Positions 1 through 64,000 of a DNA stretch of 64,000 nucleotides are shown piece by piece. The DNA lies in contig CM046870.1 of assembly GCA_025617745.1 (NCBI GenBank), forward strand, positions 8,992,303 through 9,056,302. The letters are read 5' to 3'. The notes beneath the pieces were generated by a model. It was given only the letters and a program-made list of their open reading frames with translations. It was not told the DNA's origin and searched no databases. The stretch comes from Heliocidaris erythrogramma (lineage: Eukaryota; Echinodermata; Echinoidea; Camarodonta; Echinometridae). Every line of letters begins with the position of its first letter. The first letter of the stretch is position 1. The position numbers and the translations under genes are program-made.

Positions 1-476
1 CTTCGAGTATTGATAACAAAAGCTACTATCCACATACAGACAACAGCGAGGGAAGTACGCCTTGGAGAGAATAGACGTTGGAACCAGAATGGAAACCGTA
101 CAGCCATTAACCTCTCGACTGATATGGTTGTTAGGGTGAAGATGGATGCACAAATAGATATCCACATAAAGGTGGAAGTATGGATAATCTTACAATACAC
201 CTCAGCAGCAAAGGTGTCAGGATAATTTGCCACTTTGGGGAGTGGTATCATGAAGATGGATGTCAGGAAATCGGCCGCCGCTAAAGCACCAATCAAGGTG
301 TCTGTGGCACAGCGTCGACGTCCTGGCCAAAAGATGACCAACATCACCAACAAGTTTCCTAGGACACCAATGATGGCTATGTTCAACTGGACAATCACCC
401 ACCACTCCCAGGAAACAGGTGCCCACACCCATTCATCATTCCTGGAGATATTCTGCCAGTCACTGCCCATCGTCAT
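1..476 (-). CDS. Class A (rhodopsin-type) GPCR, N-terminal part, runs off the window
   Basis: Reading the minus strand from the ATG at 476 gives an open frame of 158 codons to the window edge with no stop. It is a close paralogue of the complete receptor at 18297-19331 and covers the N-terminus to TM4. It has an N-glycosylation site (QNIS), GNLLV in TM1, a TM2 segment with the conserved Asp (AAADFLTS), an extracellular Cys before TM3 and VERLMAV in place of the usual DRY. A second in-frame ATG lies at 470. Upstream on the minus strand a pyrimidine tract followed by AG at 558-557 looks like a splice acceptor, so the coding exon probably starts at 556 behind a 5' UTR intron; the intact paralogue has the same arrangement. 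The ligand cannot be told from sequence. Whether the gene is complete depends on bases left of the window. Confidence 0.85.
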   Translation of the reverse strand, partial: MTMGSDWQNISRNDEWVWAPVSWEWWVIVQLNIAIIGVLGNLLVMLVIFWPGRRRCATDTLIGALAAADFLTSIFMIPLPKVANYPDTFAAEVYCKIIHTSTFMWISICASIFTLTTISVERLMAVRFPFWFQRLFSPRRTSLAVVCMWIVAFVINTR

Positions 477-556
477 TTCAGTTGTGTCGCCCTTGAGGGT
501 TCCGTTGATAGTCGCTGCTGGGAGGTACCTTTGATGAAAACTTCAGACCAAGTCAC

Positions 557-1189
557 CTGAAAAGAGAAGAACACAATTATCTTTTTGTTGAAAAATATTA
601 TCTACCTCAATGAGCTTAATTGGATCAACTGCTTAATTGGGATATATGGAAATGATAAATATCAATTATTTTCAAAATATTATAAGATACTTTCGTTTCA
701 TAAAATAATACAGTAATCATAGAGTTGCAGACGAGATGGAAGTATAAATGGAGGCTGCTTGAGAGGGAAAAAAGAATATAAAGAGAGAAGGAGGAAGAGT
801 GTAAAAAAAAAAAAAAGAACAAAGATACAAATAATGTGAGAAGAGAAAAGGTGAAGGGAAATAAATGAAATAGATTGTTAGGAATTGCGTGGGATATTGT
901 AAAGAATGCAATACATTGTAAATCCATACCATAATTCTGAAGAAACAACATGAAAGTATAAAAAGAAAAAAAATTGGGGAGAGTTGAGTGGTACAGTGGA
1001 GAAGTGGGAAAACGAACAGAGAGAGGACGAGATCGGAGGGATAGAGAAAGAGAGATAGAAGAATAAAACGAAACATTGCCGAGGCAAATAAGCAAAATTT
1101 GAAGGGAAAGTCCATGATGATTACAAGTTGGTTTTAAAAGAAGCAGAAAAAAAAGAAAAGATATACGATAAGAAATTGCCTTGTATCTC

Positions 1190-1190
<1 letters not shown>
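557..1190. other. Non-coding spacer, AT-rich low-complexity
   Basis: Purine-rich on the plus strand with A runs. The long minus-strand open frames here translate to Ser/Phe/Leu-rich low-complexity peptide and resemble no protein family. Probably intron or 5' flank of the minus-strand GPCR. Confidence 0.5.
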
Positions 1191-1191
<1 letters not shown>

Positions 1192-1225
<34 letters not shown>

Positions 1226-1525
1226 CTGCATTTATATGGCGCATTTCCAGTTAGTAACTGCTCAAACGCTTTGCAGTGTATTATTACCCCGGTTATTGGA
1301 TCCTATTACGATTCTGCACTTATAGTGCACATTCTCCACTCCACAAGGGAGCATTCCAGTCTGGCTGCCATTTTACAGGCGCACATATACTATTCCAGTC
1401 ACAGTGACATTCGCATCCTACCGGGTACCCATTTAACACCTGGGTGGAGAGTGGCAAATGTACATTAATGTCTTGCCAAAGGACATTAGTGCCGCGGCAG
1501 GACTTGAACCGTGAACCGCGAAAAT
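1192..1525 (-). mobile_element. tRNA-derived SINE copy with (ATA)n tail
   Basis: An (AAT)n run at 1192-1224 is the element tail. The body follows at 1225-1525 and reads as minus-strand SINE. The segment with ACCCATTTAACACCTGGG, GTGGAGAGTGGCAAATGTA and TTAATGTCTTGCCAAAGGAC is shared almost base for base with 11042-11325. At the right end, GGACTTGAACCGTGAACC is the reverse complement of a degraded B-box region. The A box is missing, so this copy is truncated at its tRNA-related head. Confidence 0.7.
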
Positions 1526-1659
1526 TTCCATTTTCCCTAAAGAAAATATTCAAACATATATGCACCTTAGATACAATCATTGCTCAAATATTTTTACACA
1601 AAACCTGTATAAAAAATCTATTCCTTCATTAGCAACTCAAAAATGAAAATTTGTGAAAT

Positions 1660-1842
1660 TTTCCGTACTGAGCAAATGTGAGAGTTGATACGTCACGGAG
1701 TTGCCAGTTTGTATTTGATTGATTACAGCTTCAAAGGTTCAGAACTTTCGGATTTTCCTCAAACTTTTACTTATCTGTTTCTCTCATTCTGGTGTTTTTT
1801 TCTTCAAATCAGCAACATACCAGGGTGGAATTTCCCTTTAAA
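1660..1842. mobile_element. MITE fragment ending in GGGTGGAATTTCCCTTTAAA
   Basis: The right end CAGGGTGGAATTTCCCTTTA is the inverted counterpart of the left end of a related element at 38187-38570 (TTTAAAGGGAAAGTCCACCC). Internal text such as TTTGTATTTGATTGATTACA also recurs there (38500 region). Only one end is visible here, so the left boundary is approximate. Confidence 0.5.
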
Positions 1843-2339
1843 CAATAAAATGAAAGTAGAGCTGAAGCTATAAACGTAGAGTCGTTGCACTCTGCTCTGA
1901 GCTAGCGGTACCAGCGTCGCGACGCCGACACAGAGTCCGGCTAAAAAGAGAAGAGTTTCATCACTTAACTATACAGAGAACAAAGGGACAAACAAAGTCT
2001 ATAAATACAGTTTCTAACATTATTTAGTTCAAAATAATATAACTCACGTCCAAAATCATCTTTAAATATGCACGGGTTCGCTCGGAAATTCGCAGTCATC
2101 TCATGTTGAGTGCTGTGCATTGCAGTGTATTGTTGTATCGTAAGCCCGTCTAGATACAATCGCGTCGCTTATGCATTGAGCTTAATTTTTGCATTGAGAT
2201 TGCACCGCAGTCTGGTGGGTGCTGATCCTACATGGTATACTAATCACAAAGCGGACTATGATACAAATCGTACGTACGTATCACGGACCTCTATTGAACA
2301 TACCCATGGCATAATTATTTTCTTACGTGGGTTCCCCCG

Positions 2340-2660
2340 GTGAGAGCTACGGAGTCTGCACTACGTACCGTTCGCCGGACGCACGCGCAATCGTCGTCTG
2401 ATTCGGTCGACGGCGAGGCAAAGCACGCGGGCCAATGGGATTTGGTCGTTCAGGAGATCGCTCACCTGCTGCCAACGCGACGTCGTCGTGCAACGCGAAG
2501 GCGATGTTGTACATGCGGGCGGCCAGGCCGACCGGTCGGGACGGAAGGCGGCTCGTGGCGGGCAGCAGGAAAACATTTTATAGAGTCCATCGACCCCTCC
2601 TGCAGCGCGTGCAAAGTCAATCGGGGCGGGCGCGGGACCCCCTGCGTGGCCTTAGCAAAT
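2340..2660. other. CpG-rich island, no recognised gene
   Basis: A sharply delimited CpG-dense block in AT-rich surroundings. On the minus strand CTATAAAA at about 2576-2583 could act as a TATA-like box and GCAGCAG|GTGAGC (about 2467) would serve as a splice donor, but no translated frame resembles a known family. It may be a promoter island, a GC-rich exon or part of an unrecognised repeat. Confidence 0.35.
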
Positions 2661-3032
2661 TAATTATATTAGATTACTAGTACATGTATTGTGATTATTA
2701 TTCCCATGTAAATTAATGTCTGGAAAGATTACTGTTGATAATGAAATGGAACAGAGAGTTGAAATCTACAATTCGTTTTGTGACAAACAGTTTCTAAAAT
2801 TTTGACTCTACTTGCCCCAGAAAATGAACATGTTGAAATCTAAACGTGATATTTTTTATATGACGATTAAAGTGCATTCTCCTTCTAAGTTTCACAGCGA
2901 TGCACAGTAATTATTGCTGAGGGACCATGGAAGAACAACTGTATCATATTATGAAAATAATATTGATAAAATAAACAAATCAGCAAATAACTGTAATGGC
3001 ACAAATATTATGATATAAATAATAATTTTCAG
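2661..3032. other. AT-rich spacer before the GPCR fragment
   Basis: No coding, RNA or TIR signal seen. It ends in AATAATTTTCAG, which resembles a splice acceptor immediately before the GPCR C-terminal fragment. Confidence 0.4.
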
Positions 3033-3254
3033 CCCTCTCTATGTTTCATCATCCTGGCCTTCTGTAACTCCTGCGCCAACCTTTTCATATATGCTGCCAG
3101 GTTGCCTAACGTCAGGAAAGCTCTCAAGGATGTGTTTTGGAGAAAAAGTATCCGACATGGCCATGGGGTCCATTTAGTTTTTGCTGGTGAGGGGGAAGAG
3201 TGTGCTCCTGCTGGGATCACAACAAAAAGCAGAACCACTGAAACAATTCCATGA
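3033..3254 (+). pseudogene. GPCR C-terminal fragment (TM7 and tail) of the local receptor family
   Basis: The plus frame 3033-3254 encodes the last part of TM7 and the cytoplasmic tail of a receptor closely similar to the one ending at 19331. It matches CFIILAFCNSC, FIYAARLPNVRKALKD and RHGHGVHLVFAGEGEE against the equivalents of the full gene, and stops at the same place after the tail (TETIP, then TGA). The TM7 motif NPxxY is changed to NLFIY, so the conserved Pro is lost. TM1-6 are not visible upstream; 3021-3032 resembles a splice acceptor. It is therefore either a 5'-truncated pseudogene or a terminal exon without its partner; truncation is more likely. Confidence 0.75.
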
Positions 3255-5765
3255 AGCAGTGGTTCTTATCTGAGGTGGCCCTTTTTTTTTGGGGGGGGGG
3301 GGTGGTAATGGATTACTAATGATCTCATCACATTTAAATCGAATGTCCAGTTGCATTAAATGGGGTAATTACATTCACAAGGATTGTTAGATTGGATTGT
3401 AGGGCCATTATTATTATTCTTTCTAATTCCTGTCCTAAATGATAAGAATTGGTTTCATGACTGCGTTGTTATATCCAGGGTCCGTGGCAGGAGGGGGGAG
3501 TAAGGATAGGGGTTGGCGGTATCTAAATTTTGTGATGATCCCCCTCCCCAACATTTTAAACATGTTCGAAGAAGCTAAAACAAATGCCAGAATGAACTCC
3601 AAATACGCCAAAATTGTATCTGATATACATGTATATATATATATGTACATTACGTTAGGGTGTTATCTTCCAATAGGTCATGAAAAAAATTAAAAAATCA
3701 CAATCACAAAATTCCTATTTTGGTGCACATTGGTTTGGCCTTGGCCCACTGAGCATCGGCGTAAACAAGATTTACAATACAGAGGACATGCGGGTAGGCC
3801 AACCTGTTATTTTCGTATCAGAGGGGGTTTTCCCCCTTGCGAAATTTTTTGAAACTTATTGACGCGAAATCACGTTTTAGCGCAAGGTAGAAGTATGATT
3901 TACATGTTTTCAATGATTATTCAAAATGAGGTGAACGGGAAATGGGACCAGAATTCAATCGCAGATTATGACAGTATGTGGCAGGTTATATTTTCCAAAG
4001 GAAAGGAGCTGAATGTTGTATATACATATACAGGATATGGGTACTTGGCATGATAGAGAACATCCTGAGCGATTATGCTTAGTTCTATTTGTAGAATGTA
4101 TAAAAACACCAATACGCAATTATATATATGCACAATACATATGTACAATATACTTGACACGCAATAGTGTCATGCGGATGTTCCTAAGGAACAACTTATG
4201 ATGTGTCATTGTCAGAAATTGAGTCTATGCTATTAATCTATCATCATAATAATTGATTAAGGACTTACATACAAATTATATTTACAACCTTAACAATTAC
4301 TAGTATAAAAACCATTACTCTGCTCATCAAAGGCGTATGGGCACATTTTCGCGCGGGAGTGGGGGGGGTGGGGCTGACGCCTCTGGCTTGAATATCGAAC
4401 TTTCTGTTTCTCTTCGCTCGCTGACAAAGGAAAATTGCTTTTATTATGGTTAAAACTTTATGTCGCCAAAATACACCAGATAAGATATAAAAGTTATGTA
4501 TCTGGCTACATCGCTGCCTTTGAGGCCGCTATCCAGTCAAGTTATTTGCTTATGATAGACGGTCTCCTGCATGTAAAAAATCCTAGTTTCTTTTGGAACA
4601 TTTTACACTTGAATCAATGAATTCACTTTGATTTTCAACTTGTTTTTGTTTTTTTGCATAATGTATCGTATGTATTTTTGGTACATTTCCTATGTTTATT
4701 GTATATAATTGTAATCTTCATTGATCATTCAATAAATGCAGAAATTATTCCCCCCCCCAAAAAAAAAAATAATAAAAAATAAAAAAAAAATCAATAAATA
4801 AAAAAATAAAAAAAATATATAAGGACATTCGAGCGTCTCGTTGCCTGGAATCACCCTGTTTCTAAATTTGAAGATAAAAATGAAGACACTTTATAATTAT
4901 AAAAATGTTATTTCTTCACCATGATCAAAATATATGAGATAAGATAAAAGAACTATATGTTTCGGCACTTATCTATATTCGTGAACCAAGTATGAGTTGA
5001 TGGTTGCCCGAATATCAGGACATCAACCCCCCCCCCCCCCCCCTTCCGCCTATGACTCCGCTTCATTACGTTGATGTGGTCTATGCGCACAGCCGATCGC
5101 TCGCCGAGACCAGCACTGTATTTGAAATTATGATGTATAAACGTTTTAATAAAGTATGACAATAGCATAGACAGTACTTATTAAATACATTATTTTTGCC
5201 ATAAATATTGTAAACCATTACCTACACAATAACTCAGTGGCAAGAGGTTTACTTTGTTCACTATGAGAAAAATCGATTATCGCGTGTGACATTTGATTAT
5301 CATCACTTTTTTTTAAATTGTACATTACACATTATAATTCCTTTTTCGTAGTTTCCTATTTTGTTATATTTGATGATATTTTCCAAACTGTCGACTTTAT
5401 ATCAATAACATCTATATGATTTGATTTGAGTTGAGTTGAATGCCAATGTTTGTAGTTTTTCATTTTGTATAGAGTTTACAATAAGGTTTTATATGCGAAC
5501 GTGAAGTGAATTAAGAACTCTAGGGAAATGGAACGGTAAGGAATTCGCGAAAACTCGTTTACTTAACAATGATAATAATATCAGTTGTTTCTTTACAGAG
5601 CCTTACCAGTTACACTGTAACCGATCAAAGCGCTAATAGCATTACTACCCCGGTCACTAGATTCAACTGCGATTCTGCACATTATACAGTATACATTTTC
5701 CACTCCTCCGAGGAGCGTTCTAACCAGTCACTTGATCCCAAGCACGTTTACTTTTATACTCCGCC
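3255..5765. other. Intergenic repeat-rich spacer
   Basis: Contains poly(G) at about 3289-3302, poly(C) at about 5027-5043, a short TA run at 3634-3643 and an A-rich stretch at 4750-4820. No translated frame resembles a protein family and no tRNA-like sequence was seen. Confidence 0.4.
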
Positions 5766-5771
5766 CGTCGG

Positions 5772-6396
5772 CCCACTGCAACAAGGAAATAGATACCGAT
5801 TGCTATAAAACGAGATATTGTCGATCTCGCGGGCACTGTGACAATTTTGCTGTGGGTTCACCAGACCGACAACCCACGAGACAGACGGCCCACGAGATTG
5901 ACAGCCTAAAGGCCACCTTACGATCGGTCTGCGATCCGATTTGTGAAATAAATCGCTATGGCATTAAATACTGGCATTTTAACAAATGAAATCTATCCTA
6001 TTCAGGTTCTTAAAAGTAATATGAATACTTAACACATGGTTTTGTGAGCTTGTCAGCTTTCTACAGGGAATAAGGGCAAATTTAGTTTCAAATTTTTGTG
6101 ACGTCACTACGACTCGGAGCCGATTTGGCCATTCCACCGACTATAAAAAACTCGGCAAAGGCCGTATTATCGATTTTACTATCTGTATGACTATTCAGAC
6201 CCTCTATCAAAAATATTTTTCGTTTTTAAATGATTTGTCAAATGATATTACATTTTCTTTTGAAATCGCATCGCAGACCGATCGCAAGGTGTGCGGTGGC
6301 CGTCGATCTGGTGAACCCTAAGAAAAGTTGTCAGAATGCCCGCGAGACCGACAATATCTAGTTAGAAATGGGTATCGATTTCCTTGTTGCAGTGGG
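5772..6396. mobile_element. Foldback (long inverted-repeat) element, about 625 bp
   Basis: The left arm beginning CCCACTGCAACAAGGAAAT (5772) is the imperfect inverse of the right arm ending TTCCTTGTTGCAGTGGG (6396). Similarity continues inward through AGATATTGTCGATCTCGCGG against its inverse near 6335-6360, GGTTCACCAGA near 5857 and 6307, and GATCGGTCTGCGAT at 5922 and its inverse near 6271. The arms are interrupted by small insertions. The loop carries no coding capacity. Related arm sequence (Cys/Gly-free, GATCGGTCTGCGA-type) recurs near 46240, 50210 and 60950, which suggests a genome-wide family. Confidence 0.7.
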
Positions 6397-6399
6397 TCT

Positions 6400-8095
6400 C
6401 GTGGCCTGTCGGTCAGCTTCCTGGGATGCCCCGGGTACTGTATTTCTTGGGTGGACGTCAAGAAATCAACTAGTGTAAGGAGTGGCGTAGCATCGGTCAA
6501 GAAATTTAGGGGGGCACTGGTATTGTGGGGGCACCGATCTTAGTTGAATTACGAATTAACGAAGCTAACGATTTGGGGAGGGGGAGGGAGGCCTGGAGGG
6601 GGTGCTATCATCCCCTTCCTTTCATCGCGTTCCTTTTTCCGATCTAGCCTTCTTTTTGCATCCCCCCCCCCCCCCGCCAGTCGGCAGGGGGCGGGTGTTT
6701 TATGATGTCGATACTCTGTACTGTATTGTAGAAAATAAAAATAAATTAGACCAACCAAACCTAAATTATTGCATCTCTTTTGGTTTAATTCCCGATAAAT
6801 TATCAAATGCAAAAGCCAAATAATCTTTTAATACTGAAACAATTAATGTGAAACTCAATATAGCTAAATAAACTGCATTTACAATTTAAGATATTATTGA
6901 CGAACGAATTTGCGAATAAGTCAATAAAGTCAAAAAGCCATTTTCGGAAACTGCATCATCATGTAATAAAATTAATTCCTGGTTTATAAAATCATATCAG
7001 ACTAAACTCAAGAAGCAAGCATCTTTCCAAAAATTATCCCAAAATATTCTGGTTCAGTATTTTTGCCGAAAATAACGAATCATGTAATCCAACAGTTTAA
7101 CTCAAGTAAGTTAAAATAATTTAGAATGCTAAACAGGTGAAACTGCATCAAACTCACAAAAGCTAAAACTCATGATAATGAAATGTAAATAATGAATTAT
7201 TCGGTGTTATTCAGCCTTCGGAAAAATGATCAACATTACCAACATAAACAAAGCTAAACATACTATGAAAATCATATAAACAATTCAATTTTAGAGAATA
7301 GAAAATGTTCTGATGCTTACCTGTATTGTAGAAAATAAAACACAAGGAGTTTAATTGGGTGTACACTACTTGCTGTTTCTCGTGGAATCACAATAATGAT
7401 GCCACTTTTAGCTTTCCCAGCATTTATACACAAGCCAAACCAACTCTGTGTTTTCTCTTACAATACAGTAGGCTATTCCATTAATCCATTAGGGTTGTAC
7501 AAAATACACTTGCAGTTTGTAAATTATCCCTCAGTAAAATATCATTTATATCAATTTGATAAACTGTATATGACTGAGGATCAAAATGTATCATGTAAAA
7601 TAAATATTAAATCATAAATCCAAAGAATAATATCATACTTCTTATTGCTCATATAAAACACCCCTCACCTGGACTGTTCCATTTCTACATTACCAAGCAA
7701 CGCTCGCTGGCCAAAATGGATGTAACACTAACAGCATATTGAATAAGATGGTGCCCGCCCCAATTTACTAGTACTCTTAATTATAAAATATTACTTTAGA
7801 TTTCTCCAATGCATAAAGGCAGATATTCCCATGTCCAATATCAACTCTCTATTGGACGTTTTGCATGGTCAGCAATTAAGGGGGACGGGACGGAAAACAA
7901 ATATTCCAGCCGTTTGTCCCCCACCCCCCCCCCCCTTCCGAAAATTAGAAATACCAGATCTTCTGTCTAAATGGTGATTACCTCCTTTTTTGCATTTACC
8001 TATTAGATGAAAAGTGCACTAAGATTGCCCAATTTTTTGTCTCCCTTGTTGGTTATCCAACCTTCAAAATATTTAATGAGGAATTCGACAAAACC
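6400..8095. other. Non-coding spacer with poly(C) runs
   Basis: Holds poly(C) at about 6661-6675 and 7921-7936. A CTGTATTGTAGAAAATAAAA phrase occurs twice (6719-6740 and 7321-7340), so this may include dispersed repeat copies. No gene seen. Confidence 0.4.
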
Positions 8096-8139
8096 TTGCA
8101 AAATAGGGATGCATGTTCTCCTCTAGAAATTCTGGGAAC

Positions 8140-8161
8140 TTCTTTCCTCTTTTTGTTTTTG

Positions 8162-8192
<31 letters not shown>

Positions 8193-8290
8193 TGTTTCTG
8201 TGTCTTTGTTTTATTTTGTTTGTTTGTTTGTTTGTTTGTGTTTTTTCGTGGTTTTTTTTTTTTTTTTTTTTTGGGGGGGGGGGGGGGGTG
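8140..8290. repeat. (GTTTT)n/(TTTG)n low-complexity tract ending in T and G runs
   Basis: Degenerate GTTTT/TTTG units from 8150 to 8240 run into about 20 T and then about 16 G. Open frames over this tract on both strands are artefacts of composition. Confidence 0.8.
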
Positions 8291-8739
8291 AGGTGAACCG
8301 TATACCCCCTCCTTCCCGTCACCGAAAAAAATCGTCGCCTCTGGTTGGCACAGAAACCAGTAATGTCGGATATCCGTAACTATCAAAATGTTTAGTATCA
8401 AGGTTTAGTAAAAGTTACAAACTTTGTGCTAAATTGCTTGAAAGGTGTAGGAGAGACGAAGTAAAACGTGATAGAGGCATCCAAAGGGGCTGCGGAAGCG
8501 GGGGGGGTCGGGTGGGTGCTGCCCCCCCCCCCCCCCCGACAACTTTATTTTATTTTATTTTATTCTCTTCTGCAATTGTATAAGTACACGCAAATTTTTC
8601 GATAACAACAATAGAATATGATAGAATAGGTATTTTTTCTGACAATGAATGATAAATAAACAAATATATTACATGACCTATATAAATGCTATCACGTGAC
8701 TATCGTAAGAAGGAAGACAAGAGTTATAATCCGAGATAT

Positions 8740-8811
8740 GACGTAAAATACGTCATACCTCGGAATATAACGTCCATAATGCCGTTATATCCGTAGGTAT
8801 GACGTCACGTG
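8740..8811. promoter_or_regulatory. Palindromic TGACGT cluster with CRE and E-box (TGACGTCACGTG)
   Basis: CCGAGATATGACGT and ACGTCATACCTCGG (about 8731-8763) form a near-perfect hairpin. Another inverted pair, ATAACG...CGTTAT, follows. At 8800-8811 TGACGTCACGTG overlaps a full CRE palindrome and a CACGTG E-box. The block lies just upstream of the first recognisable codons of the KIAA1958-like gene, so a promoter role is plausible but not shown. Confidence 0.35.
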
Positions 8812-8826
8812 TATGTGCGATCGCGC

Positions 8827-10432
8827 AGGCCAGGCCCCAGTCGGCCTGTTTCTGTTGAGGAAGAACTAGACGAAATCAGGTAACTATATAGGCACCAATC
8901 CTGCAGCTGAGCTCATGAATATTCATATCAGAAACCCCTATTTGAAGACTTTGAAAGATACTACAAGTTTGGGACTTGTATTTTCTTACTCAGTCACCTT
9001 ATTTTTAAATCAGCAAAAGAAAATTTCATAATATAAACCTCTGCCGAGGTTCAAACTCGTGGTCCTTTCACCAAGAGAGGACTGGATTATCCGATTGCGC
9101 CACACAGAACAGCTGCTCGATGCCCTTGCTCGTTTTATTATATCGCTACAATTCGTTTTCATGAATATTCATGCCGACTAGTTTTGACGGAATAAACCGT
9201 ATTTGACGCGATATGAATATTCATGAGCTCGGCTGCAGGATTGATCAAAAGGATGCTCGTTCAACTAAAAAGGTCATTAATGTAGCAGAGAATGTGTTGG
9301 AAGGCTTATAGTGAACACAAAGGAGTCCAAATTCCAGAAACAATTACAGCAGATGAACTGAGTAAGTTTCTTCGATCATTTTATGCCGAGGTTCGGAGAT
9401 CGAATGGTAAATTGTATAGCAAGCGCTCGATGATAACACTGCGATATGGATTGCAGAGACACTTCAAGAAATTCGGTTTTGACATCGTAAGTGACGCCGA
9501 GTTCAAAGGGGCAAATGAAATGTTTCACGCTGTTCTAGTCAAGCTTAAGAAGGAGGGTAAAGGGTCAGTTGATCATAAAGAACCAATTACGCGAGAAGAT
9601 TATTTGAAAATCAAGTCATCAACAGCAACTGATGTTAACACCCCAAAGGACTTGAAAACAAAGTTTTTATGGACATAATGATGCATTTGTGCAATCGAGG
9701 GAGAGAAAACTTGCGCAGTTTTTCCAAAACAGACTTTGTAGTTGTGACAGATTCAACAAATGAGAAATATGTTTACCTCGCCAGTGACAAATTGACCAAG
9801 AATCATCGTGGGGAATCACTCGACGACTCCCGCAGTCAACAAGGAAGGATGTATGAAACCCATATAAGCCTGACTGTCCTGTAAAGACATTTGAAACCTA
9901 TGTTTCCCATCTGAATCCACTGTGTGATGACCTTTTCCAGCGTCCAAAGATGAATGTGCAAAGTGATCAACAAGTGTGGTATTACAACTCTCCTGTTGGA
10001 AAGAATACTTTAGGGGAAAAGATGAAGAAAATATCCCTTGAAGCGCATACATCGAAGGTTTACACAAACCACTGCCTGCGCTCAACTTCTATCCATGTTC
10101 TGCATGCGAGTGGATTTGAAGCAAGACACATAATGTCCGTATCCGGACACAAATCTGAAAGTAGTATCAAACACTATTCTTACGTCGATGAAGCTAAGAA
10201 AAGACGCATGAGCAGATCTACAGCACCGTCCACTCCTCGCATTCACACCGCTAGCTCAACTAGTGCAGGACCTGGTCCAGGACCTAGCAGTGCAGCTCTC
10301 GTGCCAGTGCCAGAAGATGCATCATCACAATCTCAGTCATCATCCCAAATAAATGTTGTATCCAACAAGCTGACCCTAGACAAGAAGCGACACTACAATT
10401 TTTACAATTGTACAGTCAATTTTTACAATTAA
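8827..10432 (+). pseudogene. KIAA1958/DUF3504-type protein derived from a Crypton tyrosine recombinase, frameshifted
   Basis: The first exon-like piece (8827-8879) encodes SRPVSVEEELDEIR. After an apparent intron at 8880-9238 (AG|GTAACT ... CTGCAG|G) the frame resumes with IDQKDARSTKKVINVAENV. The rest is spread over three frames: YSEHKGVQIPETITADEL and FLRSFYAEVRR (9292-9666), HLCNRGRENLRSFSKTDF (from 9669), then CPVKTFETYVSHLNPLCDDL (from about 9870), PVGKNTLGEKMKKIS, TNHCLRSTSIHVLHASGFEA and the recombinase-like signature RHIMSVSGHKSESSIKHYS. In the Crypton family the NHxxR and GHKS..(x)n..Y positions are catalytic-core residues (tyrosine-recombinase fold); these are visible. Frameshifts near 9300, 9665 and 9855 break the gene. 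The tail after 10200 is Ser/Pro-rich. It could be a dead transposon copy or a decayed domesticated gene. Confidence 0.75.
8896..9243. mobile_element. TIR element (33-bp arms) carrying a tRNA-like sequence, inside an apparent intron
   Basis: The 33 bases at 8896-8928 (starting CAATCCTGCAGC) are the inverse of 9211-9243 with one mismatch; both contain CATGAATATTCATAT. Between them, 9038-9110 reads on the minus strand as a tRNA-like sequence with an A-box-like TGGCGCAATCGGATAATCC and a B-box-like GAGTTTGAACCTC. The element fills almost the whole gap between two exon-like pieces of the KIAA1958-like gene, and its right arm contributes the CTGCAG|G acceptor. No clear target-site duplication was found. 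Confidence 0.75.
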
Positions 10433-10439
10433 TCTCTAA

Positions 10440-11041
10440 CTTTTTACTAGGGCCTAGGCCTATGAGTATGACTAAATCTAGACAGAGACTAGGCCTATTC
10501 AGCATTTTTGTGTTACATTCAAACTTTATGGAGTTGGAATTTTAGCGTGGAGTTTTTTCCAGTTTGGAACTATTTCACAGTTGGAGTTGATCTTTCTTTC
10601 GGATTTGTTAACATCTGATAGTCTGCTGCAACTACGGAAATCAAATGGTGAGTCAGCACAATTTTCTATTTTATCTTGTTTCGTATCTATATCTAGGTCA
10701 TTGTAATATAACAGATATTGACTTTCTCCTTCGGGAACAACATAACATTTCATTTCTCTTGGGTAGTTTAATTTTTGTCTTGGGATACTATATTTTTCCT
10801 TAGCGCTATGCGATTCGGAAGAATATAATATCCCTCGACAAAAAATATAACTCCCCTCGAGGAACTCAAATGTTATATTGACCCTCAAGTCAGTCAATAT
10901 CTGTATAATATCCATTATTATTTTCAATAACAAACAGATAAATTGTCAAAATATTATATTTCATTATGATATGTCAATTCCCGAAGAAGGACTGCCATCA
11001 GTAAATCAAATTCTTGAAAATATGACCGTCCCCAAATTTAC
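10440..11041. other. Spacer without recognised gene
   Basis: AT-rich sequence downstream of the recombinase-like gene. A minus-strand frame over 10526-10933 gives a peptide with no family resemblance. Confidence 0.35.
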
Positions 11042-11325
11042 TTTAATAACAATAACACATAACATTTATATTGCGCTTAATACAATGTTTCTAAGCGCCG
11101 AAGTAGTATTATTACCCTGGCTTAAGCCAAGCTCCCTATAAGGAGCTGAAAGCATTCAAGGAATAAATTCCTACCAGGTACCCATTTACTACACCTGGGT
11201 GGAGAGTGGCAAATGTAGATTAATGTCTTGCCAAAGGACATAATGCCGCGGCGGGACTCGAACCGCAACCATGAGATCCACAGTCCGGTGACGTATCCAC
11301 TAAACCACGACACCTCTCCTTTAAC
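11042..11325 (-). mobile_element. tRNA-derived SINE, nearly complete
   Basis: On the minus strand the head reads GGTGTCGTGGTTTAGTGGAT (A box) and then GGTTCGAGTCCCGCCGCGGC (B box), both at tRNA-like spacing. The conserved body follows (GTCCTTTGGCAAGACATTAA, CCACCCAGGTG) and the element ends in an AT-rich tail at 11042-11062. It is the same family as 1192-1525, but here the pol III head is preserved. The left end carries the phrase TTTATATTGCGCTTAATAC, related to TTTATATGGCGCATTTCC in the first copy. Confidence 0.8.
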
Positions 11326-11429
11326 ACATTTGTTCACCAGAATGGATACTTCATTTAAAAAAGTAATAACAAAAAACAAAACAAAACAAAACATAAATCA
11401 TGCGGATAGCAATGATACTGACAATGTAT

Positions 11430-11430
11430 G

Positions 11431-11461
<31 letters not shown>

Positions 11462-11468
11462 CGATGAA
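11430..11468. repeat. (GAT)n microsatellite
   Basis: About twelve GAT units with a single C interruption near the end. Confidence 0.9.
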
Positions 11469-11938
11469 AGAAAAAATGGCAGAATTATAGATGATTAGGA
11501 TTGAAGAGTTCACACAGAGATTTCATCTTGAATATTTTGATACGAGCATCGTTTTAACTTTGGCCTTAAATGAATAGAGGGAGCAAATTTTATAGATTCT
11601 GGGAGAGAATTCCAAAGGTCTTAACCATGGTGTCTTATGGATCTGTGGGCAATAAGTAAATTTGCGGAATTACGAGTGGGGTAAGAGTGAATGGATGAGA
11701 ATAAAAAAAGAAATATTAGATCTTTATATCTAATTTAAAAATGACTTATTTCTTAAGCTTGCAAAACTGTAACCTCCCCCACCCCCCCCCCCCCAACAAA
11801 AAAACAGAAAAAAAAACAACAAAAAAAAAAAAACACTACAGCCCGTGGCCTCTGATACAATTGAACGCATCCTGCCACACGGGGGCCTCAAGTGGCAATA
11901 TTTTTGTCGGTGATCAGGGCCCTCTACCCCGGGGTGGC

Positions 11939-12230
11939 CACTCAGATATATGGGTGTACACATGCGCGTCGAAGAAAACGCGTAAAAGGGGTCCTTTTTT
12001 CAGGTGGAACGCGTAACGCGCGTAACGGGGTCCAAAAACGCTGATTTTCAACAAAAAGGGGTGCTCGTTGACTAATCTGGCCAAAGTCAAACCTGTTTAG
12101 GGGGGTTGGATGATGAAAAACCGCGCAAAAATCCCCGTTTAGGGGTCTTTTTTCATCCAAGTATAAAACCTGTTTAGGGGGTATTTTGAAAACCCATGGA
12201 CACGCATGTGTACACCCATATATCTGAGTG
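11939..12230. mobile_element. TIR element, 292 bp with perfect 28-bp ends
   Basis: The ends are perfect inverses: CACTCAGATATATGGGTGTA then CACATGCG at 11939-11966, and the reverse complement at 12203-12230. The interior has repeated AGGGGT / GTTTAGGGG phrases and CGCG-rich words (ACGCGTAACGCGCGTAACG). It is directly followed by a poly(C) run. No coding capacity. Confidence 0.85.
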
Positions 12231-12730
12231 CCCCCCCCCCCCCCCCACTAAAAAAGATCTAGCGACGCCCCTGGCGGTAGCTGCCTGTTCCCGATCAAAT
12301 ATACTCCTTTTCATTTTGTTTTGCTGTTGTTGATTTATGTTTGTTGCTTCTTCCGAAGTTCAAGCCAATTTCCAGTTTTATGAATTCATATATAGAGAGA
12401 ACCTATTTTGCTATTTGCTACAGTATTTCTCCCATAATGTTCGGGTCTCAGACCAGTAGGCCTAATTATTTCCCAATAGGGCTATGTGTTAAGATGAAAC
12501 CAAAGAAATTTCATGACATATCAGTGCTTGAAATGAGACGTTGCATACTTTTGCTATACTTGCAGGCCTAACTGAATTATTTCTTTAAACATAAAGTCCT
12601 GAAAATATGAAGACACTGCTCGATTTCTGTCAAATGGGTCTGCAATAAAACTATTATTGATTTTCATCCATTGTCGCCCCCAGTATCTGGTTCTTGAGCA
12701 CGGATCTCAAGGCTTTTTAAAATGATCTGG

Positions 12731-12753
12731 TGTGTGTGTGTGTGTGTGTGTGT
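12731..12753. repeat. (GT)n microsatellite
   Basis: About eleven GT units. Confidence 0.9.
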
Positions 12754-12818
12754 ACTTGGGTTTTTACAGACGTGTATCAATCAGATATGATTATTTACGT
12801 CTGGGGACAGACCTTTAA

Positions 12819-13110
12819 AGGGCTACGCCACCAGACGGCCGTGGGGAAAGTCAGGATTGCGTAAGCCCGATTCACTCGTACACAAAGTTTGTGCGTCTAA
12901 CGCGTCCGTTGGACTACTGCGATTACTTTTCGGACTGCACGAAGCCGACCGAATCTCGTACGAGAGCTCGAGCTCAGGCGGAGCGTGCATGTTGCGCCGC
13001 GACCAGTCTGTCCGAAGTTTGCGCCCCGGGAGGCAACGGCATGATCAGGCAACGATCACGGTACCCTCACGCGGTATGAAAACGTCCACAATATGCGGTT
13101 GAGTATCCCT
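12819..13110. mobile_element. TTAA-flanked MITE, copy 1 (292 bp, CpG-rich)
   Basis: Bounded by TTAA at 12815-12818 and 13111-13114. Ends are AGGGCTACGCCACC on the left and GGTTGAGTATCCCT on the right, that is, inverted AGGGATAC-type termini. The interior is an inverted copy of 52647-52928, with shared words such as GATTGCGTAAGCCC, ACACAAAGTTTGTG and GGCGGAGCGTGCATGTT. TTAA duplication with short TIRs is typical of piggyBac-type MITEs. No transposase coding. Confidence 0.85.
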
Positions 13111-13135
13111 TTAACGTGAACATCCGCAAAACGTG

Positions 13136-13222
13136 ACTCAGTCTCGAACCTGGGTCCGCTGAATCAGTTTATAACTTCCACTGTTAGCTGGATTACAGGC
13201 GCACGCCACAACGCCGAGTGGG
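13136..13222 (-). ncRNA. 7SL/SRP RNA-like fragment (5' domain)
   Basis: The minus strand reads GGCGTTGTGGCGTGCGCCTG, TAATCCAGCTAAC, then GATTCAGCGGACCCAGGTTC. This parallels the 5' Alu domain of animal SRP RNA (GGCGCGTGCCTGTAGTCCCAGCTA ... GAGTCCAGGAGTTC pattern), with the conserved GTGGCG-TGCCTGTAAT-CCAGCTA core. Only the 5' part is visible; the copy breaks off into the MITE junction region near 13130, so it is likely a pseudogene or a 7SL-derived SINE head. Confidence 0.55.
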
Positions 13223-14608
13223 AACCACCAGGGCTCTCTCATATAATTCATCTGCGGCGCCAATAAATATTCTTTAAAGATCACATTACAAGAAAATTCC
13301 ATCAAAGTAAATATTGGCTTAATACTTTTTATTGCATATATGGCATAAATTAAACAAGTTTATCCAAATTCAACGCTTGGAAACATTTGAAGTAATGATT
13401 ATTATCAATTATAAAACGGTAAAATACAGCCCCCGATATAGCAGCTGAAGAGCTCCTCGAACGCTGCTGAGATGTGTGACGACACACCAGGGGCCAGTCC
13501 TGTCTAAGCAGACGATGTCCCATAACATCTTACACATTTTTCAGTGCCTGTTTTGTCATCTCCTCTTCACTTATTTCTCTTACTTGACTAGCGTCAGTCT
13601 TAATGTTAGTCTGTTGCCTCACTCTTAACTTCGTGTATGGTATTATTTAGGTGAAAAATGCAGCGTTAAAAAAATAAAGGAATCAGTCACTTGTAAACAA
13701 AATAAGACGCCATTGTATTTTCAGCTGCTTGCACCGGGGCATGTTCGGCGTTTCAAGAGGGAACGTATACCATCCGTGGTATTATTCGGAGGGCTTTTCA
13801 ATTTGAAAATGGGGTTTATTTCATTGATCATTGACCCTTCTCCTGTGTATTTACAATCAAACGGTTTTAGTTATCAGAATGAGTTTCACTTTCCCTTTTA
13901 GAATGGTGTGAAATAAGGTCATGTTTAAATATACCAAACTCTTTATAATTTGATAAATAATTGCATTGCAATTACGTTCATTCATTATAGGACGTCTTCT
14001 GCTTAAGCAGGATCGATCCCTAGTGTGACGACATCAAAACATCGCTATATTTCTGGCGAATCCTCGGATATTCCAGATGCTTAGAAGAGCTTTTATTTAT
14101 GTTGTTTTTATAATCATCAGATACGCAGTTGACATAAAACTTATACGATTGCCATCTGTAAGCTTCCCAGTTTCTAGTGATACATTAATTGCCATATTTG
14201 TGATTTTCTTGTAATGTGATCTTTAAACAGATATCAAACATGCTATTCTAACAATGATTTCTTAATGACTATTTTCAACCATCAAGTCATTTTATGATAC
14301 GTGGAAGGGAAATCACCTAAAACTGTTTGTAGTACTGGACTGTGCCCTTTGTACACAGTCAAGCGTCAGATTACCAGGCTCTCAAGGTCAGATATCTGGA
14401 TACATCGAAAATTTGGCTGTTAGGTTAAAGACTGTCTAATCGAAACTTCCCTCTCTATATTACTTGGCTCTAGTCCAGGCTCGTAACATATGCAGCGGAT
14501 AGAGAGCGACAGGGAAGGAATCTGCTTTTCGGCGGGTACTTACATCCAGAATAGAGACCTGGTCGAAATCAGTTTAAATGCCGTCGAGTATCTGTGAGTT
14601 GTAACTGT
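13223..14608. other. Spacer without recognised gene
   Basis: AT-rich sequence with no family-like frame, no TIR pair and no tRNA-like box that I could support. Confidence 0.35.
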
Positions 14609-14609
14609 T

Positions 14610-14978
14610 TTGGGGGATAGTTGACCTACATGACATGGGTGAGAGTATATTGGTTGTTGTCCGATTGATAATTACCCTAAGTCGTTATTGTCCAGGGGTA
14701 GTTATTCGGGTGGTAGTTGTCAAGGAGATGTCTAGAGTGTGGTTGCCCTAGGGGTAGTTGGGGGGGGGGGGGTAGTTGTCCGGGGGTTAGTTGACCTAGA
14801 GGGCGTTTGTCATAGGGGGTAGGTGTCTGGGGGTAATGGTCCAGGGGGGTAGTCGTCCTAGAGGGTGGTTGCCTTAGGGGTAGTTGTCATAGGGCGTTTT
14901 GTTCTAGAGCGTGGTTATCCTAGGGGTGGTTATGTTATCGGGGGGGGGGGGGTGGTTGTCCAGGGGGTAGGTGTCCGG
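14610..14978. repeat. Degenerate G-rich minisatellite, GGGGTAGTTGTCCT-type unit
   Basis: Units of about 14-16 bases resembling GGGGTAGTTGTCCTAG repeat with drift over some 370 bases, including two long G runs (about 14760-14772 and 14940-14952). Strand asymmetry is strong (G and T on plus). The run is followed by a (TA)n tract at 14984-15010. Confidence 0.8.
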
Positions 14979-15212
14979 ATACGATATATATATATATATA
15001 TATATATACAGTATATCATTATCAATCGTGTAATCATGAAACTTACAGGGTATTCTTGAGTTCTGGTAATAATGGGGCAAATTCTTACACAATCATATGG
15101 TACTCTGTTGAATGTACAAGACTATGAATAGACCAAATGAAATCTGTTATTAAACACCAGTAATGATCGACGAAAGATAAGGAAATCACGGTACCTCCTA
15201 CTTGCCTAAAAC

Positions 15213-15509
15213 AAGTTTCTTATTCAGAAAAAAGGTTTGCGGTACAACCATGTGAGTTGGAATAACTCCACGTTCCGGTCAGAATGCTCTGGCCGTCGTC
15301 AGGAGAATGAGAAGAGCGAATAAATCAGCAGAATTTATATATGAAGCAGCAATTCACTTAATAAAAATGGATGCAAATCATTCTCCTGACGACGGCCAGA
15401 GCATTCTGACCGGAACGTGGAGTTATTCCAACTCACATGGTTGTACCGCAAACCTTTTTTCTGAATTACAACTTCACCATGCAAACCTTCAAATCCTAAG
15501 TTTCTTATT
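15213..15509. mobile_element. Penelope-derived insertion with perfect 89-bp inverted arms and 12-base target duplication
   Basis: Arms 15222-15310 and 15378-15466 are exact inverses. The insertion (15225-15497) is flanked by AAGTTTCTTATT at 15213-15224 and 15498-15509. Between the arms a plus frame encodes KSAEFIYEAAIHLIKMDANH, which aligns with the C-terminal LRFLEAAYIQ segment of the GIY-YIG Penelope ORF at 20839-21543. The right end (CATGCAAACCTTCAAATCC) recurs at the second copy, 33583-33676. I read this as a truncated Penelope-like 3' end with an inverted 5' copy of itself. Confidence 0.75.
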
Positions 15510-15767
15510 GCTTATGTGCAAATGTGGATTGAGATGTTTAATAAAGTTGATTTTCAGGACATTTTTATCAGTCTCTTAACCTCCATCATGATGAATCTAT
15601 AGTAGTTTTAAAAAACAATTTCGACATACATTTTCCATCACCAGCACTCAAGAATGAGGTGTAAATGTCTTTCGTGGCATTATGTTAACCAAATCATAAT
15701 GGCTTTACATGTTCGCGCATTGTGGAATTTTAAATGTTTTACCAACGAAACAACTCAAATTAAAAAA

Positions 15768-15872
15768 AAAGAGAGATGGAGAGAGAAAGAGAGAGAGAGT
15801 GAGAAAAAGAGGGAGAGAGAGAATTAGAGAGTGAGTGAAAGAAAGAGGGAGAGGGAGAAAGAGAAGGGGAAA
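15768..15872. repeat. (GA)n-rich tract
   Basis: Degenerate GAGAGA / GAAAGA repeat on the plus strand. Confidence 0.85.
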
Positions 15873-15947
15873 AATATGGTTTCATTATTCACAATTATTT
15901 CCAAGAGAAGCAATGCAGGTACAATACCCTACAATCCCCACAATTCT

Positions 15948-16014
15948 ACTTTCTCCACTTCCTGGGAGTACATCAGTCGTTGGACTGGAGTACTCCCCAG
16001 GAAGTGGAGAAAGT
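15948..16014. repeat. Hairpin with 24-base near-perfect arms
   Basis: ACTTTCTCCACTTCCTGGGA plus GTAC at 15948-15971 pairs with 15990-16014 (one extra base in the right arm), leaving an 18-base loop. Confidence 0.85.
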
Positions 16015-16127
16015 GGTCATCATGAGATCAATATGGCAAATTCGATCACGACATATTACAGTATATCCTACCTAGTCGCCATCTATGAAACAAGGGAGGG
16101 GCACGTTAACACACAACACAGGCCTCA

Positions 16128-16215
16128 GTCATCAGCCCGGGGTGGATTCTAGCCCCTGATCTTTGGTTCTACAGGCAGACGCTTTACCGACTGAGCTTCA
16201 GTCTCACTGGCCTCC
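16128..16215 (-). repeat. tRNA-like sequence (SINE head or tRNA pseudogene)
   Basis: The minus strand reads AAGCTCAGTCGGTAAAGCGT (A-box-like) and then GGGGCTAGAATCCACCCCGG (degraded B box). The spacing fits a tRNA-derived pol III head; no full cloverleaf could be drawn by hand. Confidence 0.45.
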
Positions 16216-16309
16216 TAGAATCAAATTGTATCAGTACAAGAACAACTCAGAAGGAGCATCACCAGATAATCACAGGGTAGGTATATTGTCTATATTTTTC
16301 TTAAATTCA

Positions 16310-16660
16310 TCTATCTGTTTCCCTCAAAACAGTATAGTACCCCACCTATCGAACTTGAAGTCCAGGAATTTACTGCAACTCCAGTCAACAATAATTACAA
16401 CCTACTCTCTACGCGTGGATTTGTCCATAAATCTATTTCCATCTGCTGACAATGAAATATGCCGCCAAGGCTATGGCAAAAATATACTAAAAAATTGCCC
16501 CTTTTGAGTACAAATGCGTTTCCTTTGTATATCTTTGTTTCCAGAATACGTTCGTATAACTTCTTTTTCTAAACATGCAGAATGAAAGATTGCACTACAT
16601 GTTTGTTTATTTGCCATATGAGTCCCAAACTCTTTGGATGATTTTTTTGTGAGTGTCATA
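16310..16660 (+). repeat. Ancient direct duplication, copy 1
   Basis: Shares in order with 17640-18020: AGTCCAGGAATTTACTGCA against GGTCCAGGAATTTATTGTA, CTTTGTATATCTTTGTTTCC against TTTATATTTTTAATATTTAG followed by AGAATAC, and GCCATATGAGTCCCAAA against GTCATATGAGTTCAAAA. The colinearity indicates a tandem duplication about 1.3 kb apart, upstream of the GPCR. Confidence 0.55.
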
Positions 16661-16977
16661 CAATAATTTGACAGCAAAATGAATCGTCAATATCAACATG
16701 TTACCGATGCCACGAATATAACTTATATCAATTAGGGTTTTTTTTTTTTATTGTTCTTCGCGTCACTGCTCTTATTGTATGCCGTCACTCCATGAATGTT
16801 AATTCTCTTGTAACATGCTGTAGCGCCATCTCATGTTTTCTCGTAATATACAGTGTTTCTATTCTACTTTCATTTGCTCCATCTCTTCCCTCCCTCAAAA
16901 CGGGAAATAGAAAGGTGTGAGAGAAGGACGGAAAAGGGGAGGGAGAAAATTGAGATTCTTTCTCTCCCTCTTCTCCA

Positions 16978-17002
16978 CTCTCTCTCTCTCTCTCTCTCTC
17001 TC
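16978..17002. repeat. (CT)n microsatellite
   Basis: About twelve CT units; a shorter (CT)n occurs at 17541-17560. Confidence 0.85.
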
Positions 17003-17150
17003 ACCCTTCTACTTTTCGGTGAGAAATCAAAGAAATAGAATATAATATTCTTTACAAATGCTCGTTATTTTTGGTAATTAACAATGAGACCCCGATTTCT
17101 CCTATCTCTGGCGGCAAGTCCCGGGTGAAGCCAATAAGGAGCGATAATAG

Positions 17151-17271
17151 ACTGCTTTGTGTTGACTGCGTACAAAGTAGGTGAAGCATGAAGCTAACAA
17201 TGGGTGGACGGGTGAGCCGTTCTTGCACAAAGCGCGGTATGCAGCTGACACAAAGCAGTCCATTGTAGCTG
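17151..17271. mobile_element. Short inverted-repeat element
   Basis: GACTGCTTTGTGTTGACTGC at about 17150-17169 pairs with GCAGCTGACACAAAGCAGTC at about 17250-17269, with two mismatches. A candidate MITE; no target duplication recognised. Confidence 0.5.
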
Positions 17272-17639
17272 GGAGGATCTAGGACGGCGTTCAAGTCGAC
17301 ACATTCGAACGCTCACTACATGAGAACTCGTGCTTCCTGTTCCTTTTGTCTGAGTCGGAGATTTACCCCGCCCCCTGTCAAGCCCTTGCTACTCGGCACC
17401 TCTCACATTTCCCCCTCTGAACACTTATGCAACAAATGGAAATCAAAATCAATTACAACATAATACTGACATCACTGCGTTTCGATAATATAATTGTCTT
17501 ATCAATATTAACATATTCATTATTTGAGTCAAGTTTCGATCTCTCTCTCCCTCTCTCTCTGATCGGCCATATATCAGGTTTGTTTCGATTAAGATCTAGA
17601 ACAAAATTTGAGGTGCATCTATACACACAAGGATATCTA

Positions 17640-18020
17640 CATTTGGCTGCACATCATTGCGTCACGTTTCTCGAAAACGTTATCATTTCATCAAATTTGC
17701 GGTCCAGGAATTTATTGTAATTAATGTCAACAACAAAATAGGTAAATAATAAACGTTGATTTGTTCATGATTTATATTTCATCCTCGTGGAAAAAAATAT
17801 TTCACCAAGTGTATGCAAAAGTGTTCCCTTGTTATAGTAAATTAGACGAGAAATGTGCCCATTTCGTATTGAGATAGAAATGTTCCTTATTTATATTTTT
17901 AATATTTAGAATACTTTACTTACTCTTAAACATCTTTGCCAGATATGCTAAATTACCTCGAATTTACCAGGTGTTTGTTGCTTTGTCATATGAGTTCAAA
18001 ACACAATGGCTTGATTTTAT
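17640..18020 (+). repeat. Ancient direct duplication, copy 2
   Basis: Partner of 16310-16660 (see there). It ends some 280 bases upstream of the GPCR start codon, so it could be duplicated promoter or 5' UTR sequence of this receptor family. Confidence 0.55.
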
Positions 18021-18296
18021 TCTACTGCCTAAACTGAAAAAACAAACTGTCATAGATATAAAATGTAGTACGTAAAAAGGGTGTTTAGATGTGTCTCGAT
18101 GTGAAATGTGTTATAATTATGTGTTAAATATTAATATCCTTTTGTTACGCATTAGTAACGATCAAATGGACAATAGAACATTTATCATGGTATGCTTTGA
18201 GTGCTGCTATTGTGTTCTTCCTCCCCGTAGGAAGACGACTGGTATCTTTGGTTGAAAGTTGATAATATCCAGCTTCAAGACTTCACTGTCTCCAAC

Positions 18297-19331
18297 ATGA
18301 CTCATGACACGACTGAGATGATGATGTTGAGGGACTGGCAGAATATATCCAGGAATGACGTATGGGTGTGGGCACCTGTAAGCTGGGAGTGGTGGGAGGT
18401 CGTCCGGTTGGTCCTAGCAATCATTGGTATCATAGGAAACTTATTGGTGATGCTGGTTATCTTTTGGCCAAAACGTCGACGCTGTGCCACCGACACCTTG
18501 ATCGGTGCTTTAGCGGTGGCTGATTTCCTAACGTCCGTCTTCATGATACCACTCCCCACAGTAGCCAATTATCCTGACACAATGGCAGCGGTAATCTACT
18601 GTAAGTTTTTCCATACATCCAGCTTCATGTGGATATCCATTTGTGTATCAATCTTTACCCTAACAACCATATCCATCGAGAGGTTGATGGCTGTACGGTT
18701 TCCATTCTGGTTTCAACGTCTGTTTTCTCCAAAGCGCATCTCCATCGCCGTCATTGTCATCTGGATGGTAACCTTTGCCATCAATACCTTCAACATCTAC
18801 GCCTTCTCCGTAACTAATGGGAAATGTGTGATTTCCTTAACAGTCGACCTCCAACGATTTTTTGGGGTGTTTATATTCCTCTTGCAGTATATACTGCCGG
18901 TTATTACCATGGTAACAGCGCATTCTTGGACCATTTACACCCTTCGACAACGTCGAGCTACGGCGCTCCGTAAGGCTCAAAACCACGTCCTTCAAATGCT
19001 TCTTATTGTCGTTATTACTTTCATTTTCTGTTGGACACCTGATCAATTTGGCTTCCTCGTCTTCAATCTTGGTATCGTAGACTCCTCTTATCTCTTCAGT
19101 CCTGTCCATCTATGTTTCGTCATCCTTGCCTTTGCTAATTCCTGTGTGAACCCTTTCATCTATGCTGCTAAAATGCCCACCTTCAGTAGAGCGCTCAGAG
19201 ATATGCTGGGGAGAAGGGATCTTCGACATGGCCATGTCGTTCATTCAGTCTGTTATGGTGAAGGTGGTGAGGGGGCGTTTGTCAGGATTGAAACCCGGAG
19301 AGACATCACTGAAACAGCCATAACACCATGA
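18297..19331 (+). CDS. Orphan class A (rhodopsin-type) GPCR, complete, intronless coding region
   Basis: The first in-frame ATG is at 18297 and gives 344 residues. Seven hydrophobic segments lie at about 36-58, 67-90, 102-128, 148-170, 188-212, 232-255 and 268-291. Hallmarks: GNLLV with Asn48 in TM1; LAVADFLTS with Asp76 in TM2; Cys102 and Cys177 for the extracellular disulfide; ERL (128-130) instead of DRY; Pro201 in TM5; CWTP (245-248) in TM6; NPFIY (285-289) in TM7. Asn16 (NIS) is a likely glycosylation site. The protein would act at the plasma membrane through G proteins; the ligand is unknown. A TTCTTCCTCCCCGTAG acceptor-like site at about 18216-18231 matches the one in the paralogue at 1-556, implying a 5' UTR intron. 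Two paralogous pieces lie at 1-476 and 3033-3254. Sea urchins are known for large intronless expansions of rhodopsin-type receptors, which fits. Confidence 0.92.
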   Translation: MTHDTTEMMMLRDWQNISRNDVWVWAPVSWEWWEVVRLVLAIIGIIGNLLVMLVIFWPKRRRCATDTLIGALAVADFLTSVFMIPLPTVANYPDTMAAVIYCKFFHTSSFMWISICVSIFTLTTISIERLMAVRFPFWFQRLFSPKRISIAVIVIWMVTFAINTFNIYAFSVTNGKCVISLTVDLQRFFGVFIFLLQYILPVITMVTAHSWTIYTLRQRRATALRKAQNHVLQMLLIVVITFIFCWTPDQFGFLVFNLGIVDSSYLFSPVHLCFVILAFANSCVNPFIYAAKMPTFSRALRDMLGRRDLRHGHVVHSVCYGEGGEGAFVRIETRRDITETAITP

Positions 19332-20335
19332 AGGCTTGTCCTGAAGAGTTCTAAACGGTATGTCTTAGGGAACTTAGTGGATAGTCCTCCACGATAACAT
19401 CCAAACGTCATTATGGCTTCATATTATAAAATCGAAGGATGTTAAATTTAATTGGAATAAGTTTTGTGTAATTTTCTTCAATATAATCTTTTAAAAAAAA
19501 ATGCTTTGAATATGTAATTAGATTTTCACTTTTTTTGAAAAATTGAGCATCGCACCTGTCATTTCTGTCAAACATTTGCTTTCCAGTGGCATTAATATTT
19601 CGTGACTCTGGGTTAAATGAAGTGCTCTGAAATTTAAACTGCAATGCACAATGGCAATTGTTTTGCTCTGAATTAATAGGCCTAAATGATACACATAGAT
19701 TTTGTGGCCTTGATTTTGTTCAAAAAGTGAAAATATAATTAAATATTCAGAGCATTATTTTAAGAATAGCATTCAAGAGATGTCATAAAATTTACACTTA
19801 TAACTTTGAACATCCGTAAACCTTAAACCTCAGTCTGATACGAATTATAGCGTTTAAGTTATTAACCCTGCAAATTGCTTAACAGTTGTTAAGGGAAAAA
19901 TGATTCAAACACATTTTCTGTGAAATTTACTTGTTTATTTAAAAAATGGTGACATGAAGCTTTTGAAAACTGAATGAATGACACCACTCATTATAGTTAT
20001 TGGTGCGTATTTATGCTGTAAATACACAGTTATTATACTGTATAATGAACGGTCAAAGTGTATTGTTTGAATAACGATATCTTTTGATATATTCTATGTA
20101 AATATGTATATATCATTTTTTGGTATCCCAAGCGGGGATTTATCTTGAACCAAGATCAACTCTTTACTTTGTTTATGAGCTTTTATATTACTTTATTTTG
20201 TTGGATGTCAAAAAGTAATTGATGACCTTTCATCAGATATAAAAACCAATTACCGAATGTATGTATATAATAATGTGAAAATAAATGTATTTATTTCCAC
20301 GAGAGTTGTCGAAGCTGTTGTATGTTACTTCCTTA
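19332..20335. other. Probable 3' UTR and flank of the GPCR
   Basis: AT-rich, no other gene seen. An AATAAA at about 20280 (GAAAATAAATG) is a possible polyadenylation signal, though 950 bases from the stop. Confidence 0.4.
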
Positions 20336-20337
20336 CA

Positions 20338-20368
<31 letters not shown>

Positions 20369-20621
20369 TATATAAAGAAAGTGTTCTGCGTCGGTTTAGG
20401 TAAACTATACGTAGAAAAGACAAATATAAATTAAAAACCGTAGAGATGTCAATTATCCGATATTTCGGGCATAGCCCTTTGTCAAGGAATGACAAATTTA
20501 TTAAGCGTCAAGCAAAAATAAGGTCAAATAAAAGACGCGCAAAATGGTTGCGTAGAAACAAGATGAAAAAGACGCGCAAAATGGTCGCGTAGAAACAAGA
20601 AGTAAGAACGCGCCAGAAGAA

Positions 20622-20670
<49 letters not shown>
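20336..20670. repeat. Two (TA)n tracts and a 38-base tandem duplication
   Basis: (TA)n at about 20338-20373 and 20628-20667 flank two direct copies of a segment starting AAAGACGCGCAAAATGG (20531 and about 20568), each ending GCGTAGAAACAAGA. These lie 3' of the minus-strand Penelope ORF and are probably part of its untranslated or terminal region; GGCTATGCCCGAAATATCGG on the minus strand (about 20455-20480) resembles Penelope terminal sequence. Confidence 0.6.
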
Positions 20671-20671
<1 letters not shown>

Positions 20672-20713
20672 TTTCTTGGTACCACAAAATTTCAATATGG
20701 CACGAAAAAGAGA

Positions 20714-20757
20714 CATGATAACGAAGCTTTTCGACCTGCACTCATCAGGTTATCACG
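20714..20757 (-). ncRNA. Hammerhead ribozyme-like motif of a Penelope-like element
   Basis: The minus strand reads CGTGATAAC, CTGATGA, then GTGCAGGTC, GAAA, AGCTTC, GTTATCATG. CTGATGA and GAAA are the hammerhead core boxes. CGTGATAAC pairs with GTTATCATG to make a nine-pair stem I with one G-U. The palindrome AAGCTT makes a minimal stem III followed by C at the cleavage position. Penelope-like elements are known to carry hammerheads with very short stem III. Weak point: stem II (GTGCAGGTC) closes with only one clear pair. The motif lies about 80-125 bases downstream of the GIY-YIG ORF stop, where it is expected. Confidence 0.5.
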
Positions 20758-20838
20758 CAGGTATATAACAAATTACTTGAAATCAACTACATGTATATTA
20801 TACTCGGTGAACCCGGACGCAACCTAGACGCCGTAATT

Positions 20839-21543
20839 TCAGAACAATCGCAAAGCTTGGACGAACTCCTTTTGTCTGCACAGAAGAGGTTCATGCGATT
20901 GAATGTAAGCGGCTTCCAGAAAGCGTAAATGCGCTGAGCTTCTGGCCCGGGACATAATTGAGAATTGATCGTCGGCATAGCTTTGTGCGCAAGCTGGATT
21001 GTTCAGCAAGTGGAGACCAATCGCTGAATCGCATTTGGCTATCTTTGGTCTGTTAGCGTGCATTTCAGATTTGCAGGCACGGACGGGCTGCGTGCGCTGA
21101 TTGGTTGTACGGTTCCGAATAGTCGAGGGGATGTGTTGTTTAATGCGATCAGCCAACCGCTGAGAAGTACGGCCCACGTACCTGGCATCGCACCGGCACT
21201 GAAATTGGTAAATAACATTACTCAAGTGGGGGGTGGGTAGTACATCCTTGCTAGTTGACGGTAGCATCCTGCGTGTAGAAAACACAATGCGTGTCGAAAC
21301 CATGTAATAGCAACGTGACACTGCGTGTTTGATCTGACTGGCGTATTTGTCAGATACCTTACCCCTCCAGGGTAGTTTGAGATACACAGGGCATTTGGCA
21401 GGTCCAAATCTGGTGTCAGATTTGGATTGTGCCTCCAGCGTCCGTGTTATGGTGCGAGATATAACATGCTCAGGGTAACCATTGTCAAGGAGAATAGTTT
21501 TGATTTTCGCAATTAATTTCGGCGAGCCCAAGTCGAAAATCAA
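20839..21543 (-). pseudogene. Penelope-like element, C-terminal GIY-YIG endonuclease part
   Basis: The minus frame gives 234 residues without a stop. The N-terminal part (SPKLIAKIKTILLDNGYPEH and onward) matches the linker between RT and endonuclease in Penelope-like proteins. The GIY-YIG core follows as VIYQFQCRCDARYVGRTSQR with LADRIKQHIP, then GLHLLNNPAC and FSIMSRARSSAHLRFLEAAY. The usual GIY is replaced by YQF and the YIG by YVG, as is common in this family. The RT domain that should precede it on the minus strand is missing: at about 21540 the sequence switches to a plus-strand RT fragment. Confidence 0.85.
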
Positions 21544-21811
21544 TCGAGAAGAGGTATTCGCAGAATTTGAGTTCTTGTACTCTCAGCTGTTTAGACACAT
21601 TCCTACTTCCAAGGAAGACGGAGAGTCACTCAAAGCGCGCTTATCAGATCTTGTGGCATTCCCAATGATATGTCAAATTTTCACATGACTCGCGAATGCT
21701 TGGTGGCACTACGCGGACTTAAAGCCAATCCTGATATTCATATATGCAAACCCGATAAGGGCACCGGTGTCGTCATTCTAAATAAAAGTGACTATGTTAC
21801 TTTTTTGTAAG
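21536..21811 (+). pseudogene. Penelope-like element, N-terminal RT fragment, head to head with the GIY-YIG part
   Basis: The plus strand encodes NREEVFAEFEFLYSQLFRHI, then after a frameshift near 21660 NDMSNFHMTRECLVALRGLK and KPDKGTGVVILNKSDYVTFL. The last segment is the conserved KxDKGxxVVILxKxDY start of the Penelope RT. The frame ends at 21811 in a T run followed by GTAAGT, which is either a slip in the T run or a splice donor. Core RT motifs with YxDD are absent. Confidence 0.75.
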
Positions 21812-23640
21812 TTGTTGTTTTTTATAAGTTTTAATGAATGGAAGGTTCATGTCCTAATCTTTCATATTACGCGACAATCAAATGGAATTATTACGCATCA
21901 AGCATATGGTAATTTTGTCCTAATTTATTGTCAGATGGGCCAAATTACCATCTTTGTCATGAACTGAAATACTATGTCAATTATAAATCATACCTGCTCT
22001 GTCATATGTGTTTCTGCCATTATGATTGGGGGTGTTATTTGAAAAACAGAGAAAATGAGCTTTAAATGACATGTACCAAGTACCCACGTTGAATTATTAA
22101 CTAATTCAAGTTTCCATTTTTAGGGACGCCATGTATTTCCGGTTTTATAGCGTGTGTAAAGTCTATAAAAAGGGGAACATGAGAAGTTATTGCCCTTTTA
22201 GCCCAGTAGGCACTGAAACCGAGAGGAACATAATTTTGTAAAACCACAGCTCAGATGTCTGTTACGCATCTATATATATATTACGCTAAGGATTTGGGGC
22301 CTTTTTTTGTTCGAATAGGCGCCTCCCCTGGCTCTTTCGGTCCCCACCTTTTGGTACCCACGGGCGGAGAATGGTTCTTAGAGGGTTGGGAGGCACTTTT
22401 TAAGGGCTGACGTGCCGTCCATATTTCATAAATTCTTTTCTAAACATTGAATTTCCGGAGGGAGTAATAATTCTGCCGATCGAACAGCGCACTGCCGTGC
22501 GCACGAAAAAGTACCTTCTGTGATGCCCCAACACATACCCTTTACATGTGAAGGTGAGAAACCTCAATTGGTGTATTGCCAAAGAACAACGTGACGTGTA
22601 TACTCCAAGGCCATATCCGCAAAGGCATAGCTCCGCATGCTGTAGTGTGTATATACACGTTCAATGTCTACTGCGCAAACGGTACATGCAGTACATGTAT
22701 GGCTTCAATGTATACGGCGCATCAACACACAGCGCACGTGTACTTCTACATGTACTGCATGTATTACGTTTCATGCATAGAGTACGATCATTATTTTGTA
22801 GCTTCATGGTTACGCGGGGGGGGGGGGGGCATTTCTCACTGAGGCTGGTACATCAGGCATCATCCACGTACAAGAAAACGGATAAAACGGGTACCTTTTC
22901 AGCAATAAGCGCATAACCCAGGTTACGCGGGGTTAGAGTATCAAGAAGAAGTTTATCAAATTTAGAGATGATAAGAAGAAGATCCGCGGAAGGGGGGGGG
23001 GGATATAGTTCGGTAATGTGTTCCAAATTACGTCAATTTTTTACGGTTCCTCTTTGGCTAAATACAGGTCTATGCTGATGATATAATCCTCAAATACGTT
23101 GTAAAATACCAAGCAAGACATAAAATCGCCGTTAATGGTATAAAAATAAGGGATAGACGGGTTTCTCTGTTTAGGGTATCAAAATCTGCTCCTACTGCAA
23201 TCTGCTTTTTAATTCAACAAGTGATTTAAGCGGATGATGTACAAGTGCTCAATGAGACATCCCCGGGGGCGGTCGTCGCGATCGATTCGAATCGATTGAG
23301 ATGCCTGTAAACTTTTCTGCCTTTTATTTCTGAAAATTTGGCTCCTTTGGAAGATTTATGTAAGCATTCCATTACTTAAATTGAACTTTCAACATTTTTT
23401 TTTCTTTAATTCTTTCTGTGCTGCAGTTTTTGCTTTTTGTGGGGGTTGATGTTCGATGAGACAAGGTGAAAGGGGGGAACATGTAACTGTTAAAATGTAA
23501 AAAAAAGGGGGGAGGGGATTTAGTCCACTTCATATTTAAGGACTTTTTTCATTTAAAGTTAATCTATTTCTACTTTTTACTCATATCATGGAAGCATGTA
23601 CTAGGTTAATCTTCCTTTTGAGACAGCCACCCAAAATGAA
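21812..23640. other. Spacer with palindromic words, poly(G) runs and no gene
   Basis: Includes TACATGCAGTACATGTA (about 22683) and its inverse TACATGTACTGCATGTA (about 22749), a poly(G) at 22807-22821 and another at 22992-23002. Phrases such as ACGGATAAAACGGGTACC near 22880 resemble the interior of the TIR element at 11939-12230. No coding signal. Confidence 0.4.
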
Positions 23641-23645
23641 AAGAG

Positions 23646-23690
23646 TTTAGGGTTTAGGCTTAGGGTAGGGTTAGTGTTTAGGGTTTACCT
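23646..23690 (+). repeat. Interstitial telomere-like repeat
   Basis: Degenerate TTTAGGG / TTAGGG units (TTTAGGGTTTAGGCTTAGGG then TAGGGTTAGTGTTTAGGG). TTAGGG is the telomere repeat of echinoderms and vertebrates, so this could be a repair scar or a chance array. Confidence 0.65.
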
Positions 23691-23905
23691 GTCGCATAAA
23701 TCATTCCTATTATCAACAACTAAATTGACATGAATGGGGAAAATGGCCCTCATGCCGTTGGAAACATGTTATTGTATATCGCCTCAAATATATTATTCAT
23801 TCCCTTATGACAGACTAAACAGATCTATAGACATCATTCGGGGGAGGGGAAGTGTAGGAGATCACGTCACTTAGGAATATCGGTTGCTACGGTGTGAAGA
23901 AGGAG

Positions 23906-23935
23906 CGCCCCCCCCCCCCCCCCCCCCCCCCCACC
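23906..23935. repeat. Long poly(C) run
   Basis: About 25 or more consecutive C bases, one of the longest in the window. Confidence 0.85.
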
Positions 23936-24119
23936 AAAACTTCCTTCTAAATATTTCCACTATGATATTAATACATATAGGATATTATTCCTATCTCCCC
24001 TCGCGCTGGGGTGACGGTAGGGTAGTAGGGACTGGCAGTAGCTTCACTGGGAAAGAGGGGGAGGGTGCGGCACCGGTATTCCGAGGTTTATGAAATGCGA
24101 ATTTACAAGGTAATATTGA

Positions 24120-24345
24120 GAGGAGTCCTGTAATATAGTTTTTCCCGGCCAATTTCGTAAAATTATCATCCATTTTCAGTCTATGCGCATTCAAATTCGT
24201 GTGTTTGAAGTGGTGGAGTGACTTTTTTTCAATGGATTGCATGTAAGTGCTTTCAAATTCGCTTTTAGGCACCCTAATTAATGGTTACAAAGTTCAAATT
24301 CGGATATAAGCATTCAATTTCGTGTTTGGGCATGAAATTCCACAT
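24120..24345 (-). repeat. CGAATTTGAATGC motif array with a GAAATTGGCCGGGAAAAA block, left copy
   Basis: On the minus strand, CGAATTTGAA-type words recur at about 24189, 24246, 24291 and 24310, followed by ACGAAATTGGCCGGGAAAAA (about 24130-24150). The same order occurs on the plus strand at 28690-28960, so the two blocks are inverted copies about 4.5 kb apart. Confidence 0.55.
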
Positions 24346-24363
24346 TTGTGCTGTAGCACTGCT

Positions 24364-24441
24364 GTTAACCTGTTGACTACTGAATTCCTCAGTCCCATAG
24401 ACTAAATACAGGGACCACTGAGTAGACAATGGGTTAACTGA
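24364..24441. repeat. Short inverted repeat ending in GTTAAC
   Basis: GTTAACCTGTTGACTACTGA pairs imperfectly with ACTGAGTAGACAATGGGTTA plus AC, with a loop of about 35 bases. Confidence 0.5.
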
Positions 24442-24444
24442 CGT

Positions 24445-26420
24445 CATTTTTCATGAATATTCATATTTTTGATTTAGAGGTGCTAATTTCTTCTAAGTAT
24501 TATATTTTTTATTTACATGTACACATTTTTTTATACAGATTATTATCAACAAATTTATGTTCCAAATCGCTATGTATTAGAATATACTATGTTAAGGTAT
24601 AAATGAGTATCTGATTTATGTTCTTGTTGATTTTCTACTTAGTATTGAGCGTGCCTATGGAATGTAAACAATAACCACGTGTTAGTTATAATGCATTTTT
24701 GTGCATGGTTTTTCTTGAGTTTCTTCCATCGCTCACATGTAATGGAGTGCTCTAATATTTTGTGCTTTTGGTCATAACTTACTATTTTTTAACTTATCAG
24801 TTCTCAAATTCCAGTTTACTACTTCACCACGTTGCAACTCTCGCTTGGGCCTGATACAACTTATTCAGTTGGACATTTCATCTTGATCTTTGCAACGCAG
24901 TTTTTCATTATAATTATTTCAACCTAGTCAAGGTCTGACTTCGCCTTCGCAGAGCTAGAGCCGGCCGTAGCTTCTGTCAGTGTTATTCAACAGTCACTTC
25001 GCTTTGTCTTCTTTCAACGACCTGTGTTAGTGTGTAAATATCAACTTTCTTCCAGTTTCGAGTCCGTCCGTTGGTGTAACGTTCGCCCAGATAACCACTA
25101 GTTATTTCACTACACTAGCAGGAACTCGTGGGACAAGATCTATACTCTACACTACACAGTATTTTACTTAGCGGGAACAATCAAGCCGGGTTTTCTCTTC
25201 GATTTCAGAGTTATTTTTTTGCTCAAGTTGCTGTTCGTAGCCCAAAACATAACATTTACAGACTCCTAATAGATCTACATGTACAGCTACATTTATTCAC
25301 AGCGAAGCATTGAATGACTTCTAACCAAGGCCAATTTTCAATAGACTACTTCGACTTTGTCTTTGTTCTTGTGTCTATTCTTATACCAATATTCGCTTTA
25401 AAGTTTAGATCGTTTATGTATTAATTACGACCATTCAAGTGAAAAAGAAGTATTTCATACTTTTGTAACTGTATGTTCACTGTGTGAATCTTGACATGAC
25501 AAGTATCTTGATCTAGTCCGGCATATTGGTGAAATAATTGTGCACTTTTTCATAAAAGCATGAAATTTAGCATGTATGTGGAGTTTGGGATGCCGAATAA
25601 TTCTGGATATGGAGCCACCTAACATTCGGACCCTGGGACCCGTTGTGCCAATTTAAAAACATGGCCCTCTCAGGGTCTTTTCCCTCCAAAGTTGATGTAA
25701 TCAAATCTAGTTTGATATTATATGAAATATGTAATATTTCCTGGCCTCTAAAATCAGACAAATGCTTTAGGTGCCCATTTTTTCAAATAAAGGGCCATCT
25801 TATGGATCAAAATATTATAACGTCACTGATTTGCTGAATATAAGTAAAATGCTTCTAATTATGATCAGTTGACATAACGTCTTTGAAATCAGTGAGATAT
25901 GCCATCATATGCCCATCATTCACAACCCTGAAATTAGATAGCTCTTCTCAACACTCGTTATGCTAAAGTGCAATCAAATTAGTGCGATGGGCGGGGTAAG
26001 CACTTAAAAGCACTTTCAATTTCGTTTTCAAGCTATCGACTTCCACAATTGAGCATTCATTTTCGTAACACACATACATATATGCAAAGAGTGATTTGTC
26101 AATTTATTAATGGAATGTCACTTCCACTTTTCATCGTTACTTTCATCATCACCATGATCATTATTCTTTTTATCTGAACATCTTTCTTTTGCTCAACATT
26201 TTACGTGATCTTCAATATAAATCCTTGTCATCATGATTATTTTTTTTTTAATTTAATCTTCGTTTTACATCTTTATTTTCATCATGATCATATGGTTTTT
26301 GTGATCTTCACTTCACATCTTTATTTTCATCATGATCATCATAATTGGGTTTTTTTTAATCTTCATTTTACATCTTTATATTCATCATCATATGTGATCC
26401 ACATAGTTCTGAAATTGATA
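24445..26420. other. Spacer without recognised gene
   Basis: AT-rich. 26205-26395 repeats the phrases TTCATCATGATCAT and CATCTTTATTTTCAT several times (a degenerate minisatellite). GAGCATTCATTTTCGTAA near 26045 is related to the motif blocks at 24120 and 28690. Confidence 0.4.
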
Positions 26421-27003
26421 TTCAGCCATCTATGGGTTGACGTGCCAGGCACCTCGACATGTAGGCCTGGGTATGGCACTTCCCTGGTATGACGGTACCA
26501 TATTGGTTACATTTCTCTTGGGTAACGGCATCGATGTTATTGTGTCCAACTTGCTGGATGAGGTTGCATCGCCACTGTTGCATATTCATCTCGGCCCGGC
26601 GTGCTGCTTCACGGTCGCCAAACCTCCGCTGCCATCGTGGTCGTGTGAGGCTGCTTGGAACGCACTGTGTGCCATCTCGGTAGGACTGAGAAATGGTGAG
26701 TAGGGCGGGAGGGCCTTGAGGTGAATCCTGGGCTGTGCTCTCACATGTGGGCGGGCGTTGTCGTAGATGATGAACACATCTTTGTCGGGAGGAGGAATAA
26801 CTGGTTACACTGCCGTGCAGTTGCCAGAAGGAACGCCTCAAAACTCTCCCTTGTGACTGTATCACAATCCATGTTACTGGTATGGTGCACCAAGCCCACC
26901 GCATCTGAGACTGCAAAATTCGTCCGCGTTGCCCGTGTACTACTCTTCTTGCTGGTTCTCCACGTGGTGCTCTGCCCTGCGATCTTCAGGTCCAAATTTT
27001 ATA

Positions 27004-28086
27004 CACACACAGAAATTTTTACAGAAATTATGTAAATTGTTTTGTTAAATAGGAACTCCATAACTTTTTTGTAAAATTTACTTAACTTACCAAAATTATT
27101 GTAAATGTAAATTTTTAACAAAATATTCGACAAATTATGTAATGTATGTTAAATATAGGTACTTAAAATTCATGTGTAAATTACTAACAAACAATTCTAC
27201 ACATGTATTATGTGCTTGGGCAAATTCAGTTGCCCAATTGTTTCCTTTTTCCTCCAACCCAGGTAAAAAAAATAAACCTGCTTGTTATGTCTTTCTGGGT
27301 CTTAACTTATCAATCCTAACCTATCCTACTTTAAGCTATCGTATCCTATCTCTAACCTATCCTATCCTAGTACTATCCTATCCAGTTGGTACAATCTAGT
27401 GCAAGCTCTTATATACCCATTATAATTTTTTATGCATTTGGTAACAGTTATTAAAATCGGGCCACCCCAAACCATACGCTACTGAAAATTCATGAATATT
27501 CATATAAGTGTTTCCCCCAATATTGAGGGAAAAATACGAAAATGCATTTTTTACAAAACCGTTTGCAAAGCATTTTTACTTAATGACGACAAATTACATT
27601 GTGCATGTTAAATAAACTTAAAGAAAAGGGCAATATTGCAAAAATCTTTATGAAGAAATATCTTACAGCGTTATTTTGCAAGATTTGTTCAGTCAGTTTT
27701 ACATAACTGTGTATCAAAATCATGTTAATGTCAACTGACATTCGTAAAATGTATTTTATACACAATAGTTTACAAAACATTTCACTTAATGATGACTTAT
27801 AACATCTGCATGATAAAATTCCCTTTAAAAAATACTTGTACTTAACACATTTTACATAATAGGCATTTCTTTTGCAAAATGAATTTTACTTAAATAGTGC
27901 TAAGTAAATGTTACATAAAATTTTACATTTTGCATGACACATTATATGCGAAATGTAATTCATTACAAATATTTAGTAAAATACTACATAAAAACATTCA
28001 TTTGAGACAATTTTACATATATTAAGTAAAAATTTTACAAAAGGAAGTTTACATAATGAAATATTAAGTAAATATTTCTCTGTGTG
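27004..28086. mobile_element. TA-flanked AT-rich element inserted in the transposase, 1083 bp
   Basis: The ends are inverted: CACACACAGAAATTTTTACA on the left and, on the minus strand at the right, CACACAGAGAAATATTTACT. TA lies at 27002-27003 and 28087-28088, and joining the flanks restores the transposase (EECGY then N). The interior is made of variants of TTTACATAA / TTTACTTAA and their inverses, with a CCTATCCTA-type run at 27300-27390. No coding capacity, so it is non-autonomous and was probably mobilised by a mariner-type enzyme. Confidence 0.8.
27300..27390. repeat. Degenerate CCTATCCTAA minisatellite
   Basis: About ten imperfect units of CCTATC / CCTAAC inside the TA-flanked element. 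Confidence 0.6.
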
Positions 28087-28689
28087 TATCCGCACTCCTC
28101 CACGAAGACGCACAGGGCAAGAACACCATTCTGCAGGAACCAATCCGCATACTCTGATCGCTGGTCCAAAACACGGGGAGCGTTTCTGACATCAAGGACG
28201 TCCGTCACCAACGCGAGAGTTATGAGCGTGCCATCAAGCGCCCTGGCAATGGTTGATGTGCTCACTGCGGGTTTCTCTGGAAGAGATTCAGCCAGATCAT
28301 CCTTCATCTCCTGCAGTGTCATCAGAGGATTTCTATCAATAAAATGCCCCACCCCTCGGTAGCTTGTTTCGTCTGCCCTCCCTCAGATAGGTAGCGATGA
28401 TAGACCTGGCAGTGTTGCGATTAGTGCCCAGGTTATCTGCAAACTGCATGTAGTCTCTTTGTTCTTCCTCATTGCTATAATGCGACTGTATCTAACACGG
28501 GTCTCCGCCATGATCCCCAGTTTAATGTTGCTCACATGAAGGCTATATTGAAAAGACTGTGTTATACGTCTCCTAGTTAACTTGGTTAATGAGATGTTTT
28601 TAACATTCAGTCTAAAATACAGTGCAAGTAATGTAATTTTCAGTGGACACTTTACAGATTTAATGTGAATGCTCCTTTTATGAACTTGT

Positions 28690-28960
28690 TTGCCCATATG
28701 CGAATTTGAATATTCGGAATGAGCTGGCGACTAGTGGAGATGAAGTTGAATACCTATTGCCGGAAATATATGCGCATTCAATAAATTAGAATGCGCAAAT
28801 GCGAAATCGGTTGCCACGTTAGTTAATTTGAACGACAAAAGACGAATTTGAATGACGATATTTCGATGCATGATCGCCTTTGACGAAAATGAATGCTTCT
28901 AATATAAAATTGAGTAACAAAACAATGAAATTGGCCGGGAAAACCTATATTAATTTCTCG
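28690..28960 (+). repeat. CGAATTTGAATGC motif array with a GAAATTGGCCGGGAAAA block, right copy
   Basis: Plus-strand words GCGAATTTGAATATTCGG (28700), GCGCATTCAATAAATTAG and ACGAATTTGAATGACG lead to AATGAAATTGGCCGGGAAAA at about 28925-28944. It is the inverted counterpart of 24120-24345; together they bracket the Tc1-like copy. Confidence 0.55.
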
Positions 28961-30807
28961 TCCATTTTCCATTTCCCTTTCTATCTCTTGTCCATCTCTC
29001 TTTTCTTTTTTTTTCCGTCATCACACTTCCTCGTTTTCTATTCACCTTTTCGTAATATTTGAGATATTCTAGACAATTGAGTTACAGCGCTTTTAAGCTC
29101 TTCATTTTATAAAACGAGGAGCTCCCCAAAGAGGCTGTTTTGAATGATTTATTTTTTCATTGACATGTGTTTTGATATGTCATATTTATAGTAAATAATA
29201 TCTGTCTCGTGAGGCGCGGCACCAATACTATAATTATGATGCCCCAGTGGAACAATGAGTGGTAGAATGCTTATTTAAATGTTTTACACATTGAAAAACA
29301 CTGTTTAATAACAATGGGAATTGCAAAAGCAAATGGACAATTCCAAGTCATAACATTGTGTAGTTTAAGGCTTACATAAGCAATTCACTGCCCTTTCAAT
29401 TATGTGATGTATCGAAAGTTGTCTAAAAATTTTGAAAATCCCTTGAATCGTTTGAATTAACAGAGTAGAGAAGAAATATAAAATTCTCCCAAATGAGGTA
29501 CCTTATGTCGACATTTCACAGACTTGAATAAACAAATATTGTTTAGACCGAAACGATGCAAGCCTAAATTACACATGACTTGTATGGAAACAATGGGAAT
29601 GCACTAGAGACAATATAAATGCTTTTAAAATACTAAAAGGCAAGCCTAAAGGATTCCTCTGTGTCACTCATCTGAACAAATCACTGGTACGCAATAGACC
29701 TGCTTACTAATGTATTTTAATTTATGCATTCTTCTCTCCAGAAGCATTAGTTACCAACTATTTAATGCAACTGCTATGCATAATGGCATATCTATGGGTG
29801 GGATCCATTTTTCATACATATGTGTTGCTATGTCGGGTAAACCTTTGTCAAGCTTTGGGCTCGACAAGAAATATTGTTCAAGAAGTATGCATAAAATTAG
29901 GAAAGAGGTCTATATTATCTCAAGCAAAGACAGTCTGCCCGGGGGAGTCAAAGAGAATCCGTCAAAAGCAGTAGAAAACACCTAACCAGTGGCTCGGTGC
30001 ATCGATTCCAGGTTGACAGGCCAGGAGCCTGTCCCGAAATAGTCACCCCAGTTCATCCATAAGATTTGACCCCTTAAAGTTACTTAGATCATGTAGCGTC
30101 ATGCTTAGATCTAGGTTATTGACAAAAAGGTATTCAGCCTGACCGTAGCCAAAGCCCCCAAAGAGACTCCAAAGTCGGATCGATTTCACCCCATCTCCCC
30201 CATGCACCAAACTATGTCAGTATGAAAGTACATGTTTGTTTGTTTGTTTGCAGATGCTTTTCTGCATTTATTTCAAAATCAAAATCAAACAACAGTTGCT
30301 TTCAAATGTAACATATAAAGGATGAGGCGATAAACTTACATATAAATAATTCAGTGTTTACATCATAAATGTAACCATCTTAGTGATAATATATACACGT
30401 ACCAATAATACAGTGAGTATAGGTATAATTCGATATAAAACATTTGATTATGTAGGTACAATTATTTACAAAATGCAGAGGGCAAAACTATCATAAGCAA
30501 ATGCTTAAGACGATAGTAGCCCAGAATTACATGCGTATAGATGAGGATTCAGGAAATAAATATAGAAATAATTGGCCATATTGTAAATTCAAAGAAAATT
30601 GCATACATTGAGATTCACGTATGAATCGCCACATTGTAATTTTAAGGTAATTGCATATATCTGTGCCATGAGTGCGCTGGTGAAAAGTGCATATAGCTGG
30701 GGATTATGGTTTTGCAGAGAATGTAATTGTATGGAGGGAAGTTGAGTTTGGTTTAAGGGTAACAAGGGGGTTGGTTCAGGACAATCAGGGGTCGATATTC
30801 AAAGCAA
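28961..30807. other. Spacer without recognised gene
   Basis: AT-rich with no family-like frames. The part after 30240 is probably the 3' UTR of the minus-strand LINE fragment that follows, since it lies directly downstream of its stop codon. Confidence 0.4.
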
Positions 30808-31505
30808 TCATTCATGGTTATAATTTAGCAGCAAATGTTTCTTCATTAGAGCTTTAAAAGAAAAATGAGAAGAGACAGATTTTATATTTCCAGGTAATGA
30901 GTTCCATATATCAGGACCATTGTGTCTAATAGTCTTTTTGCGCCAGGAGTAGTCTGGGATTGTTCAAGTGAATATCAGAGGAATGACGAGTTGGATAGGA
31001 ATGAGCGCTGGAGTTTTGAATGAAAGCATTTTGAAGAGTACTAGGTAGAGATTGTTTCGAGAATTTAAACATAAAAATAGCCGTTTGGAATACATGTATG
31101 TCATTTATTTTAAGTGTTTTGAGTTTGTAAAATAATGGATCGGTGTTTACTAAATAGTGCGAAGACGTACAAATGCGCAGCGCTTTTTTCTGGAGTAAAA
31201 GTAAGGAATTAATTCTTGTTATGTAGGAATTTCCCCATGCCAGGTTACAGTAAGATAAATACGGATAAACTAGCGCATTATACAATATAAATAAGGATTC
31301 TTGAGGTAAACTGTCTTTTAATTTGTTTAATAAACCTACTCCTCTTGATATGTTAAATGATATATTATCAATGTGATTTTTCCACGTTAAATTGGAATCT
31401 ATTAACACACCCAAGAATTTTGTTGAATCTTTAATAGTAAGGATAATATCGTTAATTATTATATCGTCTTGGAAAAAAATTGCTGTAGTATTACTGGACA
31501 TTACA
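30808..31505 (-). pseudogene. LINE reverse-transcriptase C-terminal fragment (CR1/L2/Jockey-like)
   Basis: The minus frame carries KFLGVLIDSNLTWKNHIDNI, SRGVGLLNKLKDSLPQESLF, ILYNALVYPYLSYCNLAWGN and TRINSLLLLQKKALRICTSS, typical of the thumb and post-RT region of CR1/Jockey-type LINEs. After a frameshift near 30945 it continues SWRKKTIRHNGPDIWNSLPG to a stop at 30808. The YxDD catalytic part is missing; the 5' end is truncated at about 31505, some 100 bases before the assembly gap. Confidence 0.85.
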
Positions 31506-31607
31506 AAACATTAAAAAACTGACACAACTTTCTGTCGGGATGGGGTGTCAGACGGCCCCTAAAAATTGGGGTAAATTTTTCTCCTTGAGCCCAGGGACCA
31601 AATTTTG

Positions 31608-32107
31608 NNNNNNNNNNNNNNNNNNNNNNNNNNNNNNNNNNNNNNNNNNNNNNNNNNNNNNNNNNNNNNNNNNNNNNNNNNNNNNNNNNNNNNNNNNNNN
31701 NNNNNNNNNNNNNNNNNNNNNNNNNNNNNNNNNNNNNNNNNNNNNNNNNNNNNNNNNNNNNNNNNNNNNNNNNNNNNNNNNNNNNNNNNNNNNNNNNNNN
31801 NNNNNNNNNNNNNNNNNNNNNNNNNNNNNNNNNNNNNNNNNNNNNNNNNNNNNNNNNNNNNNNNNNNNNNNNNNNNNNNNNNNNNNNNNNNNNNNNNNNN
31901 NNNNNNNNNNNNNNNNNNNNNNNNNNNNNNNNNNNNNNNNNNNNNNNNNNNNNNNNNNNNNNNNNNNNNNNNNNNNNNNNNNNNNNNNNNNNNNNNNNNN
32001 NNNNNNNNNNNNNNNNNNNNNNNNNNNNNNNNNNNNNNNNNNNNNNNNNNNNNNNNNNNNNNNNNNNNNNNNNNNNNNNNNNNNNNNNNNNNNNNNNNNN
32101 NNNNNNN
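31608..32107. other. Assembly gap (500 N)
   Basis: Exactly 500 undetermined bases, a conventional scaffold-gap length, so the true distance is unknown. Confidence 1.
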
Positions 32108-32504
32108 TATCAGGCAGAAAATGCCAAAATACGTGAGGAATGGATGAGCAAGAAAGCAATTCAAGATAGAAAACCGGAAGATAATGGTTAACATTGTGGT
32201 TTTGAAGCTCCTAAAATCCACCCTTTATAAAGATTATGGTCACGCGGGTAATGGCAGATGTATAGGGTTAAGGGGTTCGGCTGCATGGGGTGATGGTATA
32301 TCTGATATTAAATGATAATATTGTGCTATACACATTAATCAAATAACAGTATAAGGAAAATGATTACATAGATTCCACTCTACAAATGCAGGGAGGCATA
32401 TTATACTCTTTTGAAAAAAATAATGAATATAAAAATGATAAAACGGTAAAGGAAAAATAAGACCCTGTAGAGTGTATTGTTAGATGAGAAGGGAGAGAAA
32501 GAGA

Positions 32505-32532
32505 AGAGAAAGAGAGAGAGAGAGAGAGAAAG

Positions 32533-32562
<30 letters not shown>
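32505..32562. repeat. (GA)n then (AC)n microsatellites
   Basis: GAGA units to about 32530 followed by about sixteen AC units. Confidence 0.9.
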
Positions 32563-32563
<1 letters not shown>

Positions 32564-32574
32564 GAGAAAGAACA

Positions 32575-32700
32575 TGCTATAAGATATAAGGTATAAGATA
32601 TAATATATAAGGTATAATATATCAGATAGAAGATATAAGATGTAAGATATAAGACATAAGATTTAAGATGTAAGATGTAAGATGTAAGATATAATGCTAT
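32575..32700. repeat. Degenerate AAGATATAAG / AAGATGTAAG minisatellite
   Basis: Some fifteen imperfect units of about 8 bases. Confidence 0.8.
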
Positions 32701-33114
32701 ATAAATTGCTGGAGATGGAAGAACATTTAAGAAAGTGACATGATACTTAATTTTTTTTTAAAATAATATTTCCATATAAGTAAAAAGAAAAAAAGGAAGG
32801 TCGATTATCTTTTTGTTTTTGTTCTTGTTTTTTTAAATGAGCAATGAGCCGATAATCATGATGTGTATATACAGCGTATAGTCAAGTCACGCAACATCAC
32901 TTCTTGATGAAAGCATGAACTCCAAATTACACCCAGCACTGAAAGACACCATAATCGACATGCTTGATCAGGTTTTCATCATCATTACAAACAAATAATG
33001 AATAAGTAAATAATGGTTAGCATTAAGGAATAGAAGGTATAAACTCATTCTGACGAACGCCACTAACGCGATAGCACGGAGGCGTGAAATTCAATATCCA
33101 ATCAACTTCGTCAA

Positions 33115-33215
33115 GTTAGAATTATTTGTCTGTTGAGAAGCAGAAGGGCTCGAAACTATGTACTTTTACTTAGAGTTAATGCCCTTCTGGCTCTAAACAG
33201 ACATTATTCTGATGA
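33115..33215. repeat. Palindromic dispersed repeat (GAGCCAGAAGGGC type)
   Basis: AGAAGGGCTCG and GCCCTTCTGGCTCTAAACAG surround a short AT loop with GTTAATGCC. The same palindromic unit occurs at 41435-41500 and, interrupted by a MITE, at 52605-52970. Confidence 0.6.
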
Positions 33216-33569
33216 TCGCGCTTGAATGATTGGTTTCTTATATCAAAAAGCACTTCACTACATTACTTCAGTGAAGGCAGCAGTACTATGCTACTAAGTC
33301 TCCTTTCGAAAAACATGATAATGGTTGAATAAGAGGGCAATATACTTATTTCACACTCTTTCGAAAAATTATAGGATCAACGTTCTAGCTATTCATCAAT
33401 TAAAATCAAAGGAAGCCGACAAATTAATTCTGGTCATGGTTCTGTCATCATCGTGACACTTCAAAATGTAAATATGTTTAATCATGCTAAACATCTACCC
33501 ATATAGATTCATATCGCAGAGTCAACAGATATTCCTTAGATTTGCCGACTGCATATCATTACCTTGACA

Positions 33570-33689
33570 TGAATTCGATATAATTCAGAAAAAAGGTTTG
33601 CGGTACAACCATTTGAGTTGTTGTACCGCAAACCTTTTTTCTGAATTACAACTTCACCATGCAAACCTTCAAATCCTGAATTCGATATA
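33570..33689. mobile_element. Penelope-derived hairpin insertion, copy 2, with 13-base target duplication
   Basis: TGAATTCGATATA occurs at 33570-33582 and 33677-33689. The 94-base insertion begins ATTCAGAAAAAAGGTTTGCG, folds back on its inverse CGCAAACCTTTTTTCTGAAT and ends CATGCAAACCTTCAAATCC. Both the arm sequence and the right end match the 15225-15497 insertion, so both came from the same source element. Confidence 0.85.
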
Positions 33690-35170
33690 TACATGTACTC
33701 CTTGTTTTCGGCTCCATTCTTGAACCCGTTGCTAATTTGGTTAGATATTTAACCTATAAATTATCGATATCAATCGTATAAATCCCCAATAGATGTTAAA
33801 AAGATATTAAAAAGACCATTACAGTTAAAACATGTCCCGATATGTAAGAAATACAGAGAGCGTTTGTTTTAATTTCTATAGGGAATATCCAGATGTGTTT
33901 TAAAATGCCATTTCCTTGAAGGTTTCTGCGTAAAGATCTGACAGTGGTTACAAAACCTCATTGGTATGGTGATCATGACGTAAAATTTGAAATTACATCA
34001 TGTTTGTTTGTTACTCTTATATCTTTTAGAAACCCAATAAATACTCGCGAAGAATTATAAGATGTAATGTATACGTATTGATCAGAGATTATGTACGTGA
34101 TGGAATTATCTTCATTATGTAAACATGGTAAATGAGCGTAGATCATTTCTCTTTTGTGTGTTCAAACATGTCCTCAAAATAATTCATAAGACGCCTAATT
34201 ACTGTGATGTACCGATGTACCGATAACATAGCACTCTCCTTGACCGAAATTTAAAATAGCTCTGTTTCAATGCGTCAAGAGGACATTATATCCATGCTTT
34301 GGGGGCAACAGGTGGAGAGAAAGAGAGAGAGAAAGCGGGAGGTAGCAAGCCAAGGGCACTGAAGAAAAAAGGAAATTGTATGGGTCGGAGTAAAGACTTC
34401 AAGCCTTGACAAAAGACGACTGGAGAGTGGCACATATATTATTGAAGACAGAGGAGGGGATAAAATCGACCACATATCATGCATATCTAAGAACGTGCAC
34501 GAATTAGGCTCTACATGCTCTATGCAACTGTTTCCGAATTAATATCTAGACTCTGAAATTCAAAATATGATGAAAGTCACCTTAAAAATCAATAAACTTA
34601 TTGTGATCAGTCAGGCCAAAGTTGGAGAGTTGAAATGAGCAATCGTCGAATCAATCATCCTCTATTGTAAACAATAATTCAGTGGTATAAAGAGTGGCAC
34701 TTATGTTTCTGCCAAGAACCGGAGGGTAAATTGGCACGACTGTACGTCACCTTTTTCTTAGCCCCACTTTGTTGCCCATCCCGACTATCGCAATGTTTAC
34801 ACTGTACACAATATAATGTGCCATGCAGACCGATAAATATGAAATAAATACGACATAACCAAACAATATTTCATCGCAAAATCCGGTGATTATAATCGTA
34901 TTTCTTCTCAAAGCACTCTCTCAAAGATAACTAAAAAACCAAAGTGCGCAAACCGCTAAAGATATCTATTTTTTATTACTTGTACAGCCATTGAAACCAC
35001 TTAACGCCTGTGTATAGGAGGGTTGCGATTTGCAAATATTTACGTACTCGAGATGATTGATTAAGTATTTATGGATGATAAATCTTCTGATGAGGCGGTA
35101 CAATCAAAGAATATTTGACAACGAAAGTGATGTCCCGTGGGTATGGTTTAAACTACTGGTCTTACTCGGT
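33690..35170. other. Spacer without recognised gene
   Basis: AT-rich, no coding, TIR or tRNA-like signal supported. Confidence 0.35.
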
Positions 35171-35227
35171 TGATCAATGAATGAGTGTTCATGTGAATCT
35201 GATTTTGATGGTTTATTGCATGCATTT

Positions 35228-35415
35228 GGTCTAATGCCAATTCGTCTAGTATCCAACTCGTCTAATCACGTTAACTTTCGTCTAATTGTCTACGCCCAGT
35301 TCGTCTATTATCCATGTCGTCTAGTCGTTATAGTTTGTCAAATTTTCATTATAGTCTATAATTTCATTTGGTCTAAAAACCGGCTGGGCTACTAGTTGTT
35401 TCGTCTACTGCATAA
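35228..35415. repeat. Dispersed TTCGTCTA octamer array
   Basis: TTCGTCTA or TCGTCTA recurs irregularly at about 35241, 35256, 35279, 35300, 35318 and 35400, separated by 10-30 bases. The inverse TAGACGAA appears at about 35584 and 35754, and GAGACGAATTTAG at about 35800. Confidence 0.6.
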
Positions 35416-36443
35416 TTGCTCTAATCTATCCGGCTCTGCTACAAAGTCGAAGTGGGTAAGAACAATCTAAGCGCTTTGGTCGGTCACAGTGTAAACTGCA
35501 TGGTGAAGAGCTTGATAAGAAACAGTCACTATCATTATTATTATTTAAATCCCCTTTGGCCCTTTCTAGCATTTTTCTTTATTAGACGAAATAAATAGTG
35601 GACCACGTAGGTCAAAGACCAAACGGTAATAAGACTAAATGGGTACCAATTACCCGAGCGGACATTGTATAATCGGTGGACAAAGTGGACAAAGTGACCG
35701 GTAGACAGAATGATTATTAGACCATGCACTTCCAGCTCCCTGTTAAGGAGAATAGACGAACTGGGTATTGGCGAACTTGGTTTAGCCGAAATTTGATGAG
35801 ACGAATTTAGGATAGGGCACCTTTGCATCGAGTCTCTCTCTCTCTCTCTGTCTTTTAACTTGATTTCTGTTTGAAATTTAGAAAAGTGCGCTAGTAAAAA
35901 GAAGGAAACAGTAGAAGGAAAAGATAAAGTAGACATGAGATTAGGGGATGGAGAAGAAGAAGGATGAGAAGATGGAGATAATATGGAAAAATAAACAGAC
36001 ATAGCCACCTAATTTTGATCAGTTGTCTTAATTCCCTCTCTTTATAATGAAGGGAAATCTTGGATGCCACGACGCCACTGAAAAGGTATAAACAGATCAA
36101 TCAAGTGCGCTTTAACACGAAAATCCACCCAGACCATCCCAGCCACACCGCCTAACCGATATTTTTTTGTCATTCAGGGCAATGCCATTTTTTTGGTCCG
36201 TCTGTTATCGGTCAGGGGTCGGTCTTGTTGGTATGACTGGGGTATTATGAAGAGCAAGATGAGGAACGTTCTCGTATATCCATAATCATGTAAACACTAT
36301 TACACCAATCACACCGACGTGACCGACGTCAGACCGAAAATAGACCGAACAAATAATTACATTATACCGAATTATTGTCAAGACTTTGTCGGGTGTCGGT
36401 CGGTTTGGAGTCGGCATCACTGTGTGACTGGAGTGTAAGAGCA

Positions 36444-36580
36444 GGGGAGCGTTTCATGAAAGGAAGTTGTTGGATATTTTATCCGACAAGTGTTATAAGC
36501 TACCGAAATCCTTGCATCTGATTGGCTGAGAGCAAATTTGTCGGATAAAATATCTGACAAGGCCTTTCATGAAACGCCCC
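36444..36580. mobile_element. GTTTCATGAAA MITE, copy 1 (about 137 bp)
   Basis: Ends GGGAGCGTTTCATGAAAGG and CCTTTCATGAAACGCCCC are inverted. The interior phrase CCTTGCATCTGATTGGCTGA then GAGCAAATTTGTC is shared with the copies at 38908, 44388 and 50739. Confidence 0.75.
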
Positions 36581-36683
36581 CAGAAGAGTGTGGTCGAGTA
36601 GAGAGTTTTTTTAGGTATTCACATAGACGTGTAGTTCAAACACTTGAGAGGGAGGGAAGTGAATATATTTAGGTAAAGGTGTT

Positions 36684-36870
36684 GGTGTCGAGTGGTTTGA
36701 AAACTCGACTGGAGATATGAAGGTCATGGGTTCGAGCCGGGGCACGGTACTTATGTCATTCAGCATGGCATTTTAATCATCGTGAGATGAACCTTATTTG
36801 ACATGCTCTTAATTCCCAAAGGTCTTGACATATATCATGTCATTTCCTTGTGGTCTGAGACGCACACTCC
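36684..36870 (+). mobile_element. tRNA-derived SINE or tRNA pseudogene
   Basis: GGTGTCGAGTGGTTTGAAAA is A-box-like and GTCATGGGTTCGAGCCGGGG contains a good B box at tRNA spacing (Leu/Ser-like long variable region). The downstream part is not recognisable as tRNA, consistent with a SINE body. Confidence 0.55.
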
Positions 36871-37126
36871 TTCTACACAGTATTATTTTTGTTTCCATTT
36901 TAGTTGAAATTAACAGACAAATACCAACCTGTATCAGATTCCAATTTCAGAAAACAAAATTCTCAACATTATGTTTTTTCCCCATCTTTTAAGATATAGA
37001 CTCCCAATCTCAATTCATGCTTTTGTAATAAAAGGATTCATAATCTACCTGTTGATATTGGATTAGTATGAGTACAAGAAGCGTCAGATGGAATGCCATG
37101 CATCTATGCGTGTTGTCTTAATTTTA

Positions 37127-37280
37127 CACTGCAAAAACCTGGGGCGGTATTCTAAAAACTATGTTATCTTTTATGTTAAGGAAAACGATGTTAATTGCCA
37201 TAACATATTGAAATTGCGCGCAATAAACACTAAATCAAGATAAAGTAAATCTCAGAATACCACCCCTGGTTTTTGCAGTG
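37127..37280. mobile_element. TIR element CACTGCAAAAACC with nested inner TIR
   Basis: CACTGCAAAAACC at 37127-37139 and its inverse at 37268-37280 are flanked by TA. Directly inside, GGGGCGGTATTCTAAAAAC and AGAATACCACCCC are a second inverted pair. Two MITE ends may be nested, or the TIR may simply be long with a small gap. Confidence 0.8.
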
Positions 37281-38186
37281 TACAATCAATACCAGGTCAT
37301 TGATTTTAGATACGAAGAGTGGTACTTGCCAAGATCTTGGCAACATCGGGAATTCATTAGTAGGCTGCACTCAAGAGGAAGGATCAAAAACTCGATATCT
37401 GTATGGCCACTGATCTTCTGGGAATGTATGATGACGTCAACAATGGAAGATATATTCATTATCCGCCCTCATCGTTAAGCCACGACTTAGACTAATGGTT
37501 TGGGGATTATCATTATCTCATCCAGAATTGGTTTGACTGATTGGAATCTAATAAATAAGCCCTCAGGGAGAGTGATGTGTGGGCCATGTTTAAGATCAGA
37601 TCCGATTGTCTCCGTCTGCATCACAATTCGGTTATCTTAAAGGAGCACTGCTCTTATACCCTCTCTAAACAGAATGAATTTTCACTCTATTTTCACTCCC
37701 TCGGGAGTCACGTCAGTGATTACTTGTTTAGGAGTGAATATTTGGGGTTCTCTTTAATAAAAAAGAATGTTTTTCACTCTATTCTCATCCTATTTTCACT
37801 CCGTAAGTGATCACACGAATGTTGTTTTAAGAGAAGGTGAAAAATGATTTATAAACTGCTTTCTCATTCTTTTCATGTCAGTTTAGAAGAACATCATAAC
37901 AGAAATATTGCTTGATATGAGAAGGATTGCTCTTCCAATGCCCTAATACTTTAAATGTGACTAGAAAAATTTGGGCCGTCAAATTTTCATGCCACGTGTT
38001 TGTGGGGGGGGGTGGGGGTGTGAAGTGCGACATATCCATTTATGTGTGCAGTGTTGTTCACTGACATGTGGTTCTCAGCAAGATTTATTCAATTTCTTGT
38101 TTTCAGATGACCACAAAAACCTCAAAATACACATTGATGCTTATTTACTACATATTTACCATTGCATGACCGGACCCATCATGATC

Positions 38187-38570
38187 TTTAAAGGGAAAGT
38201 CCACCCAGGTATTTAGTTGATTTACTTAAAAGCAGAACAATGAAAGTAAAAGTTTGGCAAAATCCGATAAGAAAATAAAACAGTTATGATTTTTTTGAAG
38301 TTGTAATCAACTAAATACAAATTGGCAACTCCGTGGTGTACCTTGCGAGCTCCTCTCCCACTACAGAAAATCTCATAAATTTTCTTAGTTTCTGATGAAG
38401 GAATAGATTTGTTTCACATGATTTTCTGTAAAACATATTATGAGCAATGATTAATGGGAGAGGAGCTCGCAAGATATGCCATGGAATCGCCAATTTGTGT
38501 TTGATTGATTACAACTTTCATGAAATGTATAGGCCGATGTTTTTTCCTTCATTGAATCCACCCTTTCTCA
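38187..38570. mobile_element. MITE with TTTAAAGGGAAAGTCCACCC end
   Basis: The left end TTTAAAGGGAAAGTCCACCC is mirrored by GAATCCACCCTTTCTCA at the right (approximate). AACTCCGTGGTGTACC... GCTCCTCTCCCA near 38330-38360 is inverted again near 38448-38475 (GGGAGAGGAGCTCGC). Related to the fragment at 1660-1842. Confidence 0.55.
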
Positions 38571-38907
38571 TAATTTCGTGCTCTTACATTGATAAAATTA
38601 AAGCAGTGTTTTACGAACAATCGGGTATTAATCGTGCGTGACTGGATGGAGCCATTTAAAAAAATCAAGCGTTTGAAAGCCTTTCCTTCACTTTGCCAGG
38701 CGCCATTTTGGCGGCTGGGGTTGCCAAAGTGCTCGATATGATTAAGGTAATGTAGGAAGCGAGAAGAATCATGTAACGGACCCGCCAAAGCACTAAGTCT
38801 TAATTCCTCGAATTAATGAGCGACCACTCCTCGTGTTTCGAGATAATGGAGAAAAATGTTAATGACGATGACGACGACGACATATCACGGGACATTTGTA
38901 CGTACCT

Positions 38908-39042
38908 GGGGCCCTGTTTCATAAAACAACTGCCCCATTTCTACGACAAATTTGCTCTAAGCCAATCATATTCAAGGATTTCAGTACCTTATAACAATTA
39001 TTGTAACTTGTTATTGATAGCAAGTTTTATGAAATGGGGCAC
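38908..39042. mobile_element. GTTTCATAAAAC MITE, copy 2 (about 135 bp)
   Basis: GGGGCCCTGTTTCATAAAAC and GTTTTATGAAATGGGGCACT are inverted ends. The interior shares AAATTTGCTCTAAGCCAATC with the family in inverse orientation. Confidence 0.75.
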
Positions 39043-39573
39043 TGGTTTAAAGGTTCCCTTTACATGATCCCGATGATGGCCCGTCTACATTGTAAAATAG
39101 AAGTCACGTGACAGGGATTAGAACAACTAATAAACGAATTAAGGATTGAGCATTATGTTCATTATAAACCTACGTAGAAATACTGTAATTTGAAACTTTC
39201 GCTAATATCAAAACTTTTATCATTTGTTTGACCAAATTCTACCATGTAACTAGGTCTTGGGGGCATTTACCACACAAGCATTGTTTTCTGTAGTATGCCC
39301 CTTCGTTTCAATATATTGTGTATATGTCAGTAATGATTCTGGTTTTTAAAAAAATCTTTTCCTTATTTGTTGTTTTCTTCTCAATACCTTCAACTTTGTT
39401 TGATGTACAAACAAATGACATTGAACCGACATGTACTATGTATGCGTATGTTGAAACGGAAATAGAAGTGAATTAAATCAAATCAAATCGATATAGACTT
39501 ACCTGAGAGCTATGGACATTCCACTTTTGACTTGTATATATGCAATTCAAGACCCCTCCCCATGTCTCATCCC

Positions 39574-39809
39574 AGGGGCGTATCCAGGATTTTTTGTAAA
39601 CCCCCCCCCCCAAAAAAAAAAAAAATAATAAATTTTGTAAAAAACAAAAACAAAAAAGGGGGTTATATCACTTCTATAAGGGGGTACAATTTCCAAAAAG
39701 AGGGGCACAATGTACACTTTTCTTTCAAAAAGGGGGCACGGGTCGGAAGTGCCCCCCCCCCAAAAAAAAAATAATAATAATAAAATAAAATAAAATAATA
39801 ATAATAATA

Positions 39810-39876
<67 letters not shown>

Positions 39877-39890
39877 ATATAAATAAATAA
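39574..39890. repeat. Low-complexity CCCC/AAAA repeat and (AAT)n microsatellite
   Basis: CCAGGGGCGTATCCAGGATT leads into C and A runs with repeated AAAAAGGGGG phrases, then an (AAT)n run at 39770-39885. The GGGGCGTATCCAGG phrase is a common edge of dispersed repeats. Confidence 0.7.
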
Positions 39891-40929
39891 GACAAATCCG
39901 CCACTGACTCGTCCTGCCATGTTGTCACCTTGTTTCCAAGAGCAGATCATTACTCCCCAGTTGAACATGCATGTCCCTTGATGTGACAGTAAATGAATTT
40001 GACATTTCCGTTTGCGCTGCCGACGGAAGCTCAAAATAGTCTCCATTTTTTTCTATCTGCTCGTCAAAACAACCGAAAATGTAAACAGATGCTGCTTGAA
40101 AGAGGAAAAACTTAATAGGTATGCAGATAAAAAGAAATACGCTTTTATAATTTTCTTTAGGAATACAATCAAGTACAAAATTGGTATATGTAGGCCTATC
40201 GCACTGTAAGATAACGGTAAGAAAGCAATAACTGCGGGAGAAACACTTGTTCTCGATCAGTTTCTTCCCCTTTCTCCCGTTGTATTTTCGTCTCTCGGTG
40301 ACGAAAATCATACCCCCAAAATCATGTAAATATATTTCCAGGTTCAGACGTGCCAGAAATTAATCACAACATTCCCATATGTCATGTTAATTATCTTCAA
40401 GTTATCTAAATAAGCAAATTCTTGGTACAAATGTATTCTAAATTCCAAAGCTAAAGCCTTGAAACTGACAGCCCATGGGACCGACAATGTAGGCCTCGCG
40501 GGCCTTCTGTAAAGGTATCTATCTTACAAGACAGACAGCAAAAGAAAACAACACCAGGCTGTCGGTCTAATGGGCCGTTGGTGGAATGTCCCAACATTTT
40601 AAATATGTTCACTTTATAAACCAGCTTTTATTATCCATGCATGCGTTTCTTTGTTTCGTCCCCTAAAATCTTACAATGAATTTCAAGTGAATAAACTTTT
40701 AGATGTTGTTCATATCAAAAAGATAATTCTATGCCATTAATGAGCACGGTCCTTAACAATTAACCTAATTCAGTTTTCCTTTTCCTTGACTAATACAGTC
40801 AACCTATATGCTTGTGAATGGGAATTATAAAGGTTAGTAGATCATGTCACGCTCCAGTTTGGCTCGCTCTCCTCTCCAAAATCCATTTAGGGGCTGGTCA
40901 CACGTCACTGTATAACGACGATGATAAAT

Positions 40930-41140
40930 ATCATGACTCAGTGGTAGAGCAGTGGTCTCGTAACTGGTGGACCCGGGTTCGAAACCAAGTGGATGCGCTA
41001 GTGCCCTTTGGTAAGGCACTAATCCTCATTTCCAAGTCCCTCGGAGCCGCCGCCGGTCCCCTCGTTACATACTTACAAGCATGTACATGCTTTCTTAGCA
41101 GTCAAGTAAAATAAACCATCAACCAACCATCAATATAAAA
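40930..41140 (+). mobile_element. tRNA-derived SINE
   Basis: ATGACTCAGTGGTAGAGCAG is a clean A box and ACCCGGGTTCGAAACC a clean B box 40 bases later. The body follows (GTGCCCTTTGGTAAGGCACT) and the element ends in an A/T-rich tail (AAAATAAACCATCAACC) at about 41135. Confidence 0.8.
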
Positions 41141-41394
41141 TAGATCTATGCAGACAACTCTTTTGATACAGAGGAGTGGAAATCCAATTTTTGTCAGGAG
41201 TCAGATTAGGGATCACTTCTTTTGGAATTGAATCCACTTCAAATCACGGTGGAAACCACTCCAAGTTTTCACTCTTTTGAGTCAGAATGGATTTGACGCC
41301 AAACTAAGTGATCCTTAATATGACAACCCCCCACCACCACCAACAAGTGATTTTTCCACTCCTGTATATATTTAGAGAGGAGGTATTGCATATC

Positions 41395-41620
41395 GACGTT
41401 GCCTACCGATTTATGCTAAATCTGTATCTGTTTGGAGCCAGAAGGTGGTTAACACATATACTTTAACACAGAGTTAACGCCCTTCTGGATCTCAACAATG
41501 AGCATTCAACACCAATTTTCTCAGGTCCAGTTCCCTTTTTATATAAACCGATTTTCACAGTTTTTAGCTTTTGGTATCGTTATCATTTTGTCGGTGATGT
41601 GTGACCGGCCCTTTAGTCAT
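41395..41620. repeat. Palindromic dispersed repeat, uninterrupted copy
   Basis: GGAGCCAGAAGGTGGTTAAC and GAGTTAACGCCCTTCTGGAT form the core palindrome around CATATACTTTAACACA. The right end GATGTGTGACCGGCCCTTTA (41595-41614) matches GTATGTGACCGGCCCTTTAT at 52996-53015. It provides the empty site for the TTAA MITE at 52647-52928. Confidence 0.7.
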
Positions 41621-43574
41621 TGTTAGTGGTGCCATGTGACATACTCAATTTCGCAAGTTTTACGGGAAATGTTATTAACCACCATGACCACGCCCATCCC
41701 TTAAACTTAATCATTTTGTTCTTTTTTATTTTGGCGCTCCTAATTTTAAAGGGATATCTTAAAATGAAAAAAAAGGAACAAAACTTGGACAGGAAAATAG
41801 AAAACAATTCTGGCTAAGCAGACATTTTGATGAATATTCAAATGGGGACAGACGTTCCTCTTAGTAATTGCTTTTTCTAATAAAATATATGACTTTGGGG
41901 TTTATATTATATCATTTTCTTGGAAATGAAGACGTTAAAAGGCCATGTCGGCGCTGTCATGCCCCCATTACATCAGATTCGACAGTAAAAGAATTCCAAC
42001 GTCGCGAAAATAGGAAATAGACATCGGGTTATTTTGACGGGGTAATGAGAGTCTTTTTGAAGTGTGTATCAAGAATTGTCAACTTCCCTGCTTGATCTCA
42101 TTAAAATGTGACAGCAAAACATCATTACATCGTCACGTGAGGACAAATCATTTTCTTGATAGACCTCAGCTTTATTTATAGTCTTCCTCATGTATTTTGG
42201 TCTAAATTATTTTTGACAGCATGTATTCTTGATAATAGTGACATGTATTAGCAGATGTGAGGTAATTAGGGAACTTTTAACATTTTGTCAGGGAAAAAGT
42301 GTTCACAGTGTGGTACGCATTCTCTGCCCCCCCCCCCCCCTCGATCACCCATCACATTCAAAACACTCTCAGCTAATTTCAGAGAAATTCCATGAACTTT
42401 TCGGCATCCATGTAAAGCTTGCTTTCTATCTATTCTTAGACTAATTATTTCACATTACTTTCAAAAGTTAAACAGTTGGTAAACACTTAACCCTTATTGT
42501 GAAATTGCTGCAAATTTGCACAGACGCAACACACAAATCCCATATGACAGTTATTTATGTGGCATGCAAAAAGTTAATAGAGGCAGTATGATGCTCAAAC
42601 GGGCATGGTGCAAATGTTTTGTCGATTTTAAATTCAAATTATTTGCACCATTGTCAGATTTGAGAAAACATTCCTCGACTCTGAATTCACGCCAAATTAA
42701 TACGGAATCCATTCCAAATGTAGTGGTGGAGTATGGATTCCATTTCGCCCACAAAAACGGCACTAAGGTAGTTGTAACTGACCACTACATCATGTACATA
42801 ATTATGATCTATTATGGTGTTATGAATATGGCACTTGCCCTACTTCTATTCACTAGCTACTTCGATTTCCACTTGCTGTTAAGCTCTGGTCCCGTATGAA
42901 GTCAAGTTTGTTTTTGACAGTTGCTCATCATTGATTTATCCCCTAGCAAACAAATAATACTACACGTATGACAAGCTTTGAAAGTGAAAAACCGGGAACC
43001 GGGAAATTAACAGCGGCAGCACGCTATAGACTAGGTGCAGGTGGAAAATGATTAATATTGAAGTGGAAGTCTCTAATTAGAATCGCTTGCCAGGACAACA
43101 TACATAATCAGGTTTTTGTCTTGTCGCCGGGGTTTCCATTGTTTTCTGGGCATTCCCCTTTCTTCCTCGTGGCTTGCCAAAGATATTTTAGTGACAAAGT
43201 GAGAGGGGGTGAGGTGTAATTTCGGCGAAGATACATTCGTCATCAGGTCAAGAAACCTTTTTTGAATACAGAAAGGCAGTTATTGTGTATACATATATAC
43301 ACACACACACCCTCATGTATATATAACTGAATATGAAGTATAGTAAAATACCGAAATGATGCTTATGATTTGAAATACTAATTCCTAGGCATGTACAGGC
43401 CTGTGTCATATAAAAGCTTTCAATTTTGCAATAAAAACTGCCATTGATTCATGGCATAATTATTTAAGGGCGCGCATTATTTGTTACCTTAAGGCTTGGT
43501 TCGTTTATGCAATAGGACGTAAATTTATTGTGATGAAAAACAAAATAAAAACTTGATAACACTCTCACGTGCAA

Positions 43575-43577
43575 CTG

Positions 43578-43613
<36 letters not shown>

Positions 43614-43622
43614 TTACTACCT

Positions 43623-43665
<43 letters not shown>

Positions 43666-43666
43666 A

Positions 43667-43717
<51 letters not shown>

Positions 43718-43790
43718 ACTACTACTATTACTACTACTGCTGCTGATGCTGCTGCTGCTGATGCTACTCCTATTGATATCGCTACATGTA
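43575..43790. repeat. (ACT)n/(CTG)n triplet microsatellite, about 215 bases
   Basis: More than 60 triplets, mainly ACT with inner CTG runs. All open frames across it are single-residue repeats (Thr, Leu, Val, Ser) and are not genes. Confidence 0.95.
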
Positions 43791-44283
43791 GGCCTACTAT
43801 ACACAATCCTCTAGATATGTTATTCCACTGTTACCTATATCAACACTCCCCTGAACATAGCAAGGAGTCACTCCTTGAGCATATGACGTTTTTAAAAATG
43901 TCCCTTTGAAGCCCTGTCACGTCTCCCCAGGGTCCTTTTCTCCGTACGGGTCGCTAGATGTTATGACAACTTGTGCTAGAGGTCAATGCGGGTCATCTGA
44001 AATCTTTCTTCAGCGACTTGATCATGCCCCTCGATTTGCACGACATACATTCCACAATGACACAAGCAAAATATACTTTAGAATCAAATAGGATTTTACC
44101 CGTTCAAGTTCATGTTTACGTAACAGGTATTGTGCGAAATGATATGTATCGATGTGCTACACTCCAATGTAGTCAAGGAGACTTGTGAAACAACTGCACC
44201 CACCTCCAACTGCAACAGAATGAAAAATTAAAGTGAAATGTGATTCCTGCATATAATTCAGGAAGTGCAAAATGAATACTCAT

Positions 44284-44285
<2 letters not shown>

Positions 44286-44349
<64 letters not shown>
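44286..44349. repeat. (TA)n microsatellite
   Basis: About 32 TA units, the longest TA run in the window. Confidence 0.95.
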
Positions 44350-44351
<2 letters not shown>

Positions 44352-44387
44352 GGCCTGTTTACATGTATGTATCAGGTAGATAGTATC

Positions 44388-44546
44388 AGGGCTCCGTTTC
44401 ACAAAACTTGATATCTATATTACAAGTTGCAATAACAGTTATCATGTTATAAGTTCCTGAAATACTTGCATCTGATTGGCTGTATAGAGCAAATTTGTCA
44501 TAGATATGTGGCAGTTATTGTAACAAGTTTTATGAACCGGGGCCCA
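44388..44546. mobile_element. GTTTCACAAAAC MITE, copy 3 (about 159 bp)
   Basis: GGGCTCCGTTTCACAAAACT and AGTTTTATGAACCGGGGCCC are inverted ends. The interior has CTTGCATCTGATTGGCTGTA and GAGCAAATTTGTC. Confidence 0.75.
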
Positions 44547-45851
44547 GATCAGATAATTTGTGAGTGGGATTTTCTTAGATATCAAGTAAGAGAATTAAGG
44601 ACTGCAAAAAAATTGAAGACAAAAAAATTCTTCCGATTGTCCATCAAGAGAAACCAACAACGACAAATCACAATGTTATGTCCGTCATTTCGATTATCCG
44701 TTATTTTTACGCCATGAACAATACACACAATGCACGTGTCTACTATTCATTTTACAATCATATGGCGAGTCAAATACCGCACCAATAGCTAGCTGACGCA
44801 GGCCTACTTCTGGCAAATGGCGCATCGTGTGCAACGGGTATTAAGCTCGGCCTACGCGAGTCGTCAGTATCTGCGCTAATCGAGCATGTGGAGGAAATTA
44901 GCCCATACGCCATTTATCAAAAATATTGCATGCACTGTTCATTTTGCAATTACTTTTTAAGCGATATCACTCTTTCATGATGCGCAAAAGACCGTACGAG
45001 TCACTGACGCTGTCCTAACGTCAGCAAAGTGATGCCTAGTGTGAGCCGGGAGTAAGGATTAGGTGAGTCAAAAGTTGAAGGTAGAAATTCGGTAAGTGTC
45101 GGAAATTGACCGAGGAGCAATGTGTCGTACAATCCTTGCACCTTTAAGGAATATGGATGGAATATCTACGTTGATTTCGTCAAATATCCAGGTCGCGTAC
45201 TGTCAAGTCCCAAATATGTTCCAATTATCATCAAATCTCATCGTGTAACTACTGCCTTCATACCGTTGATACTATAGAAGTCACCCAGTGGGTGCCGTCC
45301 CTGACTTTACGCGTGGCTCCCGCCCCGAAAATATGCCGAATGATGATAACCCTTGACCCAAACACGACATGTCACTGCTCGGGCGTCAGCACCAATAAAT
45401 CATAATATGTCACGTGACCTCATTTGATATACAACATGACTGTCATGTTCTTGGTTTGTCTGTTTTTAAAGTGAATATGGGACTACAATAAATATCTACA
45501 ATAAGATGGTGGAAGAACTCTGAAAGTTGTTTGTTTTGTTTTTTTTTTATTATTTTTAATGCTCGTTAACTTGGAAGCTTGCATAATACCGGGGTAGTTG
45601 CTCAAGGGAAATAGTCATTGGTGGTTGCTCCAATGACAGGATACTGGAGGTAGTTGTAGACTGACTAACCACCTGGTTTAAAGAAATTTATGTGTACGGA
45701 ATAACGAACCTTTAGACTACCGAACACCCTGTTCCGATATACATGTAGTTTATCAATAAGCCAGTTCGTAATTAATTACAAGTGACAACCGAGCCTGATA
45801 TGACCCCAATTTTCAAGCGCTCGTGCATTTGTTTTCTTGGACGCGCTACTT

Positions 45852-46272
45852 AAAGCCAGGCGCACACTGCACGATCTGACTACGATGCGATTTTGGGAAA
45901 AGTTGTTATAACATTTGATATGAACCTTCAAACATGTAAAATCTTCGTGATCAAAGTTCCGAATAGTAGTATGAATACTAAAATTGAAATACCTGGCTAC
46001 TGCGAGCCCCCGTGTAGGAATAAATGCGCATTCATTTCCAAAACGTAATGACGTCATACCAATCTTGCGATCGACTAAGATTTGAAGTCGATTTGGCCTT
46101 TACTCTAACCAGACGAATTGCAGTTAACCAAACTTGCGATATTAGTATTCGTATCATTATTCTGAACTTCAAATGAGATAAGTTCAATTTTTTAAACTTT
46201 CACATTTAATGCAAACTGCAATTTATTCGAAAATCGTGTCGCAGTCGGATCTTATAGTGTGCGCCGGGCGTG
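45852..46272. mobile_element. Foldback element, about 420 bp
   Basis: GGCGCACACTGCACGATCTG at 45858 pairs imperfectly with the inverse of CGGATCTTATAGTGTGCGCC near 46247-46266. CGATGCGATTTTGGGAAA pairs with TTCGAAAATCGTGTCGCAG. The interior phrases TATGAACCTTCAAACATG and AATACCTGGCTACTGCGAGC are shared with 49850-49980, so it belongs to the same family as the FReD intron copy. Confidence 0.7.
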
Positions 46273-46631
46273 CATCGTGCGTGGTGCGTACAAACGACCT
46301 GTATGTGCATATGCGCAAAATTAAATTATGAACTGGCTTATTATGTGTACGCTATACATATACATCGCTATCATTATCATGAAGTCTTATTTGAATCCCC
46401 GGGTTATCCTCAGCAGTATTAACCCTTTCGAGATTTTGATTCAGAGCTCTAAAATATATACCAGATGCATGACTAGAAAGAGCAATAATTTCTGCAGACA
46501 CTATGTCCATTTAAGTTGGATGACCATATTGAATTTTGTTTTGTTTGTTGGTTTTTGTTTTTGTTTTTTGTTTGTTTGTTGTTGTTTTTTTAAATCATAT
46601 GATTTACTATCTTACTTTAATGTGTTTTGAG

Positions 46632-46855
46632 GGATCCTCATTTTACAAGCTTCGGCTTTTTAGTGGATCCCTCCATTTCTACAGATTTGTCAACTCCATA
46701 CAATTATTTATTTGATTATGGAAAAAAATAAGTGAAATTATTATGTTGATATATGTATACTAACTTACTGAATAATGTTCTACATATGTCAAATTTTGTT
46801 TATATGTGGAAATGAAAATAAATAAATTGAATTGAATTGAATTGAGTTTGATGCC
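46632..46855 (+). mobile_element. LINE-like 3' end with (GAATT)n tail
   Basis: GGGATCCTCATTTTACAAGC and GCTTTTTAGTGGATCCC form a hairpin, followed by an AT-rich UTR-like stretch, AATAAATAAA and a tail of TTGAATTGAATTGAATTGAG. Short tandem tails of this kind are typical of CR1/Jockey-like LINEs. No coding part remains. Confidence 0.45.
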
Positions 46856-47159
46856 AGGAATTAAAAAAAACAAGAATAAGCTTTAAAATCCTTAAATTGG
46901 CAAACAAATTGAGAGGTTCAAAATCATTGTGTTTTAATCAAAATTGGCAATTTTTTCAACTTCTCGACAACATTCCTTACCATGTATATTGTTTTCAAAG
47001 ACATTACACCTTATTAGAACCATGTAGCACTAAAGGAGAAATATTATTGTTGCCAATTTGAAGAACATAATGTGATCAATTTAGCCCTTAATTAATTCCT
47101 GTTCTTAAAGTGTTAAACATTATCTTTCCTATAGGCCCTGCAAGTATTAGTTTATATTA

Positions 47160-47316
47160 ACCAGCATTGCCAGGTACCCATTTAAGACACCTTGGTCAAG
47201 AAGGACAAAGTGTGGGTAACACACCTTGTCCAAGTAATGTGAGCACTGAGCACGAATCGAACCCGGGACCTCCCGAAGGAGAGCCAAGTGTCTCCACCAA
47301 TTATACCACGGTATAA
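47160..47316 (-). mobile_element. tRNA-derived SINE
   Basis: The minus strand reads CCGTGGTATAATTGGTGGAG (A box) and then GGTCCCGGGTTCGATTCGTG (B box). The downstream part keeps GGGTACCTGGCAATGCTGG, related to the CCAGGTACCCATTT phrase of the SINE at 11042-11325. Confidence 0.7.
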
Positions 47317-47319
47317 ATA

Positions 47320-48660
47320 GTGTTGTTAGAGTCAGGTGTAAAAGGAAATGCACTGTTCGGTCAAGGTCATGGATTTCTGGCTAGACAACGACATGACACA
47401 ACGAATTACCGATATGGCACATCACCCAAATTGGCAACAATGAGTCTGTGTATGACGATGTGACACGAAATTGGAGGGCTGCACTTTTGACAAAAGTTAA
47501 GTGGAAATGGGAAATGCGCATATGGCTCTGGCTGACTAAAGTTAATTAAATAAATTATTTATGCAATACATCACAAAAAACACTGGAGCTTGAAAATATT
47601 TGATTGAGCAGAAACGTCAAATCTTACAGTAATGGATCCAGACGAGGGTCGCATTAGACACCATTAAACTTTTTATGTTTGACTAACTTGCACATTTTTC
47701 CACGAAAATTGAAAATTAGAAGCTGTATCCTCTTCCTGGTATTTTGAATTTTGAATCCCCCATTGCCTAAAATTAATTCTAATCCTAGTTCTATCCAAAT
47801 CTGGAAATATCGTTCTAATTCATTTGAAAATAGCTGTGATGATATTTCCCCAGAATTCTTCCGTTGAAAAGTTCTACAGGGTCCAGAGTTCCTGCAGATC
47901 ATATGTCTTGAATAAGCCTGATGACATTCCTCTGTTCTTCTTCACCAAAACTAGTGTCTGGGGCGTTGATCTCAATGGCATGCTCGCATAAATCAAAATC
48001 ATCCGATATGATAATAAAAACCACCTCGGTATGCACCGATGTGATCTTCTGCACGTGTTTTTCTATTCCTTGACGAGAATGTGTGATGTGGAGATTGAAG
48101 CGGTGAAAATAAGTAAAGGGCGCGTCGAGCTCGTGCGAAGGTGTGTGAGTTACAAAGCTCGGCTCACATGAAGCGTCATTTTAATTGCGTCAGTACCTGC
48201 GCTTATCGAGCCTGTGGCAGACCGTACAAGTCACTGACACTGTCCTAACGTCAGCAAATGACACCGTGTGTGAGCCGGGCTTAAAATAATCTACAATAAA
48301 CCTGTTGGCGTCATTTGCCCGAAGTAGGACTGCGTCACCGTCTAACTTGGTCTCCCAATGTGAGAGTGTAATCGTGCAAAACGTGAATGCGAAATGAATA
48401 GTGCGAACATCGCGTTGAATTATAGGTGCATGCACCAAATTTCAATCACAGGCTTGATTAGCGTAGGTAATAACGCATCGAAATGACGCCCGGTGTGCAC
48501 CGTTCATAACATGCCGAGACATCTCACCGAGCATATTGAGATTCCGTGGTTGGACCACTGACTGCAATATGAATGATATGTTTCCGGTTCCTTTCACAGA
48601 TTGCAAGCAAATCCCCCTGTCCCTATACCTGTTAATTTCCTGCTATATCACGATAAAGTC
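47320..48660. other. Spacer upstream of the FReD gene
   Basis: No gene recognised. The words GCAGACCGTACAAGTCACTG then ACACTGTCCTAACGTCAGC (48220-48256) match AAAGACCGTACGAGTCACTG then ACGCTGTCCTAACGTCAGC (44986-45025), so a dispersed repeat of unknown extent is present in both places. Confidence 0.45.
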
Positions 48661-48702
48661 CAGTGAAATGACAACTGTAATAATAAGAGTGTTGCGATTT
48701 GC

Positions 48703-51191
48703 ATGAAGAATGCATATAATCAATTTCATATGGTCTGTATGTTTCTACTCTTTGTCTTTTGCCCAGGCGTTTTGCCGAGAGACTGCAAAGACGTACAACA
48801 GAGAGGCTCGATTTCTAGTGGGACGTACACAATTCAACCTGATCACAACGGCTGGCCCTTTCAAGTTTACTGCGATATGGACACTGATGGTGGTGGCTGG
48901 ACGGTAAATTTATTCCTTGAAACAGTGTATAAATAATCACAGTTTAAATCTATTTAGATGCTGTTACCATCACCCGTGTTATAAATGAAATGAAAGTGGG
49001 AAATTCAGTTCTTAGTTCAGTTTATGAGGAGAATTTTAATAATTCATATCAAAATTACATTTTCTATTTGATTGTGCAATCAGGTAATGAAATCTTTTAC
49101 AAGAAATAAATAAATAAATATAATCATTTCTAAAATATAAGATTTCTGTTCATTTTGAAGAAAAAAAACCCAGGACCATTTGTTCAAAGACATATCTTTC
49201 TGGAATCTACGAGAAAGAAATTGAAATTTGATTTGTTTTCACCAAGCAGACTGAGATACGAGTGACAATCATCGCCCTCAAACAATCGGGCTTCAGTTCG
49301 ACATTCTTGAACGTTCTGAACAGTAGATGGTGCTATTCATAATATGTTATTCTAACATCGAGTGTTTACATCATACTAACTTTTAATTAGAACTCCCCCA
49401 CTCTGTTGAAATTAGTTTTACTTTTATAAGCTAGATGGACATAATATTAAGCAATTACATGTATTGGAAATGATTATGTATATATTTTTAAATGCACTTT
49501 CACTGGTCAATGGTTTAATACCCAACAAACTATTAATTCACAGGTCTTTCAGCGTCGTTCGAATGGCTCCGAACAGTTCCGACGTGGCTGGGCCAGCTAC
49601 CGACGGGGCTTCGGCTCCACCGACAGGGAATTCTGGCTCGGACTCGACCGGCTTCACCGTCTCACCTACCAGGACGAGTACGAATTACGGGTCGACATGT
49701 CGGACTTCGACAACATCGCAGTGCATGCTGGGTACACATGGTTCAGAGTCGACGATACGGCATCGAATTACAGGTTGCATGTGGGCGAATACCATGGAAT
49801 CGCAGGTACGTTTTAAGCGAAACGGACACTACATATACGACCTGACTGCAAGATTTGTGAATAATTCGCAATATCATTTGTTATGAAGGTTCAAACGTGA
49901 AAAATATTTATAACCGAGGTTCTGAATATATGAAGAATAAGATCGAAACTCCGAGGTATTGCAAGCCTCCTTGTAGGAGTAAAAGCCAAATCGGCTCCGA
50001 ATCGCAGAGACGCCAGACTATTCGTGCGACTGTCTACTATTTAACGTAGATTCGATCATTACTCCGACTAGAAGGCTTGTATAATGCAGTAAATTTTCAA
50101 TTTCTAGTATTCATATCATTGTTCAGAACCTCATTCAGAAACATTATATTCGTATAAATTTCCATATTTAATGCAATTATAACGATTTCTTCGAAAAACC
50201 GATTGCAGTGGGATCGTACAGTGTTTGATGGGCTTTACGGAAAAGCGAGAACTAAATTTTAAAAATGGGGAGTCGGAGAAATAATTTCATATGTTATAAC
50301 GTCTTTAATAACTCAGTACTTTGGAGATTAACATGATTAATGACCTGGCTATAGCTCTGCAAGTCGATATCATCGCATAATGCATTCCAAGGAATTAACG
50401 TTATGATAACTCTACGACGTAATGATTTAAAACCTGGGTCAAGAGGCACATCTTAAAGTAAAACGTCTTGTCTAATGACGAAAACATCAGGCAGGGACTC
50501 GAACCATCAACGTCTTGATGGAAAACCAAATGAATGAACAACTATTCTATACTTTGATATTTGTTTGGTTGATTGTGTCCGTTGCACACGAGGCGCAATT
50601 TCGATTGCGTTATTTTATGAGCTAACAGTAGCAATTGACCCATGGTGAGAGTAGTTCTTCGCAACTTGCCAGGCCTGTTAATTTACAATCATGTTCTGTA
50701 CGATGCCACCCTCACATGGCGCGTCGAAGACATCACCAGGGCCCTGTTTCATAAAACTTGACAAGTTGCAATAACTGTTGAAATCCTTGCTGCTGAATTT
50801 GTCCTTGCATCTGATTTGGCTGAGAGCAAATTTGTCGGTAAAAAACACCGACAAAACACTTTATGAAATGATAGTAAATTACGCCTCGTGTACAACGCGA
50901 ATTATATCATTATTCATGTTTTCACGTCTAGGTGATGCGCTGTCGTACCACAACGGACAAGAATTCAGTACGAAAGACCGCGACCACGACTCGAGCGAGA
51001 CGAATCACTGCGCCAAGGATTCCGGCGAAGGCGGATGGTGGTTCAACCAGTGTCTCGAGGCCAACCCGAACGGTCTCTACCTTGGCGGGCACACGGAGCG
51101 GACAAGAGAGGGCGTCGTGTGGACCGCGTGGAAAGGCCCCAACTACTCGTTGAAGACGATAGAACTGAAATTGCGCCCGGTTGCAGATTAG
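48703..51191 (+). CDS. Secreted fibrinogen-related domain (FReD) protein, ficolin/FREP-like, three exons
   Basis: Exons 48703-48903, 49544-49805 and 50932-51191 join in frame (GT-AG introns at 48904-49543 and 49806-50931) to give 240 residues. The N-terminus ([15 protein letters not shown]) looks like a signal peptide, then the domain starts at [34 protein letters not shown]. Exon 2 gives [40 protein letters not shown] and [20 protein letters not shown]. Exon 3 gives [18 protein letters not shown] (calcium-binding DxD), [35 protein letters not shown] and [12 protein letters not shown]. The two Cys pairs and GGWWFNQC pocket are intact. No collagen region. In ficolins and FREPs this domain binds acetylated or carbohydrate ligands in innate defence. 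A TTTTGCCCAG|G at 48757-48767 could instead be an acceptor from upstream exons, so the start is less certain than the rest. Confidence 0.88.
49830..50232. mobile_element. Foldback element in FReD intron 2
   Basis: Shares ATGAAGGTTCAAACGTG, TGCAAGCCTCCTTGTAGGAG, GGCTCCGAATCGCAGAGACG and CAGTGGGATCGTACAGTGT with the 45852-46272 element at aligned positions. The two are clearly homologous but diverged by indels. Confidence 0.7.
50739..50870. mobile_element. GTTTCATAAAAC MITE, copy 4, in FReD intron 2
   Basis: GGGCCCTGTTTCATAAAACT and AAAACACTTTATGAAATG are inverted ends. The interior CCTTGCATCTGATTTGGCTG then AGAGCAAATTTGTCGG matches copies 1 and 3. It ends 60 bases before exon 3. Confidence 0.75.
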
Positions 51192-52480
51192 CAGCACTCG
51201 TGATCAAACAATCATACACCAGCTTAAACTACATTATACCCCAGTCACATCGAGGAGACAGCCACAATTGAATGACAATTGATCTAATGAAGATTACACT
51301 ATACTACGATTGGCGAAGATTATGTAGACTATCAGTAGGTTTGGAGTCGGTTTGACGACGTGACTGGGGTCTTAGGGTGACGAGTGCCACCGAGATACCT
51401 CATAATTCTTGAAATAATTAATGATTTGTCATGACAAGAGAAAAACGTTTGATGATTGTGTAAGTAGTAGTTACTCCAATGTCATGTCAGGAACATTATC
51501 AGTTGATCACATAGACATGGAGATTGAGATGGTAAAGTAACATTTAAGATGCACTGGTTTTAAGTAGGAAACTTTTGGATATTAGCAATCCGAGAGCCAT
51601 CTTTACACACTGTTTGGTCAACTCGTATCGGCTGTATCTATAAAACCAGTAAAGCCCATTTTTGTAGAGTTGGCAATCATGGTACCAGCACGAGCTATGG
51701 CCTCTAGTTCATAGAGCCCTATACACTATGAACATGACGAACAAAGAAGCGGACAATTTATGCAGCTCCTCATTGTACCCTTCACAATTGCACTGGTTAA
51801 CAAAAGAACATCCATTCATTGTTATCCTGTAAAAAATGTAGAACAGGTGTCACATAATAGCAGTGAAGGGACGTCCTTTTGTCTACTAGAGCTATTGTGG
51901 AGGGTACAATGAGGAGCTGCATAAATTGTCCGCTCTCTTTGTCATCATGTTCATAGTGATATTGGCTGCAGTTGGCAACCATGTTCCCGTAGTTCGAGGA
52001 AAAGAATTTGAGGTGAATAATACGAAGAAGATACAATGGGGGAACTTGAAATTATTCAGAGGAGAAATGAATAAGGCCATGGAGTGGTGTAGGTATCGGG
52101 GGGGGGGGGGGGGGGGGTTGAGATCATGCATCCTCCAATCGATTGGCAGATAAAGAAATGGGAAGGGAGTCGTTGGCTTTGTTAATTAACATGTCATCCA
52201 TCCAGTAGAGTGGTCCCCCCCCCCCCCCCTCCCCCATCCCATGATATCAGTGCCCCCTCGATCAATGGCTCGACCCAGTTACGCCACTGAATAATGATGA
52301 ACCTGGGAGATGAATGTACTGAAAGGAAACAAATAACTTTCGTGAACTGATTTTTATCTGTTTGGATAATTGTGTACATACATATATACTAGGCCTGTAC
52401 TTTATTTGTGCCGTATAGCGCCTTGTAATAATTATCTGACTTTCGTCATATTGTTGTCACCGATAACAAAACCGCAACTA
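51192..52480. other. 3' flank of the FReD gene with a diverged inverted duplication
   Basis: GCAGCTCCTCATTGTACCCT (51761-51780) is inverted at AGGGTACAATGAGGAGCTGC (51901-51920), and AAGCGGACAATTTA before it pairs with AAATTGTCCGCTCT after it: a hairpin with arms of about 35 bases. Poly(G) at 52098-52115 and poly(C) at 52215-52229 follow. No gene. Confidence 0.5.
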
Positions 52481-52489
52481 TAAAATCGA

Positions 52490-53015
52490 TCTATGCAGCA
52501 AAATAATCAAATCTGTGTTGAAGGGCTCTGTAGCATAAATCGGCGAGCATCTTTCTTATATCCAAAACATTTTATACATAGACCGATTTTATAGTTCGTC
52601 TATTGGGAGCCAGAAGAATATATGAGTTAGCACTCATATACATTAAAGGGATACTCAACCGCAGATTGTGGACGTTTTAATGCCGCGAGAGGGCACCGTG
52701 ATCGTTGCCTAATCATGCCGTTACCCCGCGGGGCGCAAACCTCGGATAGGCTGGTCGCCGCACAAACATGCACGCTCCGCCTGAGCTCGAGCTCTCGGTC
52801 GGCTTCGTGCCGTCGAAATGTAATCCCACTTAGTCCAACAGACGCGTTCGATGCACAAACTTTGTGTACGAGTGAATGGGGCTTACGCAATCCTGATTTT
52901 CCCCACGGCCGCCCGGTGGCGTATCCCTTTAACACAGAGTTGACACCATTCTGGCTCTCACAGACGAGTTTAGGTAAACATTATTGTTGTCGATTGTATG
53001 TGACCGGCCCTTTAT
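52490..53015. repeat. Palindromic dispersed repeat interrupted by a TTAA MITE
   Basis: GGGAGCCAGAAGAATATATG (52606) and ACAGAGTTGACACCATTCTG (52934) are the two halves of the unit seen whole at 41395-41620; the right end again reads GTGACCGGCCCTTTA. Confidence 0.65.
52647..52928. mobile_element. TTAA-flanked MITE, copy 2 (282 bp)
   Basis: Ends AGGGATACTCAACCGC and GGTGGCGTATCCCT are inverted (AGGGATAC). TTAA flanks at 52643-52646 and 52929-52932. The uninterrupted relative at 41452-41475 has a single TTAA at the same place, so TTAA was duplicated on insertion. Inverted relative to copy 1 at 12819-13110; CpG-rich interior, no transposase. Confidence 0.88.
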
Positions 53016-54766
53016 TTACATGTTATGTCGTGATAGATGTGTAAATCATGAAAAGATTAATTTATTGAATATGCTACTTTGTTCCTACTTTATTATAGTC
53101 CGAAAGCCATGTACATATAAAAATCATCCAATAGACTCCGATTATAAACGCAGTGTTTGTTTAAAATAATGCCAATCGTTTTAATGCTTGATTGTCGTTT
53201 GTATCTTGAAAACGTATTTAAAATGTTTGTATAAAAGTAATATTGACTTCTAGTGGCGACAAATGAATAATTTTTGTACAGAATCAAACGATATATAACA
53301 TTAGTATTATAAACAACAAATAAATTAGATCTGCCAAACGAATGTGATCGATATTTATTTGCAAGCACAGAATTGACAAAAGTTATGGGCCTCCAAACAG
53401 GGGGGGGGGGGGTATACGCCCACTCCGCCCCATTATCATATATTGGGCATATTCGATGCCATAATTATTTTGTATTCTTTTACTTGACGTTTTTAGTATA
53501 TGTAAAACTTAAGAGTTCATTTTTATTGTGCTTCAATTATAAATATCCTCAAAACGTCGGATATTTCTCTGTACAATGTGGTTTACTTTTAATTTTGTTA
53601 AAGATGTAGATTTGTAGGTCGTCTGTTACATAATTTTCTTACAAGAATTGTCTCTGTATGTCACTCGGAGAGAATCATACTATATCATGGTCAATTTTAA
53701 CTATACATTCAATATGTCTCAAAATAACAGCAAAGCAAAATTCCTCATTTCTTTGACTCTTGTAAATACACGTATTAATCAATCAATCAATCAATCACGT
53801 ATCAGGGAAGTATTGACACTGATATTATGAAACATAATGTATTGAAATATGTAAATTGATAAATGTTTTATTTGCATCGGGTTTTCATTCTCTGATACTG
53901 TATTCTGCAGAATCATAATTGAAATATCATGTATGTTAATTTTCTAATAACTATATATAATAATAAAATGAAAAACTACGATACTTATATTGGATTTAGA
54001 TTGATCTTTTTGTTCATTATGCTCTATTAGGTAGATGGTGTTAACTTTGATCGTAGAGCAAAGCAAATCCCTGGTTTTATTTCATGGGAAATTGATGGTC
54101 ATGGATCTAGCCCCAGCGCAGCACTTGTTATACATATAATGCGCATCACATCAGTCAGAGCATTATTATGAATTTCAATAATCAACACAAAGTAACTTTG
54201 AAACCGTCTGTGCTTTGACTGTTTCGAAGTTACCAAGGGTGGATAATTATACTTATGCCCGGACATTATGAGTGTATTATTTTTTTTATAAAATGTTGAG
54301 GTGGATCCTTGTCGTTTGATAAATCACCCTCTTCTTTTACAGAATCATAACAATTTGAGTTCTATACAAACTCGAAATGTACTTAAAGGGAGAGTTGCAC
54401 GGCAAATCCTGGTTAACGCCCTCTACGTCGTCTTTCTTTTTTTGACTGCGTTATTTATCCATAGACATTTTGGCGGGAAAATTAAATCTGCTCCTCCTCT
54501 ACACCCAGCGGCAACGGTGCCAACAAGTAGCCGACGCCAGCCCTTCGACCTACACCCATCTTTGGCTTCGGTCCAGTCTACTTCTTATAGCTTCTGGCGA
54601 AATCTGACTTCGTTCCAGTCGCCTAGTTAGTAGAGGCTGAGGCTGGGGTTACCCACAGGCGTTCCCATGGTGATATTGTCACTCATTCTCATACTTTTCT
54701 CCACGTATTAATAACATTACAATAACAGGTAAGAGGTTGATTAATTCATTAACATGCGCATGAGAT

Positions 54767-56421
54767 ATGGCGTCCTCTAGTTCTTTGTCCTCAGGAGAAG
54801 AGGATTACATTAATGCAGCAGATAATCCAAAATTTCGGGATACACCGGAGGTATTATCTTCCGATTGTCACACTCTCCGTGAGGAGAGTGATGACGATTC
54901 AAATTGTTCATGGAAAACGGCAATGAACAGAAATTCTGTCAGATCCAAGAAAAGGGCAAGGGTAAGAAGCAATAGCGATGGTATGTTAAATACGAAGAAC
55001 AAGAAGATTCCTAAATTCTCAACTCCAACGCATTCAAGTAGGAAAGTGGTCATTGTTGGTCTGGAAAAAAAATGTATGCAGTGCTAATCAAGTGCGGGTT
55101 TACAGAGAAATCCATGATCTCGTTGGAAAACTTGTAGGTATGGTTAAAGTAAAAAATATGTTGATTTTGACATGTGAGAATGAGAAACAAATTATAACCC
55201 TGTTACAGTTAACACAGTTGGCTGGTTTAGACGTAAAAGTTACACGTTATGAAGAAGATCAGGTGGTTACAACGAAAGGGGTCATCCATAGAATCGATAC
55301 TCAAATCAGCAATGAAGAAATAGCAGATGTATTAAGAGAACAGAATGTAATAAATGCTAAGCGATTTAGGAAGAAGATCAATGGAGAAATGGTACCCACT
55401 CCATCGGTACTTTCAAAGGTAAAAGTAAACCGGATGCTGTAAATTTTCTCTATGAGATTAGGCGTGTGGATAACTTTGTCCCACCCGTGACAAGGTGTCA
55501 TAAGTGCCAACTATTTGGTCATATGAAAGATAATTGTAGGGGTAAAATCACTGATCTCTATGTAAAAATCTGGATAGAGCATTGGCTTGTTGAGGTGAAG
55601 CCGCTAGGCCGCCATGCTACCACTCCCATTTCTATAGCTGGAGATTGGAAAGGCCAATCACGTCGAAGCTGGTTCAATGGCTGTGCAGTGATGCGCAGCG
55701 TGCGCATTGTATTGGGAGTGGTTTAAATGGCCGCACTGTGGCTTCAGATGTTTGCACAGTGCGTATGGACCAATGCTCTATCCAGATTTTTACATAGAGA
55801 TCAGTGGGTAAAATACGTTGCGTGAGATGCGGAGGCGAACATGAATTTGACGCTTGCGCACAAAAGGAAAACAGGAAGTGCTTTAGATGTGGAGATAATC
55901 ACTCAGCGGCGTATCAAGGATGCAAATCTTATATAGAAGCTAAGCAAATACAAACAATTAAACTGAATGAAAAGCTCACATACGCGCAAGCGACAAAAGT
56001 GTATCGCACTCAGAAAAATGTAAATGTTGTAGAGACAACTAATAACACAGTCAACACGAGTAACTCCAAAGAGAACCCTCAAAGTAAACAGAACAAATTA
56101 GATTCCAACTTAAAATTACAGAGTCCTGGACATGAAACAAGCCCTCACTCCCATATCCCACCTGCGGCTCAAGTACACAAGAGGAAAGAGAAAAGGCGGG
56201 AAAGAGACGGGGAGTCTGAGCAGGGTTCTTCAAATATTAATCAAACTGGCTTTCCCAATAATGTGACATCATTAGATTTGATTATGTTTATTCTGGTTGC
56301 GATACGTAAGTTACTTCTTTCTGAGAACGATGATCAATTTGTGGAAGCTGCTGTCAAAGCGGGTAAAGATTTTTTAAAGGCGGACATTACCATGGAAATG
56401 GTAAAAAGCCGCCTTAAATGA
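54767..56421 (+). pseudogene. LINE ORF1: nucleic-acid-binding protein with three CCHC zinc knuckles, broken
   Basis: The start ATG at 54767 gives ASSSSLSSGEEDYINAADNP and a Lys/Arg-rich basic region. It slips frame in an A8 run at about 55065 (A7 would keep frame) and again at about 55408 (one base missing). The knuckles are CHKCQLFGHMKDNC, then, beyond the 258-bp MITE at 55549-55806, CVRCGGEHEFDAC and CFRCGDNHSAAYQGC. Removing the MITE plus one 8-base duplication joins RGK to IRCVRC in frame. The C-terminal part is Asn/Ser-rich. The protein would coat the element RNA. It ends TGA at 56419-56421, overlapping the ORF2 ATG (ATGA). Confidence 0.85.
55549..55806. mobile_element. 258-bp foldback MITE with 8-base target duplication, in LINE ORF1
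   Basis: Perfect 37-base terminal inverted repeats (55549-55585 and 55770-55806, starting CACTGATCTCTATG) continue inward with diverged inverted similarity (GAAGCCGC...CCGCCATGC...CCACTCCCA). GGTAAAAT is duplicated at 55541-55548 and 55807-55814. An 8-base duplication is typical of hAT or P-type transposases. No coding capacity. Confidence 0.92.
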
Positions 56422-59400
56422 CACAGCCCGTTTCAGATATAACTATACTACAATGGAATGCACAAGGTATGATTTCACATGGTGCGGACTTTTTAACGTC
56501 AATATTTGATAATAATTTATTGGGTTCTAACCCAGATATTATGTGCATTCAGGAAACATGGTTTAATGATTATAATGTGTCTTTTATTCCGAATTACATT
56601 TGTGTCTGTAGAAATAGACCGGATGGTAGAAGAGGTGGTCTAGTTATATATTTAAAAAAGGATATTACTTTCCAGGTTATGAATGTTAAAGGGAATATCG
56701 AATACCAAAGAGTTGATATTTTTTCAAAGAAAGGGATCATTTCAATTTTTAATTATTATAATCCATGTAAAAAGATTGAAGTGGAAGAATTAAATGAAAT
56801 GGTTAGAAATGTGCCAGGGAGGATCATAATTCTGGGCGACTTTAATAGCCACAACCCACTCTGGGGGAGCAGTAAATTAGATGCAAACGGCAGAACCGTA
56901 GAGACTTTTATGGAAGATCATGATCTAGCATTGCTAAATGACGGTTCTCCAACGAGGTTAGACCCTCATTTTGGAACACATTCAATGTTAGATTTATCTA
57001 TAGTTTCCAAGGAACTAGCGTGTAAAATGGAGTGGGAAGTACGGTCTAACAACTTTGGCAGTGATCACAATGCGATTGTTATTAAATTGAAACAGTCGGG
57101 CAATACGATTATACATGAATACACAGATATCGGATTTAGATGGAGTTTTAGAAATGTAAATTGGGAAGGGTATAGAAATGCAATAAAAGAGGAATTATCA
57201 AATCAAGAGTATAATAGTGACTTTAAATTAGATATTCAAAGTCGATACAACGCCATTGTTAATGTTATTCTGAATGCGTCAAACAGGTACATTCGTCGAG
57301 TTCGACTAGGAGGGGGGAAAAGAAGTAAAATAACTCCTTGGTGGAACGAGGAGTGTCAAAAAGCAGTTGCGGAGAGGAATCACATTAAAAACAGATTAAA
57401 AAGGTATTATGACATAAATGATGTTAAACAATACTTACAAAAGAAAGCCTTTGCACAGAAGGTACAGAGAAGGGCTCGTTTCGACTATTGGTCTCAATAC
57501 TGTGCTAGAATGAATAGATTTACAGACATAGGGAAAGTGTGGAAACAGGTGAAAGGAATGCGAGACAGCACAAAGAACACTCACATTTTTCACAATCTAA
57601 TCGTTGATGGTAATATGGTAAGTGAGTCTAAAGATAAAGCAAACGCCGTGGCATCCTTTTTCAAATCTATTGATAGATCATTTTCCGTAAACGATAATGA
57701 AATTGATGATGCTCTATTTACCCACATTATGGATGATGACTGTATTAATGATGATTTTAATATGAATGAGTTGAGGAACGTTTTAAAAGAAATGAGAAAC
57801 TCCGCTCCAGTAAGGATGACATTTATGTGATTATGCTAAAAAACTTGCCCCCAATAGCACTTGTTTACATATTAGAGTTATATAATGAAATCTGGGAAAA
57901 TTCATGTTTTCCAAGCCAGTGGTATGAAGTTGTCCAGATACCTATTTTGAAACCTGGAAAAGAAGCGACGGATGTGTCATCTTACAGACCAATTTCGTTA
58001 TTATCTTCCCTCTTTAAAGTCATGGAAAAAATGATTAAAAATCGGCTGACTTGGTATTTAGATAAAAATAAACTTTTAAACCCAATTCAATCAGGATTCC
58101 GTAAATATCGAAATGTCAAAGATCATTTAATCAGACTCGAGACAGACATACATTCAGCATTGAGTGAGAAAAAATATACTGTAGCTGTTTTTCTAGACTT
58201 GGAAAAGGCATATGACTCGTTATGGAAAGGAGGTCTCTTCAAAAAATTGTCAAGGTTAAAAATTCATGGAAAATTATTGTGTTTTATTAAAGCTTTCTTA
58301 AAGAATAGATATTGTAATGTTAAGGTTAACAATTGTTTGTCGGAAAATTATGTGTTAGAAAACGGTATCCCACAAGGGAGCTCTTTAAGTCCTGTACTTT
58401 TTACTTTGATGTTGAATGACTTAAAGATTAACGAAAGTGGAGTTAAATTATCATGTTATGCCGATGATATTGCAATTTGGTTTTCTGGTTCCAACTTAGA
58501 TCTGGTTCGCCAGAAACTACAGGAAGCCCTCCATGAAATCGAAATTTGGTGCTGGAGGTGGAAATTAAAGTTTTCACACACCAAGTCGGTAGTTTTGGTA
58601 TTTACCAATAAACAAAAGAAAGACATTGCTTTGAAAATAAATGGGCATGTTTTGCCTCATTGTGAGCAGTTTAAGTTTCTTGGTATGTGGCTGGATTATA
58701 AACTAACTTGGTCGGTCCATATTAACGCAATTATTGAGAAATGTAAGAAAAGATTAAATTTATTACGTTGCGTTTCAGGAACTACATGGGGAAATAAGTA
58801 TGAAATTTTGATGATGATATATAAAGGACTTATTTTATCTGTTTTAGACTATGGCAGTGAAATGTATGATTCTGCGTGTATATCTCTGAAGAAAAAGCTA
58901 GACGCTATACAATACAGAGCACTAAAAATTATTACAGGGACTATACATAATGTATCCTTGGAGGCTCTACAGGTGTTAACCGGAGAATTGCCGCTGGAAC
59001 TTAGGAGAAAATTATTTAATGATAAATTTAGATATTATTTGTTGTTTAGCTCATCCAGTCATCCTTCTAAAGAAATTCTTGGTGATCATTATACCATGAA
59101 TAGAAGTGAATGGAAGGGTGGGAAAGCACCATTTAGCCTTAGAGCCAGTCGAGACGAAGTTAATGTAGAAAATCAAGACAATTTAATACCGAAAATTCCC
59201 GAATGGCGATTATCCCGTCCTCATGTGTCATTTGATACTCGAGGTAAAATACCAAAAAGGGATATGCTTGCAGCCGAGATGAAATCCATTGTTCAGGACA
59301 GAATAGGAATAATATGGAAAGGATATTTGCATGTATATACAGATGGGTCTAAACTTGAAGATCTCAGAACAGGAGCTGCGTTGTATGTTCCCCAATATCA

Positions 59401-60159
59401 GGTGATTAAATCTTTTAGATTGTCACATGTATGTATCATGAGAGCGGAACTCGTCGCCATTCTAATGGCTCTGGAGTGGTTAGACAGTTTCGTAAAGTCC
59501 TGTTCAGTGGTCATTTTTAGCGACTCATTGTCAGCCCTTCAAATGATCGACTCATACTTTATTAGATGCGCTGTTGTCAATGAAATCCTACACAAAATTC
59601 ATAATTTTTTGTCAAAGGATATTCTTGTCTTTTTTGAATGGATTCCATCTCACTGTGATATTAACGGCAATGAAATAGTTGATAGGGCTGCCAAGAAAGG
59701 CGCTCTGAAAAATCATTTAGACATTGTTTTATCTAACACTACAAGCGAACTTGCATGCTCTCGGTTGGTTTATTATAAAACTATTTGGCAAAATGAATGG
59801 AATAGTTCAGAAAAGGGAAGATTTCTATATGCTCTGCAGGACAAGGTTACCGAGCAGGCATACAGAAAAGGCTTGTCTCGGAGAGATGAATGCCTGATCC
59901 AACAACTGAGAGTAGGTAAGTGTACATTAAATTTTTAATGTTACAAATCAATCAGCATTCTTCCGGTCTTTGCGAAGTGTGTAAAGTATTTGAAACTATC
60001 GAACATTTCATTTTATATTGTTCAAAATACGAAAAAGAGAGACACATAATGATCAGAAAGTTAAAACTCAATAACCCAACCCTTAAGCAACTTTTGACTA
60101 ACCCTGATTATATTCGGGAATTATTATGTTATGTACATGCCACTAACCGTTTTGGTTAG
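56418..60159 (+). pseudogene. LINE ORF2: APE endonuclease, reverse transcriptase, RNase H, zinc-finger tail
   Basis: APE: ILQWNAQGMISHG, IMCIQETWFND, IILGDFNSHNPLWG, LDLSIVS and GSDHNAIVIK, so catalytic residues look intact. RT: SSYRPISLLSSLFKVMEKMI, FLDLEKAYDSLW, GIPQGSSLSPVLFTLMLNDL, SCYADDIAIW (YADD) and KFLGMWLDYKLTWSVHI. RNase H: VYTDGSKLED, MRAELVAILMALEWLD, FSDSLSALQMI, WIPSHCDINGNEIVDRAA, with the four acidic residues present. A CEVCKVFETIEHFILYC zinc-finger-like tail ends the protein. Two single-base losses break it: near 57815 (SAP then KDDI) and in a T run near 59933. Otherwise no stop in more than 1200 codons, so the copy is young or the breaks are sequence errors. ORF2 starts at the ATGA overlap with ORF1, suggesting reinitiation. 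Confidence 0.92.
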
Positions 60160-60689
60160 TCTGCTTTTTCCATGAACAGTTTGTATCGCGCGCATTGCAT
60201 TTATCTCACAATTCTTAAACTGGATTATTGTATTTTGCTATTTCGCTTCGGCTTTCGTGTACTAATTTAGGTGATGGAATATATATATATAATCTGTTTT
60301 TCACTAATGATTTCATGCAACTAATAATCACCAAATGGATCGACGTTATACGTGGGCCTTCCTTAGCCGAAGTCCCACTGACGAAAGTGGCTGGCGCGTA
60401 TAATCTGGAGAGATTGAAGTGCGCCATCATATTCAACTACAACAACAACAACAACGCACTTAAACGAATGGACCTCAGTTAACGGTAGTCAGCGTGTGCA
60501 AAACAGACCGTGGTTACCCTTACTCTTCAGTTTCGAGTATCTTGTACGTACGTACGCGAGGGAATAGCATGGCCCGTCCCGGAAGAGTTGCGGATAAACC
60601 TGACTGGCTCCGAGTCAGGCCACGGAAAAGACACATTATTTGCCGATCTGCGACTGAGTGCTGGGAGATGTGACGTCACAGCTCTAGTC

Positions 60690-60985
60690 AGCATGTGAGT
60701 CGCAGACCGGTCACAGACAAATCGCAAGGTCAATCGTAAGGATTTGACATGTCGAATCTCTACAATTGGATCGTAGGCTCAGTCCAACTTCCAGCCAATC
60801 ACACGGCAGTATCGATACGATATAAAGCAAAGAGCGCAAGCGCAAATGACAGACCAGAGTAGTCGGGTCGCAAGAAGTGCGGTGTCGAAGCGTGTGACTG
60901 CCCTGCGATTCATCTCCCCTCACTCAATTGCAGACCGGTCGCAGACCAGTCGGATCGTAAGGTGTGCTATGGCCTTTAGAGAGAG
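60690..60985. repeat. Diverged copies of the GCAGACCGGTCGCA foldback-arm sequence
   Basis: GTCGCAGACCGGTCACAGAC (60699) and GCAGACCGGTCGCAGACCAG (60931) are direct copies of the arm word also found near 6271 and inverted near 5922. GATCGTAAGGTGTGCTATGG (60955) parallels GATCGCAAGGTGTGCGGTGG at 6279. Confidence 0.55.
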
Positions 60986-61012
60986 TAAGCAAGAGAAAGA
61001 GAGAGAAAGAGA

Positions 61013-61017
<5 letters not shown>

Positions 61018-61042
<25 letters not shown>
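61018..61042. repeat. (AC)n microsatellite
   Basis: About twelve AC units preceded by a GAGA tract. Confidence 0.9.
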
Positions 61043-61043
<1 letters not shown>

Positions 61044-61227
61044 TGTGTTTTAGGGGAGGATTTGAAATCCCACGTGTTGTAGGTTCATACAAATTAAGGC
61101 TTAGTAAACGAAGAAGCTTGACTGGGGAGGAATTTTTAATTTGTAAACAAATCTTTAGGCATTTTACTCCCAGTGTTAAAGATCGTATGCTCGATCTGTA
61201 ATGAAAAACACAAGTCAGAAAAAATTG

Positions 61228-61299
61228 GAACCAGCGGGATTCGAACCTGTCATCTACTGCTTGCCGGGCAGCGACTTAACCACCAGGCTATTCTGGTTC
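61228..61299 (-). tRNA. tRNA-like sequence in repeat unit 1 (probably not a functional tRNA)
   Basis: The minus strand gives GAACCAG paired with CTGGTTC as acceptor, an A box (TAGCCTGGTGGTTAAGTCG), an anticodon arm GCTGC-CCGGCAA-GCAGT (GGC, Ala-type, but position 33 is C) and a B box (GGTTCGAATCC). Two extra bases lie between acceptor and D arm and the T stem has mismatches, so it is tRNA-derived and likely pol III competent rather than a decoding tRNA. Confidence 0.5.
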
Positions 61300-61521
61300 A
61301 CGGCCAAGTCACGATGAACTAGAATCAAATACACAAGATCCTCTTCTTCCTGACTCATTAATATTCATTTTAAACGGTCCGCCGCAGACAATGGTTAGTA
61401 AACGAAGAAGCTTGACTGGGGAGGAATTTTTAATTTGTAAACAAATCTTTAGGCATTTTACTCCCAGTGTTAAAGATCGTATGCTCGATCTGTAATGAAA
61501 AACACAAGTCAGAAAAAATTG

Positions 61522-61593
61522 GAACCAGCGGGATTCGAACCTGTCATCTACTGCTTGCCGGGCAGCGACTTAACCACCAGGCTATTCTGGTTC
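61522..61593 (-). tRNA. tRNA-like sequence in repeat unit 2 (probably not a functional tRNA)
   Basis: Identical to the unit-1 sequence across the tRNA-like part, 294 bases downstream. Confidence 0.5.
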
Positions 61594-61762
61594 ACGGCCA
61601 AGTCACGATTAACTAGAATCAAATACCCAAGATCCTCTTCTTTCTGACTCATTAATATTCATTTTTAACGGTCCGCCGTAGACAATGGTTAGTAAACGAA
61701 GAAGCTTGACTGGGGAGGAATTTTTAATTTGTAAACAAATCTTTAGGCATTTTACTCCCAGT

Positions 61763-63290
61763 AAAAGGCTTGTTAATCAATTTTACAGAAACGCATGCAT
61801 TACAAATAATTTATATCAAATAATTTAAAACAAATTATCACCAGGAAACTGTAATGTGTCACAGGTTGCATTGCACAATATTAACTACACTGTGAGCATG
61901 GTTAGGGTTGGGTGCAGCGCGCATAACTATTGTGCGTCCATGTAAGTACCTTGTCTTGCGATGTTTTACTATCCTATACATATGGCCATTTGGATTTACG
62001 CAAATTTGCAAAATGCCCATAGATACTCTTTCGGCGAAACGATGAAATTGTTTGGAGAGCACAATGGATCACAAGTCAAAAAAAAAAAATTTCAACTGAA
62101 ATATTTTTCCTAGGTTCATAAAATGTCAAGTCGATCAAATGCAATGGGCTATCGGAAAAGGAGCTTCCATGGGCCCATTCATACTACTATTCACACTGCG
62201 ATCCAAACACCGAGATTTTATATTTAATGGGCCTCATCAACTTAAATTCATGTGAACGGGTCTGTTGTCATGAGTATATAACGGGACTTCATGCATGACA
62301 TGGCTGAATAACTTTGGAAAAACTAATGTCTATGTAAATAACAATGCGTTATACCAAAATGGGTGGGCTTGTTCAAATTCCAAAACAGAGCTACATGTAC
62401 AGTGTGTATCAAAATAAAGGTAATCCAAATTCAGAGGTTTGATATTCCAAGGTTGCATTTTACATATAGTTTACAAATATACAAATGAGTCATAACATGG
62501 GTGAGTGGAAGAGATTAGAAAGAGAAATAGAGCGTGGAAAGAGTTTTTTTGTTTGTTTCTAAACAAGATGGAAATGTTGGCATTGTTATGATGTTCGATA
62601 GGGAAACATTACAGAAATCAGGCTCAGTTGTGATTTCTCTTCAGCAAGATCGAACAAACAGAATTTCATTTCTAAAGAGTAACCCCATTGGCATACCGTT
62701 CCAATACATACGTGAAAATCATAGTCAGGAGCACAGTTACCTGTTTACAGACAAGATCCTACAGCATCAGGTAAGACTGTCAAGCAATTTACAGTTATCT
62801 TCTGATTCTTGGGTGATCATAAGTATCTTGATCGTAATTTGTTGTCGATGTTGCAGATACTCTTACATTATACATGGGATGTATGTGAATAAGTAGAAAG
62901 TTCATCTTTCGTTGTGACTTTGTAATATGCTGATAGTGTAGTTGTGGTTGTATTTAACGGGACTGTTCAGCATTCGTCTTTCAATTTGGACAGTTTTACA
63001 ATCTTACGCAATTCCAGGCTTATATCAGGAAATGGAATGTGCAGCCCCCCCCCCCCCCCCTTAACTGAAGAGTTAACTCAGTAACTTATTCAGTGGAATA
63101 TACCAAATAATGACACCCACCTCCCCACCCCTATCCTCAAGCAGGCCCCTCAGAAGCTTTTCAGTTTCAGTTTATTGTTTCATTCACATTTACAGTGCTT
63201 TTATATAAATGGTACAAACAAGATAAATGGTACAAACCAACATGAAATATATTGTCAGAGAATATAAAAGAAGGTTAGTACCTCATATCT
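61763..63290. other. Spacer without recognised gene
   Basis: A plus frame at 62534-62896 has no family resemblance. Poly(C) at 63043-63060. 63160-63260 (TTTCAGTTTCAGTTTATTG...) resembles the AT-rich 3' end of a LINE in inverse orientation, but this is weak. Confidence 0.35.
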
Positions 63291-63296
63291 ATACGT

Positions 63297-63690
63297 TTGC
63301 AAGCAGATATGAAATGTGGAGCCCCACAGGGTTCAATACTGGGCCCGCTATTCTTCTTACTTTATATAAATGATATTTCTAACTCCTCAAGTGTCTTAAA
63401 ATATATAATGTTTGCTGACGACACAAATGTGTTTCTCTCACATAAAGACATCAATGTTCGTATTGACACTCTGAACTGCCAAAACTTGCCAAATGGTTGC
63501 GATGTAATATACTATATTTAAATCTTAACAAACTACATATATTTTAGAACTCATAATTACAGCCTGATATATCCTTGAAAATAGATGATACTTTGATCGA
63601 ACGGCAAGCCAAGAATAAATTTCTTGGAGTTTATATCAACGATTTTTTAAAGTGGTGTGACCACATCACGCATATTCTAAAACCATTTCA
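63297..63690 (+). pseudogene. LINE reverse-transcriptase fragment (CR1/L2-like)
   Basis: Encodes CGAPQGSILGPLFFLLYIND and KYIMFADDTNVFLSHKDINV (the FADD catalytic box), then after stops and a frameshift IDDTLIERQAKNKFLGVYIN with WCDHITHI. Both ends are truncated. The FADD box and GVPQGS-like motif (here GAPQGS) mark it as a different lineage from the I-type LINE at 54-60 kb; it is closer to the fragment at 30808-31505. Confidence 0.8.
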
Positions 63691-63915
63691 CGCAGGACCT
63701 CGTCAGAATTTTGTAAAAGGGGGCACACAAATGCAAGGCTGTCAATTTTGGGGAACTACTTGGAGGGAGATTCGTATTTTTTCTTATCGCCAGGTCCGGC
63801 CCTCTGAAAGTCGCTCAGTGGTGGGGGAAGGGTTATCAGATGTTTTCCTCCATATTTTTCTGACAAGCAAAAGAAAAAATGGGCGGGGTCACCAGGATTG
63901 TCAGGGGTCAGTCTC

Positions 63916-63934
63916 CCCCCCCCCCCCCCCCCTC
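63916..63934. repeat. Poly(C) run
   Basis: About 18 C bases near the right edge. Confidence 0.85.
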
Positions 63935-64000
63935 TCCCTTGACTATGCTAGTGAACCATTCACATTATTTGGATAAACAAGCACTTGGATAAATAAGGAT

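What the first reader, a model, noticed from the sequence alone, without database searches (positions are those of the whole stretch)
8827..9300. An apparent intron that is a TIR element supplying its own splice acceptor
Coding text stops at ATCAG|GTAACT (8879/8880) and resumes in frame after CTGCAG|G (9238/9239). The 359-base interval is almost wholly an element with 33-base inverted ends, and the acceptor lies inside its right end. The left end contains the same CTGCAG. This is what a transposon-born intron (introner) would look like.
Basis: partly seen in the sequence, partly recalled or inferred. Interest (0 to 1): 0.7.

Follow-up and report, generated by a model that had tools for sequence, protein, structure and literature searches.

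The report
Transposon insertion mimicking an intron
A small, recently active DNA transposon landed in a mobile-element gene copy that is now broken; its ends happen to look like splice sites, so it resembles a newborn intron, but nothing here shows that it is spliced.

Summary
The element belongs to a young family: 39 other near-full-length copies, 92 exact tips. Intact copies are about 395 bp, with ends GGTAAGCACTATATAGG… and 9-bp target duplications (17 of 39 and 20 of 34 match at 8 or more of 9), the anatomy of a Mutator-like MITE. All 14 close relatives of the host gene examined, a Crypton-like recombinase, are uninterrupted here. The GT "donor" is the transposon's tip. The in-frame join exists because a 32-nt deletion removed the right tip and duplication (inferred). 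An intact copy spliced at the same two sites would leave 35 nt, out of frame, though other AGs would not. The host copy lacks its start region and has three frame breaks. No copy among 73 tested by reading frame (20 scanned in Pfam) was shown to be in an exon. Splicing could not be tested. Verdict: most likely an ordinary MITE insertion that mimics an intron.

The parts
8879..9243 (+). MULE-type MITE copy: left tip present (3 nt shorter than consensus), 10-nt internal deletion, right tip truncated; the last 4 nt (9240-9243) are shared with the host by microhomology
8879..8929 (+). left TIR, from the tip GGTAA through the 34-nt arm
   Evidence: arm; tip from alignment with 39 copies:
9210..9243 (+). 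right TIR remnant; the outer 20 nt of the consensus are missing
8870..8878 (+). inferred left copy of the 9-bp target duplication; the right copy is lost in the deletion
   Evidence: inference from empty sites and the 9-bp duplications of the family
8880..8881 (+). GT of the donor-like site, part of the TIR tip
   Evidence: rank 52 of 6961 GTs by a recalled matrix
9233..9238 (+). CTGCAG, acceptor-like site inside the right TIR
   Evidence: rank 396 of 6556 AGs by a recalled matrix
9240..9243 (+). ATTG microhomology at the inferred deletion junction
9035..9109 (-). tRNA-like stretch with A-box-like and B-box-like motifs (motifs recalled; weak)
   Evidence: read by eye; ARAGORN negative, fold z -0.73
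8857..8878 (+). 5' fragment of the host Crypton-like ORF (EEELDEI)
9244..10432 (+). remainder of the host Crypton-like ORF (QRICH1/DUF3504 tyrosine recombinase), with frame breaks near 9299, 9641 and 9862
8700..8840 (+). upstream part of the Crypton-like element, shared with relatives

Best explanation
A non-autonomous Mutator-like transposon (MITE) inserted after 8878 in a Crypton-like tyrosine recombinase gene copy, presumably duplicating 9 bp. Shown: the family, its ends, its 9-bp duplications elsewhere, and the uninterrupted host site in 14 relatives. Inferred: during or after insertion, one 32-nt deletion between two ATTG words removed the right tip, the right target duplication and 3 host bases. 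The transposon tip GGTAAG... resembles a 5' splice site, and CTGCAG|G in the TIR resembles a 3' splice site. The private deletion happens to bring the GT-AG join into frame (one extra codon). The host copy is a decayed transposon, so the intron look is most likely coincidence.
For: Own-genome search: 39 further near-full-length copies at 92-95% identity; 92 exact tips, 0 for the reversed control. 9-bp duplications at 8 or more of 9: 15 of 39 copies at fixed ends, 17 of 39 when the ends may shift by a few bases, against 0.5% of mismatched left/right pairs under the same rule, and 20 of 34 further copies. The window copy is 1.4% from the 395-bp consensus. 14 of 14 close host relatives examined read GACGAAATCATTGATCAAAA without interruption, as written in a note before that search was answered. 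A single 32-nt deletion explains the right junction exactly, with 4-nt microhomology. Start region lost and three frame breaks in the host copy. Comparator in the same window: a TIR element (37-nt perfect arms, 9-bp duplication GGGTAAAAT) inside a LINE-like ORF at 55549-55805.
Against: The donor is strong (52 of 6961) and the acceptor fair (396 of 6556) by a recalled human-like matrix, and the join is exactly in frame. The comparator's in-frame joins use weaker sites. The order of insertion and host decay is unknown, so the copy could have been alive when hit. No transposase partner with these tips was found. The window copy itself shows no target duplication.
Confidence: 0.9

Rival explanations
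1. Introner: the MITE family carries its own donor (tip) and acceptor (inside the TIR or near its end) and is spliced out when it lands in exons; the right-end deletion restored the frame and was kept.
For: Tip GGTAAG intact in 32 of 39 left and CTTACC in 31 of 39 right ends; in-frame join here; three other AGs of the consensus (at 303, 330 and 387) would leave 102, 75 and 18 nt, all multiples of 3, stops not checked. Introners with TIRs, and ones that add codons, are in print (PMC9860276, section 7 read).
Against: At the sites proposed here an intact copy leaves 35 nt. The host is dead. Junction-spanning open frames over 300 nt occur in 11 of 39 copies, against 31% of random window positions of like length (a first control on shorter flank stretches gave 9 of 78), and in 3 of 34 further copies, so no clear exon bias. 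Two copies appear to sit inside ordinary introns about 95-115 nt upstream of an exon with its own acceptor (one exon by eye only). The acceptor here has 10 of 17 pyrimidines; the two ordinary acceptors have 16 and 11 of 17.
Confidence: 0.06
2. An ordinary ancestral intron of the Crypton gene into which the MITE later inserted.
For: Strong GT at 8880 and frame preserved.
Against: 14 of 14 close relatives examined have continuous DNA at the site; both GT and AG lie in element sequence.
Confidence: 0.01
3. A variant of the best explanation: the right end was lost by aberrant transposition (truncated insertion) rather than by a later deletion.
For: Only the right junction is altered, and 4-nt microhomology fits either event.
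Against: No direct evidence separates the two events; of 51 further loci with one exact tip, 34 have a recognisable second end, so incomplete copies are not rare.
Confidence: 0.25

Closest known systems
Mutator-like MITEs (MULE-MITEs; family features recalled)
   Same: Long TIRs (51-54 nt), 9-bp target duplications, about 395 bp, many similar copies
   Different: No transposase with the same tips found; the superfamily name rests on anatomy
Introners (Gozashti et al. 2022, PMC9860276; section 7 read in full, other passages seen)
   Same: TIR-bearing non-autonomous DNA element in coding text, with GT at one end and AG at the other
   Different: No set of introns made of the family was found, no splicing evidence, dead host gene, intact copies out of frame at these two sites
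Spliced transposon insertions: maize Ds (Giroux 1994), C. elegans Tc1 (Rushforth and Anderson 1996), Mu1 aberrant splicing (Ortiz and Strommer 1990); seen only as reference-list entries of PMC2586383, contents otherwise recalled
   Same: A DNA transposon in a gene can offer splice sites near its ends
   Different: Those were shown on RNA; here there is no RNA
Crypton / DUF3504 elements (Kojima and Jurka 2011, PMC3212892; passages seen, parts of the abstract among them)
   Same: Host ORF matches QRICH1 and DUF3504 models and has relatives in many copies
   Different: Host only; Pfam scores lie just below the curated cut-offs

Membership tests
Mutator-like MITE | 9-bp target site duplication | tested here: met
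   15 of 39 copies at 8 or more of 9 with fixed ends, 17 of 39 with small shifts, control 0.5%; 20 of 34 further copies. Some copies share flanks and are not independent. The window copy has no duplication at its arms; its right one is inferred lost.
Mutator-like MITE | long terminal inverted repeats | tested here: met
   consensus ends pair over 51-54 nt with one 3-nt gap
Mutator-like MITE | short and multicopy | tested here: met
   395-bp consensus; 39 scored copies besides the window's, 92 exact tips
Mutator-like MITE | shares tips with an autonomous MULE transposase element | tested here: inconclusive
   31 MULE-domain matches exist, but none of 30 compared lies within 595 kb of an exact tip, and no tip with up to 6 mismatches is in the 8 loci held, about 3.3 kb each
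Introner | at least four introns of similar sequence (threshold used in PMC9860276) | tested here: inconclusive
   73 copies examined by junction reading frame, 20 of them in Pfam; none shown to be an intron; no gene annotation or RNA
Introner | splicing on RNA | not testable with these tools
   no transcript data
Introner | removal leaves the reading frame open | tested here: inconclusive
   at the proposed sites an intact copy would leave 35 nt (not met), but three other AGs would leave multiples of 3; the window copy is in frame after its own deletion
Crypton-like element (host) | tyrosine recombinase / DUF3504 domain | tested here: inconclusive
   DUF3504 29.2 bits (cut-off 29.7), Phage_integrase 25.1 (27.1), QRICH1 28.8 (30.8): E 1e-5 to 1e-6 but each just below its curated cut-off

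The most novel reading that the evidence does not exclude
A young animal MITE family whose TIR tip (GGTAAG), needed for transposition, is also a consensus 5' splice site and whose TIRs hold acceptor-like AGs, so that new exon insertions are at least partly spliced: a proto-introner in which transposition and splicing share the same end sequence.
Probability: 0.06. Interest if true: 0.65.

Novelty: new member of a known kind. Interest (0 to 1): 0.22.

Why it matters
It shows how closely a plain transposon insertion can imitate an intron: the GT was the transposon's own tip and the frame was set by a deletion. Empty sites in relatives and intact copies of the element are what tell the two apart. 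[quoted passage not shown]

Tried and rejected
Explaining the left 16 nt GTAACTATATAGGCAC as host sequence or filler, and a palindromic CTGCAG/TGCA target duplication at the inner TIR: rejected once other copies showed the 16 nt to be part of the TIR tip.

Using Pfam's QRICH1 profile to decide the host spacing: with window-derived variants the match began downstream of the insertion region in 7 of 7; sequences typed from recall gave no answer either.

Relatives in other collections: viral contigs by protein and by TIR pattern, phage records, prokaryote genomes: none. Rfam on 8000-12000: 4 matches below the gathering scores, none in the element. Paper searches for tRNA-like or Mutator-type MITEs gave 0 papers. 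For transposon-made introns, one search gave 0; one search gave 12 papers (8 listed), one opened for passages (PMC2586383). Searches gave 3, 1, 15 and 6 papers; of these PMC9860276, PMC3212892 and PMC13326754 were opened (section 7 of the first in full, otherwise passages).

A tRNA origin of the internal stretch: A-box-like and B-box-like motifs by eye (recalled consensus), but ARAGORN finds no tRNA and the fold is no better than shuffles (z -0.73). Left open.

Exonic copies: 10 of the 11 longest junction frames of each sample were scanned in Pfam (20 of 73 copies; L036 and L091 were left out by oversight). The one significant hit (proteasome subunit, L027) is the exon beside an intronic copy. 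One copy (L081) may lie in a LINE-like frame, by eye only; Pfam gave nothing for it.

Full report
What was claimed. Coding text is said to break at 8879/8880 and resume at 9239, the gap being a TIR element that supplies the splice acceptor. The sequence bears this out. The join is in frame. By a human-like splice matrix written from recall, the donor ranks 52 of 6961 GTs and the acceptor 396 of 6556 AGs in the window, both strands. In-frame GT-AG joins as such are common: 24 of 64 pairs in that stretch.

The element is a family. The own genome (1.06 Gb, 26 contigs, unnamed) gave 39 further near-full-length copies at 92-95% identity; 40 of 2049 first-look candidates were scored. The exact 31-nt tip occurs 92 times and its reversed control 0 times. 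The copies show that the 34-nt arms seen in the window are the inner part of a longer TIR: intact ends are GGTAAGCACTATATAGGCACCAATCCTGCAG... and its complement. The consensus is 395 bp with TIRs of 51-54 nt, and the window copy differs from it by 1.4% substitutions. Target duplications are 9 bp: 8 or more of 9 match in 15 of 39 copies at fixed ends, in 17 of 39 when the ends may shift, against 0.5% of mismatched pairs under the same rule, and in 20 of 34 further copies with a recognisable second end, out of 51 fetched. The 17 of 51 without a clear second end were left out of that count. Several copies share flanks (for instance L016, L029 and L031), so they are not all independent insertions. 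This anatomy is that of a Mutator-like MITE (family features recalled). MULE transposase domains exist in the genome (31 matches), but none with these tips was found near 30 of them.

The host. The broken ORF around it matches QRICH1, DUF3504 and Phage_integrase models, each just below its curated cut-off; DUF3504 derives from Crypton recombinases (PMC3212892, passages). A protein search in the own genome gave 150 matches, 20 fetched as loci, the window itself among them. Of these, 14 are close relatives that align to both flanks; 5 belong to a more distant group whose left flank did not align, and these were not used. All 14 read GACGAAATCATTGATCAAAA without interruption, giving DEIIDQKDARSTKK (one residue differs in L050). 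In 13 of the 14 the EEL codons stand directly upstream; in L050 that part is altered. The site had been written down in a note before the search was answered. The window copy is 1.9-2.3% diverged from three relatives with open frames of 428-429 aa. It has lost its start region and has frame breaks near 9299, 9641 and 9862. It is a dead copy of a transposon, so selection for correct splicing is not expected, although the order of events is unknown.

How the intron look arose. The left tip of the element, GGTAA..., begins at 8879, directly after host ATCA, so AG|GT is host A plus transposon GGT. The tip has lost 3 nt, which replaces the consensus +5 G by C. On the right, one 32-nt deletion turns an intact end plus inferred duplication into the observed sequence exactly. 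It can be placed in five ways, so it has 4 nt of microhomology (ATTG); 3.6% of 20,000 random deletions of 15-60 nt in the window have that much or more. The ATTG is why the TIR seems to run into the coding text. The spliced product would be one codon (Arg) longer than the relatives. Without the deletion, splicing at the same GT and CTGCAG would leave 35 nt, out of frame. Three other AGs of the consensus would leave 102, 75 and 18 nt, multiples of 3, with stops not checked; the last lies eight bases from the element's end and is missing in the window copy. So the in-frame join at these sites is private to this copy and has roughly a one-in-three chance given any deletion (inference).

Do other copies act as introns? 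Junction-spanning open frames over 300 nt occur in 11 of 39 copies, against 31% of random window positions of like length. An earlier control on shorter flank stretches gave 9 of 78 and is biased low. In the further copies it is 3 of 34. Pfam on 10 of the 11 longest frames of each set found only a proteasome exon. There the MITE lies in an ordinary intron, 114 nt from the exon motif. Another copy (L042) lies about 95 nt upstream of what looks by eye like an exon with its own T-rich acceptor (no Pfam match). Nothing shows a copy forming an intron by itself, but there is no annotation or RNA, and only part of the family was read.

A comparator in the same window: 55549-55805 is a TIR element with 37-nt perfect arms and the 9-bp duplication GGGTAAAAT, inside a frame that reads by eye like a LINE zinc knuckle. 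It also allows in-frame GT-AG joins, though with weaker sites. So a TIR element in a transposon frame is not unusual here.

Conclusion. Most likely a recent Mutator-like MITE insertion in a decayed Crypton-like gene, with coincidental splice-like ends. The bold reading, that the GGTAAG tip makes this family a proto-introner, is not excluded and could be tested directly with RNA-seq.

Noticed in passing
55549-55805: A second TIR element: 37-nt perfect arms, 9-bp duplication GGGTAAAAT, inserted in what reads like the zinc-knuckle region of a LINE ORF1.
   Followed up: yes
10711-10904: Long imperfect palindrome (73% over 199 columns) downstream of the Crypton-like ORF; short inverted repeats also lie upstream at 8723-8805.
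   Followed up: no
15217-15471: Hairpin with 94-nt arms, 98% complementary.
   Followed up: no
61101-61762: Tandem repeat of a 294-bp unit, 2.3 copies, 98% matches.
   Followed up: no
11130-11330: tRNA-like SINE candidate on the minus strand, by eye only.
   Followed up: no
24452-24465 and 27491-27504: The palindrome CATGAATATTCATA found in the MITE TIR also occurs singly here; with up to 1 mismatch the window has 5 matches against 0.05 expected.
   Followed up: partly
L085 and L086: Two MITE copies of the same length (408) with the same 9-bp duplication about 85 kb apart on C6, suggesting a segmental duplication.
   Followed up: no
L093, L094, L115: The flank GGCTTGTAA recurs at tips on C8 about 1.4 kb apart and at a two-ended copy on C20, suggesting duplication or rearrangement.
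   Followed up: no
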